Source: Haloglomus litoreum (lineage in GTDB: Archaea; Halobacteriota; Halobacteria; Halobacteriales; Haloarculaceae). From it: 64,000 bases of DNA. The translations under genes were made by a program, and so were the position numbers. The stretch covers positions 2,294,001 through 2,358,000 of the forward strand of contig NZ_CP119988.1 of assembly GCF_029338515.1 (NCBI RefSeq). The letters are read 5' to 3'. How positions within the stretch are numbered: the stretch's first letter is position 1; the number at the start of each line of letters is the position of its first letter. A model generated the notes under the pieces. That model had not been told where the DNA came from, made no database searches, and saw nothing but the letters and a program-made list of their open reading frames with translations. Shown here one piece after another: positions 1 to 64,000 of the stretch.

Positions 1-1263
1 GCGGTCGTCGACCGCCCCACCCTGGTCTCCAGCGGCGGGATTGCCGCCGCCCACCGCCGGGGATTCGCCACGGCTCCCGGTCGTGGGGTCCGTGGCAGCA
101 CCGTCGGGCATCGAGCCCTCGGTCCATGGCCCGACCTCCTCGCGGTGTTCGTCGAGGACGGGTGCCCGCTCCCCCGGTGCCGGCGGGGTCTCGGTCATCT
201 TGATGGGGGACCCGGCGACCTGGACACGCCGGTCGCTGCCGGGCTGGGTCACCTCGTGGAGCATCTCGCGGTCGTGGACCATCCGGTCGGCGAACACCTC
301 GGCCACGTCACGGACCGGCGCGCAGGGGACATCCGAGCCCAGCGCCCCACAGACCTGCTCGCTCGTCCGGCTGCGGGTCCAGTCGGCGATGACCGGTCGG
401 ATGCGGTCACGGGCGGCCAGGCGGGCCTGGCTGTCGGGGTAGGTGGCGGTCCACTCCGGGCGGCCGATGGCGTCGCACAGTGCCGACCAGTGGTTGTCGC
501 CGATGGCCGCGATGACGACCTGGCCGTCGACGGTCTCGAACCCGTCGTACGGGAAGAGGGTCGGATGTGCATTCCCCCGTCGCCCCGGCACCTCGCCGGT
601 GTAGGAGTGCTGGTAGACGGTCCGCTCGCAGAGGCTGATCATGCTGTCGTACATCGCGGTGTCGACGAACTGCCCCTCGCCGGTCCGCTCGCGGTGGTGC
701 AGCGCCCCCAGGATGCCGACCGCGCTGAGTGCGCCGGTGAAGATGTCGCCGATGCCCAGTCCGACCTTCGTCGGCGGGTCGTCGGGCTGCCCGTTCACCT
801 GCATGACGCCCGACAGCGCCTGCACGATGAGGTCGTAGGCGGGCATCTCCTGGCGGGCCGTCGCGCCGGTCCGTGGGTCGCCGAAGCCACGGATGGCGGC
901 GTACACCAGGCCGGGGTTGCGCTCGCGGAGGCGCTCGTATCCCAGGCCGAGCGAGGTCATCGTCCCGGCGCGGAAGTTCTCGACCAGCACGTCCGCGCGG
1001 TCGACCAGGTCGAGGAACGCCTCGCGGTCGGCGTCGGACTGGAGGTCGAGCTCCAGGCTCCGCTTGCCCCGGTTGATGCTCTGGAAGTAGCCGCCGTACG
1101 GGTCGTCCTCGCCGAGGAACGGCGGCACGTCGCGGACCAGGTCCCCGCCAGGAGGTTCGACCTTCACAACGTCCGCTCCCATGTCGGCCAGCAGCATCGT
1201 GCAGTACGGCCCCCCGAGTACTCGCGTCATGTCGAGCACACGCACTCCGGTAAGCGAGCTCAT
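1..1263 (-). CDS. CoA-transferase family III (CaiB/BaiF), 3' end beyond window
   Basis: Class III CoA-transferases move CoA between an acyl-CoA and a free carboxylic acid through an aspartyl-CoA intermediate in the cytoplasm. The N-terminus (MSSLTGVRVLDMTRVLGGPY) with the following ADMGADVVKVEPPGGD is the classic family start, and GEGQFVDTAMYDSM carries the conserved region with the catalytic Asp. 421 codons are visible and no stop is reached, so the C-terminus lies left of the window. A TATA-like element at 1288-1297, read on this strand, sits about 30 bp before the ATG, which supports this start and a short or absent leader. The substrate cannot be told from the sequence. Confidence 0.93.
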   Translation of the reverse strand, partial: MSSLTGVRVLDMTRVLGGPYCTMLLADMGADVVKVEPPGGDLVRDVPPFLGEDDPYGGYFQSINRGKRSLELDLQSDADREAFLDLVDRADVLVENFRAGTMTSLGLGYERLRERNPGLVYAAIRGFGDPRTGATARQEMPAYDLIVQALSGVMQVNGQPDDPPTKVGLGIGDIFTGALSAVGILGALHHRERTGEGQFVDTAMYDSMISLCERTVYQHSYTGEVPGRRGNAHPTLFPYDGFETVDGQVVIAAIGDNHWSALCDAIGRPEWTATYPDSQARLAARDRIRPVIADWTRSRTSEQVCGALGSDVPCAPVRDVAEVFADRMVHDREMLHEVTQPGSDRRVQVAGSPIKMTETPPAPGERAPVLDEHREEVGPWTEGSMPDGAATDPTTGSRGESPAVGGGNPAAGDQGGAVDDR

Positions 1264-1636
1264 TGGCCGGAATGGGTCGGGTTATCGTTTTGTTATGCTG
1301 AGCTTGTACGGAGCCGCCCGGCCGTACCGTCCGACTACGGTGGTCGGATCACGGGCCCGTCGGCCGTCTCGGCCGGGCAGGGCGGCCTCCGGCCGTCGGA
1401 ACGTGGGGGCCAGTCGCCGATGGGCGAGCCTCGCCGCATCGTAGCGGTTGGCCGGCGCAGCGGTCACCCTGTACGGACGGTCTCAGGTACCAAAGAATGG
1501 GATGCATAGGGAGCAATCCCAGCGAGCTGTGTGAGCCCACGAGGGCGGTGACCCGGGCAGATCCCGGCCTCGTGTGCATAGTCGGCTAGCAGTCGTGTGA
1601 GATTAGTTATATACCGATTACCGCGACGGCCAGGCG
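1264..1636. other. Intergenic region with no convincing gene
   Basis: The open frames here have Arg/Pro/Gly-rich translations unlike the acidic haloarchaeal proteins around them. The region holds the promoter of the CoA-transferase near 1288-1297 and an orphan TATA-like element near 1605-1614. I see no tRNA or repeat. Confidence 0.5.
1605..1614. promoter_or_regulatory. Orphan TATA-like element
   Basis: TAGTTATATA stands out in very GC-rich sequence. Read leftward it lies about 30 bp before an ATG at 1579 whose frame does not look coding; read rightward it points into the 3' end of the gene ending at 1637. It could drive a non-coding transcript or be chance. Confidence 0.3.
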
Positions 1637-2011
1637 TCAGACCTCTCCGCCCTCGGCCCCACCCGAGGTGGACGCCACCCCGGGGAGCGAGACGCGGCCG
1701 AGCTCATCGTCGTAGTCGAGCGCGTCGAAGGTGGCCAGGACGGGGACGTACTGGCGGACGAGTGCGAGATGGGTCGCCCGGTAGGGGTCCCCGCTGGTTC
1801 CGGGGTCGCGTGGCCACCCGCGCTCCTCGACCAGCGCCCGCGTCAGCGAGGACAGCGAACACGCCCCGTCGAACTCGACGAGCGTCAGGAGGACCGCCCG
1901 GTACTGCTCGTCCGAACGGAGCCCTCGCGGGAGTCGGTCGGCCAGGGCTGGCGGGAGGCCCTGGGTGCCAGTGCGGTCGACCACGCCCCCGCTCCCTGTC
2001 TCGCTGGTCAT
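1637..2011 (-). CDS. Divergent DUF7344-type winged-helix protein (soluble)
   Basis: 124 residues. The core from about residue 32 (RSDEQYRAVLLTLVEFDG) to the end follows the DUF7344 pattern: a helix that normally reads ERRRxVLxYL, a second DNA-binding-like helix, then a stretch where YRATHLALVRQYVPVLATF replaces the usual RKRVYVxLYQxHLPKM, followed by a beta wing (LDYDDELGRVSLPG). No membrane segment is present, unlike the four paralogues to its right. The ATG at 2011 was chosen because a TATA-like element (TTTAACTA on this strand, 2038-2046) lies about 27-33 bp upstream, as for a leaderless mRNA. Likely a DNA-binding regulator; no target is evident. Confidence 0.7.
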   Translation of the reverse strand: MTSETGSGGVVDRTGTQGLPPALADRLPRGLRSDEQYRAVLLTLVEFDGACSLSSLTRALVEERGWPRDPGTSGDPYRATHLALVRQYVPVLATFDALDYDDELGRVSLPGVASTSGGAEGGEV

Positions 2012-2529
2012 GGCGCGGGGGAAGGGTCGCCGGGACATAGTTAAACGGGGGCTACCCGCCGTCGCGAGCGTGACCCGGCCGCCTCCGGCCTGGTGGAAGT
2101 GGGCCGACTTCACGGTGGCCCATCCCGGAGCCCACGTCCCCGCTCCGGGACACACCATCCCATCTCTGTCACGGATCCCGGATGAAGTAACAAGTATCTA
2201 TTACCTCTGGCCGGGGCCTCGCGTACCGGACCGGACGCCCGAAATCCGTACGACGGGATGGGCATCTGGATGGATAGTTCCGGTCTTCTCCGGGCCCTGA
2301 ATTCACATTCTGTTACCGAGAGGTGTCAATATTTCCGATACCGATGGTGCGGAACAAGACTGGCCACAACGTATATAAGGCCGACGGTGCTGAGTCCTTG
2401 CGCGAAACCTACGGAAACGGTACGGTCGTGTGACATGACAGGGTGATACTATGCATCGCCGCTACAGGAATCCGACACGTCGTATGGGGAGTAGGGGGAT
2501 TGACCGTCGTGGGGACCGGGGCGGGGCCG
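2012..2529. other. Divergent intergenic/promoter region
   Basis: Separates the leftward 1637-2011 gene from the rightward gene starting at 2530. It holds the TATA-like element for the left gene (about 2038-2046) and a strong TATA box at 2371-2378 for the right gene. A possible GTG start at 2443 lies in frame with the latter gene. Nothing else coding is seen. Confidence 0.5.
2371..2378 (+). promoter_or_regulatory. TATA box for the DUF7344 membrane gene
   Basis: GTATATAA in otherwise GC-rich sequence. Transcription would begin near 2400-2405, giving a leader of about 40 nt to the GTG at 2443 or about 125 nt to the preferred ATG at 2530. Confidence 0.5.
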
Positions 2530-3240
2530 ATGGCTGACATACCGGATCGGCTCGCAGGTGCCATCGGGGTCCACACGGACGCGAGCCGGAAGCCAGCGGA
2601 GGGCCGGAACGACCGCGCGGGGGACGCCACAGCCGTCCTCGAGAGTCTGGGTCTCGAGTCCGGGACCGAGGGCAGCTCGGGGGGGCCCTCGGGCGCGGGC
2701 CGTGGGAGCGACGCGGCCACGGACACCGAGCCGCTGTCGCTCGACATCGCCTTCGAGATACTCAAGAACGGGCGTCGGCGCCGAGTGCTGGAGGAGCTGT
2801 CGGCGGCGACCGGCGACCTGACCACCGGCGAACTCTCCGAGCGCATCGCGGCCTGGGAGAACAGCAAGCCGATCGAGGAGATCACCTCCGAGGAACGCAA
2901 ACGGGTGTACGTCGGGCTTTACCAGTGTCACCTCCCGAAGATGCACGATGCCGATGTCGTGGTGTTCAACAAGGACCGTGGCCTCGTCGCCCCGGGGGAG
3001 CACGCGGACCTGCTCGACCGCTTCCTGACGCCCGCGGACCCGGAGCCGTCCCCCACGTCGGAGGAGGGGTCGGGGATGTACCGATGGGTCGGCACCACCG
3101 TGCTCGCGGCCGGATTGCTCGGACTGAGCCTGGCCGCCGAGACCGTGAGTGGTGTTCCGACCGCGACGTTCGGGCTCGCGGTACTGCTCGTCGTGAGCGG
3201 GACCATCTGCCTCGGAGAGGCACGGTCGGAGTGGACCTGA
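2530..3240 (+). CDS. DUF7344-type regulator with C-terminal membrane hairpin
   Basis: 236 residues from the chosen ATG. A disordered Gly/Ser/Glu-rich N-terminus (about 1-70) is followed by the DUF7344 winged-helix core (about 72-170) with NGRRRRVLEELSAAT, SERIAAWENSKPIEEIT, RKRVYVGLYQCHLPKM and a wing ending NKDRGLVAPG. Two hydrophobic segments near the C-terminus (VGTTVLAAGLLGLSLAA and FGLAVLLVVSGTICL) predict a membrane hairpin, so the DNA-binding-like domain would face the cytoplasm from the membrane. A GTG at 2443 would add 29 residues without family character. It is one of four local membrane-anchored paralogues. Function beyond probable transcription control is unknown. Confidence 0.8.
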   Translation: MADIPDRLAGAIGVHTDASRKPAEGRNDRAGDATAVLESLGLESGTEGSSGGPSGAGRGSDAATDTEPLSLDIAFEILKNGRRRRVLEELSAATGDLTTGELSERIAAWENSKPIEEITSEERKRVYVGLYQCHLPKMHDADVVVFNKDRGLVAPGEHADLLDRFLTPADPEPSPTSEEGSGMYRWVGTTVLAAGLLGLSLAAETVSGVPTATFGLAVLLVVSGTICLGEARSEWT

Positions 3241-3307
3241 GGGCCGCCCCGGGAGCAGAGCCGGAGCTTCCGCCTGGGATAGCCGCCGTCGCACGCGGGC
3301 GTCGCGC

Positions 3308-3919
3308 TTAGCGATCTCCGGGTGGGTGGCGGCAGGTCAGCACGTGTTCCAGCCAGTTGACAGCACTGTAGAGGGAGAGCAGGAGCGTCCCCCCGACCAC
3401 GGCCGTCGTGGCCATCGCCAGTGTTCCCGTCAGCCACGTCAGCGTGATGACCGCGAGCAGTCCGACGCCGGTCAACAGGTAGCGGTAGGGCCAGTCGTCC
3501 TGCCCGGTGTGGTGGCCGTCGAGGTAGCGCCGCACCCGTTCGAAGTCCGGCCCGGGCGTGATCCGGCCGCGGTCCTTCGCGAACTCGATGACGCCGGCAT
3601 CGGCCATCTTGGGGAGGTGGAACTGGTAGAGCGCGACGTACACCCGTTTGCGCTCGAGCGAGTGGAGCAGTTCGGGCGGTTTCTCGTTCTCCAGCGCCGC
3701 GATGTGTTCGGCGACGGCACCGATCTCCACCGGCGCCGCCCGGCTGTCCAGGTACCGGAGGACCGCGCGGCGGCGGTCGTTGCGCAGGACGCCGAACATC
3801 CCGTCGAGCGACGGCCGAGCTCCCCCCCCAGGGGTCGCGCTCGGTCGGGCCTGCGCCGTCTCATCGGTCGGCGGGTCGCCGGTCCCCTCGTCCGGGCTCT
3901 CGTCGAGTTCGCTAATCAT
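3308..3919 (-). CDS. DUF7344-type regulator with C-terminal membrane hairpin
   Basis: 203 residues. After an acidic linker the winged-helix core runs from about residue 40 to 135 (RNDRRRAVLRYLDS, IAALENEKPPELLHSLERKR, VYVALYQFHLPKMADAG, KDRGRITPG), then two membrane segments (YLLTGVGLLAVITLTWLTG and LAMATTAVVGGTLLLSLYS). It is convergent with the paralogue on its left and divergent from that on its right; the shared intergenic region has two perfect inverted repeats. The ATG at 3919 begins the acidic tail typical of the family. An in-frame ATG at 4012 adds 31 residues that look non-coding, but it cannot be excluded because the TATA-like sequence is near 4068-4075. Confidence 0.8.
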   Translation of the reverse strand: MISELDESPDEGTGDPPTDETAQARPSATPGGGARPSLDGMFGVLRNDRRRAVLRYLDSRAAPVEIGAVAEHIAALENEKPPELLHSLERKRVYVALYQFHLPKMADAGVIEFAKDRGRITPGPDFERVRRYLDGHHTGQDDWPYRYLLTGVGLLAVITLTWLTGTLAMATTAVVGGTLLLSLYSAVNWLEHVLTCRHPPGDR

Positions 3920-4065
3920 AGTGGCAGTCGTGGGGCCCCCGGTCACCCCCGGTCGCCCCACGGGGTTGAGCGTACCTGGGAAGCCGGGCGGATAGTGGTG
4001 TCGACGTTTCATCCACGATATCTCGCTGAATCGGGAGTATGCCGTGGTTAGCGGGGATATTCCGA

Positions 4066-4085
4066 CCGTAACTAAGCCGTTACGG
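4066..4085. promoter_or_regulatory. Perfect inverted repeat overlapping the leftward promoter (candidate operator)
   Basis: CCGTAAC-N6-GTTACGG, 7-bp arms without mismatch. On the minus strand its interior reads TTAGTTAC, the best TATA-like element for the DUF7344 gene starting at 3919. Occupation would block that promoter. Seen directly; the operator role is inferred. Confidence 0.5.
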
Positions 4086-4091
4086 AGTCTG

Positions 4092-4120
4092 CTGGACACA
4101 CATGATATCCCGATGTCCAG
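4092..4120. promoter_or_regulatory. Perfect inverted repeat flanking the rightward promoter (candidate operator)
   Basis: CTGGACA-N15-TGTCCAG, 7-bp arms without mismatch. The spacer contains ATGATATC, the best TATA-like element for the rightward gene at 4171, about 65 bp before its ATG, which matches a leadered mRNA carrying the Shine-Dalgarno-like GGTGAG. The arms differ from the neighbouring repeat at 4066-4085. Confidence 0.5.
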
Positions 4121-4170
4121 ACAGGTACCGACCCGGTGCGGGTGCAGCGGGTAGGCGGTGAGTTGGCACA

Positions 4171-4728
4171 ATGAGCTCGGGCGCGAGTACGGATCAGGAC
4201 CTGTCGCCGGACCTGATATTCGATCTGTTGAGCAGCCCCCGACGCCGGATGGCGCTGTACTACCTCCGGGAGCACGGCGGCAGCTCGACGGTCACCGAGC
4301 TGGCGGAGGAGATCGCGAGCCTCGAGTACGACATCCCCGCGGAGGAGCTCTCGCGCCAGCAGCGAAAGCGTGTCTACGTCTCGCTGTACCAGACCCACGT
4401 CCCGAAGCTGGCCGAGGCCGGCGTCATCGAGTACGACGAGGACACCAGCGAGGTCCAGCTGACCGACCGGGCACGGCGGATGGACAGCTATCTCACGACG
4501 GACGACACCGGGGGCTACCCCTGGCACTACCACTACCTCGGGCTGGCGCTCGCGAGCGGCGGACTGCTGCTCCTCGCGGTGTTCACCGACCTCGGCCCCC
4601 TCGGGCCACTGGCGGTCGGCATCGCCGTGACCGTGGCCTTCGCCATCTCCGGTGTCGCCCAGCTGCTGTACCGACGGTACCGGGACCGCCCGACACCCGA
4701 GGAGATCTCCGAGCGGTCGTTCCGATGA
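4171..4728 (+). CDS. DUF7344-type regulator with C-terminal membrane hairpin
   Basis: 185 residues. The winged-helix core begins almost at the N-terminus (LIFDLLSSPRRRMALYYLRE at about 14-33), continues with LAEEIASLEYDIP, RKRVYVSLYQTHVPKLAEAG and a wing EYDEDTSEVQLTDRAR, then two hydrophobic segments (LGLALASGGLLLLAVFTDLG and LAVGIAVTVAFAISGVAQLL) and a charged tail. GGTGAG at 4157-4162, 8 nt before the ATG, is a plausible ribosome-binding site, so this gene is probably leadered, unlike most here. It is divergent from the paralogue at 3308-3919 across two inverted repeats, which suggests joint or mutual control. Confidence 0.82.
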   Translation: MSSGASTDQDLSPDLIFDLLSSPRRRMALYYLREHGGSSTVTELAEEIASLEYDIPAEELSRQQRKRVYVSLYQTHVPKLAEAGVIEYDEDTSEVQLTDRARRMDSYLTTDDTGGYPWHYHYLGLALASGGLLLLAVFTDLGPLGPLAVGIAVTVAFAISGVAQLLYRRYRDRPTPEEISERSFR

Positions 4729-4951
4729 GCCACCCCTATGCCCGGCTTACCGGCGTTCTCGCCGGGGATACCGGTCGAAACGGACGAAAGGGACTTGAGT
4801 GGCCAACTGGCAGGCACCATGCAGACATCCGGGGCCGATCCGTCACGCATCGGTCCCCCGAAGTCGGCCACGGCGACCCGCTGGCACCGACCATCGACCG
4901 AAGAGGCCCTGGGAGACAGACGACCGGCCACGGACACTCCGAAAGACAAGT

Positions 4952-5224
4952 ATGAACGACTGGGACGAGGTCAGTTACGTGATCAGCTCGCGGTACCGAG
5001 TACTGGCGCTGCGCCGGCTCGCGGAGAGCCCCGCCACCCCCTCGCAGATCGCCCGCGAGGGGGAGTGCTCTATCGCCCACGCCTCCCGCGCACTCCAGGA
5101 ACTCCGCGACCACGGACTGGTCGACCTTCTGGTGTCGGAGAGCCGTCAGAAGGGCCGGGTCTACGGCGTCACCGACCAGGGTCGCGCCACCTGGGACACC
5201 ATCGAGAAGGAGAACCTGGCCTGA
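4952..5224 (+). CDS. Small winged helix-turn-helix transcriptional regulator
   Basis: 90 residues forming one winged helix: VSYVISSRYRVLALRRLAES, TPSQIAREGECSIAHASRAL as helix-turn-helix, QELRDHGLVDLLVSES, then a basic wing QKGRVYGVTDQGRATW and a short C-terminal helix. It resembles compact archaeal ArsR/HxlR-like regulators and lacks a ligand or membrane domain. The ATG at 4952 was chosen because the fold starts there; longer in-frame extensions are Pro/Arg-rich and non-coding in character. It lies among membrane-anchored DUF7344 genes and could act with them, but no direct link is visible. Confidence 0.8.
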   Translation: MNDWDEVSYVISSRYRVLALRRLAESPATPSQIAREGECSIAHASRALQELRDHGLVDLLVSESRQKGRVYGVTDQGRATWDTIEKENLA

Positions 5225-5327
5225 CCTGCCGGGGAACCGTGTCGACCGTCCTGGCTCCCGGGCCGGGCAGCCGACCTCCCGCACCAGGTACGTGGGTTCC
5301 GCCTCCGGGAAGAGTGGGCCCCGCTGC

Positions 5328-5990
5328 CTAGTCGGCCACTGGGTCCGCATCCGAGCGCCGGAGCAGCCTGGCGAGCGAGTCGGCCAGGACTGGCCCGTCG
5401 TCGTCCTCCTCGGACCTGTCGAGCATCCAGTGGTAGCTGCTCACGGCCGTGAACAGCACGACCACGAGTGCAGCGGCCAGCCAGGTGACCGTCTGGTTGC
5501 CGGCGGCCGACAGCAGGACGACGCCCCCGCCGACCGCCGAGAGCGACAGGTACCGTCGTGGCCAGCGGTCCTCGGCGGCCACGGTCGGTTGCTCGCCGAG
5601 GTCGAGGTACGGCTCGACCAGCGTGTGGTTCGGGCCCAGCGCGATGCGCCCACGGTCCTTGTTGAACTGGACGATCCCCATCGAGTCCATCTTCGGGAGG
5701 TGGCACTGGTAGAGGCCGACGTAGGCCCGCTTGCGCTCGTCGGAGGAGAGCTGCGCGATGGGCTTGTCGTTCTCGTGTGCGGCGATGTGCTCGGCGAGTT
5801 CGCCGATGGTGTGTGGCCCCTCCGACTCCTCCAGGTACCGGAGGACCAGCCGCCGTCGCTCGTTCCGCAGCACGTCGAACACCTGGTCGAGCGGGAGGTC
5901 GGCCGGTCCCGTGTCCGTCGACCCGGCCGGCTCGGTCTCCCCGGTCTCCCCGGTCTCCGTGGACCCGGTCGAGGCCGCCGGTGGGCTCAT
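5328..5990 (-). CDS. DUF7344-type regulator with C-terminal membrane hairpin
   Basis: 220 residues. A Gly/Thr/Glu-rich linker (about 1-30) precedes the winged-helix core (about 33-130: LRNERRRLVLRYLEESEG, IAAHENDKPIAQLSSDERKR, AYVGLYQCHLPKMDSMG, NKDRGRIALGPNH), then two membrane segments (YLSLSAVGGGVVLLSAAGN and WLAAALVVVLFTAVSSYHWM) and an acidic tail. It is closest in layout to the gene at 2530-3240, sharing LYQCHLPKM and NKDRG. A GGGGGAAG stretch just before the ATG may serve as ribosome-binding site; no clear TATA is seen close by. Confidence 0.82.
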   Translation of the reverse strand: MSPPAASTGSTETGETGETEPAGSTDTGPADLPLDQVFDVLRNERRRLVLRYLEESEGPHTIGELAEHIAAHENDKPIAQLSSDERKRAYVGLYQCHLPKMDSMGIVQFNKDRGRIALGPNHTLVEPYLDLGEQPTVAAEDRWPRRYLSLSAVGGGVVLLSAAGNQTVTWLAAALVVVLFTAVSSYHWMLDRSEEDDDGPVLADSLARLLRRSDADPVAD

Positions 5991-6063
5991 GGACTTCCCC
6001 CGCTGTGGCCGGGGCGGTCGACGACCTGGCTGGTCCCCCCCTCAGGTGGTTGTCCGGACGAGG

Positions 6064-6981
6064 TCATGATTCACCGACCTCCGCATCGGCCACGGGCCGG
6101 GTCTCCGGAGCGGATGCTCGTTCGGCCACCTCGTGCATCGTCGAGAGTGTGACCTCGTCGCGACGCGAGTCCAGAACGGACAGTATCTCGCGCAGCCGTC
6201 TCACATCGCGGTCGGCGACCACGTTGTTGGGATGGAGCCAGCAGTGGAACACGCCGTCGGACTCGGCGGCGGCGTCGACACCACGCCGGAACAGCCGGAC
6301 GACAGGGTCCTCGCTGACGGACTCGACGACCGAGCGCGGCCACCCCTCGAACCGGAACAGGTACAGCGAGTCGGGGAGGTCGACCAGCCCGTACTCGTCG
6401 ACGGTGGGCGATACCAGTGGCGGCGTCCAGCGGCCGGTCGTCGTCTGGAGGAGTCGGCGGAGCCGCGAGCCACCGCGAGCTGGGCCGACGCCGCGGTAGG
6501 CGGTGAACCCCTGCTCGGCGAGGACGTCCCGATGGCCCACCCGGTTCCGCGGGAAGACGAACGACCGGAGCGTGATGTCGTGAGCGCGCGCCGCGGCGAT
6601 GCTCCGCACCACCTCCGACCGCGCGCGCTCCTTGGTGATGTCGTCGAACCCCGGGTGGGAGAATGAGTGACACGCCAGTTCGTGGTCGGCGTCCGCGTCG
6701 CGGACCGCAGTGACGAGCTCCGGCGCGTACCGGCGCGCGCGCTCCGCGAGGACGGGCGACTGCACGCAGGGACAGGGTTCGAGGTCGTCCCACGGCTCGC
6801 AGTCCTCGCGGAGGAGGTGGCCGACGACGGCCCAGGTCGCGGGCACCTCGTACTCGTCGAACAGCTCGACGAGGGTCGCCCACCCGTCCCGCGCGGCCGA
6901 GATCCGACGCTCCGGGGGGGCACTCCGGTCGTGGAATCCCCAGCCCAGCTCGGCGTCGACCGAGATCACCACGCGACCCAT
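6064..6981 (-). CDS. Polysaccharide deacetylase family protein
   Basis: 305 residues with a NodB-type fold. Such enzymes remove N-acetyl groups from glycans using a metal held by Asp-His-His. The first motif is ISVDAELGWGF (about 5-15) and the second is HSFSHPGF, matching the HxxxH metal site; a later FHCWLHPNNV matches the C-terminal family pattern. No signal peptide is seen, so it may act on cytoplasmic lipid- or nucleotide-linked sugars, consistent with the adjacent sugar-nucleotide operon on the same strand. The ATG at 6981 has a strong Shine-Dalgarno (GGAGGTG) 6 nt upstream, and a TATA-like element at 7037-7044 about 60 bp upstream fits a leadered mRNA. The specific substrate is unknown. 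Confidence 0.88.
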   Translation of the reverse strand: MGRVVISVDAELGWGFHDRSAPPERRISAARDGWATLVELFDEYEVPATWAVVGHLLREDCEPWDDLEPCPCVQSPVLAERARRYAPELVTAVRDADADHELACHSFSHPGFDDITKERARSEVVRSIAAARAHDITLRSFVFPRNRVGHRDVLAEQGFTAYRGVGPARGGSRLRRLLQTTTGRWTPPLVSPTVDEYGLVDLPDSLYLFRFEGWPRSVVESVSEDPVVRLFRRGVDAAAESDGVFHCWLHPNNVVADRDVRRLREILSVLDSRRDEVTLSTMHEVAERASAPETRPVADAEVGES

Positions 6982-7176
6982 ACCGCCACCTCCCTGACAG
7001 AGTTTGTCATAGAGAGAGGCTGGGCCAGCGTGTGGATTGTTATGTCCTGGCTTCCCAGCCGGGTAAAGCGAACCTACTGCGGAGGGGATTCGCCCGAGGG
7101 CGTCCAGACGGAGTCGAAACGGTGGCCACACTGCCCGCGACGAGCCTCGGCCGTCCGCCGGGCAGTGTGCGCCCCG

Positions 7177-8526
7177 TCACCGCGCGCGTCCGTCTCCGAT
7201 GGTCCGGAGCGGTCCAGGGATGCGGTCGGCGTCCAGCACTCCCCTGCCGTCGACGACGACCGTGTCACCGACCGCCGTCCAGTCGATGTCGTCGAACGCC
7301 TCGTGGGCGGTCACCAGCACCACTCCGTCGAACGAGCCCTCGCCGACCGCGCCCAGCGGCAGCAGGTCGACCGGGAACCCATCGGCGTCCTCCAGCACGG
7401 GGTCGACGGCCGACACGGAGGCGCCGAGGTCGACCAGTCGCTCGGCCACCGGTCGGGCCGGCGACTTCCGCGTCTCGGCGACGCCGGGGCGGTAGGCCAG
7501 CCCCAGCAACAGGATGTCCGCTCCGGCGAGCGGGATGCCGCGCTCGGCGAGTGCGGCGCCCAGTTCTCGGACCGCCAGCAGGGGCATCCCGTCGTTGACA
7601 TCCCGGGCGGTCCGGATGAGCGGTGCCTCGCGGCCGAACGTCGAGGCCAGGAACTCCGGGTAGTAGGGGATGCAGTGCCCGCCGACGCCGATACCGGGGT
7701 CGTGCAGGTCGCAGTACGGCTGCGTGTTGGCGACCTCGATGGCCTCCCGGGTGTCGATGGCGAGGTCGTCGGCGAACCGCGCCAGCTCGTTGGCGAGCGC
7801 GATGTTGACGTCCCGGTAGATCCCCTCGAAGACCTTGACCGCCTCGGCGGTCGTCGCGTCGGCGACCGTCACCACCTCGTTGTCGGTGAGGTGCTCGTAC
7901 AGCCGGGCGGCGGCCCGCGTGCTCGCCGGGTCGACGCCGCCGACGACCTTGGGATAGGCGCCCCGGATGTCGGTCAGGGCGCGGCCGCTGGCGGTCCGTT
8001 CCGGGCAGAACGCCACGCCGAACGCGTCGGGGGCGAGCCCGGACGCCTGCGACAGCAACGGGACGACCACGTCCTCGCAGGTCCGGGGTGGGACGGTCGA
8101 CTCGACCAGCACCAGGTCGTCCGGGGAGAGCCCGGCACCCACGGTCCCGAGGACCGCCCGGAGCGTCGAGAGGTCCGGCACGCCGTCCTCGTGGAGCGTG
8201 GTCGGCACGATGATGACGTGGACGGCCGCGGCGGCCGCGGCGGCCTCGCCCTCGGTCGTCGCGGTCAACGAGCCGTCGGCGACGGTCTCGGCGACGAGCG
8301 CCGGCAGCCCCGGCTCGTTCCCGACCGGACAGTCGCCGGCGTTCACCGCCTCGACCACGGACTCGTCCACGTCGACGCCGGTGACGTTGCCGGTCGCGTC
8401 CGCGAGCGCGGCCGCGAGCGGCAGGCCCATCTTCCCCAGCCCGTACACCGCGACCGGCACCTCGCCGGTCGCGAGCCGGTCGTCGCGCGTCGAGTCGGAC
8501 GGTCCCTCACGGAACAGCGAGCTCAT
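7177..8526 (-). CDS. UDP-sugar 6-dehydrogenase (UDP-GlcNAc/ManNAc dehydrogenase type)
   Basis: 449 residues. Oxidises C6 of a UDP-hexose, probably UDP-GlcNAc, to the uronic acid with two NAD+. The Rossmann motif VAVYGLGKMGLPLAAALA lies at about 25-42, the middle dimerisation helix has the conserved Lys in TAEAVKVFEGIYRDVN (K231), and the catalytic cysteine is C285 in GVGGHCIPYYP. The C-terminal UDP-binding domain has GLAYRPGVAETRKSPA. It is the last gene of a four-gene leftward operon; its ATG overlaps the stop of the preceding gene (ATGA at 8523-8526). The HCIP form places it with the WbpA/WecC group rather than UDP-glucose dehydrogenases. Confidence 0.92.
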   Translation of the reverse strand: MSSLFREGPSDSTRDDRLATGEVPVAVYGLGKMGLPLAAALADATGNVTGVDVDESVVEAVNAGDCPVGNEPGLPALVAETVADGSLTATTEGEAAAAAAAVHVIIVPTTLHEDGVPDLSTLRAVLGTVGAGLSPDDLVLVESTVPPRTCEDVVVPLLSQASGLAPDAFGVAFCPERTASGRALTDIRGAYPKVVGGVDPASTRAAARLYEHLTDNEVVTVADATTAEAVKVFEGIYRDVNIALANELARFADDLAIDTREAIEVANTQPYCDLHDPGIGVGGHCIPYYPEFLASTFGREAPLIRTARDVNDGMPLLAVRELGAALAERGIPLAGADILLLGLAYRPGVAETRKSPARPVAERLVDLGASVSAVDPVLEDADGFPVDLLPLGAVGEGSFDGVVLVTAHEAFDDIDWTAVGDTVVVDGRGVLDADRIPGPLRTIGDGRAR

Positions 8527-9497
8527 TGTGGCCCCTCCGAGGTCGGCTCACCTGCAGCCGTGGCACTGATCGTCCGGGCCAGTTCCAGCGCCCGGAGGCC
8601 AGCCTCGCCGTCGACCAGCGGCCGGGTCCCGTCACGCACCGCCGCGAGGAACGACTCCAGTTCGGCCTTCAGCGGCTCGCCGTTGTCGACGGTCGGCCGC
8701 TCGACGATGCTCTCGTGGCGGTACCGCACGTCGCCGTCAGAGACGACGTACTCCGGGAGGGAGTGGCGGTGGATGTCCACGGTCCGGTCGCCGTAGTCCA
8801 CGTTGACCTTGCACTCGCGGGCGGTGATCGACAGCGTGCGGATCTTCTCCTGGGTGACCCGGCTCGCGGTCAGGCTCGCGACGGTCCCGTCGCCGAACTC
8901 CAGCGTGGCGGTAACGTACTGCCCATCCTGGGTCCCGCGGGCCGACAGGTCCGTCAGCTTGGCGTCGAGAAGCGACAGGATCACGTCGATGTCGTGGATC
9001 ATCAGGTCCAGCACCACGTCCTCGTGGATGTCCCGGTCCAGCGGTGGGCCGAGCCGGTTGGTCTCGATGGCGATGATATCGAGTTCGGGGACGATTTCGT
9101 CGAGCGCCCGGACGGCGGGGTTGTACCGTTCGACGTGGCCGACCGCGAGCGTCACCCCGCGCTCGCGGGCCCGGCGGATCAGGTCGCGCCCCCGCAGGGG
9201 GTCCTCGACGAACGGCTTCTCGACGAGGACGTGGACGCCACGGTCGATGGCAGCCTCGACGAGGTCGTCGTGGAAGCGGGTCGGGACCGCGATGGACACC
9301 ACGTCGACGTCGGCCAGCAGGTCGGCCTGGGCCATCGGCTCGGTCCCGTACTCGTCCGCGACGGACGCGGCCCGGGTCTCGTCGGCGTCGCCTACGCCCA
9401 CCAGCTCGGCGCCGGGCAGCTCCCGGTAGATACGGGCGTGATGTCGGCCCATGGTGCCGACGCCCAGTACCCCGGCCCGGAGCACCGGGTCAGCCAT
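8523..9497 (-). CDS. Gfo/Idh/MocA family dehydrogenase (WbpB/WlbA-like)
   Basis: 324 residues. N-terminal Rossmann fold with GVLGVGTMGRHHARIY (about 9-24), the EKPF motif with K94, and a C-terminal alpha/beta domain with DLMIHDIDVILSL carrying the conserved Asp and His. In the Wbp/Wlb pathway the homologue oxidises C3 of UDP-GlcNAcA to a keto group. The ATG at 9497 was preferred over a GTG at 9527 overlapping the upstream stop because a near-perfect Shine-Dalgarno (AAGGAGGTG) lies 8 nt before it. It is translationally coupled to the following dehydrogenase. The exact sugar is inferred from the operon set. Confidence 0.9.
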   Translation of the reverse strand: MADPVLRAGVLGVGTMGRHHARIYRELPGAELVGVGDADETRAASVADEYGTEPMAQADLLADVDVVSIAVPTRFHDDLVEAAIDRGVHVLVEKPFVEDPLRGRDLIRRARERGVTLAVGHVERYNPAVRALDEIVPELDIIAIETNRLGPPLDRDIHEDVVLDLMIHDIDVILSLLDAKLTDLSARGTQDGQYVTATLEFGDGTVASLTASRVTQEKIRTLSITARECKVNVDYGDRTVDIHRHSLPEYVVSDGDVRYRHESIVERPTVDNGEPLKAELESFLAAVRDGTRPLVDGEAGLRALELARTISATAAGEPTSEGPQ

Positions 9498-9523
9498 CGC
9501 GGGACACCTCCTTCGCGCACATC

Positions 9524-10633
9524 TCACGCATCACGTGTCACCTCGCGGACGGCCGCCACGATGCGGTCGACGTCGGCGTCGCTGAGCCCGGGGTGGACCG
9601 GGAGCGACAGTACCTCCGTCGCGGCCCGCTCGGAGATCGGGTAGGACTCCCGATGCCCGGCGTAGGCCGGCTGCTGGTGGATGGGCGTCGGGTAGTAGAT
9701 GCCCGTGTCGATGCCCGCATCGTCCAGCGCCGCCCGGAGGTCGTCCCGATCGATGCGCCGTGCCCGAACGGTGTACTGGTTGTACGCGTGCCTGGCGCCG
9801 TCGACGGGGACCGGGAGCGCCAGCGGCGTCGGGTCGAGGCCATCGTCGAGTCTGTCGGCGTTCCGGCGTCTGGTGGCGACGAACGACGGCAGGCGGTCGA
9901 GCTGTGCGCGGCCGATGGCCGCCGCCATGTCCGTCATCCGGAAGTTGTGGCCCAGCTCGGCGTGCTCGTACCGCCCCGTCCGGCCGTGGTCGATGAACCG
10001 GCGGGCGCGCTCGGCGACCGACTCGCGGTCCGTGACGACCATCCCGCCCTCGCCGGTCGTCATGTTCTTCGTGGGGTAGAAGGAGAAACAGCCGGCGTCC
10101 CCGATGGCACCGACATGCTTGCCGTCGAAGGTCGCGCCGTGTGCCTGCGCACAGTCCTCGATCAGGGCGACGTCGTACCGCTGGGCGAGCGCGGCGAACC
10201 GGTCCATCTCCGCCGGGAGCCCGTACAGGTGGACCACGATCATGGCGTCCACGTCCCCCTCGCGCAGTCGACGCTCGGCGGCCGTCGGGTCCAGGTTCAG
10301 CGTCGTCGGGTCCACGTCCGCGAAGGCCGGCGTGGCGCCCGCGAACCGGATGGCGTTGGCGGTCGCGACGAAGGAGAACGGCGTCGTCAGGACCGTGTCT
10401 CCCGCGCCGAGCCCGAGCGCCTCGAGCGCGGTGTGGAGCGCCGTGGTCCCGTTGCTGGTCGCGACGGCGTGGTCGGTGCCACAGAAGTCGGCGAAGGCCG
10501 ACTCGAACGCCGCCACCTGCGGCCCCTCCGCGAGCTGCCCGCTCGAAAGCACGTTCCCCGCGTTGCGGCGGGCCGATGTCCCGAGATCCGGCGCCGCCAG
10601 GGGGATCCGCTCCTCGGTCGCTGGCTGGCTCAT
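9524..10633 (-). CDS. DegT/DnrJ/EryC1 sugar aminotransferase (WbpE/WlbC-like)
   Basis: 369 residues. PLP-dependent aminotransferase that converts a keto-sugar nucleotide to an amino sugar, normally with glutamate as donor. NGTTALHTALEALGLGAGD marks the cofactor phosphate region, EDCAQAHGAT carries the ring-contacting Asp, and SFYPTKNMTTGEGGMV holds the Schiff-base Lys. The N-terminal IPLAAPDLG and C-terminal YYPTPIHQQPAY are typical. Start overlaps the stop of the upstream acetyltransferase by 4 nt, indicating coupled translation. In the proposed pathway it aminates the 3-keto product of the Gfo/Idh enzyme. Confidence 0.93.
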   Translation of the reverse strand: MSQPATEERIPLAAPDLGTSARRNAGNVLSSGQLAEGPQVAAFESAFADFCGTDHAVATSNGTTALHTALEALGLGAGDTVLTTPFSFVATANAIRFAGATPAFADVDPTTLNLDPTAAERRLREGDVDAMIVVHLYGLPAEMDRFAALAQRYDVALIEDCAQAHGATFDGKHVGAIGDAGCFSFYPTKNMTTGEGGMVVTDRESVAERARRFIDHGRTGRYEHAELGHNFRMTDMAAAIGRAQLDRLPSFVATRRRNADRLDDGLDPTPLALPVPVDGARHAYNQYTVRARRIDRDDLRAALDDAGIDTGIYYPTPIHQQPAYAGHRESYPISERAATEVLSLPVHPGLSDADVDRIVAAVREVTRDA

Positions 10634-11241
10634 GGCTGGTTCGACCCCTCGAGTTCCGATGGGAGCGGCTGGTGGCGGGCCGGTGACCCGACGGCGAGCG
10701 TCTCCGCCGGGACGTCCTCCGTGACCACGGCACCCGCAGCGACGAACGCCCCCCGGCCGATGGTGACACCGGGGAGGAGCGTCGCGTTCGCGCCGATGGA
10801 GACGTCCGCGTAGAGGGTCGGTCCATCGAGGTCGGCTGCCGTCCGCAGGGGGTAGGGGTCGTTCGTCAGCGTCGCCCGTGGGCCCATGAACACCCGATCC
10901 CCGACCGTCGTCCCCTTCGGGATGTACACGCCGGTCTGGAGGCTGACGTCGCTCCCGATGCGGGTGTCACCGTCGATGACGGTGTCGGTTCCGACGAGCA
11001 CGTCGTCGCCGATGCGGGTGCCCTCGCGGATGAGGACGTTGTGGCCCGTCGAGAGGTCGTCCCCGGCCCGGACATCACCGTAGATGATCGAGCCGGACCT
11101 GATGGTCGCGCCGTCACCGATGATGACGTCTCCCCCGCTGCCCGCCTGTTCACCGCCCAGTACCACGTTCGGAGCGATCCGACAGTTCCGGCCGATGCGG
11201 CCCGCTTCCGGCTCCGGTCTGCTGTGTGAATCTGACGCCAC
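10630..11241 (-). CDS. Hexapeptide-repeat N-acetyltransferase (WbpD/WlbB-like)
   Basis: 203 residues. Left-handed beta-helix acetyltransferase with many [LIV]-G-x4 turns (IGRNCRIAPNVVLGG, IIGDGATIRSGSIIYGD, TGHNVLIREGTRIGDDVLVG) and the C-terminal FVAAGAVVTEDVPAETLAVG seen in sugar O/N-acetyltransferases. It would acetylate the 3-amino group formed by the next enzyme using acetyl-CoA. It is the first gene of the operon. The GTG at 11241 was chosen because the family match begins just after it and a TATA-like element (CATAACAAA on this strand, 11270-11278) lies about 33 bp upstream; an ATG at 11328 would place this promoter inside the coding region. Confidence 0.88.
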   Translation of the reverse strand: MASDSHSRPEPEAGRIGRNCRIAPNVVLGGEQAGSGGDVIIGDGATIRSGSIIYGDVRAGDDLSTGHNVLIREGTRIGDDVLVGTDTVIDGDTRIGSDVSLQTGVYIPKGTTVGDRVFMGPRATLTNDPYPLRTAADLDGPTLYADVSIGANATLLPGVTIGRGAFVAAGAVVTEDVPAETLAVGSPARHQPLPSELEGSNQP

Positions 11242-11746
11242 GGTATCCCCGGCTTCCTGTGGTTCGGGCTTTGTTATGCGTCGGTTGCCAGCCCTGCCGT
11301 CGCACGATATCCGACGAGGAACCGACACGGAACCGACAATCCATCTCTCCGACGCCGGCTCCCCGTCCGGCCGTCAGAGCGGGGCTCGCACCGGACCTGG
11401 ACGGGCGACCGGGGGAACCCTGCCGATCCCGTGGTGGCGTAGCCCAGGGCTGTCCGCGGTAAGTGGCTCGTTACCATTACTCGATGCGTGGTCGACCCCC
11501 CTGGCGGATGCGGGTCCAGGTCGATGACGCACTGGTCAGAACCGGACCACATCCAACCACCCCTGTCCCCCCGGTGACGGTTCCGCTGTCAGGCCGGTCC
11601 GGTCACCGCAGCCGCCACCGCTTCCCCTCGCGCCCGAGATGCATCTCGACCGGACCCACACTTCGTGCCCGAACCCAACCCCGCCGAAGTCACCCTGACG
11701 CTCCGCCCGGTCGGAGCCGGGCCTCCATCCGAGGGCTCGTCGAGTG
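11242..11746. other. Intergenic region with operon promoter and a 14-bp palindrome
   Basis: Contains the TATA-like promoter of the sugar operon (11270-11278, minus strand). A perfect 14-bp palindrome CGAGATGCATCTCG lies at 11635-11648. GGAACCGACA occurs twice in tandem near 11322-11340. Open frames here have non-haloarchaeal composition; I see no gene. Confidence 0.5.
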
Positions 11747-12778
11747 TCAGCCGACGACATCGACCCAGAGCCGGAGGGACCGGTACGCTGTGCTGACCCG
11801 CGGCTCCGTCGGCGCCGACTCCCGGTAGAGCAGGTACGTCAGCCGGCGGTTGGGCCCGGCCATGTCCGTCCCCTCGGCGCGGATGGTGTGTTCGTGGCGC
11901 CAGCGCTCGCCCGGGGCCAGCGACTGCGTGGCCCGGGTGAGCTCCCGCCGCTCGATCACCCGGATCCCGTCGCCGTCGCGGCGGACGCGCTGGAGCTGGA
12001 CGACCACCGTGTAGTTCGCCCGGGCGCGTTCGTGGTTCTCGACCGTGGCGATCAGGGTCTCGTTCGCGCCGAGGGCGAGCTCCTCGGGATAGCCGCCGGC
12101 GACCAGTCCACCGTCCGCCCCCTCGGTCCTGAGGGCGAAGTCGGTGTAGCGCTCGCCGTCGATGGGGAACGCGAGGGCGCCACCGAGGCTCGCGAGGGCC
12201 GCGACGACCGAGAGGGCCAGCAGCACGTTCAGTGCGACCGAGGCCCGTGACTCCGACGCCGACGGACGAAGCGTCCCGAGCCAGGCCCAGATCCCCGCCC
12301 GGAATCGGTCCGGGGCCGGGAGCGCCCAGCGCCTGGCGACGGCGAGCGCGAGCCCCACCAGGACGACGGTCGAGAGGCCGACGACCGCAGGGACCAGCCC
12401 GAGCCCGATACCGAGCACGTCGAGCGCGAGCGCGAGCAGCGGCACCACCGCCACGCCGGCCCCGACCGAGAGGGCGAGCCGTTCGGCGAGCTCACGGATG
12501 GACGCCCGTCTCCGGTCGTCCCCGTGGGTTCCGACCCCGCCGACCGGCACGGCGCGCCACCCGGGGAACGCGGCCGCGACGAGCGCGTACCCGGGCAGGA
12601 ACACGAGCAGGACGGTGCCCGAGAGGAGTCTGAGGCCGGCGGACTGGGGTGGGACCGCGAGTACGATTCCGGCAGCGACCGCCGTGAGAACGGTCGCCGC
12701 AAGCAGGTCACCGGGTGGGTGTCGGAGGGACTGCATGACTGAGTTCGACTGCGAATCGGTTGGGAAGAGGTCCTTCAT
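11747..12778 (-). CDS. DUF1616 family membrane protein
   Basis: 343 residues. An N-terminal membrane half with hydrophobic segments at about 27-45 (LLAATVLTAVAAGIVLAV), 50-70 (LLSGTVLLVFLPGYALVAA), 100-145 and 180-205 is followed by an extracytoplasmic beta-rich domain with GERYTDFAL near 225 and ANETLIATVENHERARANYTVVV, a CARDB-like pattern. DUF1616 proteins are common in haloarchaea and often sit near glycan or surface-layer genes; their function is unknown. A TATA-like element (CTATAACG on this strand, 12821-12828) about 46 bp upstream of the ATG suggests a leader of about 20 nt. A second ATG at 12736 is possible. Confidence 0.85.
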   Translation of the reverse strand: MKDLFPTDSQSNSVMQSLRHPPGDLLAATVLTAVAAGIVLAVPPQSAGLRLLSGTVLLVFLPGYALVAAAFPGWRAVPVGGVGTHGDDRRRASIRELAERLALSVGAGVAVVPLLALALDVLGIGLGLVPAVVGLSTVVLVGLALAVARRWALPAPDRFRAGIWAWLGTLRPSASESRASVALNVLLALSVVAALASLGGALAFPIDGERYTDFALRTEGADGGLVAGGYPEELALGANETLIATVENHERARANYTVVVQLQRVRRDGDGIRVIERRELTRATQSLAPGERWRHEHTIRAEGTDMAGPNRRLTYLLYRESAPTEPRVSTAYRSLRLWVDVVG

Positions 12779-12994
12779 GTGTACCGGCGGATGACCGGTC
12801 GCTACGGACGCCCCTGGTTTCGTTATAGCCGGCCTACCGGGAGGGGCTGCCGGAACGCGGTGGCTTCACCGGGATGAACGGGGGGTTCACTCCAGCCCTA
12901 TCTGGCGGCGGTTCCGCCGGTAAGCTGACCGGCGGCGAACCCGCCAACGGGTAGCTTCTCTATTGCTATAGCCGACCCGGCGCGAGGCTGCTGC

Positions 12995-13543
12995 ATGAGA
13001 CCCCAGCCGGAGGGCCATCAGGGGGAACCGTCGACCGTCGAACTGTGGGTCCGCTCGCTCGGCCACCCATCCGTCTTCCAGGCCCAGCGCGACCTCTCGG
13101 ATCGTCTCCACAGGCTCGAGGCCAGCGACATCGTGGACCAGGCGGAGGTGGAGGTGTGGGGCCGGGAGGTCGTCCTCTCGGGGGCCACGGCCAGGACCGA
13201 GCCCGGTCGCCGGTTCATGAACCGGCTCGGCCGCTTCCGGGAGTGGGCCGAGCGGAACGACGCGACACTCGAGCCGTGCTTCGAGTTCTCCACCACCTCC
13301 TCGGAGTTCACCGGCGAGGAGTACACGGTGGTCGACCTGCCGGTCTGCGCGCTCGCGGAGTTCGACGGGGACGAACTGGTTCACGTCGCCCCCTGCACCG
13401 TCGGGGAGCGGGTCCGAACCGTCGAGGACCGGCTGAGCAGGCTCGAATCCGGATACGATCTGGATGGGCCCCTCGAGGCCGACCACCCCGAGGACGTCAT
13501 CGACCAGCTCGTACCGGGGACGGCCTCCGGTGGACGGCAGTAG
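12995..13543 (+). CDS. Haloarchaeal HTH-domain-type regulatory protein
   Basis: 182 residues. The pattern VELWVRSLGHPSVFQAQRD, followed by LHRLEASDIVDQAEVEVWGR, RFMNRLGRFREWAERNDATL, and a conserved TGEEYTVVDLPVCALAEFDG, is typical of a haloarchaeal family annotated as HTH domain-containing protein; a short C-terminal segment TVGERVRTVEDRLSRLESG closes it. The function is unestablished. The ATG at 12995 is supported by a TATA-like element (TATTGCTATA at 12961-12970) about 29 bp upstream, so it is probably leaderless. Confidence 0.75.
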   Translation: MRPQPEGHQGEPSTVELWVRSLGHPSVFQAQRDLSDRLHRLEASDIVDQAEVEVWGREVVLSGATARTEPGRRFMNRLGRFREWAERNDATLEPCFEFSTTSSEFTGEEYTVVDLPVCALAEFDGDELVHVAPCTVGERVRTVEDRLSRLESGYDLDGPLEADHPEDVIDQLVPGTASGGRQ

Positions 13544-13892
13544 CGGCCGTGAGGAACGGATAATCCACACGTACCGGCCGAAAACCAGTCAATAACTATG
13601 CAGGCCTGTCCCCATCGGTGAAACGGGGACGAACACAGCCCCCATGATAGGCGGTCTGTCGCTCCCCACCCCCCCAAACCCCACACCCCCACTGTCCGGC
13701 TCCGGAGAGCCGGGTCGTGGGTGTCCGGAGTCGGGTTGAATCCCCCCCTCGCCCGGCTCCATTACTTCTCGATCGCCGAGCAGGCCGACAGCCGGTATCC
13801 GATGTAGAATCGAGCAGCCGATGCGGCATCGGGTGCCCGTCGAAGCACCGTCCGGTACCGAACGGTCACACCGCCGACCGTCCCGGGCCGCC
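13544..13892. other. Intergenic region, possibly with a 35-codon minus-strand frame
   Basis: Contains poly-C runs (CCCCACCCCCCC near 13668) and no strong gene. A GTG-started minus-strand frame at 13762-13869 follows the Usp gene by about 23 nt and encodes 35 residues ending in a plausible helix; it is too short to call. Confidence 0.4.
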
Positions 13893-14351
13893 TCACTGTG
13901 TGTCGCTCTCGAAGGCAGGTGGGATCACCACCTCCCGGTCGGTCAGCTCGATCAGTCGGCGGCGTACCCCACCGAGATGCTCCCCCTGGCTCCCGTGATG
14001 GCCGACCACGATCTGGTCGGCGTCGATGTCGCGGGCGTGTTCGTGGATCGACTGGTGCGGGAGGCCGTGCTCCGAGCGCCACTCCATCGCGACCCCCGCC
14101 CGGCTGGCCATGTCCCTGATCGTCTCGATGGCCGTCCGGCAGCTGTCCTCGACCAGGATGGTCGCCAGTTCCTCGGAGCCCAGCGCCGGCTCGTCCAGTG
14201 TCCGCCGGTCGACCACACAGAGCACGTGGAGCACCGCATCGCGCTCCCGTGCCAGCTCGATGGCGTACTCGGCTGCCCGGTGGGCGTCCTCGCTCCCATC
14301 CGTGGCAAGCAGTATCGCGGGCATGCGCTCGCGGAGGCCAGTAGCGTACAT
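13893..14351 (-). CDS. Universal stress protein (UspA family)
   Basis: 152 residues, one Usp domain. The first strand is AILLATDGSEDAHRAAEYAI (residues about 12-31), the centre has the usual helix run, and the nucleotide-binding-like segment is ADQIVVGHHGSQGEHLGG, a modified form of the GxxGx8G(S/T) ATP motif. The C-terminal strand is DREVVIPPAF. Usp proteins are soluble dimers linked to stress survival. The start at 14351 is preferred over 14324 because AT-containing promoter-like sequence (14371-14393) lies 25-40 bp upstream. It is one of five Usp genes in the window. Confidence 0.88.
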   Translation of the reverse strand: MYATGLRERMPAILLATDGSEDAHRAAEYAIELARERDAVLHVLCVVDRRTLDEPALGSEELATILVEDSCRTAIETIRDMASRAGVAMEWRSEHGLPHQSIHEHARDIDADQIVVGHHGSQGEHLGGVRRRLIELTDREVVIPPAFESDTQ

Positions 14352-14565
14352 CAGCCTGTCGACCGTACATCCGACTCAATTCCCCGTTACACCGGGGTAG
14401 CACCGAGATACCGCAGGGCTCTGCCCTGGGTCGGAGCGGATGCGTTCCGGAACACGGGGTGGATAGCGGTGGACCGTCCCCATGGGCGCCAGCCCGTCCG
14501 GTCGTGGCGCTCCCGCCGGTAGCCGGCGTATACTGATTTCGGTCCCACACCTCGGCGGAGACACG

Positions 14566-14667
14566 ATGAAACGCAAGCGCCGCCTCGCTCTCGTCGGGAT
14601 CGCTCTCGGAACGTTCCTCCTGCTCCGTCGGCGGCGACGCGACGAAGACGAGTCGTCGGAGAACTGA
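14566..14667 (+). CDS. Small single-span membrane protein (33 aa)
   Basis: 33 residues: a basic start MKRKRRLALV, a hydrophobic stretch VGIALGTFLLL, then five Arg and an acidic tail DEDESSEN, which is a stop-transfer layout. CGGAGACACG precedes the ATG and a TATA-like GTATACTG lies near 14527-14534, about 35 bp upstream, so expression is plausible. No family is recognised. It is small enough that chance cannot be excluded. Confidence 0.45.
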   Translation: MKRKRRLALVGIALGTFLLLRRRRRDEDESSEN

Positions 14668-14750
14668 GGCACCACGGCCGAGCGCAGCGACACCCGGACC
14701 CAGAGGCAGAATCGCACGGAGTCACAGTCCGGGACCGGAACAGATAGCTG

Positions 14751-14948
14751 CTACAGCATCGTCCGACAGTCCACGAACGCGTCCCCTCGCGCCGAGATCC
14801 AGGCCGACATCCGCTCGTCCGTGGTGTCCACGGAGTGGGGGAACAGCGTACACTCGTCCGGACCGTCGTCCCGCTCGACGATGCAGCTCCGAAGCGTGAT
14901 TCTCCCGTCGTCTGGCCCCGGCTCCGGGGAGCGTTCCTGCGTACTCAT
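14751..14948 (-). CDS. DUF7511-type small haloarchaeal protein
   Basis: 65 residues. The line RDDGPDECTLFPHSVDTTDE followed by MSAWISARGDAFVDCRTML matches the pattern of the haloarchaeal DUF7511 family, in which a short beta-rich core ends in a (T/S)xW(I/L)xAxxxxFVxL segment. The function is unknown. The ATG at 14948 was chosen because the conserved part begins near it. A TATA-like CATAACAA at 15017-15024 (minus strand) would give a leader of about 45 nt. Confidence 0.65.
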   Translation of the reverse strand: MSTQERSPEPGPDDGRITLRSCIVERDDGPDECTLFPHSVDTTDERMSAWISARGDAFVDCRTML

Positions 14949-15151
14949 GGGTGCTGTCCGGGGCACGGGTGCGAGGCCGTGCACGCCCGTACGTCCAGCA
15001 CCGCCCGGAGCCGGCATTGTTATGGCCGTCCTACCAGGGGTGGTACGGCGTTCCTACCGGTCGACCGAAGCCGCGCCGGGCACCGCAGGTCTCGCCCGTG
15101 CCTGTCCGCCGGCGAGCCGCAGCAGCGAGATACGGCGTCGGCCCGTGGGAC

Positions 15152-15850
15152 TCACCGGGGACGGACGGGCTCTTGGGCTGCCGGGGCGACCACGGGTCCG
15201 GACCCCTCGTCGCGCGCGCCGTAGAACTGTTCCAGCGTGACGAACAGCGCGGGCTCCACGACGGGATACAGGTCGTCGGCGAGTGCGCGGACCTCATCAC
15301 GGCAGTCGGGTGCCACGACGGGAGTCCCGACCGTCACCTCGCGAGCACCGCCCGCCCGCAGCTGCCGGATGACCGCGGCGACCGACGCCGGGTAGTCGAT
15401 ACCGTCGGTTACGACGAGCACGGAGCGTCCCGCCGGGTCCATCGAGTCGCGGTCCCCTCTGACCCGGACGGCCTCCTGCCGGGCGGCGCGTCGCTCACGG
15501 GCGAGCTCCCGCCGGAGGTACTCGGCGGCGGCCGTGAACCGCGGGGCGCGAGCCTCGTCGAGCCACTCGGTCCCGTCCTCGGTCACCGCTGCGATCGGCA
15601 TCGTCGCGTCCCCTGGGGGGGAGATACACCGGACGATGATGACCTCCAGCGAGACACCGAACTCGTCCGCGACCGCCCTGGCGACCGGGACGCTCGACCG
15701 GGAGGGCGCCACGACCACGTCCGGACGGACTCGTTCGGGTGGGATGGCGGCTGCCAGTCTCCTCCCAGCGTCCGCTCGGTCTCGGAAACACGGCCCCCGC
15801 CATCGAGACCGCCTGTACGGCTGCTCCGCTTCCGGGTCCGGGTCCAGCAT
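15152..15850 (-). CDS. Phosphoribosyltransferase-like protein
   Basis: 232 residues. It has the type I PRTase topology: a hood region FRDRADAGRRLAAAI (about 22-36), the PDVVVAPSRSSVPVARAVADEF strand-helix pair, and a PRPP-loop-like SVLVVTDGIDYPASVAAVI (about 142-160). In active enzymes the loop has two adjacent acidic residues followed by TGxT; here it reads TDGIDYPAS, so PRPP binding may be altered. Proteins of this type in archaea are often fused to or near hydrolases and stress proteins; here it lies just downstream of its own promoter and next to a Usp gene. Catalytic activity is uncertain. Confidence 0.75.
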   Translation of the reverse strand: MLDPDPEAEQPYRRSRWRGPCFRDRADAGRRLAAAIPPERVRPDVVVAPSRSSVPVARAVADEFGVSLEVIIVRCISPPGDATMPIAAVTEDGTEWLDEARAPRFTAAAEYLRRELARERRAARQEAVRVRGDRDSMDPAGRSVLVVTDGIDYPASVAAVIRQLRAGGAREVTVGTPVVAPDCRDEVRALADDLYPVVEPALFVTLEQFYGARDEGSGPVVAPAAQEPVRPR

Positions 15851-15886
15851 CTGTAATCAACCACCGACTCCGAGGCGAGGGGGGAG

Positions 15887-15897
15887 GATATAGCTGG
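15887..15897 (-). promoter_or_regulatory. TATA-like element for the PRTase-like gene
   Basis: On the minus strand the sequence reads AGCTATATCC, about 40 bp before the ATG at 15850, so the mRNA would have a leader of about 15 nt. Confidence 0.45.
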
Positions 15898-15903
15898 TAC
15901 CGA

Positions 15904-15920
15904 GTCTCACGCGGTGAGAC
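15904..15920. promoter_or_regulatory. Palindrome just upstream of the PRTase-like promoter
   Basis: GTCTCAC-GCG-GTGAGAC, perfect 7-bp arms, placed immediately upstream of the TATA-like element at 15887-15897 on the minus strand. This is a usual position for an archaeal activator or repressor site. The role is inferred. Confidence 0.45.
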
Positions 15921-15984
15921 CGTGCGGGGACGTCACGTCCCACGCGCCTCGACGAGCGTCCAGTCACTCCGGGCCGCACGGCCC

Positions 15985-16506
15985 TCAGGCGGGGACCACC
16001 ACGACCGGCATCGGGGCCCGTCGCATGACCTCGTCCGCGATCCCGCGGGCATCGTCCCGTCTGCTCGCTCGCGGTCGTTCCACGACGATGAGGCTGGCCT
16101 CGTCGGCAGTCGCGAACGAGACGATGGCCTCGACGGGGTCACCGAAGAGGAGCTCCGTCTCGACCGGGATACCGCTGTCGGTGGCCAGCCGGCTCGCGTC
16201 GGAGAGGATCCGCTCGCTCGCGGCCACGGCGTCACGGTCCCGGGCCGGGACCATCCGCAGCCCGGAGCCGCTGTCGTCCGTGGCCCCGGCCTGGTTCGGG
16301 CGGCTCGTATCGGGCGGCCCCGCCTCCGGCGCCGCCGGGTCGGAATCCCTGGCGGGTGCGTCCCGACCCGTGGTGTCCGCGTCGTCGGGGGGTCGCAGGA
16401 CGTGGACGACCCTGAGGTCCCCACCGGTGACCGACGCGACATCGAGGGCGAACTCGAGCCCCTCGAGATCGGAGCTGCTGTCGTACGTGGCGACGTGGAT
16501 GTGCAT
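15985..16506 (-). CDS. Universal stress protein with a large acidic insert
   Basis: 173 residues. First strand MHIHVATYDSSSDLEGLEFA, then VTGGDLRVVHVL (about 30-41), followed by a Pro/Asp/Ala-rich insert of roughly 40 residues (about 42-85) before the core resumes at ASERILSDASRLATDSG. The end has EASLIVVERPRASRRDDARG and the final strand RAPMPVVVVPA. The usual GxxG nucleotide motif is poorly kept. A TATA-like TATCATAT (minus strand, 16530-16540) 27 bp before the ATG at 16506 supports this start and leaderless transcription; a longer in-frame extension upstream looks non-coding. Confidence 0.82.
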   Translation of the reverse strand: MHIHVATYDSSSDLEGLEFALDVASVTGGDLRVVHVLRPPDDADTTGRDAPARDSDPAAPEAGPPDTSRPNQAGATDDSGSGLRMVPARDRDAVAASERILSDASRLATDSGIPVETELLFGDPVEAIVSFATADEASLIVVERPRASRRDDARGIADEVMRRAPMPVVVVPA

Positions 16507-16788
16507 CAGTCGTGGGACGACCTCCCGACGATATGATACCGCAGGACCGTCCATCCCATCGGGCATTCCGACAGGTTCCCCGTACCGGCCCTCCGACAGG
16601 GTAAGGTGCGCCTTGCCGTCCTCGTCAGCTCCGTCGCCTCCCGTCAACACGCCCGAAACGCCGGGTTCGAGGACCTGAATCGCAAATTCACAAAAGATTC
16701 ATGGTCCCTGCTATCCCACCGCAGGACGAAGACTCACCTGGAAGCACCCACGGGAGGCCGTCTTGGCTGGGTCCGGGGTGATACGACC

Positions 16789-17082
16789 ATGATTCGATAC
16801 GACGAGGGTAGCAGGAACGAGCAGGTGAGCGAGGCCATCCGGACGAACTGGCGCGACTACACCTACCCCACGACGGCAGTCATCGAGCGGGTCGCGGCCG
16901 CGACGAACCGGAAGGAGACCTCCCTCCCGTCGCTGCACGAGTCCATCGACACCGACGCGCTGGACACGCTCCTCACCGGGGACGAGAAGGGGGACAGCCC
17001 GGTCGAGGTGACGTTCTCCTACCTCGGCCTGTCGGTCACCGTGCGGTCCGACCGGACGATGGTCCTCCACCCCGAGCAGTGA
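16789..17082 (+). CDS. HalOD1-type output-domain protein
   Basis: 97 residues. The pattern AVIERVAAATNRKETSLPSL, LHESIDTDALDTLLTGDE, VEVTFSYLGLSVTVRSDRT is the haloarchaeal HalOD1 domain, predicted as an output module of signalling proteins and often found alone. Its biochemical role is not established. The ATG at 16789 has GGGGTGAT 6-8 nt upstream as a possible ribosome-binding site; a long in-frame upstream extension contains atypical residues and was not used. Confidence 0.85.
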   Translation: MIRYDEGSRNEQVSEAIRTNWRDYTYPTTAVIERVAAATNRKETSLPSLHESIDTDALDTLLTGDEKGDSPVEVTFSYLGLSVTVRSDRTMVLHPEQ

Positions 17083-17181
17083 CGACGCACCCGCGACGGT
17101 GCGTCGTCGACGATGCGGTCGGTCGACACCGCCAGCGTGTGGTCCCCGACGGGACGACGGCTGGCGACGGGCGGTGAGCCC

Positions 17182-17580
17182 TCAGTCGTCGGCTGGCTGC
17201 TGGTGGGTCCGCACGTGGTCCATGATGGCGGCCGTCTCGGCCTCGAACTCGTCCAGATCCATCTCCGCGCCGTGAAGCACCGACGAGAAGTACCGGACCG
17301 TGGCGGCGACGTTCGCGGCCTCGCCGACCTCGTCGTCCGAGACCCCGTGGAGCCGCGCCTCCTCGCGGTGGAAGTGGATGCAGTACTGACACTGCATGGC
17401 CGAGGCGGCCCCGATAGCGACGAGCGCCTTCTCCCGGTGCGAGAGCTCCGTCTCGCCCAGTTCGAGGTCCCGCATGATGCCCCAGCTGTGGTCGGCGGCG
17501 GCCGGCGCCAGCGCCTCCACGAAGCTCGGGACCCGACCGAGTGATTCCTCCAGTTCCTTGCGTGTATCCTGTGAGACCAT
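17182..17580 (-). CDS. Carboxymuconolactone decarboxylase family protein (AhpD-like)
   Basis: 132 residues, all-helical. The redox motif MQCQYCIHFHREEA at about 62-75 has the CxxC and following His of AhpD-type peroxidase reductants, preceded by ELSHREKALVAIGAASA. Such proteins are usually small disulfide reductases in peroxide defence, or true decarboxylases; the CxxC-His pattern favours the former. It stands alone between HalOD1 and a membrane protein gene. Confidence 0.88.
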   Translation of the reverse strand: MVSQDTRKELEESLGRVPSFVEALAPAAADHSWGIMRDLELGETELSHREKALVAIGAASAMQCQYCIHFHREEARLHGVSDDEVGEAANVAATVRYFSSVLHGAEMDLDEFEAETAAIMDHVRTHQQPADD

Positions 17581-17775
17581 GGTCGTGGTTCGATTCGGAC
17601 CCCCTGTCAGCTGCGTATGACACTACGACAACGGGTATCCGGGGGTCCATTCGAACGTGTGGTGCGTGAGAGCATGGCACTATCTACGGGCTGGTAGCCA
17701 GGTGTGTACCACAGCGTTCACGGGCACTATCACGGAGTGGACCCGGGTGCGCGGCGTCTCCAGTTCGCGGCCCGG

Positions 17776-18246
17776 TCAGTCGAGGGGTGGTGGCGAGGAG
17801 GACCGATTCCCGCCGAACCGGCGGCCGGCGAAGACGCACGCCAGGCCGACGACCGACCCGAGGACTGCGGTCACGCCACCCCAGAGCAGTACCGTCCGAC
17901 CAGCGGCCGGGAGCCCGGGGACGGAGCCCAGCACCGTCACGGGGACGCTGAACCCCGCGAGGCCGGCGACCGGTGCCAGCGCCATGGCGGCGCTCACAAG
18001 CAGGTCGTCGTTGGCGTAGCCGTTGACCGCGGCGCCGACGATGGCGGCACCACAGAGCACCAGTACGACCAGGCGGCCGATGGCCGCCATCCCCCCGATG
18101 TCGAGGAGCGCCACGGTCAGCCAGATGAACCCCTGCGCGACCAGCCCCAGCAGGAAGAGGGCCACCGCGAACAGCGAGACCCGGAGCGAGACCCCCCGGT
18201 CGACCGGTAGCAGTACCCCCACGAGCCCCCCAGCGTCGTCGGACAT
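17776..18246 (-). CDS. Four-span membrane protein, unknown function
   Basis: 156 residues. After MSDDAGGLVGVLLPVDRGVS come four hydrophobic segments: LFAVALFLLGLVAQGFIWLT, AAIGRLVVLVLCGAAIVGAA, LLVSAAMALAPVAGLAGFSV and TVLLWGGVTAVLGSVVGLAC, ending in a basic tail with Ser/Pro. I do not recognise a family. The ATG at 18246 has a TATA-like GTTTACTCG (minus strand, about 18269-18277) 27 bp upstream, supporting a leaderless start. Confidence 0.75.
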   Translation of the reverse strand: MSDDAGGLVGVLLPVDRGVSLRVSLFAVALFLLGLVAQGFIWLTVALLDIGGMAAIGRLVVLVLCGAAIVGAAVNGYANDDLLVSAAMALAPVAGLAGFSVPVTVLGSVPGLPAAGRTVLLWGGVTAVLGSVVGLACVFAGRRFGGNRSSSPPPLD

Positions 18247-18717
18247 GTGCGACCGTGTGTGAGCGGCACGAGTAAACGTTTCCGGGGGTGTGGCCTCTGC
18301 CGGGCAGCAGTCAGCAGACCGGAACGGGTCCCGCTCGTCGGCTCGTGGCTCGGTGGCTGTCACGATTGTCACGGGGCAGTACTCGGGTCCCCTCGGCCCC
18401 TCCGTTCGGATGGCGGGGTCGCACTCGGCTCGCATCCACCACGAAGCGGGCGTGGGGGGCGGTCCCGTTCGGGGACCGACAGCCCGCTGGGGATGCACCG
18501 CGCCGGGCGAGCCGGCGCCCCCGCTGCGTACTCGACCCTGTCGTTCGCCGCTCACCCCGCCGACAGCCGGCCCTCGGCCGCGTCCGCTCGAGCCGGCCTG
18601 GCCCCGTTCCGCCCAGGCCACGTCCGGCGGCCTCCATCCTCTCTCGACTCCCGGGCGCAGCGGTTCGGCCCGACGTGGGGGAAACACATTCGGGGGCCCG
18701 CGACGGTCGTTCACCCG
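18247..18717. other. Divergent intergenic region without a gene
   Basis: Promoters lie at both ends: GTTTACTCG near 18273 for the leftward gene and AAACACATT near 18681-18690 for the rightward gene. The middle is GC-rich, with no repeat, hairpin or credible frame that I can see. Confidence 0.5.
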
Positions 18718-19665
18718 ATGCATCCCGAACGGGTCCACGTCGTCCCGCTCCGTGACGAGCGTCGGCGGGCGCTCGAACCACTCCTGGCCGAGCGTGCCGA
18801 CCGCGTCCACCTCCTCCCGCACGATGGGGGTGACGGTTCCCCCGACGCCCGGGACGCTACCGGCGGGGACTCCGACCGGAGGGAGACGAGCGGAACCGAA
18901 GCGGGTGGCTCGTCCGCGCTCGATACCGTCGCCGGGGAACTCCGGACGGCCGGCGTCGACGTGAGCGTCCACCCGGTCGACCAGTTCGACGTGTACGCCG
19001 TCTTCGGGCTCGTCACCACGCTCGCCGCCCGGCACGCCGACGACGAGGTGTACGTCAACGTCTCGACGGGCACGCGGCTGGCCGCCATCGGCGCGGCCCT
19101 GGGGTGCATGGACGTGGCGACCGACGCGACGCCGTACCACGCCGCCGGGGACGCGACGGTCGAGGAGCCCCGTGACGCGGCACAGCCCACATCCGGCTCG
19201 GGGGGAGGGCGGCCGGTCGCGACCTACCCCGTCGATTCGCTGACCCGGAGCCAGGTGGCGACGCTGGCGGTCGTCGCCGTCGAGGACGACGACCTGAAGG
19301 CGCCGACGAAGCGACGGCTCATCGACCGCCTCGTCGGGCTGGAGCTCGCGCTCGACCGGTCGCTCGCCGTCGGTGCCCGCATCGTCGAGAACGCGGACGG
19401 AGTCGCACACACGGACACCGCCGCCGGGTTCGACGACCTCGACGCGAACGACCGCAAATCCGCCTACCGGACCCTCGACAGCGTCGCCCTCGGCCGCCTC
19501 ACGGACGAGGGGCACGTCACCGTGCGCGAGGCCGGGCGCAGCAAGGAGGTCGAGTTGACAGAGCAGGGCGAGAACGCGCTCCGTGCGTTCCGACACAAGA
19601 TTCCGGACGTGGTCCGGGAACTGGACCGGCCGGGGATGCCGGACTGGTTGCGCGAGGGGCTCTGA
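18718..19665 (+). CDS. HFX_2341 family (DUF6293) regulator: Rossmann-like sensor plus winged helix
   Basis: 315 residues. The N-terminal half (about 1-150) has the HFX_2341/DUF6293 pattern: HVVPLRDERRRALEPLLAER, a disordered acidic insert (about 40-75), VHPVDQFDVYAVFGLVTTLA, then DEVYVNVSTGTRLAAIGAAL at about 109-128. The VNVSTGTR motif resembles the NxTxGTK motif of CARF nucleotide-sensing domains. The C-terminal part (about 175-315) contains the winged helix SLTRSQVATLAVVAVEDDDL, a second helical section and a wing TVREAGRSKEVELTEQG. Probably a ligand-sensing transcription factor; the ligand is unknown. The start follows promoter-like AAACACATT about 30-37 bp upstream. Confidence 0.85.
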   Translation: MHPERVHVVPLRDERRRALEPLLAERADRVHLLPHDGGDGSPDARDATGGDSDRRETSGTEAGGSSALDTVAGELRTAGVDVSVHPVDQFDVYAVFGLVTTLAARHADDEVYVNVSTGTRLAAIGAALGCMDVATDATPYHAAGDATVEEPRDAAQPTSGSGGGRPVATYPVDSLTRSQVATLAVVAVEDDDLKAPTKRRLIDRLVGLELALDRSLAVGARIVENADGVAHTDTAAGFDDLDANDRKSAYRTLDSVALGRLTDEGHVTVREAGRSKEVELTEQGENALRAFRHKIPDVVRELDRPGMPDWLREGL

Positions 19666-19723
19666 GCCGAGCGGAAGGGCCGCTATCGAGTGCCGACCTC
19701 AGGACCCTCGGCCGACCGGCCGG

Positions 19724-21289
19724 CTATCGGTGGATCGACCGCGTCAGCGTGAAGACGAACAGGGCGATGAGGAACGCGCCGACGAACCCCTCGACCTGTG
19801 CGAGCAGCCGTATCCAGGGTCCCCCGACGTCCGCGGCCCCGCCCAGGACGAGCGTGATGAACGACTGGAAGCTCAGGACGAGGTAGCCGACCGGGGTCCC
19901 GTACAGCGGGTCCGGCTGGACGAGCGCGAACACGCCGCTGAAGCAGAGTATCGTCGCCATCGAGACCGCGATGACCCGGGACGGCCGCTCGCCGTACCCC
20001 GCGGTGAGGTTCAACAGCGTGTTCGCCGTCCACCGGCCGGCGGCTCGCGCCCGCCGCCGGACCGGTTCGGTCCCGTCCCGGGCCGTGGGGAGGTACTGGT
20101 CGCGCCGGTAGAGCATCTCGCGCCGGAAGAACTCGGCGGCAGCCTTCGTGTCACCGATGGCGTTGGCCCCGTTCTTGGCCTTGAGGTACGTGTTCTCCAG
20201 TTCCCCGAGCGACGGGTCGGCCCACTCGTGGCCGGGCACCTCCCGGACCTCGTGGAGGCGCCAGTTCGCCTCGTGCAGCACCTCGCGGTAGCGGCCGAAG
20301 TCGAACCCCGAGAACGCCGTGTCGAGGAAGCGGTAGTGGTCGAACAGGTCCGAGGGCGGACGCCCGTCGGTGAGCGAGACCGCGCCGATTTCGGCCTCGG
20401 CCAGGTCGTAGACGAGCGTGCCGTCCGCGGGCAGGTAGAGTCGGCCCGCCGGAATCGTGGTCCGGGTGCAGTCGATACGACAGTGGTCGGCCTGCAGGTC
20501 GAGGTCCTCGAACGACGCCACGTCCGCGAAGCGTGCGGCCTCCATCCCGACCGTCTCCGGCAGCGTCGCCGCGTCGAAGTAGACGCGGTCGCCGAACTCG
20601 GCGCCCGCGAAGGAGACCTCCTCGAAGGTCGTCCCGTTGAACCGTGCGACCGCATCGAACTCGGTCTCGCGGAACTGTGCGTCCGCGAAGCGTGCCCCGG
20701 TGAAATCGGCCAGCCCGCCGAACCGGACGTTGTGGAAGTTCCCCTCGGTGAACCTGGCGTGGTGTCCGGTGACGCTCTTCGAGAAGTCGGCCTCGATGAA
20801 CCGGGCCGCCGTCTCGAAGGTGGCCCTGTCGAGCGAGACCGGCCCCTCGAAGGTCGCCTCGGTGAACACTGGGCGCTCGTGGAAGGTCGCTCCGGCGACC
20901 GTTATCGGCTGGCGGACGATGGCGTATCTCCACGTCGTCTCACCCTCGAAGACGGCGTGCCGGAGGTCGATCTCGTGGTTGTCGGCACAGGCGACGATCT
21001 CGTGGTCGAGGTCGAGCGTCCCGAAGCGCGCGCCGACGAACCGCTTGGGACGTTCCCCGGAGCGGTCGATGGCATCCAGGAAGGCCTCGCGGACCGCGTC
21101 GTCGTCCGTCTCGGCGGGTGGCAGGTGGAAGAGGCAGCGGTCGGTCTCCCCGTGGGTGTCACGGTGACAGCGCCACGCCTCGTCCTCGTCCAGCAGGTCG
21201 CGGTAGAGCGGGCTCCGCAGGCCGGTCCGTTCCTGCCATGAAGCCGGGTCGAAGCTGAACGAGCACCGGTCGTCGGACCCGTCGGGCAT
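19724..21289 (-). CDS. Pentapeptide-repeat protein with C-terminal channel-like membrane domain
   Basis: 521 residues. An N-terminal Cys/His-bearing region (CSFSFDPASW, RCHRDTHGETDRCLFHLP) is followed by about 25 pentapeptide-type repeats (for example ADFTGARFADAQFRETEFDA) between about 75 and 260, forming a right-handed beta helix. A helical linker leads to membrane segments from about 415: SRVIAVSMATILCFSGVFAL, VGYLVLSFQSFITLVLGGA and VEGFVGAFLIALFVFTLTR. The last pair has the helix-pore-helix layout of two-span ion channels, but no TxGYG filter is seen (ITLVLGG stands there). The ATG at 21289 is supported by TTTTGTG about 27-30 bp upstream on this strand. Confidence 0.85.
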   Translation of the reverse strand: MPDGSDDRCSFSFDPASWQERTGLRSPLYRDLLDEDEAWRCHRDTHGETDRCLFHLPPAETDDDAVREAFLDAIDRSGERPKRFVGARFGTLDLDHEIVACADNHEIDLRHAVFEGETTWRYAIVRQPITVAGATFHERPVFTEATFEGPVSLDRATFETAARFIEADFSKSVTGHHARFTEGNFHNVRFGGLADFTGARFADAQFRETEFDAVARFNGTTFEEVSFAGAEFGDRVYFDAATLPETVGMEAARFADVASFEDLDLQADHCRIDCTRTTIPAGRLYLPADGTLVYDLAEAEIGAVSLTDGRPPSDLFDHYRFLDTAFSGFDFGRYREVLHEANWRLHEVREVPGHEWADPSLGELENTYLKAKNGANAIGDTKAAAEFFRREMLYRRDQYLPTARDGTEPVRRRARAAGRWTANTLLNLTAGYGERPSRVIAVSMATILCFSGVFALVQPDPLYGTPVGYLVLSFQSFITLVLGGAADVGGPWIRLLAQVEGFVGAFLIALFVFTLTRSIHR

Positions 21290-21405
21290 CGTCCCCCCCG
21301 TCGATCCGCACACACAAAACCCGTGCGACAGGGCCGTCCGGGGGCCCCGCTCCGCCAGCATTCACTACGCGATTTATCACCCCCGACACCCAACGGCCGC
21401 TCATC

Positions 21406-22014
21406 GTGATGGTCTTCACGCACGTCCTGGTCGGGATCCTCCTGGGGGCCATCGCCGCCGGCGCCCTGCCCGGAGCCACCGCCGTAGCCGTAACCGCCGG
21501 CGGGCTCGGCGGCTTCTTCCCGGATCTGGATATGCTGTTCGTCCACCGGAAGACGCTGCACTTCCCGGTGGTGTTCAGTCTGCTGGCACTCGTCACGGGG
21601 GGTATCGCGGCGCTGGAGCCCGCACCGGTGACGCTCGCCGCCTTCGTCTTCCTGCTCGCGGCGAGCCTCCACAGTCTGATGGACACCCTCGGGGGCGGCA
21701 AGGAGATGCGGCCGTGGCGCGAGACCGACGACCGGGCCGTCTACGACCACGTCTCCGGCCGATGGCTCACGCCCCGGCGACTCATCTACGACGGCTCCCT
21801 TCCCGACCTGGGGATGGCCGTCGTCGCGGGCGGGTTCGCGGTGTACCTCCTCCCGGGCGGGTACACGCTTCCCGTCCTGGCGCTGCTGTTCGTGGCGGGC
21901 ATCTACACGGTGTTACGGCGCTGGATAACGAGGGTCATCTCCGAGGAGTTCGACACGTTCTCCGAGTACATCCAGTACCGGCTGCGGAGCGTGTTCGGCC
22001 GGTTCACAGGCTAG
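21406..22014 (+). CDS. YdjM/DUF457-type membrane-bound metal-dependent hydrolase
   Basis: 202 residues. FTHVLVGILLGAIAAGA with the early His, then GLGGFFPDLDMLFVHRKTLHF carrying Asp and His residues typical of the DUF457/YdjM family, and a further AASLHSLMDTLGGG metal-like motif. Hydrophobic segments span most of the protein, with a soluble stretch around 105-130. It starts with GTG (21406) followed immediately by ATG (21409); either fits a TATA-like GATTTATC at 21371-21378. Its 3' end overlaps the convergent neighbour by 11 bp. Physiological substrate is unknown. Confidence 0.87.
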   Translation: MMVFTHVLVGILLGAIAAGALPGATAVAVTAGGLGGFFPDLDMLFVHRKTLHFPVVFSLLALVTGGIAALEPAPVTLAAFVFLLAASLHSLMDTLGGGKEMRPWRETDDRAVYDHVSGRWLTPRRLIYDGSLPDLGMAVVAGGFAVYLLPGGYTLPVLALLFVAGIYTVLRRWITRVISEEFDTFSEYIQYRLRSVFGRFTG

Positions 22015-22591
22015 ATTCGGCCTCCTGAAGCTCGTGCTGAAGCAGGCTGAGGAACCCCAGCAGACTCGCGTAGTAGAGCCCCACCACGAGCACCGCGGTC
22101 GCGAAGAAGACCGGCGAGAGCGGGGTGATGGCACCGATGGGCACGACGAACTCGTCGATGCCGAACATGGTGCCCGCGGCGGCAGCCGTCACGAGCGCGT
22201 GGACGAGGAACGAGCGTGGCTGGACGGCCGGGTCGTCCATTATCTGGACGTACTCGTCCACCTCGACCATCGGGAACAGGACCCAGAAGAGGCCGACGAT
22301 GACACAGGTGATGTACTTCGTGAGGCCGCTCCCCGCGGTGAGGATGAGCAGGTACCCGAGGTAGAGCAGCCCGAGGTTCATCCCGTGGATGAAGTTGAAC
22401 GGGCCGAGCTGGGGGATCCGTATCGCCTCCTGCGAGGAGCGGTCCAGAAGGTAGAACACGCTGTAGAAGAACGGCTCCTGCTCGCTCCTGGCGATCCGGT
22501 CCAGTTCGAACTCGCGCGCGGACTGGCTGATCTCCAGGACGATGAGCACCAGAACCGGGACGAACAGCGAGACGACGGAGTCCTGTGCCAT
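22004..22591 (-). CDS. Polytopic membrane protein, unknown function
   Basis: 195 residues with about four hydrophobic segments: VVSLFVPVLVLIVLEISQSA at the start, LGLLYLGYLLILTAGSGLT, ITCVIVGLFWVLFPM, and a longer C-terminal pair around VHALVTAAAAGTMFGIDEFV and FATAVLVVGLYYASLLGFLS. The end is amphipathic and Glu-rich. I recognise no family. Convergent with the YdjM-type gene, with 11 bp of 3' overlap. Confidence 0.78.
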   Translation of the reverse strand: MAQDSVVSLFVPVLVLIVLEISQSAREFELDRIARSEQEPFFYSVFYLLDRSSQEAIRIPQLGPFNFIHGMNLGLLYLGYLLILTAGSGLTKYITCVIVGLFWVLFPMVEVDEYVQIMDDPAVQPRSFLVHALVTAAAAGTMFGIDEFVVPIGAITPLSPVFFATAVLVVGLYYASLLGFLSLLQHELQEAESSL

Positions 22592-22709
22592 CGGTGGAGG
22601 TGTACGCCCGGAAGGTCCGTTGAGACCGACCTAAGTGTTTCCGTGGGGCGGCGGTCCGCGATGGCTGCCCCGCGAGGACCGACAGGCGCCTAGCCAGTTA
22701 CGAGCACGG

Positions 22710-24311
22710 TCACACCCCGTAGTACGTCGTCACGGTCAGCGCCACGCCACCGAGGAACGCCACGGTCCCGATGGCCGTGAGCGCGAGTCCCAGGCCGCCG
22801 CCGAGGAGCACGCCGACCGAACCGAAGCAGAGGCCGAACCCACAGGCGAACGCCGAGCGGAGGTAGCGCCGCCAGCCCTCGGTGCCGTCGTGGTACCGGT
22901 CCACGTCGGGCCAGACCCCGACTGCGGGCACGAGCGCCAGGATGACGAGCAGCTGGGGGTCCAGCAGCGCGGGTGGCAGGCGACCCTCGACGAGGGCCGG
23001 CCAGAGCTGCTCGGCGCTCCCGGCGAGCACGAGTCCGATGGACTGGACGACCAGGCCGGCAGTGACGGCGCCCCCCTCCCGACCCAGCGGTGTCTCCGGG
23101 AGCTGGCGCGTTCTGAGCACGATGGCGACCAGCCCGAGCATCCCCACCGGGACGATGACGGCGGCGGCCGGTACCACGAGCGGGTGGTCGCCCAGTCCAC
23201 CGAGGAGGGTCGCGACGACGAGGACCAGCAGTGTCGGTGGCGCTGTCTGCCCGACCGGTCGTGCCGGCGCGGTATCGGGAGCGTCGTCACCGATCCACCG
23301 GTCGAGGAACGGCTGGACGCGCCGGAACTGGCGGAGCCAGCACCAGATGAGGTAGCCGCCGGCCACGAGCGGCGCGGTGATGAACGCCAGCAGCGCGACC
23401 GCGAGGGCGGGTGCGGTCAGGAACTGCGCCGGTGTCGGCGCCGCGGCGAGGAGCCGGACCCCGATGAGGACGTAGCCCGCGCCGCCGAAGAGCCCGCAGA
23501 CGGCGAACAGCGTCAGCATCATCCCCTTCAGCGTCCGGGTCGCGTGTTTCACGGTCCCGTAGAGCCGGTCCTCCAGGTCCAAGGACGCCAACGTCGGCGT
23601 GTGAACGTCGGGGAAGAAGCGTCCGACGACACCGAGTGCGACCCAGCCCAGGACGAGGAGTTCGGGCAGCGGATAGGCGTTATACAGCACGTTCGTCACG
23701 AACCCCGCGATGGCGGCGGGGATGACGACGACAAGCCCGAGGGCCAGCAGCCAGAAGAACGCCCCGAGCGCGCCCACGACCCCGTCGCGGCGCAGGTCGT
23801 CGCTGATCTCGGCCTCGACCGCCCCGTACTCCTCGCGTGCGAGCCCCGCGACGGGCTGGACGGGCGGCCGTTCGGCATCGAGCAGCCGCCAGTCGTGGAC
23901 CCACGCGAGGTAGCCGAGCATCCCCGCGATACCGCCGAGGAACACCAGTCCACCGACGCCGAGGCCCCACCCCAGGTCGGTGACCCCCTCCGCGGCTGCC
24001 ACCAGCAGCGCGACCGACAGCGCCACCGCGGTCGCGAGCAGCCGGAACCCCCTGGCCTCGTCGGGGAGCCCCATCCGCTCCGGGTAGAACCGCGGGACGA
24101 AGGTGTAGATGGCGCCAGCGAACAGGCACACCGTGACCGGTGTCGCGACGCCGGGGACGAGACCCGCACCGATGGAGACCGAGGCCAGCACCCACTCCGG
24201 GGCCGCCCCGTCCGGGAGGAGGCGCAGGAGGTCGGTCACCGCGAGCGATCCGAGCCAGGCCCGTGGCGTCCGGACGAACGTGGCGACGCTCCCGAGACCA
24301 CCGTCTCGCAT
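22710..24311 (-). CDS. Large polytopic membrane protein, unknown function
   Basis: 533 residues and roughly twelve hydrophobic segments arranged in pairs, for example VLASVSIGAGLVPGVATPVT, LLATAVALSVALLVAAAEG, GALGAFFWLLALGLVVVIPA, MMLTLFAVCGLFGGAGYVLI and LLVLVVATLLGGLGDHPLV. Short charged loops separate them; one loop (about 145-185) is acidic. No catalytic motif or known family is recognised. The ATG at 24311 has CGCTTTGTCC (minus strand, 24334-24343) about 27 bp upstream, supporting a leaderless start. It is divergent from the RPA operon. Confidence 0.75.
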   Translation of the reverse strand: MRDGGLGSVATFVRTPRAWLGSLAVTDLLRLLPDGAAPEWVLASVSIGAGLVPGVATPVTVCLFAGAIYTFVPRFYPERMGLPDEARGFRLLATAVALSVALLVAAAEGVTDLGWGLGVGGLVFLGGIAGMLGYLAWVHDWRLLDAERPPVQPVAGLAREEYGAVEAEISDDLRRDGVVGALGAFFWLLALGLVVVIPAAIAGFVTNVLYNAYPLPELLVLGWVALGVVGRFFPDVHTPTLASLDLEDRLYGTVKHATRTLKGMMLTLFAVCGLFGGAGYVLIGVRLLAAAPTPAQFLTAPALAVALLAFITAPLVAGGYLIWCWLRQFRRVQPFLDRWIGDDAPDTAPARPVGQTAPPTLLVLVVATLLGGLGDHPLVVPAAAVIVPVGMLGLVAIVLRTRQLPETPLGREGGAVTAGLVVQSIGLVLAGSAEQLWPALVEGRLPPALLDPQLLVILALVPAVGVWPDVDRYHDGTEGWRRYLRSAFACGFGLCFGSVGVLLGGGLGLALTAIGTVAFLGGVALTVTTYYGV

Positions 24312-24440
24312 GGGCACCGTACCTCGAACGCGGACAAAGCGTTTTGGCACCCGGCGACGGGACCCGCGACTGTACCGTCGAACCTGTGTGTGCCCGTGGT
24401 CGCAGGGGCCGTGTCCCGGGCGCGCCCATCACGACGGCGG

Positions 24441-24453
24441 GAACCCTTTTGTC
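24441..24453 (+). promoter_or_regulatory. TATA-like promoter of the RPA operon
   Basis: GAACCCTTTTGTC, with the AT-rich part about 27-30 bp before the ATG at 24477, as expected for a leaderless three-gene mRNA. Confidence 0.45.
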
Positions 24454-24476
24454 GAATCCCGGCGAACGCCATCCCG

Positions 24477-25754
24477 ATGGAGTTAGAAGACCATGCCGAG
24501 GAACTCGCCTCCGACCTCGGCGTCGACAAAGAGGAGGTCTTAGAGGACCTTGAGCGGCTGGTACAGTACAGCGTGCCGGTGGACGAGGCGAAGGGCTCGC
24601 TCCGCCGGAAGTACGGCGGCGGCGACGGCGGCGGTGGCGAGGAGCCGACCAAGGCCGACATCGCCGACATCGCGCCGGGGTCGAGCAACGTCACCGTCAC
24701 GGGTCGTGTGCTGACCGTGGGCAAGCGGTCCATCCGCTACAACGGGGAGGACCAGATCATCCACGAGGGCGAACTCGCCGACGCGACCGGCGTCATCGAC
24801 TTCACCGCGTGGGACGACTTCGGGCTCTCCGAGGGCGACACCATCACCGCGGGCAACGCCGGCGTCCGCGAGTGGGAGGGCGAGGCCGAACTCAACCTCA
24901 ACGAGTCGACCACGCTCACGTTCGAGGACGAGCCCCTGGAGGTGCCGCACGAGGTGGGTGGCGACCGCTCGCTGGCCGACCTCGCGCCCGGGGACCGCGG
25001 CCGCAACGTCGAGGTCCGGGTGATGGAGGTCGAGTCGAAGGTCATCGACGGCCGCGACGGCGAGACGGAGATCCTGAGCGGCGTCCTCGCCGACGAGTCG
25101 ACCCGGCTCCCGTTCACCGACTGGGACCCGCACCCCGAGCTGACCGAGGGCGCCAGCGTCCGCATCGAGGACGTCTACGTCCGTGAGTTCCGGGGCGTCC
25201 CCTCGGTGAACGTCTCGGAGTTCTCGCTCGTCGCGCCCATCGACCGCGAGGTCGCGGTCAACGAGGAGGCCCAGCAGCTCCCCATCGGCGAGGCCGTCGA
25301 CGGGGGCGGCGCGTTCGACGTCGAACTCGTGGGCAACGTCATCGAGGTCCGGGACGGCTCGGGGCTCATCCAGCGCTGCCCGGAGTGTGGCCGCGTCGTC
25401 CAGAACGGCCAGTGCCGCTCGCACGGCCAGGTCGACGCCGAGGACGACCTCCGCGTGAAGGCCATCCTCGACGACGGCACCGGCACCGCCACCGCGGTGC
25501 TGGACCGCGAGATGACCGAGGCCATCTACGGCGGCACGCTGGCGGACGCGCTCGAGGCCGCCCGCGACGCGATGGACCGTGAGGTCGTCGCCGAGTCCAT
25601 CGCCGCCGACCTCGTGGGCAGGGAGTTCCGGGTCCGCGGGACGCTCTCGGTCGACGAGTACGGCGCCAACCTCGACGCGACAGAGTTCGCGGCCGTCGAC
25701 GACGACCCGGCAGCGCGTGCGACCGCCCTCCTCGAGTCGCGGGGTGAGGCATGA
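24477..25754 (+). CDS. rpa1: Replication protein A large subunit (RPA1 type)
   Basis: 425 residues. Binds single-stranded DNA in replication and repair. A helical N-terminus (about 1-45) is followed by three OB folds at about 60-150 (VTVTGRVLTVGKRSIRYN), 165-260 (VEVRVMEVESKVIDGRDG) and 275-400, the last with a zinc finger RCPECGRVVQNGQCRSHG (about 301-318). The operon order RPA, RPA-associated protein, calcineurin-like phosphoesterase matches the rpa1-rpap1-rpe operon known from Haloferax volcanii, which supports the RPA1 assignment over RPA3. Its stop overlaps the next start (ATGA at 25751). Confidence 0.93.
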   Translation: MELEDHAEELASDLGVDKEEVLEDLERLVQYSVPVDEAKGSLRRKYGGGDGGGGEEPTKADIADIAPGSSNVTVTGRVLTVGKRSIRYNGEDQIIHEGELADATGVIDFTAWDDFGLSEGDTITAGNAGVREWEGEAELNLNESTTLTFEDEPLEVPHEVGGDRSLADLAPGDRGRNVEVRVMEVESKVIDGRDGETEILSGVLADESTRLPFTDWDPHPELTEGASVRIEDVYVREFRGVPSVNVSEFSLVAPIDREVAVNEEAQQLPIGEAVDGGGAFDVELVGNVIEVRDGSGLIQRCPECGRVVQNGQCRSHGQVDAEDDLRVKAILDDGTGTATAVLDREMTEAIYGGTLADALEAARDAMDREVVAESIAADLVGREFRVRGTLSVDEYGANLDATEFAAVDDDPAARATALLESRGEA

Positions 25755-27397
25755 GCGCGAACGGGAACGGCAGCGACGGCACCGACGACGGCGGCGACAG
25801 CGGGCCCGGGACCCGCGAAGTTGCCTACCGGATGTTCGCCGCCGAGTTCGACGACTGCGACTTCCAGTTCTCCGAGAGCGACGAGGAGCGGGCCCCGAAC
25901 TTCGTCATCACGCCGACGGGCGGCCGGGTCAACCGGATGTTCCTCGTCGGCGTCCTCACCGAACTGGAGCAGGTGAACCAGTCGATGCTGCGGGCGCGCA
26001 TCGTCGACCCGACGGGCGCGTTCGTCGTCTACGCCGGGCAGTACCAGCCCGAGGCGCTGTCGTTCCTCGAACGCACCGACCCGCCGGCGTTCCTCGCGGT
26101 GACGGGGAAGGCCCGCACCTACCAGCCCGAGGACTCGGACGTCGTCTACTCCTCCGTGCGACCCGAGAGCATCAGCGCGGTGGACGCCGAGACCCGGGAC
26201 CGCTGGGTCGTCTCGACGGCCGAGCAGACGCTCGACCGCATCGGCGTGATGGCCGCGGCCATCGAGTCCGGGCTCTCGGGGGACGCCCTCCGCGAGCACC
26301 TGGAGAGCGAGGGGGTCGACCCCGCGCTCGCGCAGGGCGTCGCGCTCGCGCGCGAGCACTACGGGACGACGCCGGGGTACCTGGACGCGCTCCGTGCCCT
26401 CTCGCTGGACGCGGCGCGCGTCGTCGCGAACGAGCTGGAGGAGGCCGGCTCGCTCGATGTCGCGCCGGACGTGGGGGGCGAGGCCGACCTCGACGAACTC
26501 CGCACCGCGGACGCGCCCAGCATTTCGGCGGGCGCAGCCGGCCAGACCGGGGCCGCAGCGGGCGAGCCGGCCGAGACGGCCACGAGCGCGAACAGCGAGG
26601 AGACGGCTGCAGGCACCGACACTGACGAGACGGCCACGACGGCCGAGCCTGCCTCCGGGACCTCCGAGGTCGAGGCGGCCGATACCGCGACCGGCGCCTC
26701 GGCGGGGGCGGCCAGCGACACGCCGGCCGAGACGACGAGCGAGACGGCGACCGCCACGGAGACCGAGGCCGCCGGCACCACCGACGCCGACACCGGGACC
26801 ACCGAGTCCGCTGGTGGCGGCGCAACCGAGGAGACGCCGACGGCGGAGACCGAGCCCGCCGAGCCGGCGGACACGGCCGAGCCCGGGTCGGTCGACACCG
26901 ACGACGACATCGGAGAGTTCGAGCCCGGCGAGTTCGACGCCGAGGAGCCCGAGGAGGACCCGCTCGGCGAGGAGGTGCGCGAGCAGGTCGAGGAGGAGTA
27001 CGGGACGGAGTTCTCCACCGGGACGGAGGTCGAGTCCGAGCCCGACCTGGAGCCGGAGCCCGAACCGAGCGCCGAAGCCGAGGCGGACTCGGCCACCGGG
27101 ACCGACCCCGAGACGGAGACGTCCACGGAGGCTGCCACCGAGTCCACCGACGAACCGGAGGCAGCGACCGACGAGGAGCCGGCCGACGAACCGGCCGGCG
27201 AGGTGGACCTCTCCGAGGCCGTGATGGACGCGATGCGCGACCTCGACGACGGTGACGGTGCGCCGACCGACGCGGTCATCGACCGCGTGGCCGACCGGAC
27301 CGGCGCCTCCGCGGATGAGGTCGACGAGGCCGTCCAGGACGCGCTGATGGGTGGGCAGTGCTACGAGCCCGAGGACGGTCGGCTGAAGCCCATCTGA
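25751..27397 (+). CDS. rpap1: RPA-associated protein (RPAP1, COG3390) with long acidic linker
   Basis: 548 residues. The N-terminal conserved domain (about 22-235; VAYRMFAAEFDDCDFQFSES, RVNRMFLVGVLTELEQVNQS) has the OB-like COG3390 fold of archaeal RPA partners that co-purify with RPA. Then comes a very long low-complexity Thr/Ala/Glu/Asp linker (about 255-475). The C-terminus (about 480-548, LSEAVMDAMRDLDDGDG and VIDRVADRTGASADEVDEAV) is a small winged-helix-like module recalling eukaryotic RPA32C. Translation is coupled to RPA1 by ATGA overlap, fitting a stoichiometric complex. Confidence 0.92.
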   Translation: MSANGNGSDGTDDGGDSGPGTREVAYRMFAAEFDDCDFQFSESDEERAPNFVITPTGGRVNRMFLVGVLTELEQVNQSMLRARIVDPTGAFVVYAGQYQPEALSFLERTDPPAFLAVTGKARTYQPEDSDVVYSSVRPESISAVDAETRDRWVVSTAEQTLDRIGVMAAAIESGLSGDALREHLESEGVDPALAQGVALAREHYGTTPGYLDALRALSLDAARVVANELEEAGSLDVAPDVGGEADLDELRTADAPSISAGAAGQTGAAAGEPAETATSANSEETAAGTDTDETATTAEPASGTSEVEAADTATGASAGAASDTPAETTSETATATETEAAGTTDADTGTTESAGGGATEETPTAETEPAEPADTAEPGSVDTDDDIGEFEPGEFDAEEPEEDPLGEEVREQVEEEYGTEFSTGTEVESEPDLEPEPEPSAEAEADSATGTDPETETSTEAATESTDEPEAATDEEPADEPAGEVDLSEAVMDAMRDLDDGDGAPTDAVIDRVADRTGASADEVDEAVQDALMGGQCYEPEDGRLKPI

Positions 27398-27398
27398 G

Positions 27399-28217
27399 GT
27401 GACTCGCCACAGCCCTCGGACCCCCCGCGTCGAACCGCTCCCCGGCGAACCGGCGGCCGTCGCCGAGACCGGGGACGGGCGCGCGCTCGTGCTGGCGGAC
27501 TACCACGCCGGGCTGGAGGTCGCGCTGCGGCGCGACGGCGTGGAACTGGGCAACCGTGCCGACGAGCGCCGCGAGTCCGTCCTCCGCTTGCTGACCGAGA
27601 GCGGCGCCGACCGGGTGGTCCTGCTGGGCGACGTGGGCAACGCCATCGGCGACCCGAACGAGACCGAGCGACGGGAACTGGACGAGCTGTTCGCCGCGCT
27701 GACCGAGCGTGTCCCCGTCACCGTCACGCCGGGGAACCACGACGGCGGGCTCGCCGACGTGGTCGCCGACCTCGGGTACGCGGCGGGGGACGGGTCGGCC
27801 GGCGATCCCTCCGTGACCGTCACCGACGGCGCAGGGACGCGCATCGGCAACGTCGGGTTCGCACACGGGCACACCTGGCCCGCGCGCGAGGTGGTCGAGG
27901 CACCGGTGGTCTGCACCGCTCACGAGCACCCGGTCGTCCGGCTGGAGGACGAGGTCGGCGGGCGCCGCGTCGAGCGGGCGTGGCTCCGGGGCCGCCTCGC
28001 GCCGGGACCCTTCGAGGCCCACGCCGCGGACGCCGGTGTGGAGCCGCCGGCCATCGACGGCGACCTGGTCGTCTTCCCGGCGTTCAACGACCTGACCGGC
28101 GGGACCTGGGTCAACGAGGGGCAGGACTTCCTCTCGCCGTTCCTCCCCGAGGGCCTCGCGGGGGGCGAGGCGTACCTGCTGGACGGGACGCGGCTGGGTG
28201 ACTACCGGTCGGTCTGA
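27399..28217 (+). CDS. rpe: Calcineurin-like metallophosphoesterase (RPA operon)
   Basis: 272 residues, GTG start 1 nt after the RPAP stop. Metal-binding motifs of the family are seen in order: LVLADYHAGLE (D-x-H), VVLLGDVGNAIG (GD), VTPGNHDGGL (GNHD), and FAHGHTWP plus CTAHEHPVV (two His sites). It belongs to the COG1407 ICC-like group that is encoded with RPA in haloarchaea, where the homologue is called Rpe. The substrate is unknown; a nuclease or phosphatase role in DNA repair is inferred from the operon. Confidence 0.92.
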   Translation: MTRHSPRTPRVEPLPGEPAAVAETGDGRALVLADYHAGLEVALRRDGVELGNRADERRESVLRLLTESGADRVVLLGDVGNAIGDPNETERRELDELFAALTERVPVTVTPGNHDGGLADVVADLGYAAGDGSAGDPSVTVTDGAGTRIGNVGFAHGHTWPAREVVEAPVVCTAHEHPVVRLEDEVGGRRVERAWLRGRLAPGPFEAHAADAGVEPPAIDGDLVVFPAFNDLTGGTWVNEGQDFLSPFLPEGLAGGEAYLLDGTRLGDYRSV

Positions 28218-28240
28218 GCCACGCGTCTTCCTGCATTATA

Positions 28241-28280
28241 TTCGATATTGGGCACGAATACCTCAATTCGATGAGTTATC
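28241..28280 (+). repeat. Left copy of an inverted two-block repeat
   Basis: AT-rich intergenic sequence carrying TCGATATTG (28247-28255) and TGAGTTATCGGA (28271-28282 region). Both blocks recur in the same order on the minus strand at 34870-34905. The spacers differ in length and sequence. The identity of this element is unknown. Confidence 0.4.
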
Positions 28281-28348
28281 GGAGACTTTCTGGAGCAATC
28301 GACGGGGGTATCCCCGAACGTTAAGCTGGAGGGGGCACAGCGTGGCCC

Positions 28349-28894
28349 ATGGTCGTCACCGGGCAGACCGGAATCGTGGGAGCGACGCTCGACGAGTTCC
28401 TCCGCGGGCTGACGGACGCACTGCCGGACCTACTGACGGGGCTCCTGTTCCTCGTCCTCGCGGCGGTCGTCGTCAAGGTCGTCATGACCATCGTCCGCTT
28501 CGTGCTCCGGCGGAGCCTCCCGGAGTCACAGGGCGTCTACCGTCAGTTCGTCGCCACCATCGTGTTCGTCTTCCTCTGTTTCGGGGTGGCGCTGAGCTTC
28601 CTCTCCATCGTCGGCCTGACCGCCATCGCCGCGTCGCTGGGGACCGCGACCGGCTTCCTCGCGCTGGGCGTCTCGTACGCGCTCTCGGGGATGCTCGCCG
28701 ATGCCGTCGCGGGGGTCTACCTGCTTCGCGACCCCGACTTCATGCCCGGCGACCGGGTCGACGTGGGCGGGACCGCCGGCGAGGTGAAGGCCATCGAGTT
28801 GCGGAAGACGCGCCTGCGGGTCGACGGGGACACGATGGTCCGGGCGAACGCCGAGATCGAGAAGAAGTGGACCAAACTGGACGACGAGGACTGA
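28349..28894 (+). CDS. MscS-type small mechanosensitive channel protein
   Basis: 181 residues. Three hydrophobic segments: LPDLLTGLLFLVLAAVVVKV, FVATIVFVFLCFGVALSFL, and a Gly/Ala-rich pore helix around ASLGTATGFLALGVSYALSG typical of MscS TM3. The beta domain follows (GDRVDVGGTAGEVKAIELRK, TRLRVDGDTMVRANAEI) and stops there, so the large C-terminal cage of E. coli MscS is missing. It would release osmolytes under hypo-osmotic stress. A TATA-like CGTTAAGC near 28319-28326 lies about 27 bp before the ATG. Confidence 0.92.
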   Translation: MVVTGQTGIVGATLDEFLRGLTDALPDLLTGLLFLVLAAVVVKVVMTIVRFVLRRSLPESQGVYRQFVATIVFVFLCFGVALSFLSIVGLTAIAASLGTATGFLALGVSYALSGMLADAVAGVYLLRDPDFMPGDRVDVGGTAGEVKAIELRKTRLRVDGDTMVRANAEIEKKWTKLDDED

Positions 28895-29007
28895 GGCTCG
28901 AATCACCGGCCAGCAGCCGGGGGCGCCCGGCCCGTTCGATCCGGTCGAGGACCCGTCCTCGGGCCGATACGTCCGGTACCGAGTACATCCGTGGCCGAAC
29001 GGGCGCG

Positions 29008-30078
29008 CTATCTCCGGAACTCCTCGATGACCGTCCCGACATCCTCGTCTGTCATCGAGAACTGGACCTGCTCCTCGCTCGGAAGTGAGAGGAGGACGCC
29101 CGACGGTGGCAGGTACAGGATCGCGACGACGAGGAGAACCGACACGCCCAGCAGGATCATCGAGAAGAGCTGCACCTCCTGGACCGCACTACTTGCAACC
29201 AGTGACGAGAACTCGTTCAACTCGTCACGGGTCAGGAACCACATGGGCAGGGACACGAACGGGACGAACCCCCCACCGAAGTAGACCGCGAGCTCCCCCC
29301 TCGACAGGTAGGGCTGGAGGGGATACACACCGTAGTACAGATACAACACGCCGACACAGATGACGAGATTGCTCACGATGCTGATCGTTATCGCGGTGTT
29401 GACGTCCCCGATCGTCGGGTCGGAGTCGACCAACAGGTAGGCAGCCGCCAGGCCGACGCTTCCCAGCAGCAGTGTCGCTATCGGCCTGAGCTTGTTGATC
29501 GAGTCGAACCGTTCGATGCTGATAACGTTCCGTTTCAGGAAGTGATACGTGTACTCCAGTTCGTAGATCGACGAGCGAACAGTTCCCTCGACCGATAGCT
29601 GATCCGAAGTCTTCTCGAGGAACTCCGCTTCGGCGAGGTCGGGGTCATCGGTATCGATTTCGTCCTTGTCGGCGAGCGTTCCGATGGCGAGTCCATCGTC
29701 CGGCCGGAACACACCCCAGGCGGTCGCGATGAACAGGACGCCGATCAGCGTGACGACTAGATCCTCGATCGCGAGCCCGACTCCGACGGCCAGAACGACG
29801 AGCACCCCGAACCCGGCTTTCGCCAGGAGGGTGTACCGATGATTCAGGTGCTGGAAGTAGGAGATATTGTCGATATTGTAGATGCGATCGGTTGCCGAAC
29901 CGGTGTCGAGCTGGATACGCTCGGTAGCGTCCTGCGGTTGCTGTCGCGACACGTCGGTCCTGTGCCCGCTTTCTCGCTCGGTCTCCGCCGCATCCTCGAC
30001 CCCCAGCTGTACCCCACACTCCGGACAGAAGTTGGCGCTGTCACCGAGTTCCACGCCACAATTCTGACAATAGTTCAC
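29008..30078 (-). CDS. Zinc-ribbon membrane protein, unknown function
   Basis: 356 residues, GTG start. The N-terminal zinc ribbon is NYCQNCGVELGDSANFCPEC. After a linker with YNIDNISYFQHLNHRYTLL come membrane segments at about 90-135 (KAGFGVLVVLAVGVGLAIED and VVTLIGVLFIATAWGVFRP), about 190-250 (RPIATLLLGSVGLAAAYLLV; ITISIVSNLVICVGVLYLYY) and about 310-330. Base composition is visibly less GC-rich than its neighbours, which hints at transfer. Promoter TATTTTTATC (minus strand, 30101-30110) lies exactly about 27 bp before the GTG, fixing this start. The C-terminal tail is acidic. No family is recognised. Confidence 0.8.
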   Translation of the reverse strand: MNYCQNCGVELGDSANFCPECGVQLGVEDAAETERESGHRTDVSRQQPQDATERIQLDTGSATDRIYNIDNISYFQHLNHRYTLLAKAGFGVLVVLAVGVGLAIEDLVVTLIGVLFIATAWGVFRPDDGLAIGTLADKDEIDTDDPDLAEAEFLEKTSDQLSVEGTVRSSIYELEYTYHFLKRNVISIERFDSINKLRPIATLLLGSVGLAAAYLLVDSDPTIGDVNTAITISIVSNLVICVGVLYLYYGVYPLQPYLSRGELAVYFGGGFVPFVSLPMWFLTRDELNEFSSLVASSAVQEVQLFSMILLGVSVLLVVAILYLPPSGVLLSLPSEEQVQFSMTDEDVGTVIEEFRR

Positions 30079-30100
30079 GTATCGGTGTCCGATGGAATTG

Positions 30101-30110
30101 ATAAAAATAT
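30101..30110 (-). promoter_or_regulatory. TATA box of the zinc-ribbon membrane gene
   Basis: ATATTTTTAT on the minus strand, the most AT-rich promoter element in the window, centred about 27 bp before the GTG at 30078 and therefore consistent with a leaderless mRNA. Confidence 0.6.
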
Positions 30111-30252
30111 TCCCTCGGCGACGGTGTCTTCCAGCCCACGTCCATAGCACACCAGGGGAGACCGCGGCCCGTATACAGACGCATCTGGGGTGGCACGCCT
30201 GCCGCACTCCCCGTCCCGTATCGCTAAGTCGTCGGGCGAAGTGGAACCATCC

Positions 30253-31044
30253 ATGGATCTCGAACACGTCACGGTGACCCACGCGGCGGACGGCGCGGTC
30301 GGACGCATCACCTTCGACCGGCCGGAGCGCAACAACGCGATGGACGCACGGGCGGCCGACGAGCTGAACCGGGCCGCCATCGACCTCGTCGAGGACGAGG
30401 CGGTCCGGTGTATCGTGCTGACGGGGACGGGCGGGGCGTTCAACACGGGCGCCGACCTGACGACCCTCTCCGGCGACGCCAGCGACGGCGCATACATCCG
30501 TCGGATCGCCGGCGACCTCCACAGGATGGTGAGCCAGCTCGTCCGGGCACCGAAGCCGGTCGTCTGCGGTGTCAACGGTGTCGCCGCCGGCGGCGGTGTG
30601 GGGCCGGCCATCTGTGGAGATATCGTCCTCGCCACCGAGTCGGCCCGCTTCGAGTTCGCCTATCCCCGCATCGGCCTGTCGGCCGACGGCGGCTCGTCGT
30701 ACTTCCTCCCGCGGCTGGTCGGGCTCCGGGAGGCCCAGCGCATCGCCTTCCGCGACGAACCCGTCGGGGCCGAGGAGGCCGTCGAGGTGGGACTCGCGAC
30801 CGAGGCCGTCCCGGACGGCGAGTTCGAGGAGCGGCTGGCCGCGGAGGCCGCCCGGCTCGCCGAGGGCCCGACGATGGCCCACGCCGCGACGAAGGGGCTG
30901 CTCCGCTCGTCGCTGGACCGCTCGCTGGACGAGCAGCTGGCGACCGAGGCCGAGACCATCGCCGGCCTCACCGCGACGGAGGACTTCTCACGCGGCCTGG
31001 ACGCCTTCCTCGGCAAGGACGAGGCCGAGTTCGAGGGGGAGTGA
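30253..31044 (+). CDS. Enoyl-CoA hydratase/isomerase family protein
   Basis: 263 residues, crotonase fold. RITFDRPERNNAMDARAADE (about 17-36) and GGAFNTGADL start the CoA-binding face; VVCGVNGVAAGGGVGPAICG forms the oxyanion hole; YPRIGLSADGGSSYFLPRLV is the catalytic helix, where Asp-Gly-Gly stands where some hydratases have Glu, as in PaaG-like isomerases and diverse family members. Specific reaction (hydration, isomerisation) cannot be decided. The ATG at 30253 follows TATA-like TATCGCTAAG about 27-35 bp upstream. Confidence 0.9.
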   Translation: MDLEHVTVTHAADGAVGRITFDRPERNNAMDARAADELNRAAIDLVEDEAVRCIVLTGTGGAFNTGADLTTLSGDASDGAYIRRIAGDLHRMVSQLVRAPKPVVCGVNGVAAGGGVGPAICGDIVLATESARFEFAYPRIGLSADGGSSYFLPRLVGLREAQRIAFRDEPVGAEEAVEVGLATEAVPDGEFEERLAAEAARLAEGPTMAHAATKGLLRSSLDRSLDEQLATEAETIAGLTATEDFSRGLDAFLGKDEAEFEGE

Positions 31045-31476
31045 GCGGTCCGGGCGGCCCCGGAGCGCCCGGGGTAGCTCTCGGTCCCAGAACCCCTCGG
31101 CGGGCTCCCCACCCGACAGCTCCTCGTCGCGCCGCTGGGCGGATTTGGCCGCGTCGTAGATGGCGTAGAGCCAGATCGCCGGCACGAGGACGAAGCCGAT
31201 GAAGATGAACAGCGAGAGGATGGCGAGGACGAACGAGACGGCGAAGAACAGCCCCATCTCTATCTCGCGGGCGTAGATGTGGCCCAGACCCGGGAACAGC
31301 GCCGAGAGGAGCGCGGCGACGACCGGGTTCCGGCCGTCGAGGAGGGCCTCGGTGGCCTGCGAGGCGGGCGGCGAACGCTGACGGACGCCACACTCGGGGC
31401 AGATCTCGGCGGCACGACGTATCTCCGCACCGCACTCCCGACAGTAGACCGTGTCCGCGGGCATCTCGCTCGACAT
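30988..31476 (-). CDS. Zinc-ribbon membrane protein (TM2-like)
   Basis: 162 residues. MSSEMPADTVYCRECGAEIR and AAEICPECGVRQ form an N-terminal zinc ribbon. Then AALLSALFPGLGHIYAREIE, a TM2-domain-like hairpin start, and LFFAVSFVLAILSLFIFIGF plus FVLVPAIWLYAIYDAAKSAQ. The layout is the common haloarchaeal zinc-ribbon/TM2 protein of unknown role. The last 19 codons overlap the convergent hydratase by 57 bp. The ATG at 31476 has TGTTTATC (minus strand, 31501-31509) about 27-30 bp upstream. Confidence 0.85.
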   Translation of the reverse strand: MSSEMPADTVYCRECGAEIRRAAEICPECGVRQRSPPASQATEALLDGRNPVVAALLSALFPGLGHIYAREIEMGLFFAVSFVLAILSLFIFIGFVLVPAIWLYAIYDAAKSAQRRDEELSGGEPAEGFWDRELPRALRGRPDRSLPLELGLVLAEEGVQAA

Positions 31477-31551
31477 GGAGGGACGGAGGGCGCCGGAGGA
31501 GATAAACACCTGACCCCGTGGAACCGGACCCGCCAGCGGCGACCGCGGGGC

Positions 31552-32892
31552 TCAGTCGTCGGCAGGCACCGACCGCCCGCTCGCGGGTCGACTCTCGACG
31601 AGGCCCAGGCCCGCCAGCCCCGCGGCCGCGAACGCGAGCGCGCTGGCGACGGCGAACGCTGCCGGGTAGCCCGCGAGCGTCGCGGCCCCGCCGACCAGCG
31701 TCGGGCCGAGGACCCCGCCCAGACCCTTCGCGGTCGAGCGCAGCCCCATCAGCTCTGACTCGCGCCCAGCGGGCGCCACGTCCCCGATGAAGGCGACGGC
31801 CCCGGTCGTCATCGCCGAGAAGGAGACCCCGAGGACGAACAGCGCGGCGGCGGCAGCAGCGACCCGTGCGAGCCCGGTCCCCAGCCACGCTGGCCCGGCG
31901 ACGCCGAGGAGGCCCGCGCCGGCAGCCGGCACGGTGGCGGCCGACGCGAGGACCGCGAACGCGCCGCTGCCGGCCATCCCGACGACGATGAGCGGCTTCC
32001 GGCCGATGCGGTCGGCCGCAACGCCGAGCAGGTACATCGCGCCGACCTGCGTCCCGTGGTTGACGGCCAGCAGCGCACCCATCACGGGTTCGGCGACGCC
32101 GACGACGTCCACGAGGTACGGCGCCATCAGGGCCATCACGCCGAGGACGGTCACGTTGCGGAGCGCGAGCGCGACGTAGAGCCAGCGCAGGCCCTTCACC
32201 CGGAAGTGGCCGCGGTCGGCCGCCGCCGGGAACAGGCGGTCCCGGACCTCGCCGAGGAGTTCCGTGCGGGTCGGCGGGTCAGGGGAGTCGCCACCGTCGG
32301 CCGCGACCGGGTCCTGCGGGGAGCCCCCGCCGTCCTCGGTCGGGTCCACGAGGAACACGGCCGCGACCGTCGAGGCCGCCGAGAGGCCGGCGACGACGAG
32401 GTAGAGTTCGGGACGCGCGACGGCCCCCAGGAGGAGGCCGGCGACGAACTGGCCGCCGGCGAACCCGCCCGAGCGGGCGGAGTTGAACGTCCCGAGCGAG
32501 CGGCCGCGGCCGTCCGCGCCGCCGCGTTCGCTGGCGATGGTGAGCGCGACGGGCGCGAACCCGGCGGCGAAGACGGCGTACAGGCCGCGTAGCCCGACCG
32601 GCACCCAGACCCCGTCGGCGACGGCGAGCGGGGCGGCCGCCAGCGTCGCCAGCGTCCCCGTGGTGACCATCACGGCGCGCCGTCGGCCGGTCACGTCGGC
32701 GAGCGCACCCCAGACGGGCGAGGCGAGCATCAGCCCGGCGAAGTAGGCCGTCGCGACGGCGCTCACCGCCAGCGGCGATCCCTCCCGCCCGACGTAGACG
32801 GCCATCGCGGTCCCCATCAGGACGCCGCCGCCGAAGCGGGTGGCTGCCGCCGTTGCGAGCAGCAGCCACTGGGTCCGGTCCGACCGGAACAC
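31552..32892 (-). CDS. Major facilitator superfamily transporter
   Basis: 446 residues from the GTG at 32892. Twelve spans are readable, beginning LLLATAAATRFGGGVLMGTA; the MFS signature GALADVTGRRRAVMVTTG occurs in the loop between helices 2 and 3, and its half-repeat GVAADRIGRKPLIVVGM between helices 8 and 9. A Pro/Asp/Gly-rich central loop (about 185-220) separates the halves. It resembles drug-efflux (DHA1) permeases; substrate unknown. The start is the first in-frame codon before the conserved N-terminus; longer frames upstream look non-coding. Confidence 0.87.
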   Translation of the reverse strand: MFRSDRTQWLLLATAAATRFGGGVLMGTAMAVYVGREGSPLAVSAVATAYFAGLMLASPVWGALADVTGRRRAVMVTTGTLATLAAAPLAVADGVWVPVGLRGLYAVFAAGFAPVALTIASERGGADGRGRSLGTFNSARSGGFAGGQFVAGLLLGAVARPELYLVVAGLSAASTVAAVFLVDPTEDGGGSPQDPVAADGGDSPDPPTRTELLGEVRDRLFPAAADRGHFRVKGLRWLYVALALRNVTVLGVMALMAPYLVDVVGVAEPVMGALLAVNHGTQVGAMYLLGVAADRIGRKPLIVVGMAGSGAFAVLASAATVPAAGAGLLGVAGPAWLGTGLARVAAAAAALFVLGVSFSAMTTGAVAFIGDVAPAGRESELMGLRSTAKGLGGVLGPTLVGGAATLAGYPAAFAVASALAFAAAGLAGLGLVESRPASGRSVPADD

Positions 32893-32994
32893 GCCTCGGT
32901 CTCGGCGAGCGTGGCTCTTGAGCGCCGTGGTTCGGCAGCGGCCCCGACGCGATACGACCGTCGGCTTCAGGCCCCCGGCCGCCGAAGGCCGACC

Positions 32995-33390
32995 ATGCAC
33001 TACCTCGTCGCGACGGACTCGGTCCACACGACGGCGGCCGCCTGCGACTACCTCGACGGTCGGCTCGACGGCCCGAACACCGACACCGTGACGGTCATCA
33101 CCGTCACCGGGGGAGACGACCGCGATGCGGGTGACGCGGCCAACGTCGCCCGGGCCCGGCTGGCCGGGCGGGCGACGGTGGAGACCCTCGCACGCGAGGG
33201 CGACCCGGGCGAGGCCATCATCGATGCCGTGGTCGAGGTGGACGCCGACGTGCTCGTCCTCGGGCCCCGCTCCGGGGCTCCCGGGGCGCAGCCCGAGCTT
33301 GGGTCGACGGCCCGGTCGGTGCTGGCACGGTCGCCGGTCCCGGCCGTCGTCGTCCCGCTGGAGCAACTCGATCCGGCCGGCGTGGAGTGA
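32995..33390 (+). CDS. Universal stress protein (UspA family)
   Basis: 131 residues, single Usp domain. MHYLVATDSVHTTAAACDYL at the start, DTVTVITVTGGDD for strand 2, ARLAGRATVETLAREGDPGE, then ADVLVLGPRSGAPGAQPELG as the nucleotide-loop region and ARSPVPAVVVPLEQL at the end. It is 130 bp upstream of a second Usp on the same strand with a matching layout, so they are likely a local duplication. Confidence 0.88.
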   Translation: MHYLVATDSVHTTAAACDYLDGRLDGPNTDTVTVITVTGGDDRDAGDAANVARARLAGRATVETLAREGDPGEAIIDAVVEVDADVLVLGPRSGAPGAQPELGSTARSVLARSPVPAVVVPLEQLDPAGVE

Positions 33391-33520
33391 CGAGCATCGA
33401 TCGGTGGACCGGGCTCGCTGGGGGTGAGGAGAGTCCATCACCGGAGCAGGCCTGCGTGGGAACGGGCCGGCTGTGGAGGTGACACGTTTATGCCCGGTGG
33501 AGCGAACGGTACGGTAGGAG

Positions 33521-33886
33521 ATGACACGGTACCTGGTGGCCGCGGCCACCTCCGCGACGACCGAGGCCGCGAGTGACTACCTCATCCCGCGGCTCACCGA
33601 CGAGGACGAGGTCTGGGTCCTGACGGTCGAGGAGGAGGGGGTGGCCATCGACCGGGACGCCCTCTCGACGGCACAGGTCAAACTGGTCGACGCGACGACC
33701 GTCCGGACCGTCCGCCGCGAGGGGGACCCCGCCTCGGAGATCGTCTCGTTCGTCCGCGAGAACGACATCGACGAGGTCATCCTGGGGCCGCGCCGTGAGG
33801 GGGGCGAGGGGTTCAGCACCATCGGCACGACCACGCGGACCGTCCTCAACAAGGTCGAGGGGCCGGTGTTCGTCGTGCCGAAGTAG
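33521..33886 (+). CDS. Universal stress protein (UspA family)
   Basis: 121 residues. MTRYLVAAATSATTEAASDY, VWVLTVEEEGVAIDRDA, VRREGDPASEIVSFVREND, DEVILGPRREGGEGFSTIGT and GPVFVVPK follow the Usp pattern with a slightly altered nucleotide loop. It is a near relative of the Usp just upstream. TATA-like CGTTTATGC (33485-33493) is 27-35 bp before the ATG, so it has its own promoter and probably a leaderless mRNA. Confidence 0.88.
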   Translation: MTRYLVAAATSATTEAASDYLIPRLTDEDEVWVLTVEEEGVAIDRDALSTAQVKLVDATTVRTVRREGDPASEIVSFVRENDIDEVILGPRREGGEGFSTIGTTTRTVLNKVEGPVFVVPK

Positions 33887-33910
33887 CGCCAGGACGGGTG
33901 TCGTGGGGGA

Positions 33911-34279
33911 CTACTCCTCCAGGGGCTCGATGAGTTCCACGACGTGGCCGTCGGGGTCCTTCACGAACGCGGTGCGGGCGCCGGCCGCGGGCTGGTCGCC
34001 CGGTTCCTTCACGACGCCGTGGTGGTCGATCTCCTCGAACGCGGCGTCGACGTCCTCGACGCCGACGGCGAGGTGGTCCCAGAGGTCGCCCGCGTCGCCG
34101 GGTTCGACGCCCTCGGTCTCCGAGAGCTGGAGCTCCGTGCCGTCCTCGTCGGCGACGTACAGGTTGGTCGTGTCACCGCTCTCGAACCCCCAGCTGTGCT
34201 CGAAACCGAGGTTCGCCTCGTACCACTCGACCGACCGTTCGGCGTCGGCCACGTTCAGGCAGGTGTGGAGTATCGCCAT
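33911..34279 (-). CDS. VOC/glyoxalase-fold protein
   Basis: 122 residues, two beta-alpha-beta-beta-beta modules. MAILHTCLNVADAERSVEWY (metal His at 5), GFEHSWGFESGDTTNLYVAD, a central WDHLAVGVEDVDAAFEEID (second metal His) and a final DPDGHVVELIEP (Glu). The pattern fits lactoylglutathione-lyase-like proteins, but haloarchaea lack glutathione, so the substrate is likely another thiol adduct or unrelated. It is convergent with the Usp gene. Confidence 0.9.
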   Translation of the reverse strand: MAILHTCLNVADAERSVEWYEANLGFEHSWGFESGDTTNLYVADEDGTELQLSETEGVEPGDAGDLWDHLAVGVEDVDAAFEEIDHHGVVKEPGDQPAAGARTAFVKDPDGHVVELIEPLEE

Positions 34280-34397
34280 CGAGCGTCGAGGGGAGCGCCG
34301 CCGTCAAGTCCGTATCGGTCCTGCTGTCGACGTACCCGTATCTGCCGGCGGCCGTGCGTGTCGGAGGAGCCAAACCGTCCGGCCACCAACGACGGCC

Positions 34398-34871
34398 ATG
34401 CACTGGCGGGCGGTTCTGGCCGGCGTCGCCTGGGGTGTCGGCTATCTCGGCGTCTGCTATCTCCTGGCCCCGCTGGAACGGATCGGACTGGTCGCGGCCC
34501 CGCTCCTCCTCGGTGCCGGGCCACTCGCGGGCGCGGCCGCCGGCTGGCTGGCGCACGGCGGGCCAGCGGAGAGCACGCGCCACGGCCTCTTCGCCGGCGC
34601 CGTCACCGGCCTCGTGTTCGCGGCGGCGTTCTGGCACGTGCTGTCGGTCAGCCGGTTCAACAGCCTCACCCCGTTCGGCCACGGCGGCGCGTTCTACGCG
34701 CTCAAACTGACCTTCGCCTACAGCGCCGGCGACTTCGCCGTCATCGCCGCCGCACCGGGCCGGGTCGCGGGAGCCCTCGCGGTCGCCGGCGCGGTCGCCA
34801 CCACGCTCCTCGGGAGTTACGGGGGGTACGTCGCAGCAACCCGTGAGAATATCTCATTTATCGAACAATGA
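34398..34871 (+). CDS. Four-span membrane protein, unknown function
   Basis: 157 residues with four hydrophobic segments: VLAGVAWGVGYLGVCYLLAP, LVAAPLLLGAGPLAGAAAGW, LFAGAVTGLVFAAAFWHVLS, and VAGALAVAGAVATTLLGSYG near the C-terminus; a loop FNSLTPFGHGGAFYALKLTF lies between spans 3 and 4. No family is recognised. The 3' end runs into the AT-rich block that contains the inverted two-block repeat. Confidence 0.7.
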   Translation: MHWRAVLAGVAWGVGYLGVCYLLAPLERIGLVAAPLLLGAGPLAGAAAGWLAHGGPAESTRHGLFAGAVTGLVFAAAFWHVLSVSRFNSLTPFGHGGAFYALKLTFAYSAGDFAVIAAAPGRVAGALAVAGAVATTLLGSYGGYVAATRENISFIEQ

Positions 34872-34905
34872 TCCGATAACTCAGTAAAAAGAGGCAATAT
34901 CGACT
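34870..34905 (-). repeat. Right copy of the inverted two-block repeat
   Basis: On the minus strand reads TCGATATTG, an 11-nt spacer CCTCTTTTTAC, then TGAGTTATCGGA. The same two blocks occur on the plus strand at 28241-28280 with a longer spacer, so the pair brackets about 6.6 kb in inverted orientation. Confidence 0.4.
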
Positions 34906-34980
34906 ATAGTGTCTGTTTGGACATCTCCTCGGCGTCCAGAACGGGGAAGACCCATTACGCGGGCGAGTGAGAGACGACCG

Positions 34981-36276
34981 ATGCCCTCCAGACGAGCGGT
35001 GCTGGCGGCGATGGGAGCAGCCGGCACGGCCGGTGCCGTCGGCGCCGCCAGAGTGGCCGGTGTCAGGCGCCCGGTGTCGGTGGACGGCGAGTGGTACCGG
35101 GCAGCCTACGACAGCCAGCGGACCGGTTACGGGCCCGAACGGACAGGGCCGGGAACGGGCCTGACCCGTCGGTGGTCCACGCCCGTTCCGGAGGGCGTCC
35201 ACCAGTCCTCGCCGGTCCTGGTCGGCGACGGGACCTTCGTCGTCGGCGCGGACGCGAGCGGCGGGGACGGTCCGCGGGCGGTTCGCTTCCTCGAACTGGA
35301 CACCGCGAGCGGCGCCGTCCGGACCGACACGGTCGTCACACGCTACGACGGCCAGTACGGCATCGGCGCGGTCGTGTGGGACTCGCTGGTCTACGCCGAC
35401 GGGACGTTCTACCTGCTGGCGTTCGACGGCGTCCACGCGCTCGAGCGTGACGGCACGGAACGCTGGCACCGACCCGTCGGCGGGGGGCCAGCCAACAGCA
35501 TCCAGTCGACCGGCCACCCGGTCGTCGTCGAGGACACCGTCTACGTCCCGACCGCGAGCACCACGAGCGATACCGGCGCGCGCGAGGGTGTCTACGCACT
35601 CGATGCCGGTACCGGGGCGGTACAGTGGCGATACGAGGTGCCGGATGGCGTGCGCGGGTGGACCTTCCCGCCGGCGTACCACGACGGGACCCTGTACTAC
35701 TCGTTGCTGGAGAACGGTGTGGTCGCGCTGGATGCGGGCGAGGGGTCCGTGGAGTGGGAGCGCCGACTCGCGGTGACCGGGCCCGCGACGGTGGCCGGCG
35801 GACGCGTCTTCGCTTCCCTCGACGAGCCGGATTCCGGTATCGTGGCCCTCGAGATGGGCAGTGGTGCGGAGGCCTGGCGGACGACCGACGACGGGAGCTG
35901 GCTCGGCCGCTCGGTCGCGATCGCCGACGACCGGGTCTTCCACCGACAGTCCCTCTCCGACGTGGTCTGCCGGGACGCGGCGACCGGCGACCGCCTGTGG
36001 CGATACGACGCCAGCCACACCGGACTCGGGACGCCCGCCGTCACCGACGGGACGGTGTACGTGCTGGCCCGGCCGGAGTCGGGGGGTGAGGCCGGCCTGG
36101 CCGCGTTGGATGCGGAGGGCGGGGAGCAGACCGGGTTCGCGGCCACGCGCTACGGCTCCGGGGGCGACGCCAGCGTCGCGCTCAGCAGCGGCCTCGCGGT
36201 AACGACGACGGCCACCGGAACCGTCGAGGCGTTCGAGTCCTGTCTGGCGGGCGCTGGCGGGCACTGTCTGCACTGA
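34981..36276 (+). CDS. Exported PQQ-like beta-propeller protein (Tat-type signal)
   Basis: 431 residues. The N-terminus MPSRRAVLAAMGAAGTAGA has a twin-arginine-like SRR and a hydrophobic stretch, so it is probably exported by Tat in folded form. The rest is a repetitive beta-propeller with PQQ-type blades such as YALDAGTGAVQWRYEVPDG, VALDAGEGSVEWERRLAV and RDAATGDRLWRYDASHTG. It may bind PQQ or serve only as a scaffold; no dehydrogenase catalytic residues are evident. The ATG at 34981 was chosen because the signal begins there; an upstream in-frame ATG at 34909 would bury it. Confidence 0.85.
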   Translation: MPSRRAVLAAMGAAGTAGAVGAARVAGVRRPVSVDGEWYRAAYDSQRTGYGPERTGPGTGLTRRWSTPVPEGVHQSSPVLVGDGTFVVGADASGGDGPRAVRFLELDTASGAVRTDTVVTRYDGQYGIGAVVWDSLVYADGTFYLLAFDGVHALERDGTERWHRPVGGGPANSIQSTGHPVVVEDTVYVPTASTTSDTGAREGVYALDAGTGAVQWRYEVPDGVRGWTFPPAYHDGTLYYSLLENGVVALDAGEGSVEWERRLAVTGPATVAGGRVFASLDEPDSGIVALEMGSGAEAWRTTDDGSWLGRSVAIADDRVFHRQSLSDVVCRDAATGDRLWRYDASHTGLGTPAVTDGTVYVLARPESGGEAGLAALDAEGGEQTGFAATRYGSGGDASVALSSGLAVTTTATGTVEAFESCLAGAGGHCLH

Positions 36277-36312
36277 GCGGGCGCGAGACGCCGAGCGGAG
36301 GAGTGGCCGCGT

Positions 36313-37347
36313 CTACAGGAAGCCTTCCGACAGGAGGAGTTCCCCGTTCAGCACGCTCGCGCCGGCCGCACCGCGCATCGTGTTGTGCGCGAGGCAGTTG
36401 TACTGGAGGCCGGTCGTCGTGCTGCGGATGCCGCCCGCGGAGATGGCCATCCCGTCGTCGAGCATCCGGTCGAGCCGGGGCTGGGGGCGGTCGGGCTCCT
36501 CGAAGACCTTGATCATCCGCTCCGGGGAGGACGGGAGGTCCGCACCGGGCAGGTCGGCCATCGCCTCGGCCGCCTGGTCGGGCGTCACGTTCTCGGCCGT
36601 GTCGGCCCAGACGTTCTCGAGGTGGCCGTCCAGCGTCGCGATGCGGTTGCAGGAGGCCGCCACGTCCACGTCGTGGAGGTGGACCTCGCTCCCGTCGAAG
36701 GTGCCCAGCAGCTTCGTCGTCTCCGTCTCCATCTTCTGCTCCTCGCCGCCGATGTGCGGGATGGCGTTGTCGATGATCTCCATCGAGGTGACACCGGAGT
36801 AGCCGGCGCCGGAGACGGCCTGCAGCGTCGAGACGCGCACGGATTCGAGGCCGAACTGGTCGAGCGCCGCCAGCGTCGGGACCATCGTGATGGTCGAGCA
36901 GTTCGGGTTCTTGAGGAGCGCGCCGTCCCAGCCGCGCTCGTCGCGCTGCACTTCGAGGAGGCCGACGTGGTCGCCGTTGACCTCGGGGATGACGAGCGGC
37001 ACGTCGTCGGCCATCCGCGCGTTCGAGGAGTTCGAGGAGACCACGTAGCCGGCCTCGCAGAACTCCGGTTCGACCTGCTCGCCGACGCTGGAGGGCAGCG
37101 AGGAGAAGATGAGGTCAACGTCGTCGGGGACCTCGCTCGGGTCGGTGGCGGAGACGGTGATGTCCGCGACCGACGCGGGGATGGGCGAGTTCACGCGCCA
37201 CTTCGCGGCGTCGCGGTACGTCTCGCCGGCCGAATCCGCGGAGGCGGTGAGCGCGGCGATCTCGAAGTCGGTGTGCGGTTCGAGCAACTGGATGAGTCGC
37301 TGGCCCACGGCGCCCGTCGCACCGAGGATGCCAACCTTCGTCGTCAT
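36313..37347 (-). CDS. asd: Aspartate-semialdehyde dehydrogenase
   Basis: 344 residues. Reduces aspartyl phosphate to aspartate semialdehyde with NADPH in threonine, methionine and lysine synthesis. TKVGILGATGAVGQRLIQLL is the Rossmann motif (about 3-22); SSNSSNARM binds phosphate; LKNPNCSTITMVPTLAALD holds the catalytic Cys; SGAGYSGVTSMEI and RIATLDGHLENVW follow, the latter with the catalytic His. The length matches archaeal-type Asd. TATA-like CCGTTTTGC (minus strand, 37371-37380) about 27 bp upstream supports the ATG at 37347. It is not in an operon. Confidence 0.95.
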   Translation of the reverse strand: MTTKVGILGATGAVGQRLIQLLEPHTDFEIAALTASADSAGETYRDAAKWRVNSPIPASVADITVSATDPSEVPDDVDLIFSSLPSSVGEQVEPEFCEAGYVVSSNSSNARMADDVPLVIPEVNGDHVGLLEVQRDERGWDGALLKNPNCSTITMVPTLAALDQFGLESVRVSTLQAVSGAGYSGVTSMEIIDNAIPHIGGEEQKMETETTKLLGTFDGSEVHLHDVDVAASCNRIATLDGHLENVWADTAENVTPDQAAEAMADLPGADLPSSPERMIKVFEEPDRPQPRLDRMLDDGMAISAGGIRSTTTGLQYNCLAHNTMRGAAGASVLNGELLLSEGFL

Positions 37348-37437
37348 TACCCGTCCGTGTGCTACGGGTACGCAAAACGGTTCTGAATCCGGGCGGTCCC
37401 CTGAAGATACTTGCCGGCCCGGCGGCATGGGTGGTGC

Positions 37438-38169
37438 GTGCCCTCCGACAGTGACGACCCCTCCGAGGACGCCGCCATCGACGCCTACGACGACCTGGCC
37501 CCCGACTACGTCGCAGAGCTGGAGGAGAACCCGTACAACGCCCACCTCTCCTTCCCGGCGACGACCGACCTGCTTCCCGACGTGTCGGGTCAGCGGGTCC
37601 TCGATGCGGGGTGTGGCGGCGGCGCGTACACGGAGTGGCTGCTCGACCACGGCGCCGAGGCCGTCGGCATCGATGCCAGCGAGGGGATGCTGGCCGAGGC
37701 TCGCGACCGGCTCGGCGACCGGTCGGGCGTCACGTTCCGGCGGGCGGACCTGCGCGAGCGGCTCCCGTTCGAGGACGACAGCTTCGACGGCGTGGTCAGC
37801 GGGCTGGCGCTGGGCTACGTCGAGGACTGGGACCGACTGTTCGAGGAGTTCCGGCGCGTCCTCCGCCCGGGCGGGTTCGTCGTGCTCTGCACGAAGCACC
37901 CGTTCGACGAGTTCCCGCTCCCCGATGACGCCGACTACTTCGCGGTCGAGCGCGCGGTGAAGGAGTGGGACGTCGAGGTTCCGTACTACCGGCGGCCGCT
38001 GGGCGCCATCACGGGGCCGGTGCTGGATTCGGGGTTCCGGCTGGAGGAGCTGATCGAACCGCAGCCGACGGCAGCGTTCGCCGAGGCCTGGCCCGAGCGC
38101 TACGAGACGGAGTCGAAGCGGCCCGTGTTCCTCTGTCTTCGTGCCGTGTTATCCGATGGAGGTGTCTGA
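37438..38169 (+). CDS. SAM-dependent methyltransferase (class I)
   Basis: 243 residues, GTG start. YDDLAPDYVAELEENPYNA precedes motif I VLDAGCGGGAYTEWLL (about 55-70), then the acidic GIDASEGMLAEARDRL, the post-I DDSFDGVVSGLALGYVEDW and a C-terminal region with PLGAITGPVLDSGFRLEELI. It belongs to the UbiE/methyltransf_11 group; substrate unknown. Promoter-like GATACTT lies near 37404-37410, about 27 bp upstream, so it is probably leaderless. Confidence 0.88.
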   Translation: MPSDSDDPSEDAAIDAYDDLAPDYVAELEENPYNAHLSFPATTDLLPDVSGQRVLDAGCGGGAYTEWLLDHGAEAVGIDASEGMLAEARDRLGDRSGVTFRRADLRERLPFEDDSFDGVVSGLALGYVEDWDRLFEEFRRVLRPGGFVVLCTKHPFDEFPLPDDADYFAVERAVKEWDVEVPYYRRPLGAITGPVLDSGFRLEELIEPQPTAAFAEAWPERYETESKRPVFLCLRAVLSDGGV

Positions 38170-38333
38170 TCCCCGATTCGTGTCCCGCATCCGTCTCTCC
38201 TGTGCTCCGGAGCGTCGAAGGCCCTCGGGTCCCCCTCGGGCAGGCCGGTAGGACGCTCGGCGTTCCCGGGCCGGTGCAGCCGCCAGGCGGCCTGCCTCCT
38301 TCGGTTCCGCCCCGGTTGCCCGTTGCACCCGTG

Positions 38334-39392
38334 CTACGCCGAGAAGACGCGGATCTCGTCCTCCAGGCGGTTGCTCGCGCGGCCGCGCTCGACCAGTTCC
38401 GCACAGGCGCCGATGGTCTCGAAGAGGACGTACGGCTGCTCGGCGATGTCGGCCCGGGCGTTGGCGACCTCGAAGGCGGTCGCCGACTCCAGGTCCGCGA
38501 GCGTCGACTCCACGTCGTCGAGCAGGTCGTCGAGGCTCTCGATGGAGCGCTCGACGGCACCGGTGTAGTCCGTGAAGACGGGGCCGTGCCCCGGGTAGAC
38601 GCGGTCGAACGCGTACGAGCGCAGGGCACCGTAGCAGCGGTAGGACGCACTGACGCTGTCGAAGGTGCCGTCGTCGAGCCCCGCGTGGAGCGCGGCCGCG
38701 CGGAACGGCTCGATGACGGCATCTGCCGAGAAGAGGACACGCTCGCCCGCCGCGCCGCCGTCGCTCGCCTCGCCCGGGTCCGGCCCGAGCGTCGCCGCGA
38801 AGGCGAACTGGTCGACCTGGTGGCCGGGGCAGTGGATGCTCTCGAAGGTGACGCCGCCGGCCTCGAACGCGTCGCCCGCGGCCAGCCGCACGTCGACGGC
38901 CTCGGGCGGGCAGTAGCGGGCGTTGCGCTTCAGCGACTCGACGGCCTGCGAGACGACGTACGACCGGAGCGACTCCGGGACGCCGACGGTCCGCGCGTTC
39001 GCCTCGACGATCGACTCCAGCTCGTCGGGGTCGCGCTCCAGGCGCTCGACGGCCGCGGCCGGGGCGTACACCGTCGGGTCCCCGGCCTCCAGGAGGTTCG
39101 CCACCTGTCCGTCGTGGTCCGTATGTGGATGCGTGACGAGCACGTGTTCGATGTCGGCCGGTTCGAGGCCCTGTTCGGCGAGCCCCTCGCGGAGTTCCTG
39201 GGCCCCGCGATCCTCGGGCGAGCCCGCGTCCACGAGGATCGGCTCGGCGGCGTCGACGAGGTAGCAGGCAGCGTGGCCCGGCGGCCAGTCGACCGTCGTC
39301 TCGATGCGGTGGACCGGCGGGGCGTCGCCGGTGGTGCTCTGCGTGCCGGTGCGTCCGTCGGTCCCGTCGGGGGAAGGAGTGGAATCAGTCAT
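38334..39392 (-). CDS. Metallo-beta-lactamase fold hydrolase
   Basis: 352 residues. THPHTDHDG near residue 88 is the HxHxDH zinc motif; ESIHCPGHQVDQFAF gives the third His site and YPGHGPVFTDY the last. Before it, ACYLVDAAEPILVDAGSPED is the family N-terminus. The C-terminal 120 residues are helical, as in LACTB2-like proteins that bind RNA or act as thioesterases. Its first 8 nt overlap the end of the upstream MFS gene, so the two are one operon, with a possible export-plus-hydrolysis role. Confidence 0.9.
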   Translation of the reverse strand: MTDSTPSPDGTDGRTGTQSTTGDAPPVHRIETTVDWPPGHAACYLVDAAEPILVDAGSPEDRGAQELREGLAEQGLEPADIEHVLVTHPHTDHDGQVANLLEAGDPTVYAPAAAVERLERDPDELESIVEANARTVGVPESLRSYVVSQAVESLKRNARYCPPEAVDVRLAAGDAFEAGGVTFESIHCPGHQVDQFAFAATLGPDPGEASDGGAAGERVLFSADAVIEPFRAAALHAGLDDGTFDSVSASYRCYGALRSYAFDRVYPGHGPVFTDYTGAVERSIESLDDLLDDVESTLADLESATAFEVANARADIAEQPYVLFETIGACAELVERGRASNRLEDEIRVFSA

Positions 39393-40857
39393 CGTATGTC
39401 TCGGGGTCGAGGGTGTCGGGGGCGGGGTCGGTGTTTCCGGCGGCTTCGCCGTCGGGGACCGAGTCGCTGTCGGTTGCGGTGCCGAGCAGCGTCGCGTTCA
39501 CGAGCAGGAGACAGCCGACCGCCAGCCCGGCGCAGACCAGATAGGTGGCCCCGTAGCCGACCGTGGTGACAGCGGGGAACGCGACCAGCGGGCCGATGGA
39601 GAGGCCGATATCGCCGAAGACGTTGTACAGGCCGCCGAACTTGCCGGTCTCGCCGGGCGGGGAGATATCGCCCAGCGTCGCCAGCAGGGCCGGGCCGGAT
39701 CCGCCGGTCCCGGCGCCGACGAGGGCGATGCCGACGGCGACGCCGACGAACGAGGGGACGAGCGCGAGCGCGGCGAAGCCGGCGGCGAGGAGCGCGAACG
39801 CCGGGAGCGTCACCAGCGCCCGGTGCTCGACGCGGTCGGAGAGTCGGCCGCTCACGACCGTCGAGACCGAGGAGACGACCACGCCCCCACCCATGACGAG
39901 GCCGCTGACGCCCGCGGCCGTCAGGATGCCGACCTGCAGGTCGAGTTCGGCCGCGTACTTCACGGCCGTCGTCAGGAGGATGCCGCCGAAGAGGAGCCGG
40001 ATGACGCCGTTCGCGATGCCGACCGGGACCACGCCGGGTGTCGAGCGCGCCAGCGCGGGCAGCTTCCGGAGCGGGACCCGCTTGCCGGCGCTCGCGCGGA
40101 CGTCCGGGAGCACGACGAAGGCCACGACGCCCGCGGCGAGCGCCAGCGTCCCGGCGGTGAGGAAGGCCGTCTGGACGTCGAACACGTCGGTCAGGACGCC
40201 GCCCACGACGAGGCCGGCCGGGAAGCCCAGTGACTGTCCGCCGCGCATGTAGCCGGTCCACTTCCCACGCGTCTCCTGGGTCGTGACGCCCGTGATGATG
40301 GCGAAGGCACCGACGAAGACGAAGGCGGAGCCGACCCCCCAGAACGCCCGGGCCAGGACGAACACGAGCCCCGGCGCGGAGACGGTCCCGACCACCGGCA
40401 GGGTCGCGAGGTCGACGGCCGGCGTGTGGAGGCCGACCACGTAGCCGAAGGGGGCCAGTCCCTGCACGAACAGGCCGGCAATCATCGGCTTGCGCGCCCC
40501 CCGGTCGTCGATGAGCTGGCCGGCGGGCGTGTTCATGACGAGCCGGGCGATGCGGTTGGCCGCGAGGATGACGCCGAGCATCACGGCCGAGATGCCCAGC
40601 ACGCGGTCGAGCAGTGGGAGCGTCGGGAACGCGACCCCCGTGGCGACGCCGCCGAGGAAGACGCCCGCCGTGACGGCGATGGCGACCGTCCGGACCGAGT
40701 GGTCGCCGGTGTCGCCGGCGCCACCGCTGTCGGGACCCGCGGACCCGTCTCCGCCCGGGGACGCGTCGTCCGCACCACCGTCGCCCGGGATGGAACCACC
40801 ATCCGGCGCGGCAGCGCGGCGTTCGTCGCTCCCGGATTCGACCGTCCGTTCAGCCAT
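39385..40857 (-). CDS. Major facilitator superfamily transporter
   Basis: 490 residues. A disordered acidic/Gly-rich N-terminus (about 1-50) leads to twelve spans from VRTVAIAVTAGVFLGGVATG; GQLIDDRGARKPMIAGLF is the A-like motif of helices 2-3 and VSGRLSDRVEHRALVTLPAF its half repeat. It resembles DHA1-type efflux permeases. The downstream MBL hydrolase overlaps it by 8 nt. A TATA-like ACTTAACGG (minus strand, 40885-40893) is about 30 bp before the ATG. Confidence 0.9.
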   Translation of the reverse strand: MAERTVESGSDERRAAAPDGGSIPGDGGADDASPGGDGSAGPDSGGAGDTGDHSVRTVAIAVTAGVFLGGVATGVAFPTLPLLDRVLGISAVMLGVILAANRIARLVMNTPAGQLIDDRGARKPMIAGLFVQGLAPFGYVVGLHTPAVDLATLPVVGTVSAPGLVFVLARAFWGVGSAFVFVGAFAIITGVTTQETRGKWTGYMRGGQSLGFPAGLVVGGVLTDVFDVQTAFLTAGTLALAAGVVAFVVLPDVRASAGKRVPLRKLPALARSTPGVVPVGIANGVIRLLFGGILLTTAVKYAAELDLQVGILTAAGVSGLVMGGGVVVSSVSTVVSGRLSDRVEHRALVTLPAFALLAAGFAALALVPSFVGVAVGIALVGAGTGGSGPALLATLGDISPPGETGKFGGLYNVFGDIGLSIGPLVAFPAVTTVGYGATYLVCAGLAVGCLLLVNATLLGTATDSDSVPDGEAAGNTDPAPDTLDPETYDD

Positions 40858-40951
40858 CGGTGTCGATAGCCCCGTTCGGGGTTACCACCGTTAAGTGATG
40901 CGCCTTGTTTCGTCGGGGTCGTTTATCGGGGCGCCGTGACCGGTCGCCCGG

Positions 40952-41656
40952 TCAGTCCCCGTACGGCGGCGTCAGGGGATCGTCGTCGAGTGCGTCACGG
41001 CGGCCCTCCAGCGGGGCGAACCGCTCGTCCCGCCGGCGCTCGAGCCAGCGAAGCAGCCGTTCGGCCCACGCGAGTTTCGTGTGCTTCTCCGCGTCGACGG
41101 TCGGGTCCTCGAGGTCCCAGCCGGGGAACCGGAGCGCGGCCGCGCCGAGGTGGTCCGCGAGGAACGCCGCCCGGTCCCCGTCGGTGAAGCCGCCGAAGTT
41201 CCGGACCGGCCCGGCCGGCGCGGCCTGCGTCGTCGGGAGGACCCACTCGCCGGCGCAGTCGGGCACGACGGACACCACGAGGTCGAGGTTGTCACCGTGT
41301 GCGTGGGTGGCGACGGGGATGCCCTCGTGGGTGAGCCGACGGGCGGTGCCGGGGTTCTTGTCGAGGTCCGTCACCATGCAGTCGACGGGGATGCCGTGGT
41401 CCCGGCAGGTGTCGGCGGCGACGGAGGCCGCGAACACGACATCGGCGCCCCGGGCCAGCGACAGTTCGTCGGCGAGGCAGTCGGCGCCGCCGGCCACCGC
41501 GACGGTCGCGCCGGCGACCCGCTCGCGGAGCGGCCCGAGGTCGAACGGCTCCGTCAGTGCCGCCAGGCGGTCGCGTACCCGCTCATCGCCGGCCCGGTCG
41601 TAGCCCAGGTCGGCGAGGAGCCGCTCGTAGGTCGGGTTCCACTCGTCGAAGTCCAT
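40952..41656 (-). CDS. mptE: 6-hydroxymethylpterin diphosphokinase MptE-like
   Basis: 234 residues. Archaeal MptE-type enzymes (COG1634, DUF115-like) pyrophosphorylate 6-hydroxymethyl-dihydropterin, replacing bacterial FolK in folate/methanopterin synthesis. DFDEWNPTYERLLADLGYD is the family start; VAVAGGADCLADELSLARG and VDCMVTDLDKNPGTARRL bear the nucleotide and metal acidic residues; VATHAHGDNLDLVVSVVPD and RNFGGFTDGDRAAFLADHLG complete the pattern. It lies 0.65 kb from dihydropteroate synthase on the same strand, the next pathway step. A Shine-Dalgarno-like AGGTAA precedes the ATG. Confidence 0.88.
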   Translation of the reverse strand: MDFDEWNPTYERLLADLGYDRAGDERVRDRLAALTEPFDLGPLRERVAGATVAVAGGADCLADELSLARGADVVFAASVAADTCRDHGIPVDCMVTDLDKNPGTARRLTHEGIPVATHAHGDNLDLVVSVVPDCAGEWVLPTTQAAPAGPVRNFGGFTDGDRAAFLADHLGAAALRFPGWDLEDPTVDAEKHTKLAWAERLLRWLERRRDERFAPLEGRRDALDDDPLTPPYGD

Positions 41657-41902
41657 GGCGTTACCTGTCACTGACGGGACTGCTGTGACTCCGCAGATAG
41701 GTGCGGGCCGAAGGGCACCAAGGTACCCCTACCCGGTGTGCCCTCCGGCTTCCAGTCCCGCGTTGTCGTGGGGATGTCATAAGTTTTCTCGTCGGAGTGT
41801 CGGTATCCGGCGTTCGCGCGTCGGACCACCGTCGGACGTGCGTTTTCACGGCGGGATAATGCTCGGGGGGCTTTCAAGTGCCGGTCACGAACGGGTGATT
41901 GA

Positions 41903-42289
41903 ATGAGCGTGGGTTCCGAGCGGGATGGTGGTGTGCTGGACGGATTGGCGGAGCTGTCGACGCTGGGTCGGTTCTCGAGCGAGGAGTTCGCCAGGCTCTG
42001 GCTCATCGCGACGGCCACCTACGTCGTCGGCGACAGCGTCACGACGATGGCCATCGTCCGCTACTCCAGCACCGTCGCCGAGGGGAACGCGGCGATGGCG
42101 GCGGCCATCGACTCGTTCGGTGAGGCCGGACTCATCGGGCTGAAACTCGTGGCCATGCTGTTCGGCCTTGCCGTCAGTATCTACGCCACGCGCGACCACG
42201 ACCGATTGCTCTACTACACGCCGCCGGTGTTCCTGGCGGTCGTCGGCGCGTTCGCGACGGCCTACAACATCCGGTTGCTCATCGGCTGA
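41903..42289 (+). CDS. Small membrane protein, unknown function
   Basis: 128 residues. An acidic N-terminus (about 1-30) is followed by three hydrophobic segments: LWLIATATYVVGDSVTTMAI, AGLIGLKLVAMLFGLAVSIY and YYTPPVFLAVVGAFATAYNI. It is encoded opposite to mptE and folP, which flank it. No family recognised; the Asp/Glu in the first span is notable for a membrane helix. Confidence 0.75.
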   Translation: MSVGSERDGGVLDGLAELSTLGRFSSEEFARLWLIATATYVVGDSVTTMAIVRYSSTVAEGNAAMAAAIDSFGEAGLIGLKLVAMLFGLAVSIYATRDHDRLLYYTPPVFLAVVGAFATAYNIRLLIG

Positions 42290-42310
42290 CCCGGACGACG
42301 AACCCGCTCC

Positions 42311-43510
42311 TCACTCCGCGTCCTCGAGCGCGTCCTCGATACCCGCTAGCGCCGCCTGCAGTCGCTCCGAGCCGTCGACCTCCCGGACGACCGAGCGGAG
42401 CGCCGCGGGAGTCCCGTACAGCACGCCGGCTCCCGTCTCGCTTCCGGGTGCGAACCCGGCGCCGACGGGGGGTGCCGTCAGGGTCGCGCGGTCGCGCTCG
42501 GTCAGCCCCGACAGCTCGAACACCCGCGTCGTGGCCCGTGCGGCGTGGTCGATGTCGGCAGGCGCGCCGATCCGGTCCAGATGGCGACGGACCTCCGCGG
42601 GCGTCCGGGCGTCGAGCTCCTCGACACCGGCCTCCTCGTCGCGCAGACGCGCGGGCGTGAACGCGTCCCCGACGATGGCGGCGTCACGCGTCTCGGCCAC
42701 GTCGTGGGTGCGGACGACGTGGGCGCCACGCTCGACCGCCATCGCCGTCGCCGCGAGCGACACCGGCAGGGCCCGCTCGGTGTCCCGGCCCGCGAGGTCA
42801 CGGAGGAAGTTCTTCCGGTTGATGGAGACGAGGATGGGCCGGCCGTGGCCGCGGAACTCGCGAAGCCGGCGGAACGTCTCGCGGTCGTCGTCGAGGGTCT
42901 TGGCCTCCGACCACCCGCCGAACGCCGGGTCGACGATGGTCTTGTCCGTGAAGCCGTTCAGCGAGAGGGCCTCGTAGATGTCGTCCGCGTAGCTCCCGCT
43001 ACGCTCCCGTCCGTCGGCGCGTCGCGCCGACCAGTCCACGTCCTCGACCGCGCCCGGCCGTTCGAGGTCCGGCGGCGAGGCCATCTTCGCGACCGCCACG
43101 TCGTACTCCTCGCAGACACGGGGCATCTCCGGGTCCGCGAAGCCACAGATGTCGTTGACCATGTCGAACCCCCGGTCGAGGGCGGCCTCCGCGACCTCGT
43201 GGTAGCGCGTCTCGATGGAGAAGACCGCGTCGCCCGAGACCGACTGGATGGTCTCGATGGCGGTGTCGAGCCGGTCGAGTTCGTCCTCGGCCGAGAGGAC
43301 ATCGAGGCGTTTGTTCGCCGATTCGAGGCCGACGTCCACGATATCGGCGCCCTCCTCGATGAGGGCCTCGTCGACGTACTCGGCCGCGGCCCCGGGGTCG
43401 TTGTAGACACTGGGCTTGTACGGTGACTCCTTCGAGACGTTCAGGACGCCCATGATGCGCGTGGGGTGGTCGTCCCCGATGGACAGCCCGGCCGCGTCGA
43501 CGGTTCGCAT
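42311..43510 (-). CDS. folP: Dihydropteroate synthase with long C-terminal extension
   Basis: 399 residues. Joins pterin pyrophosphate with a p-aminobenzoyl compound. The TIM-barrel FolP features are RIMGVLNVSKESPYKPSVYN (about 18-37), DIVDVGLESANKRLDV, FDMVNDICGFADPEMPRV, AFGGWSEAKTLDDD, SINRKNFLRDLAG and HVVRTHDVAETRDA, near 267, where the catalytic Arg and His lie. The first loop differs from the bacterial NVTPDSFSDGG, as in archaeal FolP-like proteins. A further about 120 residues follow the barrel with no recognised domain. It supplies folate or a related pterin with MptE nearby. Confidence 0.85.
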   Translation of the reverse strand: MRTVDAAGLSIGDDHPTRIMGVLNVSKESPYKPSVYNDPGAAAEYVDEALIEEGADIVDVGLESANKRLDVLSAEDELDRLDTAIETIQSVSGDAVFSIETRYHEVAEAALDRGFDMVNDICGFADPEMPRVCEEYDVAVAKMASPPDLERPGAVEDVDWSARRADGRERSGSYADDIYEALSLNGFTDKTIVDPAFGGWSEAKTLDDDRETFRRLREFRGHGRPILVSINRKNFLRDLAGRDTERALPVSLAATAMAVERGAHVVRTHDVAETRDAAIVGDAFTPARLRDEEAGVEELDARTPAEVRRHLDRIGAPADIDHAARATTRVFELSGLTERDRATLTAPPVGAGFAPGSETGAGVLYGTPAALRSVVREVDGSERLQAALAGIEDALEDAE

Positions 43511-43760
43511 GTCCGAATCGACGGGCGGCGGCCGGAAGGACCTTCTGATGGCGGCGGTCCATCGGGGTGGCCGCGCCGTGGATGGTTCGGAGCGGGTGGC
43601 CCGGTTCGGCTGGTCCGGGACGGGCGGTCACGGCCTGTTCGCCCCGTGTCGGCATCGGTCGATGGAGACGCCGAGGGGTCGGTTCGTGGGGTCGCCGCCC
43701 GGAACCGGGGGCGCCGGGAACGGCGGTGGGATTAGGACCCCCCGTGCGGAAGCGGAGATA

Positions 43761-45398
43761 ATGGTGTGGCGCAACCGGCGTGCGGCCTACTACTTCGGCG
43801 CCGTCGTGCTGGTGTCGGTGGGGTTCACGCTCGTCTACAACTTCGGGATGCGGGTCTGGGAGCAGGACCCACAGCCGCTCTACCGGTCGTTCGAGGTGGT
43901 CTTCCAGACGTTCACCACGACGGGCTACGGCGAGGACGCCCCCTGGTCGAGTCCGCAGATGAACGTCCTCGTGGTGGTGATGCAGGTGACGGGCATCGGG
44001 CTCATCCTGACCGCAGTCGACGTGTTCGCGGTCCCCTGGATCCGGAGCGCGCTGTCTGCCGACCCGCCCACGGCCGTGCCGGGGCTGAGCGGTCACGTCG
44101 TGGTCTGTGGGTACACCTCCATGGGGGAGGCGTTCCTGGCGGAACTGGCGGCTCGCGACCACGACTACGTCATCGTCGAATCCGACCGCGAGGCCGCCAT
44201 GGAACTCCACCGTGACGACGTCCCGGTGGTCCACGGCGACCCGGAGACCCGAGAGACGCTGGAAGGGGCGGGCATCGCCGACGCTCGCGCGGTCCTCGTC
44301 GACGCCCCGGACGACACCAGCGCCAGCATCGTCCTCACGGTCCGGGAGGCAGCCCCCAACGTCACCGTCGCCACGCTCATCGAGGACGCCGACCTCGCGC
44401 AGTACCACCGTATCGCCGGGGCCGACGCGGTCCTCTCACCCCGCCAGCTCCTGGGTCGCAGCCTCGCCGCACAGGTCCCGACGGCGGTCTCGACGCGGGT
44501 GGAGGAGGGTATCACCATCGGCGACGACTTCGAACTCGTCGAGCTGGCCGTGCGCGAGGGGAGCGACCTCGCCGGCCGGACCTTCGCGGAGACGGCGGTT
44601 CGCGACCGGTTCGGTGTCACCGTCATCGGCGCGTGGGTCGACGCCGACTTCCACACGCCGGTCCCACCGGGGACCGACATCGAGGCAGGCACCCGGCTCC
44701 TCGTCGCGGGCGGCCGGGAGGAACTCGACTCCCTCCGGGATGCCACGGCGGCCAGTCTGCGGCCACTCGGGCCACAGCAGGTCGTCATCGCGGGGCTCGG
44801 GCAGACCGGCTCCGCCGCACGGGAGGTGCTGGCGGATACCAACACCCACCTGACCGTGCTGGACCTCGATGACGGCGAGCACGTCGACATCGTCGGCGAC
44901 GCACGGGACCCGGACCGGCAGGACGAACTCGGCATCCCGGATGCCGATGCGTTCCTGCTCACGCTGGGTGACGACACCTCGACCGTGTTCGCCACGCTCG
45001 TCGCACGGGACCGGAACCCCGACCTCGACATCGTCGCCCGGGCGGACGAGGAGACCGACGAGCCGAAGCTCTACCGCGCCGGCGCGGACTACGTCCAGTC
45101 ACTGGCCACCGTCAGCGCACGGATGATGCTCTCGACCGTGTTCGAGGACGAGGAGGTGCTGGGGTACTCCCAACGGATCGAGGTCGTCCAGGCACCGGCC
45201 GGGGACCTGGCGGGGCGGACCCTGGCCGAGGAGCGCGTCCGCGAGCGGACCGGCTGTACGGTCCTCGCGGTCGACCGGGACGGCGAGACCCTCACCCACC
45301 TGGACCCCCACGAGTTCGTCTTCGACGACACCGACGAGGTCGTGGTCGCGGGGACGGACGAGAGCGTCCAGCGGTTCGAGGAGCAGTTCGTCGACTGA
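43761..45398 (+). CDS. Two-span potassium channel with two RCK/TrkA modules
   Basis: 545 residues. TM1 is AAYYFGAVVLVSVGFTLVYN, the pore EVVFQTFTTTGYGEDAP carries TTTGYGE instead of the usual TVGYGD, and TM2 is MNVLVVVMQVTGIGLILTAV. Two tandem RCK units follow: GHVVVCGYTSMGEAFLAELA plus TrkA-C about 230-315, then QQVVIAGLGQTGSAAREVLA plus TrkA-C about 470-545. It probably conducts K+ under nucleotide or Ca2+ control. The layout is like the bacterial GsuK group. The ATG at 43761 has TATA-like GGATTAGGA about 27 bp upstream. Confidence 0.9.
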   Translation: MVWRNRRAAYYFGAVVLVSVGFTLVYNFGMRVWEQDPQPLYRSFEVVFQTFTTTGYGEDAPWSSPQMNVLVVVMQVTGIGLILTAVDVFAVPWIRSALSADPPTAVPGLSGHVVVCGYTSMGEAFLAELAARDHDYVIVESDREAAMELHRDDVPVVHGDPETRETLEGAGIADARAVLVDAPDDTSASIVLTVREAAPNVTVATLIEDADLAQYHRIAGADAVLSPRQLLGRSLAAQVPTAVSTRVEEGITIGDDFELVELAVREGSDLAGRTFAETAVRDRFGVTVIGAWVDADFHTPVPPGTDIEAGTRLLVAGGREELDSLRDATAASLRPLGPQQVVIAGLGQTGSAAREVLADTNTHLTVLDLDDGEHVDIVGDARDPDRQDELGIPDADAFLLTLGDDTSTVFATLVARDRNPDLDIVARADEETDEPKLYRAGADYVQSLATVSARMMLSTVFEDEEVLGYSQRIEVVQAPAGDLAGRTLAEERVRERTGCTVLAVDRDGETLTHLDPHEFVFDDTDEVVVAGTDESVQRFEEQFVD

Positions 45399-45510
45399 GA
45401 GCCGGAACCGGTCGCGACCGGGGACCCGGTCGGACGGCCCCGGCCTGCGTTCGACGCCCGGGGCAGGGCCAACCACGCCGTTCAAACGCCCCCCGCCCGC
45501 ACCGGCGGGT

Positions 45511-46617
45511 ATGACCGACGACGGCCACGACGATGGGCAGGAGGACGGCCACGGACAGGAGACTCCTGACCACGACGGGCAGGAGGACCACGCGGACACA
45601 CCGGAGCACGACGACGAGCCACCGCGCGAGGAGTTCAGCCACGACCCCGTCTCGCACGTCGACGTCGGCGCCGGGATGAGCGTGGCCGACCTCGTCGCAG
45701 CGTACGGCGACGGCGGCATCGGCGCCGCCGACCTCCACGAGGCGGTCGACGTGACGGCCGCGATGTTCGACGACGACGTGACCACGCTGATGGGGCTGGC
45801 AGGGGCGATGGTGCCGGCCGGCATGCGTGCGCTCGTCGCGGACCTGATCCGGGACGGCCACGTCGACGCGCTGGTCACGACGGGCGCGAACCTCACACAC
45901 GACGCCATCGAGGCCATCGGCGGGAAGCACCATCACGGCCGGGCCCACGCGCCCGACCGGAGCGAGCGCGAACACGACGAGCAGCTCCGGGACGAGGGCG
46001 TCGACCGGATCTACAACGTCTACCTCCCGCAGGAGCACTTCGCTGCGTTCGAGAGCCACCTCCGCGACGAGGTGTTCCCGGAGCTGGGCGAGGAGGTCGT
46101 CTCCATCGCCGCGTTCACGGACGCGCTGGGCGCGGCGAACGCACGCGTCAACGACCGCGAGGGCATCGAGGAGGACGCCGGCATCGCCGCGGCCGCACAC
46201 GAACACGACGTGCCGATCTACGCCCCCGCGGTGCAGGACTCCGTCCTGGGGCTGCAGGCGTGGCTCCACTCGCAGGTGTCGGCCTTCTCGCTGGACGCGC
46301 TCTCGGACATGAGCGACCTGAACGACCTTGCGTACGAGGCCGACGAGACGGGCGCGCTCGTCGTCGGTGGTGGCGTCCCGAAGAACTACGTGCTGCAGAC
46401 GATGCTGGTGACGCCCGGCGCGTACGACTACGCCGTCCAGCTGACGATGGACCCGCCCCAGACCGGCGGACTCTCGGGTGCGACACTGGACGAGGCCCGG
46501 TCGTGGGGGAAACTGGAGAAGGAGGCCCGGAACGTCTCCGTCTACGCGGACGCGACCATCACGCTCCCGCTGGTCGTGGCGGGGGCGCTGGACCGGCTGG
46601 AGCCGGCCGACCGGTGA
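45511..46617 (+). CDS. dys: Deoxyhypusine synthase
   Basis: 368 residues. Transfers an aminobutyl group to a lysine of aIF5A. After an unusual Asp/His/Gly-rich N-terminus (about 1-45), the core has VDVTAAMFDDDVTTLMGLAG, LVTTGANLTHDAIEAIGGKH, AHEHDVPIYAPAVQDSVLGL and the catalytic-Lys motif GGGVPKNYVLQT, followed by LSGATLDEARSWGKLEKEAR. All family motifs are intact. A TATA-like GTTCAAACG lies near 45481-45489, about 27 bp before the ATG. The acidic small gene downstream at 46743 is on the same strand. Confidence 0.95.
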   Translation: MTDDGHDDGQEDGHGQETPDHDGQEDHADTPEHDDEPPREEFSHDPVSHVDVGAGMSVADLVAAYGDGGIGAADLHEAVDVTAAMFDDDVTTLMGLAGAMVPAGMRALVADLIRDGHVDALVTTGANLTHDAIEAIGGKHHHGRAHAPDRSEREHDEQLRDEGVDRIYNVYLPQEHFAAFESHLRDEVFPELGEEVVSIAAFTDALGAANARVNDREGIEEDAGIAAAAHEHDVPIYAPAVQDSVLGLQAWLHSQVSAFSLDALSDMSDLNDLAYEADETGALVVGGGVPKNYVLQTMLVTPGAYDYAVQLTMDPPQTGGLSGATLDEARSWGKLEKEARNVSVYADATITLPLVVAGALDRLEPADR

Positions 46618-46742
46618 CACCGCCGACCCTCCGACCACCCGGGGTCGCGGGACCGCCGGGGCCGTCGGGACCGCCGGGGTGGGGCGCAGGTTTCCGGACT
46701 GTCGTCACAACTATCACCCGGGTTCCCCAACGCTCGGATGTC

Positions 46743-47051
46743 ATGAGCGCAGACGAGGACAGCGACCCGGTGGAGGAGCTCACCCAGATGTTCGAGGACG
46801 GTCCGTTCTCGGACCTGCTGGACGGGACCGACATCGACCCCGAGGACTTCGTCCAGGACCTCATCGACGCCGCCGACGAGACCAACACCGCGCTGGAGGA
46901 CCTGTTCATCGAGATGAACGAGTCCAGCCCCATCCCCGGGAGCGACCTCCTCGCCGAGCTGGGCGAGGAGACCCAGCAGACCCGGAAGGAGCTGCTGGAT
47001 ATGCTCCGCGACGCGACCGAGAACGCCGGCGGTCGCGGCCGCCGCGACTGA
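46743..47051 (+). CDS. Small acidic protein, unknown function
   Basis: 102 residues, very acidic. The sequence SADEDSDPVEELTQMFEDGP, FSDLLDGTDIDPEDFVQDLI, DAADETNTALEDLFIEMNES and QQTRKELLDMLRDATENAG is entirely helical in appearance and ends in a basic RGRRD. No family is recognised. TATA-like AACTATCACC near 46708-46718 gives a leaderless start about 27 bp downstream. It follows the deoxyhypusine synthase gene by about 125 bp. Confidence 0.75.
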   Translation: MSADEDSDPVEELTQMFEDGPFSDLLDGTDIDPEDFVQDLIDAADETNTALEDLFIEMNESSPIPGSDLLAELGEETQQTRKELLDMLRDATENAGGRGRRD

Positions 47052-47304
47052 CGGCGCCCACCGGTCCGTTCATCTGCGGCCGGACTCGACCTCCGGTCGA
47101 CGGTGCTATCCTTTCGGCCACCGTCGAGGCCACCAACCGCGTGGGTGTCACGCAGCGTCGCTCCGATGCGATGAGCAGTCGCTCGACCGGATCGATGACC
47201 TGCAGCATGGAGGTCGAGGGGCCGAAGCAGGCGGAAGGGCCGCAGCAACCCAAAAGCACACACGGGAGGGCTTCAGCCACGGCGGGTCGCTCGACGTTCT
47301 GTTC

Positions 47305-48528
47305 CTATCGCGCGAACAGCGCTCGGCGGTCGACCTCCAGTCCCAGCAGGAACGGGAGCGTCGCCAGCGCCAGCAGCAACTCCAGCACCCCCGCGAGCAG
47401 GAACGCCGTCCCGAACCCGAACGCGTCGGCCGCGGTCCCGCCGCCGACGATGCCGACGAGGAAGCCGACGCTCCCGAAGACGTTGAAGCCGCCCATCGCG
47501 GTGCCGCGTTCGCCCGCGCCCGCCAGGTCGGTCACCAGTGCCATCGTCGCCGGCGCCATCAGCGCGCCCAGTACACCGACCGCCACCATCGCGACGGCCA
47601 CGAGCGGGACGGTGGGTGCGACCCCCACGAGCATCACGCCGACGCCGTAGAGCGCCGACCCGGCGACGATGGGGGCGGTGCGGCCCACGCGGTCCGAGAG
47701 GACACCGAGGGGGTACTGGAGCAGCGCGAACGGGACGAAGAACGCACCCAGGAGCAGGCCCGTCGTGGCCGGCGTGGCCTCGAACGCCGTCCGGAAGTAG
47801 AGCGTCCCGACGAGCGCGAAGAAGCCCGCGGTGAGGCGGTCGACGAAGCCGAACGCGTACGGGACACCCAGCGCCGGCGTCCGCCGGAGTCCGGCCAGCA
47901 CCTCGCGGAGCGAGTCGCGCCGTCGCGCGCCCCCTTCGTCCCCGTGCGGCCCGCCACGGGCGGGTGAGGGCTCGCCAACGAACAGCGCGAGCCCGCCCGC
48001 CAGGAGCAACGACGCGGCGGCGACCCACAGCGGCAGGAACGGGCTCACGCCGTAGAGCTGGCCGCCCAGCGGCGCGCCCAGCGCCGTCCCGGAGCCGATG
48101 GCGATACCCGCGGCGCCCATGTTCCGGCCGTGGCCGCCACCGAGCTCCATCAGCGCGGTCATCGCCAGCGAGAAGGGGGCGATGGTCGCCGCACCCTGCA
48201 GCGCCCGCAGGAGGAGGACCGCCTCGAACGATGGGGCGAAGGCCCGGGGCAGGACCGCGAGCGCGGCGTAGCCGAGCGCGCCGGCGACCGCCCCGGCGAC
48301 GATGAACGGGACGCGCCGGCCGGCGGCGTCGCTGGCGGCCCCCCAGACCCCCGCGAACAGGACGAACGCGGCGAACTCGGCCGCGAGGAACCACATACTC
48401 GCGTCCAGGTCCGTCGTCGCGCCCAGCGCGCCCACCAGTCGGTCGACGCCAGGATAGAGCAGCACCTGCGCGAGCAGGACGCTGAAGACGACCAGCGCCA
48501 GCACGACCCGGGCCCGACGGTCCGACAT
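47305..48528 (-). CDS. Major facilitator superfamily transporter
   Basis: 407 residues. Twelve spans from VVLALVVFSVLLAQVLLYPG; the motif WGAASDAAGRRVPFIVAGAV (helices 2-3) and its half-repeat GVLSDRVGRTAPIVAGSALY (helices 8-9) define MFS. The loop between halves is short and Arg-rich (RRRDSLREVLAGLRRTPALG). A third MFS of DHA1 type in this window; substrate unknown. Confidence 0.9.
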   Translation of the reverse strand: MSDRRARVVLALVVFSVLLAQVLLYPGVDRLVGALGATTDLDASMWFLAAEFAAFVLFAGVWGAASDAAGRRVPFIVAGAVAGALGYAALAVLPRAFAPSFEAVLLLRALQGAATIAPFSLAMTALMELGGGHGRNMGAAGIAIGSGTALGAPLGGQLYGVSPFLPLWVAAASLLLAGGLALFVGEPSPARGGPHGDEGGARRRDSLREVLAGLRRTPALGVPYAFGFVDRLTAGFFALVGTLYFRTAFEATPATTGLLLGAFFVPFALLQYPLGVLSDRVGRTAPIVAGSALYGVGVMLVGVAPTVPLVAVAMVAVGVLGALMAPATMALVTDLAGAGERGTAMGGFNVFGSVGFLVGIVGGGTAADAFGFGTAFLLAGVLELLLALATLPFLLGLEVDRRALFAR

Positions 48529-48645
48529 CGAGCGCCCGTAGGTCGTCCCGGGTCATGCCTCTTCTCCCCTGTCGTCGCCCGGGTGCCCTGCCGCGCGTCG
48601 GCACCGGAGCGGCCTGCCCCCCGCGTGCCCGCGGTGCCCGCCGGA

Positions 48646-49689
48646 CTAGCCGTAGCTCTCCACGCGCACGAGCCCCTCGGGGAGGTCGAGCGCCTCCAGC
48701 ACCTCGACCACGCCGTCGGCCATCGCGCCGAGCCCACAGACGTACGCCTCGGTCCGGCCCGGGTCGATGCGGGCGTCGACATCCACCGCCGGCTCGGCGG
48801 CCGCGGACTCGGCGTACGGGTCCGGCAGGGCGTCGACCGCGTCCGAGTCGAGGTACTTCAGCAGGGTCCGCTGGACGTAGTCGGTCTCGCCGGCCCAGTT
48901 GGTGAGGAACGACTCCCGCGAGAGCGTCGGGACGAAGTGGAAGTTGTCGCGGGTCTCGGCCAGTTCACGGAACGCCTCGCGGTAGGGGAGATGGTCCGCC
49001 CAGCCCGAGCCCAGGAAGAGCCACACCTGCCGCGGGCCGCCCTCGAACTCGTCGAGTCCGGTCTCGAAGAGGTGGTCGACCATGCTCTTGAACGGCGCCA
49101 CGCCGGTTCCGGTGGCGACGAAGACGAGGTCGCGGTCCGACGGGGCCTGCAGGGTGAACTCGTCGCCGAACGGACCCCGGACGAAGAGCTCGTCACCCAC
49201 CGACGCCCGGTCACAGAGGTCCGGTGTCAGCTCGCCACCCGGCACCCGCCGGATGCACAGCTCCAGCTCCTCGTCGCTCGGGGGGCTCGCGATGGAGTAG
49301 ACCCGCGGCTCCTCGCCGGCGTAGCTGATGCGGACGTACTGTCCGGGAACGAAGTCCAGCCCCTCCTCGAGCCGGAACCGGAGGCGTACGAGCGAGGGGT
49401 AGGGCTGCTCCACCCGGCCGACCAGCGCGTCGAGGCGGTCGGCGAGGTCGGCCGGACCGCGGTCGGCGAGGTCGTCCGCGACCGCTCGCCACGCCCTGGG
49501 CTCCTCCGACACCGTCCCCAGCCCCGCGATGGCGGCGTGGTCCGCGATCCGGTCCCGGAGTGCGGCGACCGCCGCGTCGACCTCGCCGGTGCGGTTGTGG
49601 TCCATCGGCTCCGCCGCGGTGATGGTGGCTCCCTGGTCGACGATCTCCGCGGCCTCGGCCTGCTCCCGTGGCGAACGGTCGGGCGGCAT
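48646..49689 (-). CDS. FAD-binding oxidoreductase of ferredoxin-NADP reductase type
   Basis: 347 residues. An N-terminal helical region of about 100 residues has no recognised match. The flavin domain begins near VEQPYPSLVRLRFRLEEGLD, with the RVYSIASPP motif for FAD, and GDELFVRGPFGDEF. The NAD(P) domain has VFVATGTGVAPFKSMVDHLF and VWLFLGSGWADHLPYREAF; the C-terminus EAYVCGLGAMADGVVEVL is the usual CG-containing end. No ferredoxin or globin domain is fused. ATG at 49689 with TATA-like CGTAACACG (minus strand, 49712-49720) about 27 bp upstream. Confidence 0.9.
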   Translation of the reverse strand: MPPDRSPREQAEAAEIVDQGATITAAEPMDHNRTGEVDAAVAALRDRIADHAAIAGLGTVSEEPRAWRAVADDLADRGPADLADRLDALVGRVEQPYPSLVRLRFRLEEGLDFVPGQYVRISYAGEEPRVYSIASPPSDEELELCIRRVPGGELTPDLCDRASVGDELFVRGPFGDEFTLQAPSDRDLVFVATGTGVAPFKSMVDHLFETGLDEFEGGPRQVWLFLGSGWADHLPYREAFRELAETRDNFHFVPTLSRESFLTNWAGETDYVQRTLLKYLDSDAVDALPDPYAESAAAEPAVDVDARIDPGRTEAYVCGLGAMADGVVEVLEALDLPEGLVRVESYG

Positions 49690-49786
49690 CGGATGGGTGT
49701 TCCAGCGACCGCGTGTTACGTCCTTCGGCACGATGGGCGGGCGTACAGCACGGCACTGCGGCGAGGAGAAGGGTACCGACGGTCGG

Positions 49787-51001
49787 TCAGTAGGCGTCGC
49801 GCTCGACCAGCCGGTCTGCGATGCGCTGGGCACCGCGGGCCGCGGCCGTGACCGGGTCGTCGGGGGCGACGACCGTCACGTCGCGCTGGAGTTCGTCCTC
49901 GAGCCGGGTCTCGAACGCCTCGACCAGCCCCGGGATGCAGGTCATCCCGCCCGTGAGGACGACCGGGTTGTCGAGTGCGAGGTTGTACGTCTTCATCGAG
50001 TCGTTGGCGAACTCCGAGAGGAAGGTGTTGGCCAGCTCGTCGACGGCCTCGTCCACGTACTCGTCGACGGCCTCCATCACGCTCCACTCGATGGTGAACT
50101 CGTGGCTGCCGCCGCCGGGCTGCTGGATGACGTCCGTGAACGGCTCGAACTCCTCGAAGTCGGCGTGCTCCTCCTTGTACTCGCGGGCGGTCGTCCCGTC
50201 GATGTTGACCCGGCCCTGGGTCTCCTCCTCGACGAGGTTGGCGATGCGGCGGTCGACCTCGTTGCCGGTGACCGCGCCGGTGGCGAAGTGCGAGAGCTGC
50301 TCGCCCCGCCGGTAGGCCGACGCCTCCAGGTTCGTCGAGCCGAGGTTGACGCCGACGAAGATGGACTCGATGGCCTCCAGCCCGTCGCCCATCGCCGGGA
50401 TGGCGCCGCACAGCGACTCGGGGTACGAGCGGATGGCCCGCTCGCCGACACCGCTCTCGTCGATGACCCGCTCCAGGTTCCCGAGCCCGCGTTCGTTGTC
50501 GATACTGGGGATGGCGTAGACGACGACGCTGTCGGCGTCGACGGCGTTCGAGGCGACGACCTCCCGGAAGAACTGGCCCGCAAGGTCCGCCCGTTCGTCG
50601 TCCTCCGGCAGCCCGGAGCGGAGCATGAACTCCACCTCGTCGGGGTACTCCGTCGCGGCCTCCTCGCCGTACAGCAGTCGCTCCTCCCCGGTGAGCGCGT
50701 CCTCGTAGGTCGCGAGACAGGTCAGCGTGGTCGTCGCCTCGGTCGACCCCCCAGCGCCCGGGTACACCAGCACCGTCCGCGTGCTGCCGAGTTTGACCCC
50801 GACCGGAGCCGGTGTGCCCCCTTCCACCGTTCCGGCGGGCTCCGACCCGGTATCGGCGCCCGAGCGGGTGCCGGACCGGGAGTGCTCCCTGTCGTCAGCT
50901 GGGGGCTCGGGCTCGCCCGCTTCCCCACGGTCCCAGTCCATCTCCTCTCCGTCCTCCTCATCCTCCGCCGCTCCCACACCGTCCTCGGGTTCGGTGGCCA
51001 T
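49787..51001 (-). CDS. Salactin-like actin homologue (MreB/Hsp70 fold)
   Basis: 404 residues. After a long acidic disordered N-terminus (about 1-65) the actin fold starts with PVGVKLGSTRTVLVYPG (phosphate 1), IFVGVNLGSTNLEASAYRRG (phosphate 2) and VVLTGGMTCIPGLVEAFETR (adenosine loop). These are the ATPase motifs. The acidic N-tail and the rest match haloarchaeal salactin, a dynamically unstable filament protein involved in cell growth and DNA distribution. It has its own TATA-like CTATTTACC (minus strand, 51023-51031), 27 bp before the ATG. A FlaD/E-domain gene lies just upstream on the same strand. Confidence 0.83.
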   Translation of the reverse strand: MATEPEDGVGAAEDEEDGEEMDWDRGEAGEPEPPADDREHSRSGTRSGADTGSEPAGTVEGGTPAPVGVKLGSTRTVLVYPGAGGSTEATTTLTCLATYEDALTGEERLLYGEEAATEYPDEVEFMLRSGLPEDDERADLAGQFFREVVASNAVDADSVVVYAIPSIDNERGLGNLERVIDESGVGERAIRSYPESLCGAIPAMGDGLEAIESIFVGVNLGSTNLEASAYRRGEQLSHFATGAVTGNEVDRRIANLVEEETQGRVNIDGTTAREYKEEHADFEEFEPFTDVIQQPGGGSHEFTIEWSVMEAVDEYVDEAVDELANTFLSEFANDSMKTYNLALDNPVVLTGGMTCIPGLVEAFETRLEDELQRDVTVVAPDDPVTAAARGAQRIADRLVERDAY

Positions 51002-51064
51002 ACCTGGGGGTGGACTGAGTACGGTAAATAGCTCCGCACTATCCCGGAATAGCCCGGTTCTTTA

Positions 51065-51451
51065 TCACTCAGGGTCCGTCTCCGCCCACTCTGCCAGCCG
51101 GGCGATGCGTGCGAGGCTCCGCATGTGGTGGGCGCGGTCGAGCTGGTCGAAGCCACCAGGCTCGTACCCGACACCCAGCAGGTGGTCCTCCAGTCGGTCG
51201 CGCACCTCCGGGGTGATCCACCCCATGAAGCGGTAGTACTCCAGCGCGGCGACGGCGCCCTCGAACCCGCCGGCGTCGACCAGCTCCGTCAGCCAGTCCA
51301 GCACGAACACCCGGGTCTCCGGGCTCGTCGGCAGCTGTTCCAGGTAGGGGAGACTGACTCCCAGGTTCCCCCCAGCCCCCGGTTCCGACGTGGAGGATGC
51401 CCGCAGCTCGCGGAGTTCGTCCACGTCGTACTCCAGCGGGTCGACCCTCAT
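51065..51451 (-). CDS. Stand-alone FlaD/E (ArlCE-type) domain protein
   Basis: 128 residues. LPYLEQLPTSPETRVFVLDW, LTELVDAGGFEGAVAALEYY and RFMGWITPEVRDRLEDHLLG (about 50-108) match the archaellar FlaD/FlaE domain, normally a part of the archaellum cytoplasmic ring that docks chemotaxis adaptors. Here it is a single small protein, not within an archaellum operon, and is followed after 63 bp by the salactin-like gene on the same strand. ATG at 51451 has GTTATCACC (minus strand, 51474-51482) about 27 bp upstream, so it is probably leaderless. Confidence 0.82.
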   Translation of the reverse strand: MRVDPLEYDVDELRELRASSTSEPGAGGNLGVSLPYLEQLPTSPETRVFVLDWLTELVDAGGFEGAVAALEYYRFMGWITPEVRDRLEDHLLGVGYEPGGFDQLDRAHHMRSLARIARLAEWAETDPE

Positions 51452-51669
51452 CGAGCGGTGATGCGTCCCGGGTGGTGATAACGGACCGGGCCACCCCGGT
51501 TCGATTCGGCCCGGTCCGCGACGTCGCCGTAGCAGCGTGTCGACGACGGCCATCGCGACGCGCCCGGGGAACCGTGGATACGTCCGGAATCCGTCGCGCA
51601 ACCGACCACCCCGCAGAGAATGGTCCCAGGAACACAGATAAATCCCCACATCTCTCGATAAAATCCGAT

Positions 51670-51689
51670 TACGAGCCATTACGCTCGTA
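51670..51689. promoter_or_regulatory. Perfect inverted repeat upstream of the cold-shock gene
   Basis: TACGAGC-N6-GCTCGTA, 7-bp arms, about 33 bp upstream of the csp TATA box. A dimeric regulator site is possible. Confidence 0.45.
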
Positions 51690-51720
51690 GCTCTGCAGCA
51701 ACTCTCGGATATTCGGAACT

Positions 51721-51730
51721 CTTATACACG
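51721..51730 (+). promoter_or_regulatory. TATA box of the cold-shock gene
   Basis: CTTATACACG centred about 28 bp before the ATG at 51754, consistent with a leaderless transcript. Confidence 0.55.
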
Positions 51731-51753
51731 TTATCGCGCTCTGTTCATTCGCA

Positions 51754-51948
51754 ATGGCAAACGGTAAGGTTGACTTCTTCAACGACACGGGCGGTTACGG
51801 TTTCATCACGACTGAGGACTCTGACGAGGACGTGTTCTTCCACATGGACGACGTCGGCGGCGAGGACCTCACGGAGGGTACCGATCTGGAGTTCGACATC
51901 GAACAGGCCCCGAAGGGCCCGCGCGCGACGAACGTCGTCCGCGCCTGA
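51754..51948 (+). CDS. cspA: Cold-shock domain protein
   Basis: 64 residues, a five-strand OB fold. GKVDFFNDTGGYGFITTEDS carries RNP1-like residues and DVFFHMDDVGG the RNP2 motif; the C-terminus KGPRATNVVRA is standard. It binds single-stranded RNA or DNA and keeps mRNA accessible. Haloarchaeal genomes hold several such genes. A perfect inverted repeat lies upstream and a hairpin begins 16 nt after the stop. Confidence 0.95.
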   Translation: MANGKVDFFNDTGGYGFITTEDSDEDVFFHMDDVGGEDLTEGTDLEFDIEQAPKGPRATNVVRA

Positions 51949-52423
51949 ACTGACGGCTACGCACGTCGCCTGACGGCGACCTCGCGCACCGCAACTTCTC
52001 GGAACGCTACACCGCGAGCGACGGCTCCGGGGTGCCCGGCAGCAGACCCGACTCGTTTTGCCACCGGCCGGACTACCGACGACCGGCCGATGACGAGCGC
52101 TCGCACCGAGCCGGCGTAGGCACCCGGCGATGACGAGCCCTATGAGTGCCGAGGCCGACCACTACGGTCCCGTCTCGAATTTTCGACGCTTCCCGTTCTC
52201 GCTTGCAGCGGGATCGCATTCATCGATCGGAGCCCCCGAGAGCCACCACGTTCCATCAGCGGTACTCTCACGGTTGCCAGTCCCCCACTCGGATACCTTC
52301 ATCTGTGTGAATGTGTTCGAACTCCCGGCCAGCGCCGTCAGAGCACTCACCCGCGAGCGGTCGAACGGTCTCGTCCCCCTTTCCCGCGCTGCCGAACTCG
52401 CGGCATGATCGACCCATCAGTGG
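51949..52423. other. Intergenic region, less GC-rich, no gene
   Basis: Apart from the csp hairpin, the area holds a duplicated GATGACGAGC (near 52088 and 52129) and a stretch with weaker GC bias. Open frames on either strand have no recognisable domain and I see no promoter for them. Confidence 0.45.
51965..51980 (+). terminator. Possible 3' hairpin after the cold-shock gene
   Basis: GTCGCC-TGAC-GGCGAC forms a perfect 6-bp stem with a 4-nt loop 16 nt after the csp stop. There is no T-run after it, so termination is uncertain; it could stabilise the 3' end. Confidence 0.3.
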
Positions 52424-53107
52424 TCATGACTGTTCGACTTCCCGGTCCCGCACCTCCGCGAACCACCGTTCGAGAACTGCGTTACCCGTATAGCGGACGC
52501 GGTTCCCGGTCGCATCGACCTCGATGAGGTCCGCCGCCTCCAGTTTTGGGAGATGACGGTGCGTAAGCTCGGTCCTGACGGTCGAGACCTTCCGTCCCGA
52601 GATCGGGCTTCCTGCGAGTTCTTCGGCTAACTCGCCGACGGTCCTGGTCCGGTGTTCGTGCAGACAAGCGAGGATCGCCCGGCACTGCCGGTTCGTGAGC
52701 GAATCGAGGGTTGCGGTCGTGGTGGCAGGAGGGAGGTCGGGTTGCGTCACGAACGTCCGTAGGTCCGAATCCGTCCAGAACGGATGCTGCGTGCGCCTGA
52801 TGGAACCCCCGTCGGTTCGTTCGATCAGGTCGTGGGCCTCGAGCAGTGGGAGATGCGTGTGGTGGAGTGATATCCGGACCTTCTCCCCGGCATCGGACGT
52901 GACTGCTTCTGGAGCGTGCCCTGATTCGTGCGAGGCCACGGCTCGAGCCAGCTCTGACACTGATACAGGACCGTCAGCCTGGTCAAGAACACTGAGAAGC
53001 ACTCGCCGTCGCCTGGCAGCGAGTATCTGATAGAGTTCGCTTGCCTCCTCTCTCTCGGCGGCCAGGAAGTGTTGAGACCAGGAGGGTGAATCTGCTGAAC
53101 TCGCCAT
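52424..53107 (-). CDS. Protein with two tandem DUF7344-type winged helices
   Basis: 227 residues. The first winged helix (about 25-110) reads LYQILAARRRRVLLSVLDQA, then ELARAVASHESGHAPEAVTS, KVRISLHHTHLPLLEAHDLI. The second (about 130-225) reads LDSLTNRQCRAILACLHEHR, VGELAEELAGSPISGRKVST and VRTELTHRHLPKLEAADLIE. No membrane segment is present. It is a soluble relative of the island at 1.6-6 kb. Its 3' neighbour toward the right, on the same strand, is the Bat-type regulator, 64 bp away. Confidence 0.85.
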   Translation of the reverse strand: MASSADSPSWSQHFLAAEREEASELYQILAARRRRVLLSVLDQADGPVSVSELARAVASHESGHAPEAVTSDAGEKVRISLHHTHLPLLEAHDLIERTDGGSIRRTQHPFWTDSDLRTFVTQPDLPPATTTATLDSLTNRQCRAILACLHEHRTRTVGELAEELAGSPISGRKVSTVRTELTHRHLPKLEAADLIEVDATGNRVRYTGNAVLERWFAEVRDREVEQS

Positions 53108-53171
53108 TACTCCGTGTGGAGAGTCTCCGGAAAGGTAAGCGGCGCTTCAAAAGGGTTTGATTCGCCCCCGG

Positions 53172-55340
53172 TTACCCTGTCGAGTCGAAGAACGCGGAGA
53201 CCAACTTGCGTTCGCCGTGCCGGATGTGGTGTGAGACAGTGCCCTGTGTCACGTCCAACCGCTCGGCCAACTCTTCACCGGTAATGGCGCGCGGCCAGTC
53301 GAAATATCCCGAGTAGTACGCTACCTCCAGCGCGGTCCGCTGTCGTTCAGTCAACTGCTCGTCGAGATCGGAGAAGACATCGTTCAGCCGTGGCTTCTCC
53401 CGTACGACCTCAGTTTGACTGACGACCTCTGTCCTCGGGTACACGTCCTCGACAAGGTCGATCACTTCCCTGACGTCGGTGGTAGAGGGTACACCGACAG
53501 TGAATCGGAATTCCCCGTTCTCGAAAGTGCCCCCGACTATTCGACTATCGTACTTCGCTAACTGTGAGGCACCTGCCCTCTGAGAGGTTTTCACCTCGAC
53601 TCGTGATTTGGACCCCGTCCCTGGGATCACGTGACATTCGGAATCCGGATAGAAGTCCTCAGTCACGTCGATGAACACCTCCGGGGCGATTCCAGCTATC
53701 GAGTAGTAGGTGAGAGTCTGACCATCCGTGAGGCCAACAGATCTCTCGATCGAGATGGTGAACGAGTCATGACCGATGACGTCGAGATATGCATCTGCGA
53801 TTCCGGCTGATCGGAAGGTGACCTCGGTGACCCGGTCTTCCAGCAGGGCTCGTTTCCGGTTGATCGAACTGATCGCGTGTCCAGCGATCTCGCCGAGTCG
53901 TCCGATGATGCGGCGTTCGCTCTCGTCGAAGGCGTTCTCGCGTGCCGTGTAGACATTCAGGACACCGTAGACCCGTTCCTCGCAGGTGATCGGAATCGAT
54001 ATCCCCACCCGGTGGTGAATCTCTCTCGACTGTCGCCACTTGTCGAACACGGGATCGGCGGGGCTGTCGTAGGTGACCTGAACCTCGCCCGTTCGTACCG
54101 CTTCGGCGACCGGTCCGTGACTCGTCGGGTCATCGGTCTCGGTCGAGAGAACAACGTTGGAGAGCCTGGCCTCGTCCGGTCCGGTGATGTGCGGGACGAT
54201 GGTCTTGCCGTATCGATCGAGGTGGCCGATCCAGGCGTACTCGTAGGAGTCGGAGTTCGTGAGGTGGGTCGTGATCGTTCGCTCGACCTCCTCCCGTGAG
54301 GACGATTCGATGACAGCGCCGGTGACGTCCTGGAACACCTGGTTGAGGCGGTTTAGCGCCGCGAGTTCCTCTTCGAACCGCTTGCGCTCGGTGATGTCGC
54401 GAACCACCGCGACGACACCACGGTCGTCGTCCTCGTCCGATGGGAACAGTCCAAATCGAACTTCGACAGGGATCGTCCCACCGTCTTTCGTTTCGAGTAC
54501 GATCTCGTGCTGAGCAACGTCTCCAACGGCGTTCAGCCCCGCTTTCAGCTCTTCCCCTTCGAGGAAGTGGTCAGATGATGCTACTCGTGAGGCGTGTGTC
54601 CCGATCAACTCTGCAGGGGAATAGCCGAGCAGTTCCGCGTACGCGTCATTGACCATCGAGAAGTGGCCGTCACCATCCACGGCAACAATCCCATCACCGA
54701 CCGTCTCCACGATGGTACGGTACTCTTCCAGTTCCTGCTGGCGACGCTTCCGTGTCGAGACATCGCGGAAATACACCGACAGACCCGTCTCCGAGGGGTA
54801 GATGGAGTTCTCGAACCACGCGTCCAACGGGTCGTAGTAGTCCTCCAGAGAGACCGGTTCCTGGGTTCCGTGTGCCTCGTGAATCGCGGTCTCGAACTCG
54901 TCGGTCAGGTCGAGCTCGGTGTGGATGTCTCGGCCGAGGACGGCGGGTGCGTCCAGGTCGAGGAGGTCCGCTGCTCGGGTATTCAGGTAGGTGAACCTGA
55001 ACTGGTCGTCGAGGCCGTAGAAGCCGTCCGTAATCCGCTCGAGCACCGCATCAACGGTGGGTCCTGCCTCGCTACGTTCTGGCTCCCTTTCGCTTGCGCG
55101 CCCACACTCGGAGGGGCCCTCGCTTGCTCGCCACCAGACCCGGGCGTTGGCACCTGCTTTCTTTGTCTCGAGGTCGCCCCTGCCCACCAGCTTCTCCAGA
55201 CGTTTGTAGACCGTTCGTCGGCCGACGTCGAGCGCGTCTGCCACCTCCGGTGTCGTGAGTGGTTCGCAAGGGTCGTCGCTCTGGTCGAAGACAGCGAGCG
55301 TTTCGACGTAGATTCCCTCCGAACTACCAGACGATGACAT
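53172..55340 (-). CDS. Bat-type PAS/GAF sensor with HTH_10 output
   Basis: 722 residues. In order: an N-terminal HTH (about 28-70, LTTPEVADALDVGRRTVYKR), PAS 1 (about 100-190), PAS 2 (about 205-320, TVGDGIVAVDGDGHFSMVND ending DITERKRFEEEL), GAF (about 340-490, WIGHLDRYGKTIVPHITGPD), a Bat linker domain (about 500-650) and a C-terminal HTH_10 (about 655-722, LTERQRTALEVAYYSGYFDW, ITGEELAERLDVTQGTVSHH). Bat homologues control light- or oxygen-responsive genes such as bacterioopsin. The extra N-terminal HTH is less common. It has TATA-like CTATAGCC about 27 bp upstream. Composition is somewhat less GC-rich than nearby genes. Confidence 0.93.
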   Translation of the reverse strand: MSSSGSSEGIYVETLAVFDQSDDPCEPLTTPEVADALDVGRRTVYKRLEKLVGRGDLETKKAGANARVWWRASEGPSECGRASEREPERSEAGPTVDAVLERITDGFYGLDDQFRFTYLNTRAADLLDLDAPAVLGRDIHTELDLTDEFETAIHEAHGTQEPVSLEDYYDPLDAWFENSIYPSETGLSVYFRDVSTRKRRQQELEEYRTIVETVGDGIVAVDGDGHFSMVNDAYAELLGYSPAELIGTHASRVASSDHFLEGEELKAGLNAVGDVAQHEIVLETKDGGTIPVEVRFGLFPSDEDDDRGVVAVVRDITERKRFEEELAALNRLNQVFQDVTGAVIESSSREEVERTITTHLTNSDSYEYAWIGHLDRYGKTIVPHITGPDEARLSNVVLSTETDDPTSHGPVAEAVRTGEVQVTYDSPADPVFDKWRQSREIHHRVGISIPITCEERVYGVLNVYTARENAFDESERRIIGRLGEIAGHAISSINRKRALLEDRVTEVTFRSAGIADAYLDVIGHDSFTISIERSVGLTDGQTLTYYSIAGIAPEVFIDVTEDFYPDSECHVIPGTGSKSRVEVKTSQRAGASQLAKYDSRIVGGTFENGEFRFTVGVPSTTDVREVIDLVEDVYPRTEVVSQTEVVREKPRLNDVFSDLDEQLTERQRTALEVAYYSGYFDWPRAITGEELAERLDVTQGTVSHHIRHGERKLVSAFFDSTG

Positions 55341-55560
55341 ACCCCCCTGGAGAGGACCAGTGGCTATAGCAGTTCCGTCGATGGCACTGCGACGCGGTAC
55401 CCTTCGCTCAGCTCGATCTCTCCACGGTAGCGTTATTGAAAGCCGATATTTGATACTGGCCGGAGCCTCCGTGAGCGCCGAGGCCGCATCCCTAACGGTA
55501 GACGGACCGATGCCACAGCCGGCGGACCAGCGACGGAATCACTGTCCCGGAACGTGTTGT

Positions 55561-56178
55561 TTACCTCGCCCGGAAGGCCCGGAGCGTGTCGCGCCCACAG
55601 TCCTCGACGCCCACCTGCTCGAAGCCCAGGTCGGTGAAGACAGCGTTCCAGTCCCGGTAGTACAGCGGGACCTCGTCCTGAACGTAGTTGACCGCCGTCC
55701 CGTCCGGTGGCGACTCCCCGTCCCCCTCGTTCTCGACGGTGACCACGAGGTCGCTCGTGACGCGGGCGACCTCCTCGAACACCCACTCCGCGTCGGGGTG
55801 GATGTGCTGGAGGGTCTCGACGGAGTAGGTCACGTCGAACGCGCCGTCCTCGAACTCGGGGAGGACGGCCTCGATGGCGTCGAGGTAGAAGCGCCCGGTC
55901 GCGGCCAGGTCGGGGTAGGTCTCGCTCATCACCTCCAGCGCCTCGTCGTTCAGTTCGATGCCGGCGAGGCGGTCGAAGCCGGCGTCGTGGAGGTGGGCGA
56001 GGTGCCGCCCGGAGCTACAGCCCAGTTCCAGCACGCGCGCGTCCCGGTCCACCCGCTCGAGCGCACGCAACACGGCCTCGCTCCGTTCGTCCGCCCCGTA
56101 GTAGGCGTAGTACGCCGGCGAGTACTCGCCGGACCGCTCGGCCCACTGGCGACGGACATCGTGAGAATCCACACGCAC
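55561..56178 (-). CDS. SAM-dependent methyltransferase
   Basis: 205 residues. Motif I is VLELGCSSGRHLAHLHDAG (about 49-67), followed by LAGIELNDEALEVMSETYPD with the acidic ribose-binding residue, DGAFDVTYSVETLQHIHPD and RVTSDLVVTVENEGDG. It belongs to the methyltransf_11/25 group. Substrate unknown. It lies divergently from the CapA-like gene with only about 107 bp between starts. Confidence 0.87.
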   Translation of the reverse strand: MRVDSHDVRRQWAERSGEYSPAYYAYYGADERSEAVLRALERVDRDARVLELGCSSGRHLAHLHDAGFDRLAGIELNDEALEVMSETYPDLAATGRFYLDAIEAVLPEFEDGAFDVTYSVETLQHIHPDAEWVFEEVARVTSDLVVTVENEGDGESPPDGTAVNYVQDEVPLYYRDWNAVFTDLGFEQVGVEDCGRDTLRAFRAR

Positions 56179-56285
56179 ACAACAGGGGGCAGCGGCATAG
56201 GCCCGTCGGAATCGACCCCAATGCGAGTCCGCGGCCGGGCGTGTGACCCCGGGATTTTCATCCGCTCCGGTGGTGGCATCGACGG

Positions 56286-57380
56286 ATGGCCCCGACCCGT
56301 CGCGCCGCGCTCGCGGCGACCGCGACGCTCCTCTCGACAGCGGGCTGTGCTGTCAGGTCCGTCTCCGAGGGGACCGACCCGACCGGCGACGCGCGGGTCG
56401 GGCTCGCGGGCGACGTGATGCTCGGGCGGAGCGTCGACGAGCGCCACGACGACCGGCCCCCGGCGTCGGTGTGGGGGTCGATGCTGCCCGCGTTGGGGCG
56501 GCTCGATGGGACCATCGCCAACCTGGAGTGCTGTATCTCGGACCGGGGAGAGCGGTGGCCCGACAAGGTCTACTACTTCCGCGCGGGCCCGGAGTGGGCG
56601 CTGCCGGCGCTGGAGACCGCCGACGTCGCCGCCGTCAGCCTCGCCAACAACCACGCCCTCGACTTCGGGGCGACCGCGCTCCGGGACACCCTCGACGGGC
56701 TGGACCGGCGCGGCATCACGGCCGTCGGTGCCGGGGCGGACCGCAGCGCCGCGCTCACCCCGGCCGTCGTCGACATCGGTGGGGTCACCGTCGCCGTCAT
56801 CGGCCTGACGGACCGGATGCCGGCCTTCGGTGCCGGCCCCGAGCGCCCGGGGACGGCCGTCGCGGCGCTGGCCGGCCGGAGCCGCCGGACGCGCCGCCTC
56901 GTCCGCGGACTGCTCCGGCGACCCGCGGTGGCGGCTGCGGACCTCGTCGTCGCCTCGCTCCACTGGGGCCCGAACTGGACGCTCGTCAAACACCCCGCGC
57001 GCCGTGCGTTCGCCCGGTGGCTCGTCGACGAGGGTGTGGATGTCGTCCACGGGCACAGCGCCCACGTCCCGCAGGGCATCGAGGTGTACGACGGCGCCCC
57101 CATCCTGTACGACTGCGGCGACCTCGTCGACGACTACGTCGTGAAGCCGGACCTGCACAACGACCGGAGCTTCCTGTTCGAACTCGTCGTCGAGGACGGC
57201 ACCGTCGTCGCGGTCCGGCTGCATCCGGTCGAGATACGGCGGAGCACGGCCCACCGCGCGGAGGGGGCCGTGGCCCGCTGGCTCCGCGACCGGATGCGTG
57301 CGCTCTCGGCACGGTTCGGAACGAGCGTCCGTGCCGAGTCACGAGGAGGGGTGCTTCGGGTTCCGGTTCCCGGCGCGTGA
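56286..57380 (+). CDS. CapA-family lipoprotein (poly-glutamate/capsule type)
   Basis: 364 residues. The N-terminus TRRAALAATATLLSTAGCAV has twin Arg, a short hydrophobic segment and a lipobox-like STAGC, so it is probably a Tat-exported, lipid-anchored protein. The phosphoesterase-like CapA core begins LAGDVMLGRSVDERHD, continues IANLECCISDRGERW, AVSLANNHALDFGATALRDT, IGLTDRMPAFGAGP, LVVASLHWGPNWTLVKHP and VVHGHSAHVPQGIEVYDGAP with the metal-type Asn/His residues. CapA proteins are linked to polyglutamate or capsule formation; the exact activity here is unknown. TATA-like GGATTTTCATC is about 27 bp before the ATG. Confidence 0.9.
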   Translation: MAPTRRAALAATATLLSTAGCAVRSVSEGTDPTGDARVGLAGDVMLGRSVDERHDDRPPASVWGSMLPALGRLDGTIANLECCISDRGERWPDKVYYFRAGPEWALPALETADVAAVSLANNHALDFGATALRDTLDGLDRRGITAVGAGADRSAALTPAVVDIGGVTVAVIGLTDRMPAFGAGPERPGTAVAALAGRSRRTRRLVRGLLRRPAVAAADLVVASLHWGPNWTLVKHPARRAFARWLVDEGVDVVHGHSAHVPQGIEVYDGAPILYDCGDLVDDYVVKPDLHNDRSFLFELVVEDGTVVAVRLHPVEIRRSTAHRAEGAVARWLRDRMRALSARFGTSVRAESRGGVLRVPVPGA

Positions 57381-57419
57381 AGCCGCGAGGAGGGTGGGGC
57401 TTCGAGGGGACGACCCGGC

Positions 57420-59015
57420 CTACCGCTCGATGGGCACCTCGATGAGCGAGAGGGCGTCGTCGTCGACCGCCGAGAGGGCATCCTCGAACCCATCGAGGGA
57501 TCCGGCACGGGTCGCCTCGAGCCCGAAGCTCTCGGCGAACGCGACGAGGTCCGGGTTGCCGAGCTCGGTCCCGTAGTGTTCGCCGGTGTGCTCGGCCTGC
57601 TTCTCCGAGATGAGGCCGTAGTCGTCGTCACGCCAGACGACGGTGGTGAACGAGCAGCCCAGCCGTTTCGCCGTCTCCAGTTCCGCGGCGTTCATCAGGA
57701 ACCCGCCGTCGCCGGTCCCGACCACGACGTTGGCATCGACGGCCAGGTCGGCCGCGAGGCCGCCCGGGACACCGATACCCATGCTCGCGAGGCCGTTGGA
57801 GATGACACAGCGTCCGGGCTCGAAGACGGGGAAGCGCCGGGCGATGGCCATCTTGTGGCTGCCCACGTCCGAGACGAGCACGTCCGCGTCGGTCATCGCC
57901 TCCCGGAGCAGCGGCAGGGTGTTCGCGACCGTCACGGGGTCGTCCGGCGACGGCCGGCGGGTCGCGTGCTCGTAGACCCGCTCGTGGGCGTCCACGCACC
58001 AGACGTCCCACGACCGCTCGACGGCGCCGGCCAGCCGCTCCAGTCCCGTTCCGGGGTCACAGACCAGTTCGACGTCGGGGTTGTAGTGGGTGTACACCTC
58101 CGCCGGCTCGCTGTCGAGATGGACGATGCGCTTCTCGCCGTCGGAGTTCCACCCCTCGGGGTCGTGCTCGGCGATGTCGTACCCGACCGCGAGGACGGTG
58201 TCGGCGGCGGCGACCGCCCCGCCGGCCTCGCCATCCGGCCCGGAATCCAGCGTCATCAGCGAGCGCTCGTCACGGTCCGGGAGCGCGCCCTTCGCCATGT
58301 ACGTCGACACGACGGGGACGCCCGTCCGGTCGACGAAGGTCGCCAGCGCGCTCGCGGCGTCGGCCCGGACGGCGCCGTTGCCGGCGAGGACGAGCGGCTG
58401 GTCGGCCGATTCGAGCAGCGAGGCGGCCGCCGCCAGCGTCCCGTCGTCCGGCGCCGGACGCGCGACCGCCTCGCGGACCGGTAGCGGCTCGGCATCGGTC
58501 GGCTCGGCGGCCACGTCCTCCGGGAGTTCGAGGTGTGTCGCCCCGGGCTTCTCGTACTCGGCGACCTTGAACGCCTTCCGGACGGACTCGGCGACCGCGG
58601 TCCGGTCGGAGATCTGTGCGTTCCACTTCACCAGCGGCTCGAACGTGCCCACGATATCGAGCTTCTGGTGGCTCTCCTTGTGGAGCCGCTCGCGCCCGCC
58701 CTGCCCCGTGATGGCGACGAGCGGCGACTTGTCGAGTTGCGCGTCCGCGACGCCGGTCAGCAGGTTCGTCGCTCCGGGCCCGAGCGTGCCCAGACAGACG
58801 CCCGCCTCGCCGGTCAGCCGACCGTGGACGTCGGCCACGAAGGCCGCGCCCTGCTCGTGGCGGACCGGGACGAACGTCACCGACGAGTCCCGGATGGCGA
58901 ACAGCAGGTCCTCCAGCTCCTCACCGGGAACGCCGAAGACGCGCTCGACGCCCTCGGCCTCCAGGCAGTCGGCGAGGCACTCGGCGACGGTCCGCTCGGG
59001 GTCGTCCATCGTCAC
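57420..59015 (-). CDS. TPP-dependent decarboxylase, acetolactate-synthase-like (candidate 2-oxoglutarate decarboxylase)
   Basis: 531 residues. Pyrimidine-binding domain with VRHEQGAAFVADVHGRLTGE and catalytic Glu54, a central FAD/NAD-like domain (about 190-330) and the TPP-binding domain with VVVGTGDGGFLMNAAELETA and TTVVWRDDDYGLISEKQAEH, where DD replaces the usual NN of the Mg motif. Annotated relatives are acetolactate synthases, but no regulatory subunit lies beside it. Translation begins at GTG 59015 or ATG 59009 and overlaps the upstream SSADH-like gene (GTGA). This pairing is the arrangement of the cyanobacterial 2-oxoglutarate decarboxylase-SSADH bypass; other 2-oxo acids remain possible. 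Confidence 0.82.
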   Translation of the reverse strand: MTMDDPERTVAECLADCLEAEGVERVFGVPGEELEDLLFAIRDSSVTFVPVRHEQGAAFVADVHGRLTGEAGVCLGTLGPGATNLLTGVADAQLDKSPLVAITGQGGRERLHKESHQKLDIVGTFEPLVKWNAQISDRTAVAESVRKAFKVAEYEKPGATHLELPEDVAAEPTDAEPLPVREAVARPAPDDGTLAAAASLLESADQPLVLAGNGAVRADAASALATFVDRTGVPVVSTYMAKGALPDRDERSLMTLDSGPDGEAGGAVAAADTVLAVGYDIAEHDPEGWNSDGEKRIVHLDSEPAEVYTHYNPDVELVCDPGTGLERLAGAVERSWDVWCVDAHERVYEHATRRPSPDDPVTVANTLPLLREAMTDADVLVSDVGSHKMAIARRFPVFEPGRCVISNGLASMGIGVPGGLAADLAVDANVVVGTGDGGFLMNAAELETAKRLGCSFTTVVWRDDDYGLISEKQAEHTGEHYGTELGNPDLVAFAESFGLEATRAGSLDGFEDALSAVDDDALSLIEVPIER

Positions 59016-60397
59016 GACCCGTCCGCCTCCAGACCGTGGTTGACGAAGACGGTCTTCCGGTTGACGAACTCGCGGATGCCGTGCCGCGAGAGCTCGCGCC
59101 CGTAGCCCGAGTCCCTGATGCCGCCGAACGGGAGCCGGGGGTCGGACTTGACGAACTCGTTGACGAAGCAGGCGCCGGCCTCGAACTCGCGGGCGAAGCG
59201 CTCCCCGCGGTCGAGGTCGCTCGTCCAGACGCTCGCGCCGAGCCCGAGGTCCGAATCGTTGGCGAGGTCGAGCGCCTCGGCACCGCTCTCGACCTCGAAG
59301 ACCGCCGCGACCGGACCGAACGTCTCCTCGCAGGCCGCGGCCGCGTCGCGGGGCACGTCGGTCAGGACCGTCGGCGGGTAGAAGGCGCCCTCGCGGTCGA
59401 GCGGTTCGCCCCCCAGCGCCACCTCGGCACCCGCCTCGACCGACCGCTCGACCTGGTCGTGGAGCTCCTCCATGAGGTCCGGCCGGGCCATCGGCCCGAT
59501 GTCGGTGGCCTCGTCGGTCGGGTCACCGACCGTCAGCGCGTCGAGCTTCTCGACCAGGCCGCCGACGAACGCGTCGTAGACGTCCGTGTGGACGACGAAC
59601 CGCTTCGCCGCGATGCAGGACTGGCCGTTGTTCTGTGTGCGGGCGTAGACGGCCTTCTCGACGGTCTCCTCGAGCGGTGCGTCCGCCAGCACGACGAACG
59701 GGTCCGAGCCGCCGAGTTCCAGCACCGTCTTCTTCAGTTCGCTCCCCGCCCGCTCGGCGACCGCCCGGCCGGCCGGCTCGCTTCCGGTGAGTGTCACCGC
59801 GCGGACGCGGTCGTCGGCGATGATGTCGTTGGCCGTCCCCGAGCCCACGAGCAGCGTCTGGAAGGCGCCCTCCGGGACGCCCGCGTCGTGGAGCACCGCC
59901 TCGATGGCGAGGGCGCACCCGGGGACGTTGGAGGCGTGCTTCAGGAGGCCGACGTTGCCCGCCGCGAGGTTCGGCGCCGCGAACCGGAACACCTGCCAGA
60001 ACGGGAAGTTCCATGGCATCACCGCCAGGACCGGACCCAGCGGCTCGTAGCTCACGAGCGAGTGGGCGTCGGCCTCGGTGCCGATGACCTCGTCGGCGAG
60101 CTGCTCGTCCGCGCGCTCGGCGTAGTACTCACAGACCCAGGCACACTTCTCGACCTCGGCCCGGGCCTGTTCGATGGGCTTGCCCATCTCGCGGGTCATC
60201 AGGTCGGCGTACTCGTCGGTCCGCTCCCGGAGGAGGTCCGCCGCGCGCTCCAGGTGCCCGCACCGCTCCTGTACGGTCCGCGCGCTCCACTCCTCGAACG
60301 TCGCCGTCGCCCGGTCGAGCGCCGCGTCCACCGCCGCCTCGGTCGGCTCCTCGTACGTCTCGATGCGGTCGCCTGTCGCCGGGTTCCGTGATTCCAT
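59012..60397 (-). CDS. gabD: NAD(P)-dependent aldehyde dehydrogenase, succinate-semialdehyde type
   Basis: 461 residues. Oxidises an aldehyde to an acid, most likely succinate semialdehyde to succinate. Catalytic residues are present: N130 in VMPWNFPFWQVF, E227 in TVLELGGSDPF and C261 in NNGQSCIAAKRF; the cofactor site has GNVGLLKHASNVPG with K153. The short length and NVGLLKHASNVPGCALAIE place it with the Sad/GabD1 subgroup also found with TPP decarboxylases in cyanobacteria. It is the first gene of the pair, with AACCGTTAG (minus strand, 60425-60433) about 27-33 bp upstream of the ATG. Confidence 0.92.
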   Translation of the reverse strand: MESRNPATGDRIETYEEPTEAAVDAALDRATATFEEWSARTVQERCGHLERAADLLRERTDEYADLMTREMGKPIEQARAEVEKCAWVCEYYAERADEQLADEVIGTEADAHSLVSYEPLGPVLAVMPWNFPFWQVFRFAAPNLAAGNVGLLKHASNVPGCALAIEAVLHDAGVPEGAFQTLLVGSGTANDIIADDRVRAVTLTGSEPAGRAVAERAGSELKKTVLELGGSDPFVVLADAPLEETVEKAVYARTQNNGQSCIAAKRFVVHTDVYDAFVGGLVEKLDALTVGDPTDEATDIGPMARPDLMEELHDQVERSVEAGAEVALGGEPLDREGAFYPPTVLTDVPRDAAAACEETFGPVAAVFEVESGAEALDLANDSDLGLGASVWTSDLDRGERFAREFEAGACFVNEFVKSDPRLPFGGIRDSGYGRELSRHGIREFVNRKTVFVNHGLEADGS

Positions 60398-60578
60398 CGT
60401 GGCGTCGAGTTCACCCTTGAGCCCCTAACGGTTTGCGGGCGTTCCAGTCGACCGGGCGAACACGCCGCTCGCGGACGGTGCGACCGGTACAGTGCCCGGT
60501 CACGCCACGGTCGGCCGGCACACCTTGACTCTCTGAGTCCATAATTATTTTATGGCCACAATATATCCAAAATATTCC

Positions 60579-60585
60579 GTTTATG
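60579..60585 (+). promoter_or_regulatory. TATA-like promoter of the voltage-gated channel gene
   Basis: GTTTATG at the right edge of the AT-rich island. Transcription would start near 60610, giving a leader of about 105 nt to the ATG at 60717, longer than for most genes here. Confidence 0.4.
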
Positions 60586-60624
60586 AGGCCGGAGCCATCG
60601 CTATCGCCCGGATTAACGTACGAG

Positions 60625-60638
60625 GGCAGATATCTGCC
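60625..60638. promoter_or_regulatory. 14-bp perfect palindrome in the channel gene leader
   Basis: GGCAGATATCTGCC, positioned about 45 bp after the TATA-like element and so just downstream of the predicted transcription start, the usual place for an archaeal repressor site. Alternatively an RNA hairpin. Confidence 0.45.
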
Positions 60639-60716
60639 ACCGGCCCTGCCGCCGTACCGTGACCGAGCCGGAGCGGGTCGTGTGCGACCTCGAAACCGAG
60701 CGACGGGTCACGGGCG

Positions 60717-61589
60717 ATGGGACTACGTGGGTCGCCCGTCTGCACCTCCGATGTGGCTGCACCGCCGACAGACCTCCGTGGGACCGTCCGGTTCTACCTG
60801 CTGGACCACGAGACCATCCTGGGCAAGGCCATCGACATCGCGCTCCTGGCGCTGAATCTGGTGTTCGTCGCCGTCCTGGTGGCGGAGACCTACCCGCTCG
60901 CGGACGACACCGCCGGCCTGCTCCGGAGGGCGGAGGTGGTCACCGCGCTGGTGTTCCTCGTCGAGTACGTTCTCCGGCTGTACGGCGCCGAGTCGCGGGT
61001 GGCGGAGGCGACGAACCCGTACACGGTGGCCGACCTGCTCGCCATCCTGCCGACGCTGGCCGTGCTGGTCGTGCCGGGCGTCGGCCTGAAACTCGCCGCC
61101 GAGGTCGGGTTCCTCCGGGCGCTCAGGGTGGTCCGGGTCCTCCGGTTCTACCGCTTCACCCGCGACGCCGAGTTCTTCTTCGGGACGGTCTCGGACAACA
61201 CGCTGCGGGCGCTGAAGCTGCTGCTGACGGTACTGGTGGTCTTCTTCGTCTCGGCGGGCCTGTTCTACAGCGTCGAACACGCTGTCAACCCGGACGTGGA
61301 CACCTTCGGCGACGCGTTCTACTACACCGTCGTCACGCTGTCGACGGTCGGCTTCGGGGACATCCTGCCGCGGACCGCTGCGGGCCGCTGGGTGACCGTC
61401 GCGTCGATCCTGGGCGCGGTCATCCTCATCCCGTGGCAGGGGAGTCGCATCGTCCGCGAGTGGGCCCGCCGCGACCGCGTGGACGTGACCTGTCCGGACT
61501 GCGGGTTGGCGGCCCACGACCGCGACGCCTCCCACTGCAAGGCCTGCGGCGCCGTCATCTACCAGGAGTACGAGGGGACGGACCGGTAG
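60717..61589 (+). CDS. Voltage-gated potassium channel with C-terminal zinc ribbon
   Basis: 290 residues. Six spans are readable: S1 DIALLALNLVFVAVLVAETY, S2 VVTALVFLVEYVLRLYGAES, S3 PYTVADLLAILPTLAVLV, an Arg-bearing S4 (LRALRVVRVLRFYRFTRDAE), S5 LKLLLTVLVVFFVSAGLFYS, pore TLSTVGFGDI and S6 VASILGAVILIPWQGSRIV. Instead of an RCK domain the tail is a zinc ribbon, CPDCGLAAHDRDASHCKACG. The zinc finger could sense metal or redox state. The ATG at 60717 is the first in frame before S1; no ribosome-binding site is obvious. Confidence 0.88.
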   Translation: MGLRGSPVCTSDVAAPPTDLRGTVRFYLLDHETILGKAIDIALLALNLVFVAVLVAETYPLADDTAGLLRRAEVVTALVFLVEYVLRLYGAESRVAEATNPYTVADLLAILPTLAVLVVPGVGLKLAAEVGFLRALRVVRVLRFYRFTRDAEFFFGTVSDNTLRALKLLLTVLVVFFVSAGLFYSVEHAVNPDVDTFGDAFYYTVVTLSTVGFGDILPRTAAGRWVTVASILGAVILIPWQGSRIVREWARRDRVDVTCPDCGLAAHDRDASHCKACGAVIYQEYEGTDR

Positions 61590-61610
61590 CCCGGGGACGC
61601 GGCCCCCGCC

Positions 61611-62768
61611 TCAGCCGGCGGCGGACGCCAGCCAGTCCATGAGCCCCCCGACGAGGTCGGGGTCGTACGTCCAGCAGCCGTAGAATCGACCGGGGGTCCG
61701 CTCCTCTGCGACCAGAGCGCATCGCTGTGCCCGCACGGGGCCGCCGTCGAACGCGAGGAACCAGAACCGGCCCACCCCGGGCAGGTCGCCGTGGTACGTG
61801 ACCCGCGACACCTCGGGCGGCGCCCAGTCCTCGCGACCGTAGAGGTGGATGTCGAGGTCGGTCTCCGTCGCCAGGTGTCGATAGAGCGGCCACTGGTGTC
61901 GGAGCTTCGAGAACTCCTGGAAGCCGACGTGGAGGCTCCCAGCCCCCACGCGCTGGGCGCGGTCCTCGATCTCTCGGGAGGCGGTGAGGAGCTGTCGCCG
62001 TTCGAGCGACGCGAACAGGGTATCCTCGAGCAGCCCCAGGAGCGCTCGCTCGGCCCCAGGGAGCGTGGGGTCCACGGTGGGGTCCGGGACCGCGGGGTCG
62101 GCCAGCCGGTCGAGCGTGTCGAGGGCGGCCGACCCCACGAACCCCGCTCGGTCGTGGACCAGCAGGAACTCCGCCGGCCCGCCCGGTGGGATCACCTCGT
62201 GTTCGACGGTGGTGTTCCGGTCCGAGAGCTGGGTGACGATGCCCGACGGCGGCTCGGGGGCGTAGACCGTCACCGTCCGGTGGCGGTCCTCGACCGCCGC
62301 GAGGAACCCCTCCAGGTCCAGCTCATCCGGGAACTCGAGCCGGTTTGAGCGGGCGAACGCCTCCGGGGCCGGCGGGCCAGGTGGCGCCGCCTCGGCGGTG
62401 TTCTCGGCCTCGTGGCGGTACAGCCACTCGATGAGCTGTCGCGTCGGCGCCGACAGCGACGCGAGGGCGACGGCGCCGGTGTCCGGGTCGTACTCGACGA
62501 GTCCGGCATCCGCCAGCGCCGGGAGGTGGCGGTGGTGGAGTTCACTCCGGACCCGCTCGCGGTCGTCCCCGGTAGCCATCCCGCCGGCGTTCGCTGCGCG
62601 CCAGCCGACGACGACATCGGCCACGACATCGAGCGGCAGGCGCCGGCCGTCGAGGGCGTAGACCGTGAACCGGCAAACGGGGTTCCGGAGCGCCCGGAGC
62701 GTCCCGGGAGCGACCTCCATCTCTCCCGGACCGGTCGTCTCGCATTCGTCGTCCGGTTCGTTCATCAA
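61611..62768 (-). CDS. DUF7344-type HTH fused to DICT sensory domain
   Basis: 385 residues. Residues about 20-120 form a winged helix of the DUF7344 kind (LRNPVCRFTVYALDGRRLPL, RERVRSELHHRHLPALADAG, EYDPDTGAVALASL). After a Pro/Ala linker the second half (about 160-385) is the DICT domain found in haloarchaeal and cyanobacterial light or stress sensors, with FLAAVEDRHRTVTVYAPEPP, EFLLVHDRAGFVGSAALD and GAGSLHVGFQEFSKLRHQWP. Probably a one-component regulator; the signal is unknown. TATA-like AAGTACTAAC (minus strand, 62787-62796) is about 23-27 bp before the ATG. Confidence 0.87.
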   Translation of the reverse strand: MMNEPDDECETTGPGEMEVAPGTLRALRNPVCRFTVYALDGRRLPLDVVADVVVGWRAANAGGMATGDDRERVRSELHHRHLPALADAGLVEYDPDTGAVALASLSAPTRQLIEWLYRHEAENTAEAAPPGPPAPEAFARSNRLEFPDELDLEGFLAAVEDRHRTVTVYAPEPPSGIVTQLSDRNTTVEHEVIPPGGPAEFLLVHDRAGFVGSAALDTLDRLADPAVPDPTVDPTLPGAERALLGLLEDTLFASLERRQLLTASREIEDRAQRVGAGSLHVGFQEFSKLRHQWPLYRHLATETDLDIHLYGREDWAPPEVSRVTYHGDLPGVGRFWFLAFDGGPVRAQRCALVAEERTPGRFYGCWTYDPDLVGGLMDWLASAAG

Positions 62769-62953
62769 TCTAGCTTCGACTGTGGGGAGTTAGTACTTCG
62801 CGCCGATTCCCGGCAGGTGAGCGACGGGTGCACGACAGGTTCCAACAGCCAGGATTCCGGGGTAGACAGCCTCGACTGTCGGGTGCGTCGAGTGTGACCG
62901 GAGGTCCGGCAGGGCGGCGGCGCCCGGTCGGCCCAGTGAGGAAAGGGGGCTGG

Positions 62954-63238
62954 TTACTCGATGTGGCCTTCGCGGCGGAGCTGCTCGGCGTCCTGCTCGT
63001 CGTAGCGCCACTCCACGTTGGCCTTCTCGTCCTGCCAGTCCCACGGCTCGACGAGGACGACGTCGCCCTCGTTGATCCAGACCCGGTACTTCATGCGGCC
63101 GGGGATGCGGCCCATCCGGCTCTTTCCGTCCTGGCACTGCAGCCGGACGTGGTTGCCACCGTTGTGCTCGGTGACGACCGCGAACATCTCGTCGTCGTTG
63201 GGCATCCGGAGGTTCCGGCGCCCGCTCTCCTCGCTCAT
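62954..63238 (-). CDS. Translation initiation factor aIF-1A
   Basis: 94 residues, an OB fold. [60 protein letters not shown] and [20 protein letters not shown] are the canonical eIF-1A blocks. It binds the 30S A-site and helps start selection. It is acidic at its C-terminus, as in other haloarchaeal versions. TATA-like CCTTATACGG (minus strand, 63258-63268) is about 27 bp before the ATG, so it is leaderless. Confidence 0.97.
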
Positions 63239-63450
63239 ACAGATGGTAGGCCGCGTGGCCGTATAAGGCTCCTGATACGCGCGGTACCACGGGCCATACC
63301 GGCCACCCCCGGGGGAGGAGGCGAACCATCGGCTGGTGGCGATTGGAATCCGGGGTCAACAGGTGGCAGGGGGAGTTCCTCACGACCACGTCCTACCGAT
63401 GCGTGGATGGCCCACCAACATTTATGACAGTCCCCCTGTTAATGACGCAC

Positions 63451-63615
63451 ATGAGTTACAAACAGCGACCAACCGGCGGGGAGGATGGGGCCCCGACGAC
63501 GGTCGTGGGTGTCCTGCATCGTCTCGCAGAGCGGTTCCGTACGCACGTCGCGGAGTGGCCGTCCCGGTTCGTCCGGATGCAGGAGGACGCGCTCGGCGGC
63601 CTCGACCGCCGGTAG
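63451..63615 (+). CDS. Small protein of unknown function (54 aa)
   Basis: 54 residues: MSYKQRPTGGEDGAPTTVVG, then VLHRLAERFRTHVAEWPSRF and VRMQEDALGGLDRR, mostly one long amphipathic helix. No family is recognised. A TATA-like CATTTATGAC (63418-63427) lies 27-33 bp before the ATG, which favours expression; earlier ATGs at 63424 and 63442 would overlap that promoter. Confidence 0.5.
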   Translation: MSYKQRPTGGEDGAPTTVVGVLHRLAERFRTHVAEWPSRFVRMQEDALGGLDRR

Positions 63616-63616
63616 C

Positions 63617-64000
63617 TCACTCCTCGGCCAGCTTCACCGTCAGCACCGGCGCCGGCGACTTCCTGACGATCTCCTCGGTGACGCTCCCGATGAGGTAGTG
63701 GTCCAGCCCCGTGCGGCCGTGGGTGGCGAGGACGACCACGTCGACGGCGTGCTCGTCGACGTAGTCGAGGATACCGCTCGTCGGCGTCCCTTCCTGGACC
63801 ACACGGTCGATATCGAGCCCGTCGTCCAGCCCCGCGACCGCCTCGTCGATGGCCTCGTTGGCCCGTTCACGCTCGCGCTCGGTCCAGGCCTCCGGCGCGA
63901 GCCCGCTGGACGGGCTCTCGAAGCGGTTGCGCGTGTCGATCACCGACAGGACGTGGACCGTCGCGTCGTACGTCGTCGCGAGTTCGTTCGCGTGCGTGAC
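63617..64000 (-). CDS. Universal stress protein (UspA family), 5' end beyond window
   Basis: The visible 128 codons begin inside the domain (VTHANELATTYDATVHVLSV), so the start lies right of the window. The remaining parts fit the family: WTERERERANEAIDEAVAG, VQEGTPTSGILDYVDEHAVD, VVVLATHGRTGLDHYLIGSV with a full GRTGLDHYLIGS-type nucleotide loop, and EEIVRKSPAPVLTVKLAEE at the end. Of the Usp proteins here it has the best-preserved ATP motif. Confidence 0.93.
   Translation of the reverse strand, partial: VTHANELATTYDATVHVLSVIDTRNRFESPSSGLAPEAWTERERERANEAIDEAVAGLDDGLDIDRVVQEGTPTSGILDYVDEHAVDVVVLATHGRTGLDHYLIGSVTEEIVRKSPAPVLTVKLAEE

Follow-up and report, generated by a model that had tools for sequence, protein, structure and literature searches.

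The window analysed here is a stretch of 64,000 nucleotides from contig NZ_CP119988.1 of Haloglomus litoreum. Two adjacent genes on its minus strand are considered, one for a small ArlD-type protein and, directly downstream from it, one for the actin-like protein salactin. The layout is as proposed in the initial annotation, with a 128-residue FlaD/E-domain protein encoded 63 bp upstream of a salactin-like gene on the same strand. The features are as follows:

49787..51001, minus strand: salactin, actin-like, 404 aa, assigned by PF25229 and NF053533; acidic N-terminal tail, then core at residues 64-399
51002..51064, minus strand: intergenic gap of 63 bp between arlD and salactin, read from the sequence
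51025..51030, minus strand: TATTTA, putative TATA-like element about 29 bp before the salactin ATG, read from the sequence
51065..51451, minus strand: ArlD-type FlaD/E-domain protein, 128 aa, short linker; PF04659 domain at residues 35-120; N-terminal motif DPLEYDVDELR
51476..51481, minus strand: TTATCA, putative TATA-like element about 30 bp before the arlD ATG, read from the sequence
46603..46686, no strand: junction 3-5 kb from the pair, at which the collinear sequence closes in the window (blastn)

The downstream product matches PF25229 over the whole domain (E=3.6e-177, Pfam) and reaches 584.6 bits with the NCBIfam salactin equivalog NF053533, for which the cut-off is 400. It shows no deviation at 106 near-invariant columns, defined as at least 97% identical in 78 haloarchaeal salactins. 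By the Pfam and NCBIfam cut-offs, family membership is certain, and the predicted product of 49787-51001 is a full salactin.

The 128-aa protein carries the FlaD/E domain: Pfam gives PF04659 (Arch_fla_DE) 70.5 bits, for a cut-off of 21, at E=1.2e-19. Its N-terminus, MRVDPLEYDVDELREL, contains the motif P-x-x-Y-D-x-x-E-L-R, which is also present in 91 of 105 pair proteins. ArlD proteins have this motif in common, also where they come from an arl cluster of a Halobacterium-like genome. It is lacking in 19 of the 23 proteins tagged ArlCE; the other four had been tagged wrongly by the script and are ArlD proteins from Halobacterium-like arl clusters. In a tree of 104 rows and 122 columns, the window protein lies on a long branch on the ArlD side, to which the ArlD from those clusters also belongs, and apart from ArlCE, although the deep split is weakly supported. 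Several of the rows tagged OTHER from genera g22, g58 and g67 are salactin-adjacent proteins, for which the first fragment of a split domain hit was used. With this motif and the PF04659 domain, the protein is of the ArlD type and not an orphan domain. The FlaD/E domain of the initial annotation is therefore retained, and its description as a stand-alone domain is replaced. A PDB sequence search gave no relative of the window salactin or the ArlD-type protein at the thresholds used. An AlphaFold2 model of the ArlD-type protein built from two sequences is all-helical and of low confidence (mean pLDDT 46).

Distribution and neighbourhood of the pair in haloarchaea

Both proteins were searched for in 394 genomes of the class and their positions compared, and 80 further salactin loci were searched with a FlaD/E profile. 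A pair was counted where a FlaD/E gene directly precedes salactin, on the same strand and at a distance of no more than 800 bp. By this definition, at least 121 of the 149 genomes of the salactin table, in 29 of 32 genera, have arlD and salactin as a pair. This count is a lower bound, as G195 was misread through a split alignment and G251, G334 and G369 were left unassigned. Because it recurs so widely, the arrangement in the window is not due to chance. The initial annotation had held that absence of the pair from relatives would speak against it; the pair is instead kept across haloarchaeal families. The same recurrence rules out an orphan domain unique to the window's genus. A search of relatives' loci with the window ArlD protein itself reached only one close relative (L003).

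The two genes are apart in the Halobacterium-like genus g18 (8/8 genomes), in g9, in g12 and in part of the genomes of g4, g6, g7 and g8. Where ArlD is unlinked in g6 and g8, it nests in the tree with the linked ArlD of its own genus, and is therefore the same gene at a different location. On the salactin tree, adjacency needs about nine changes, and the split state is scattered. This pattern fits an ancestral pair that would have been separated several times. Halobacterium, on which the published salactin study was centred, is one of the few genera with a split pair; that study reported poor synteny (PMC10746226).

Other arrangements were also seen. In L044 (G111), ArlD is not directly upstream, and another FlaD/E gene lies 20 bp downstream of salactin on the other strand. 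In L096 and L101 (G118, G270), ArlD is likewise not directly upstream, and an ArlCE-type gene lies about 1.1 kb upstream of salactin. Salactin homologues from non-haloarchaeal members of the phylum (L202-L216) have no FlaD/E gene nearby, and no such gene was present near the methanogen salactins in the stretch examined.

Grouped by upstream neighbourhood, 71 pair loci form eight groups with two or more members and thirteen singletons, mostly along genus lines; the singletons may partly reflect missed ORFs. Since the pair is found beside several unrelated sets of upstream genes, it appears to travel as a unit. Most pairs stand apart from motility genes: in the sequence examined, 68 of the 74 pair loci lack any che or arl gene. 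A different arrangement is seen in g34, g83 and some g22 genomes, where cheY-cheC-cheD-arlD-salactin follow one another within or beside the arl cluster. The pairing outside archaellum loci thus describes the window but not every genus. The salactin in the che/arl cluster of genus g34 genomes is diverged (L086:14380-15444). Genome G076 has two salactins, one adjoining ArlD and one elsewhere (L251, L255).

For Haloferax volcanii, a paper gives 'ArlD/HVO_1202' as a single transcription unit (PMC13286277). The species encodes a member of the salactin family and, given the gene order in related genomes (L086), HVO_1202 is inferred to be its salactin homologue.

The spacing of the genes varies. In the window, each start codon is preceded at about 29-30 bp by a TATA-like hexamer (51030-51025 and 51481-51476), as would fit leaderless promoters. 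The arlD stop and the salactin start share a 4-nt ATGA overlap in genera g20, g26 and g15, and the genes of g44 are spaced by +2 nt; co-transcription and translational coupling are implied in these genera. With overlapping genes in several genera, a promoter for each gene, as suggested by the two TATA-like elements of the initial annotation, may hold for the window but is not general. In many other genera, the genes are 60 bp or more apart.

The pair in genomes with and without an archaellum

The window genome is assembled in one contig of 4.70 Mb. It encodes only one PF04659 protein, and a search of the genome gave no archaellin, CheF, CheD or ArlCE. As initially claimed, the pair lies outside any archaellum locus, and a role of the window ArlD in an archaellum motor of its own cell is not borne out by this gene set.

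Within the genus, two archaellum-bearing genomes (G394, G395) have the locus arlA-arlA-arlA-arlF-arlG-cheW-like-cheY-cheC-cheD-arlCE-arlH-arlI, about 190-220 kb from their own arlD-salactin pair. Besides the ArlCE of that locus, both encode a second ArlD paralogue, which lies 5 kb from the pair; the archaellum-less G000 and G392 have kept the salactin-side ArlD alone. At the junction, G394 and G395 contain a segment of about 2.6 kb with the second ArlD paralogue (L078:7284-8006) and a VWA-domain gene (Pfam), which is missing in the window and in G392. In L078:7284-9731 (G394) and the matching part of L079 (G395), this long-linker paralogue and the VWA gene are flanked by genes for deoxyhypusine synthase and a small acidic protein. 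Genome G198 of the same genus (99% complete) gave no salactin, FlaD/E protein or archaellins. That the pair might be what is left of an archaellum locus was considered and rejected: in G392 it has no arl or che genes around it, and even in G394 and G395 it lies apart from the arl locus.

The dN/dS of ArlD is 0.22 between the archaellum-less G000 and G392, compared with 0.25 between the archaellum-bearing genomes of the genus. The salactin-side ArlD has remained under purifying selection after the loss of the archaellum.

Across the 394 genomes, salactin was found in 189, FlaD/E in 305 and archaellin in 302. All 189 salactin genomes have a FlaD/E protein. The search missed FlaD/E in 7 of the 302 archaellin-positive genomes, which is a guide to its miss rate. 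Among the 92 archaellin-less genomes, nine have both genes, none has salactin alone, one has FlaD/E alone and 82 have neither (Fisher p = 1e-11, a value that ignores relatedness, the genomes not being phylogenetically independent). The genome with FlaD/E alone, G363, encodes a protein of ArlCE type in the tree. The pair is adjacent in eight of the nine genomes with both genes, and these belong to genera g1, g13, g4 and g51. At least four lineages have therefore kept the pair without an archaellum. The ninth, G383, has a FlaD/E gene on another branch of the tree. Its salactin (G383:C8:776553-777211; L253, L256) consists of two partial matches in different frames, covering residues 181-400 only, and looks like a decaying gene. 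Archaellin-less genomes of g13 (G184, G279, G341, G364) each contain two to four matches to salactin, of which one is paired with a diverged ArlD.

Conversely, 122 archaellin-bearing genomes have no salactin, so the role of ArlD in motility does not need salactin. The archaellin-negative genomes also rule out that joint presence is a simple by-product of motility. There is good support for a functional coupling between ArlD and salactin that does not depend on swimming.

Two other explanations of the pairing bear on these data. The genes might stay together merely through co-transcription, with ArlD in archaellum-less genomes a dying passenger. Overlapping genes are indeed hard to separate, and the ArlD copies of g1 and g13 are divergent. 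The wide spacing in many genera, the intact pair in different neighbourhoods, the dN/dS after archaellum loss and the retention in four genera all speak against such inertia, which is regarded as improbable.

Alternatively, salactin could be a motility accessory that positions or segregates archaellum motors or chemosensory arrays and is for that reason encoded with arlD; the archaellum-less cases would then be relics. ArlD is a motor component, some genera have the pair within or beside che/arl clusters, and the presence of salactin correlates with that of archaellin (180/189 salactin genomes have archaellins). Nevertheless, the motility of Halobacterium salinarum is unchanged on salactin loss (PMC10746226), the pair is under purifying selection after the archaellum and chemotaxis genes have gone, and few pair loci contain a che or arl gene in the sequence examined. 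This explanation is considered rather unlikely, although it has more in its favour than operon inertia.

A proposed role of ArlD beside salactin filaments

The preferred reading is that arlD and salactin form a conserved functional unit, in which ArlD, besides its place in the archaellum motor and switch ring, would be a partner protein of salactin filaments. It is given a probability of roughly one half. Where swimming has been lost, as in the window genome, ArlD would be retained solely for salactin.

As the best single mechanism, ArlD would serve at the cell pole as a dock or nucleator for filaments of salactin. In H. salinarum, these filaments grow from the cell poles (PMC10746226). In H. 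volcanii, ArlD/FlaD-GFP forms foci at the poles, and small foci at times move from pole to pole (PMC6509185, PMC11588486). Moreover, ArlCDE may contact the polar cap (PMC8978795). The polar mechanism is thus drawn from localisation in two different species, and it would involve a physical interaction of ArlD with salactin, polar docking and a role in DNA partition. In its full form, ArlD would have two roles, as scaffold of the archaellum motor and, independently, in docking or nucleating the salactin filament at the pole. One pole organiser would then serve both swimming and DNA partition by an actin, and the pair in archaellum-less haloarchaea might be a minimal dedicated filament system. 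This extended version is more tentative than the functional unit itself.

In archaellum-less species, ArlD and salactin might instead serve another polar machine, e.g., a type IV pilus, with ArlD as the scaffold ring for a related ATPase. ArlCDE is thought to be the cytosolic scaffold of a type-IV-pilus-like motor (PMC8978795), which lends the idea some plausibility; at the pair locus itself, no pilus genes were recognised. There seems to be little chance that this explanation is correct.

According to its authors, salactin is the first archaeal actin with described in vivo dynamics; no partner was named, and the genomic context was reported as uninformative (PMC10746226). The partnership proposed here would provide salactin with a specific, conserved candidate partner which has already been studied as GFP fusions in H. 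volcanii. What anchors the filaments at the poles thereby becomes a directly testable question. ArlD, known as a motility protein, would gain a likely second function.

Both protein families are already known, as are, in kind, operons of an actin with a partner. That an actin is paired with a protein of the motility motor, and that this pairing does not depend on motility, appear to be unreported. In agreement with the initial annotation, which knew of no description of such a link, no paper in the set searched contains both 'salactin' and 'archaellum', and the word actin is absent from a census of archaellum-associated genes.

The window salactin resembles that of H. salinarum (PF25229, NF053533; PMC10746226) in its family over the full length, its acidic N-terminal tail and its near-invariant positions, all of which are kept. 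It differs in that it adjoins arlD; in Halobacterium-like genomes the gene is not beside arlD, and archaella are unmentioned in the published study. The window ArlD shares the N-terminal motif and the FlaD/E domain with the ArlD (FlaD) of haloarchaeal archaella (PF04659; PMC6509185, PMC8978795). The latter has a longer linker and about 150-190 aa, compared with 128 aa in the window. Unlike the ArlD of archaella, the window protein is found in a genome without archaellin, ArlCE, CheF and CheD.

Actin-plus-partner operons include ParM/ParR, Alp7A/Alp7R and crenactin/arcadins. As in these systems, an actin-like polymer is encoded with a small dedicated partner. The arlD-salactin pair, for whose partner protein Pfam gave no DNA-binding domain, differs from them in that the partner is a protein of the motility motor.
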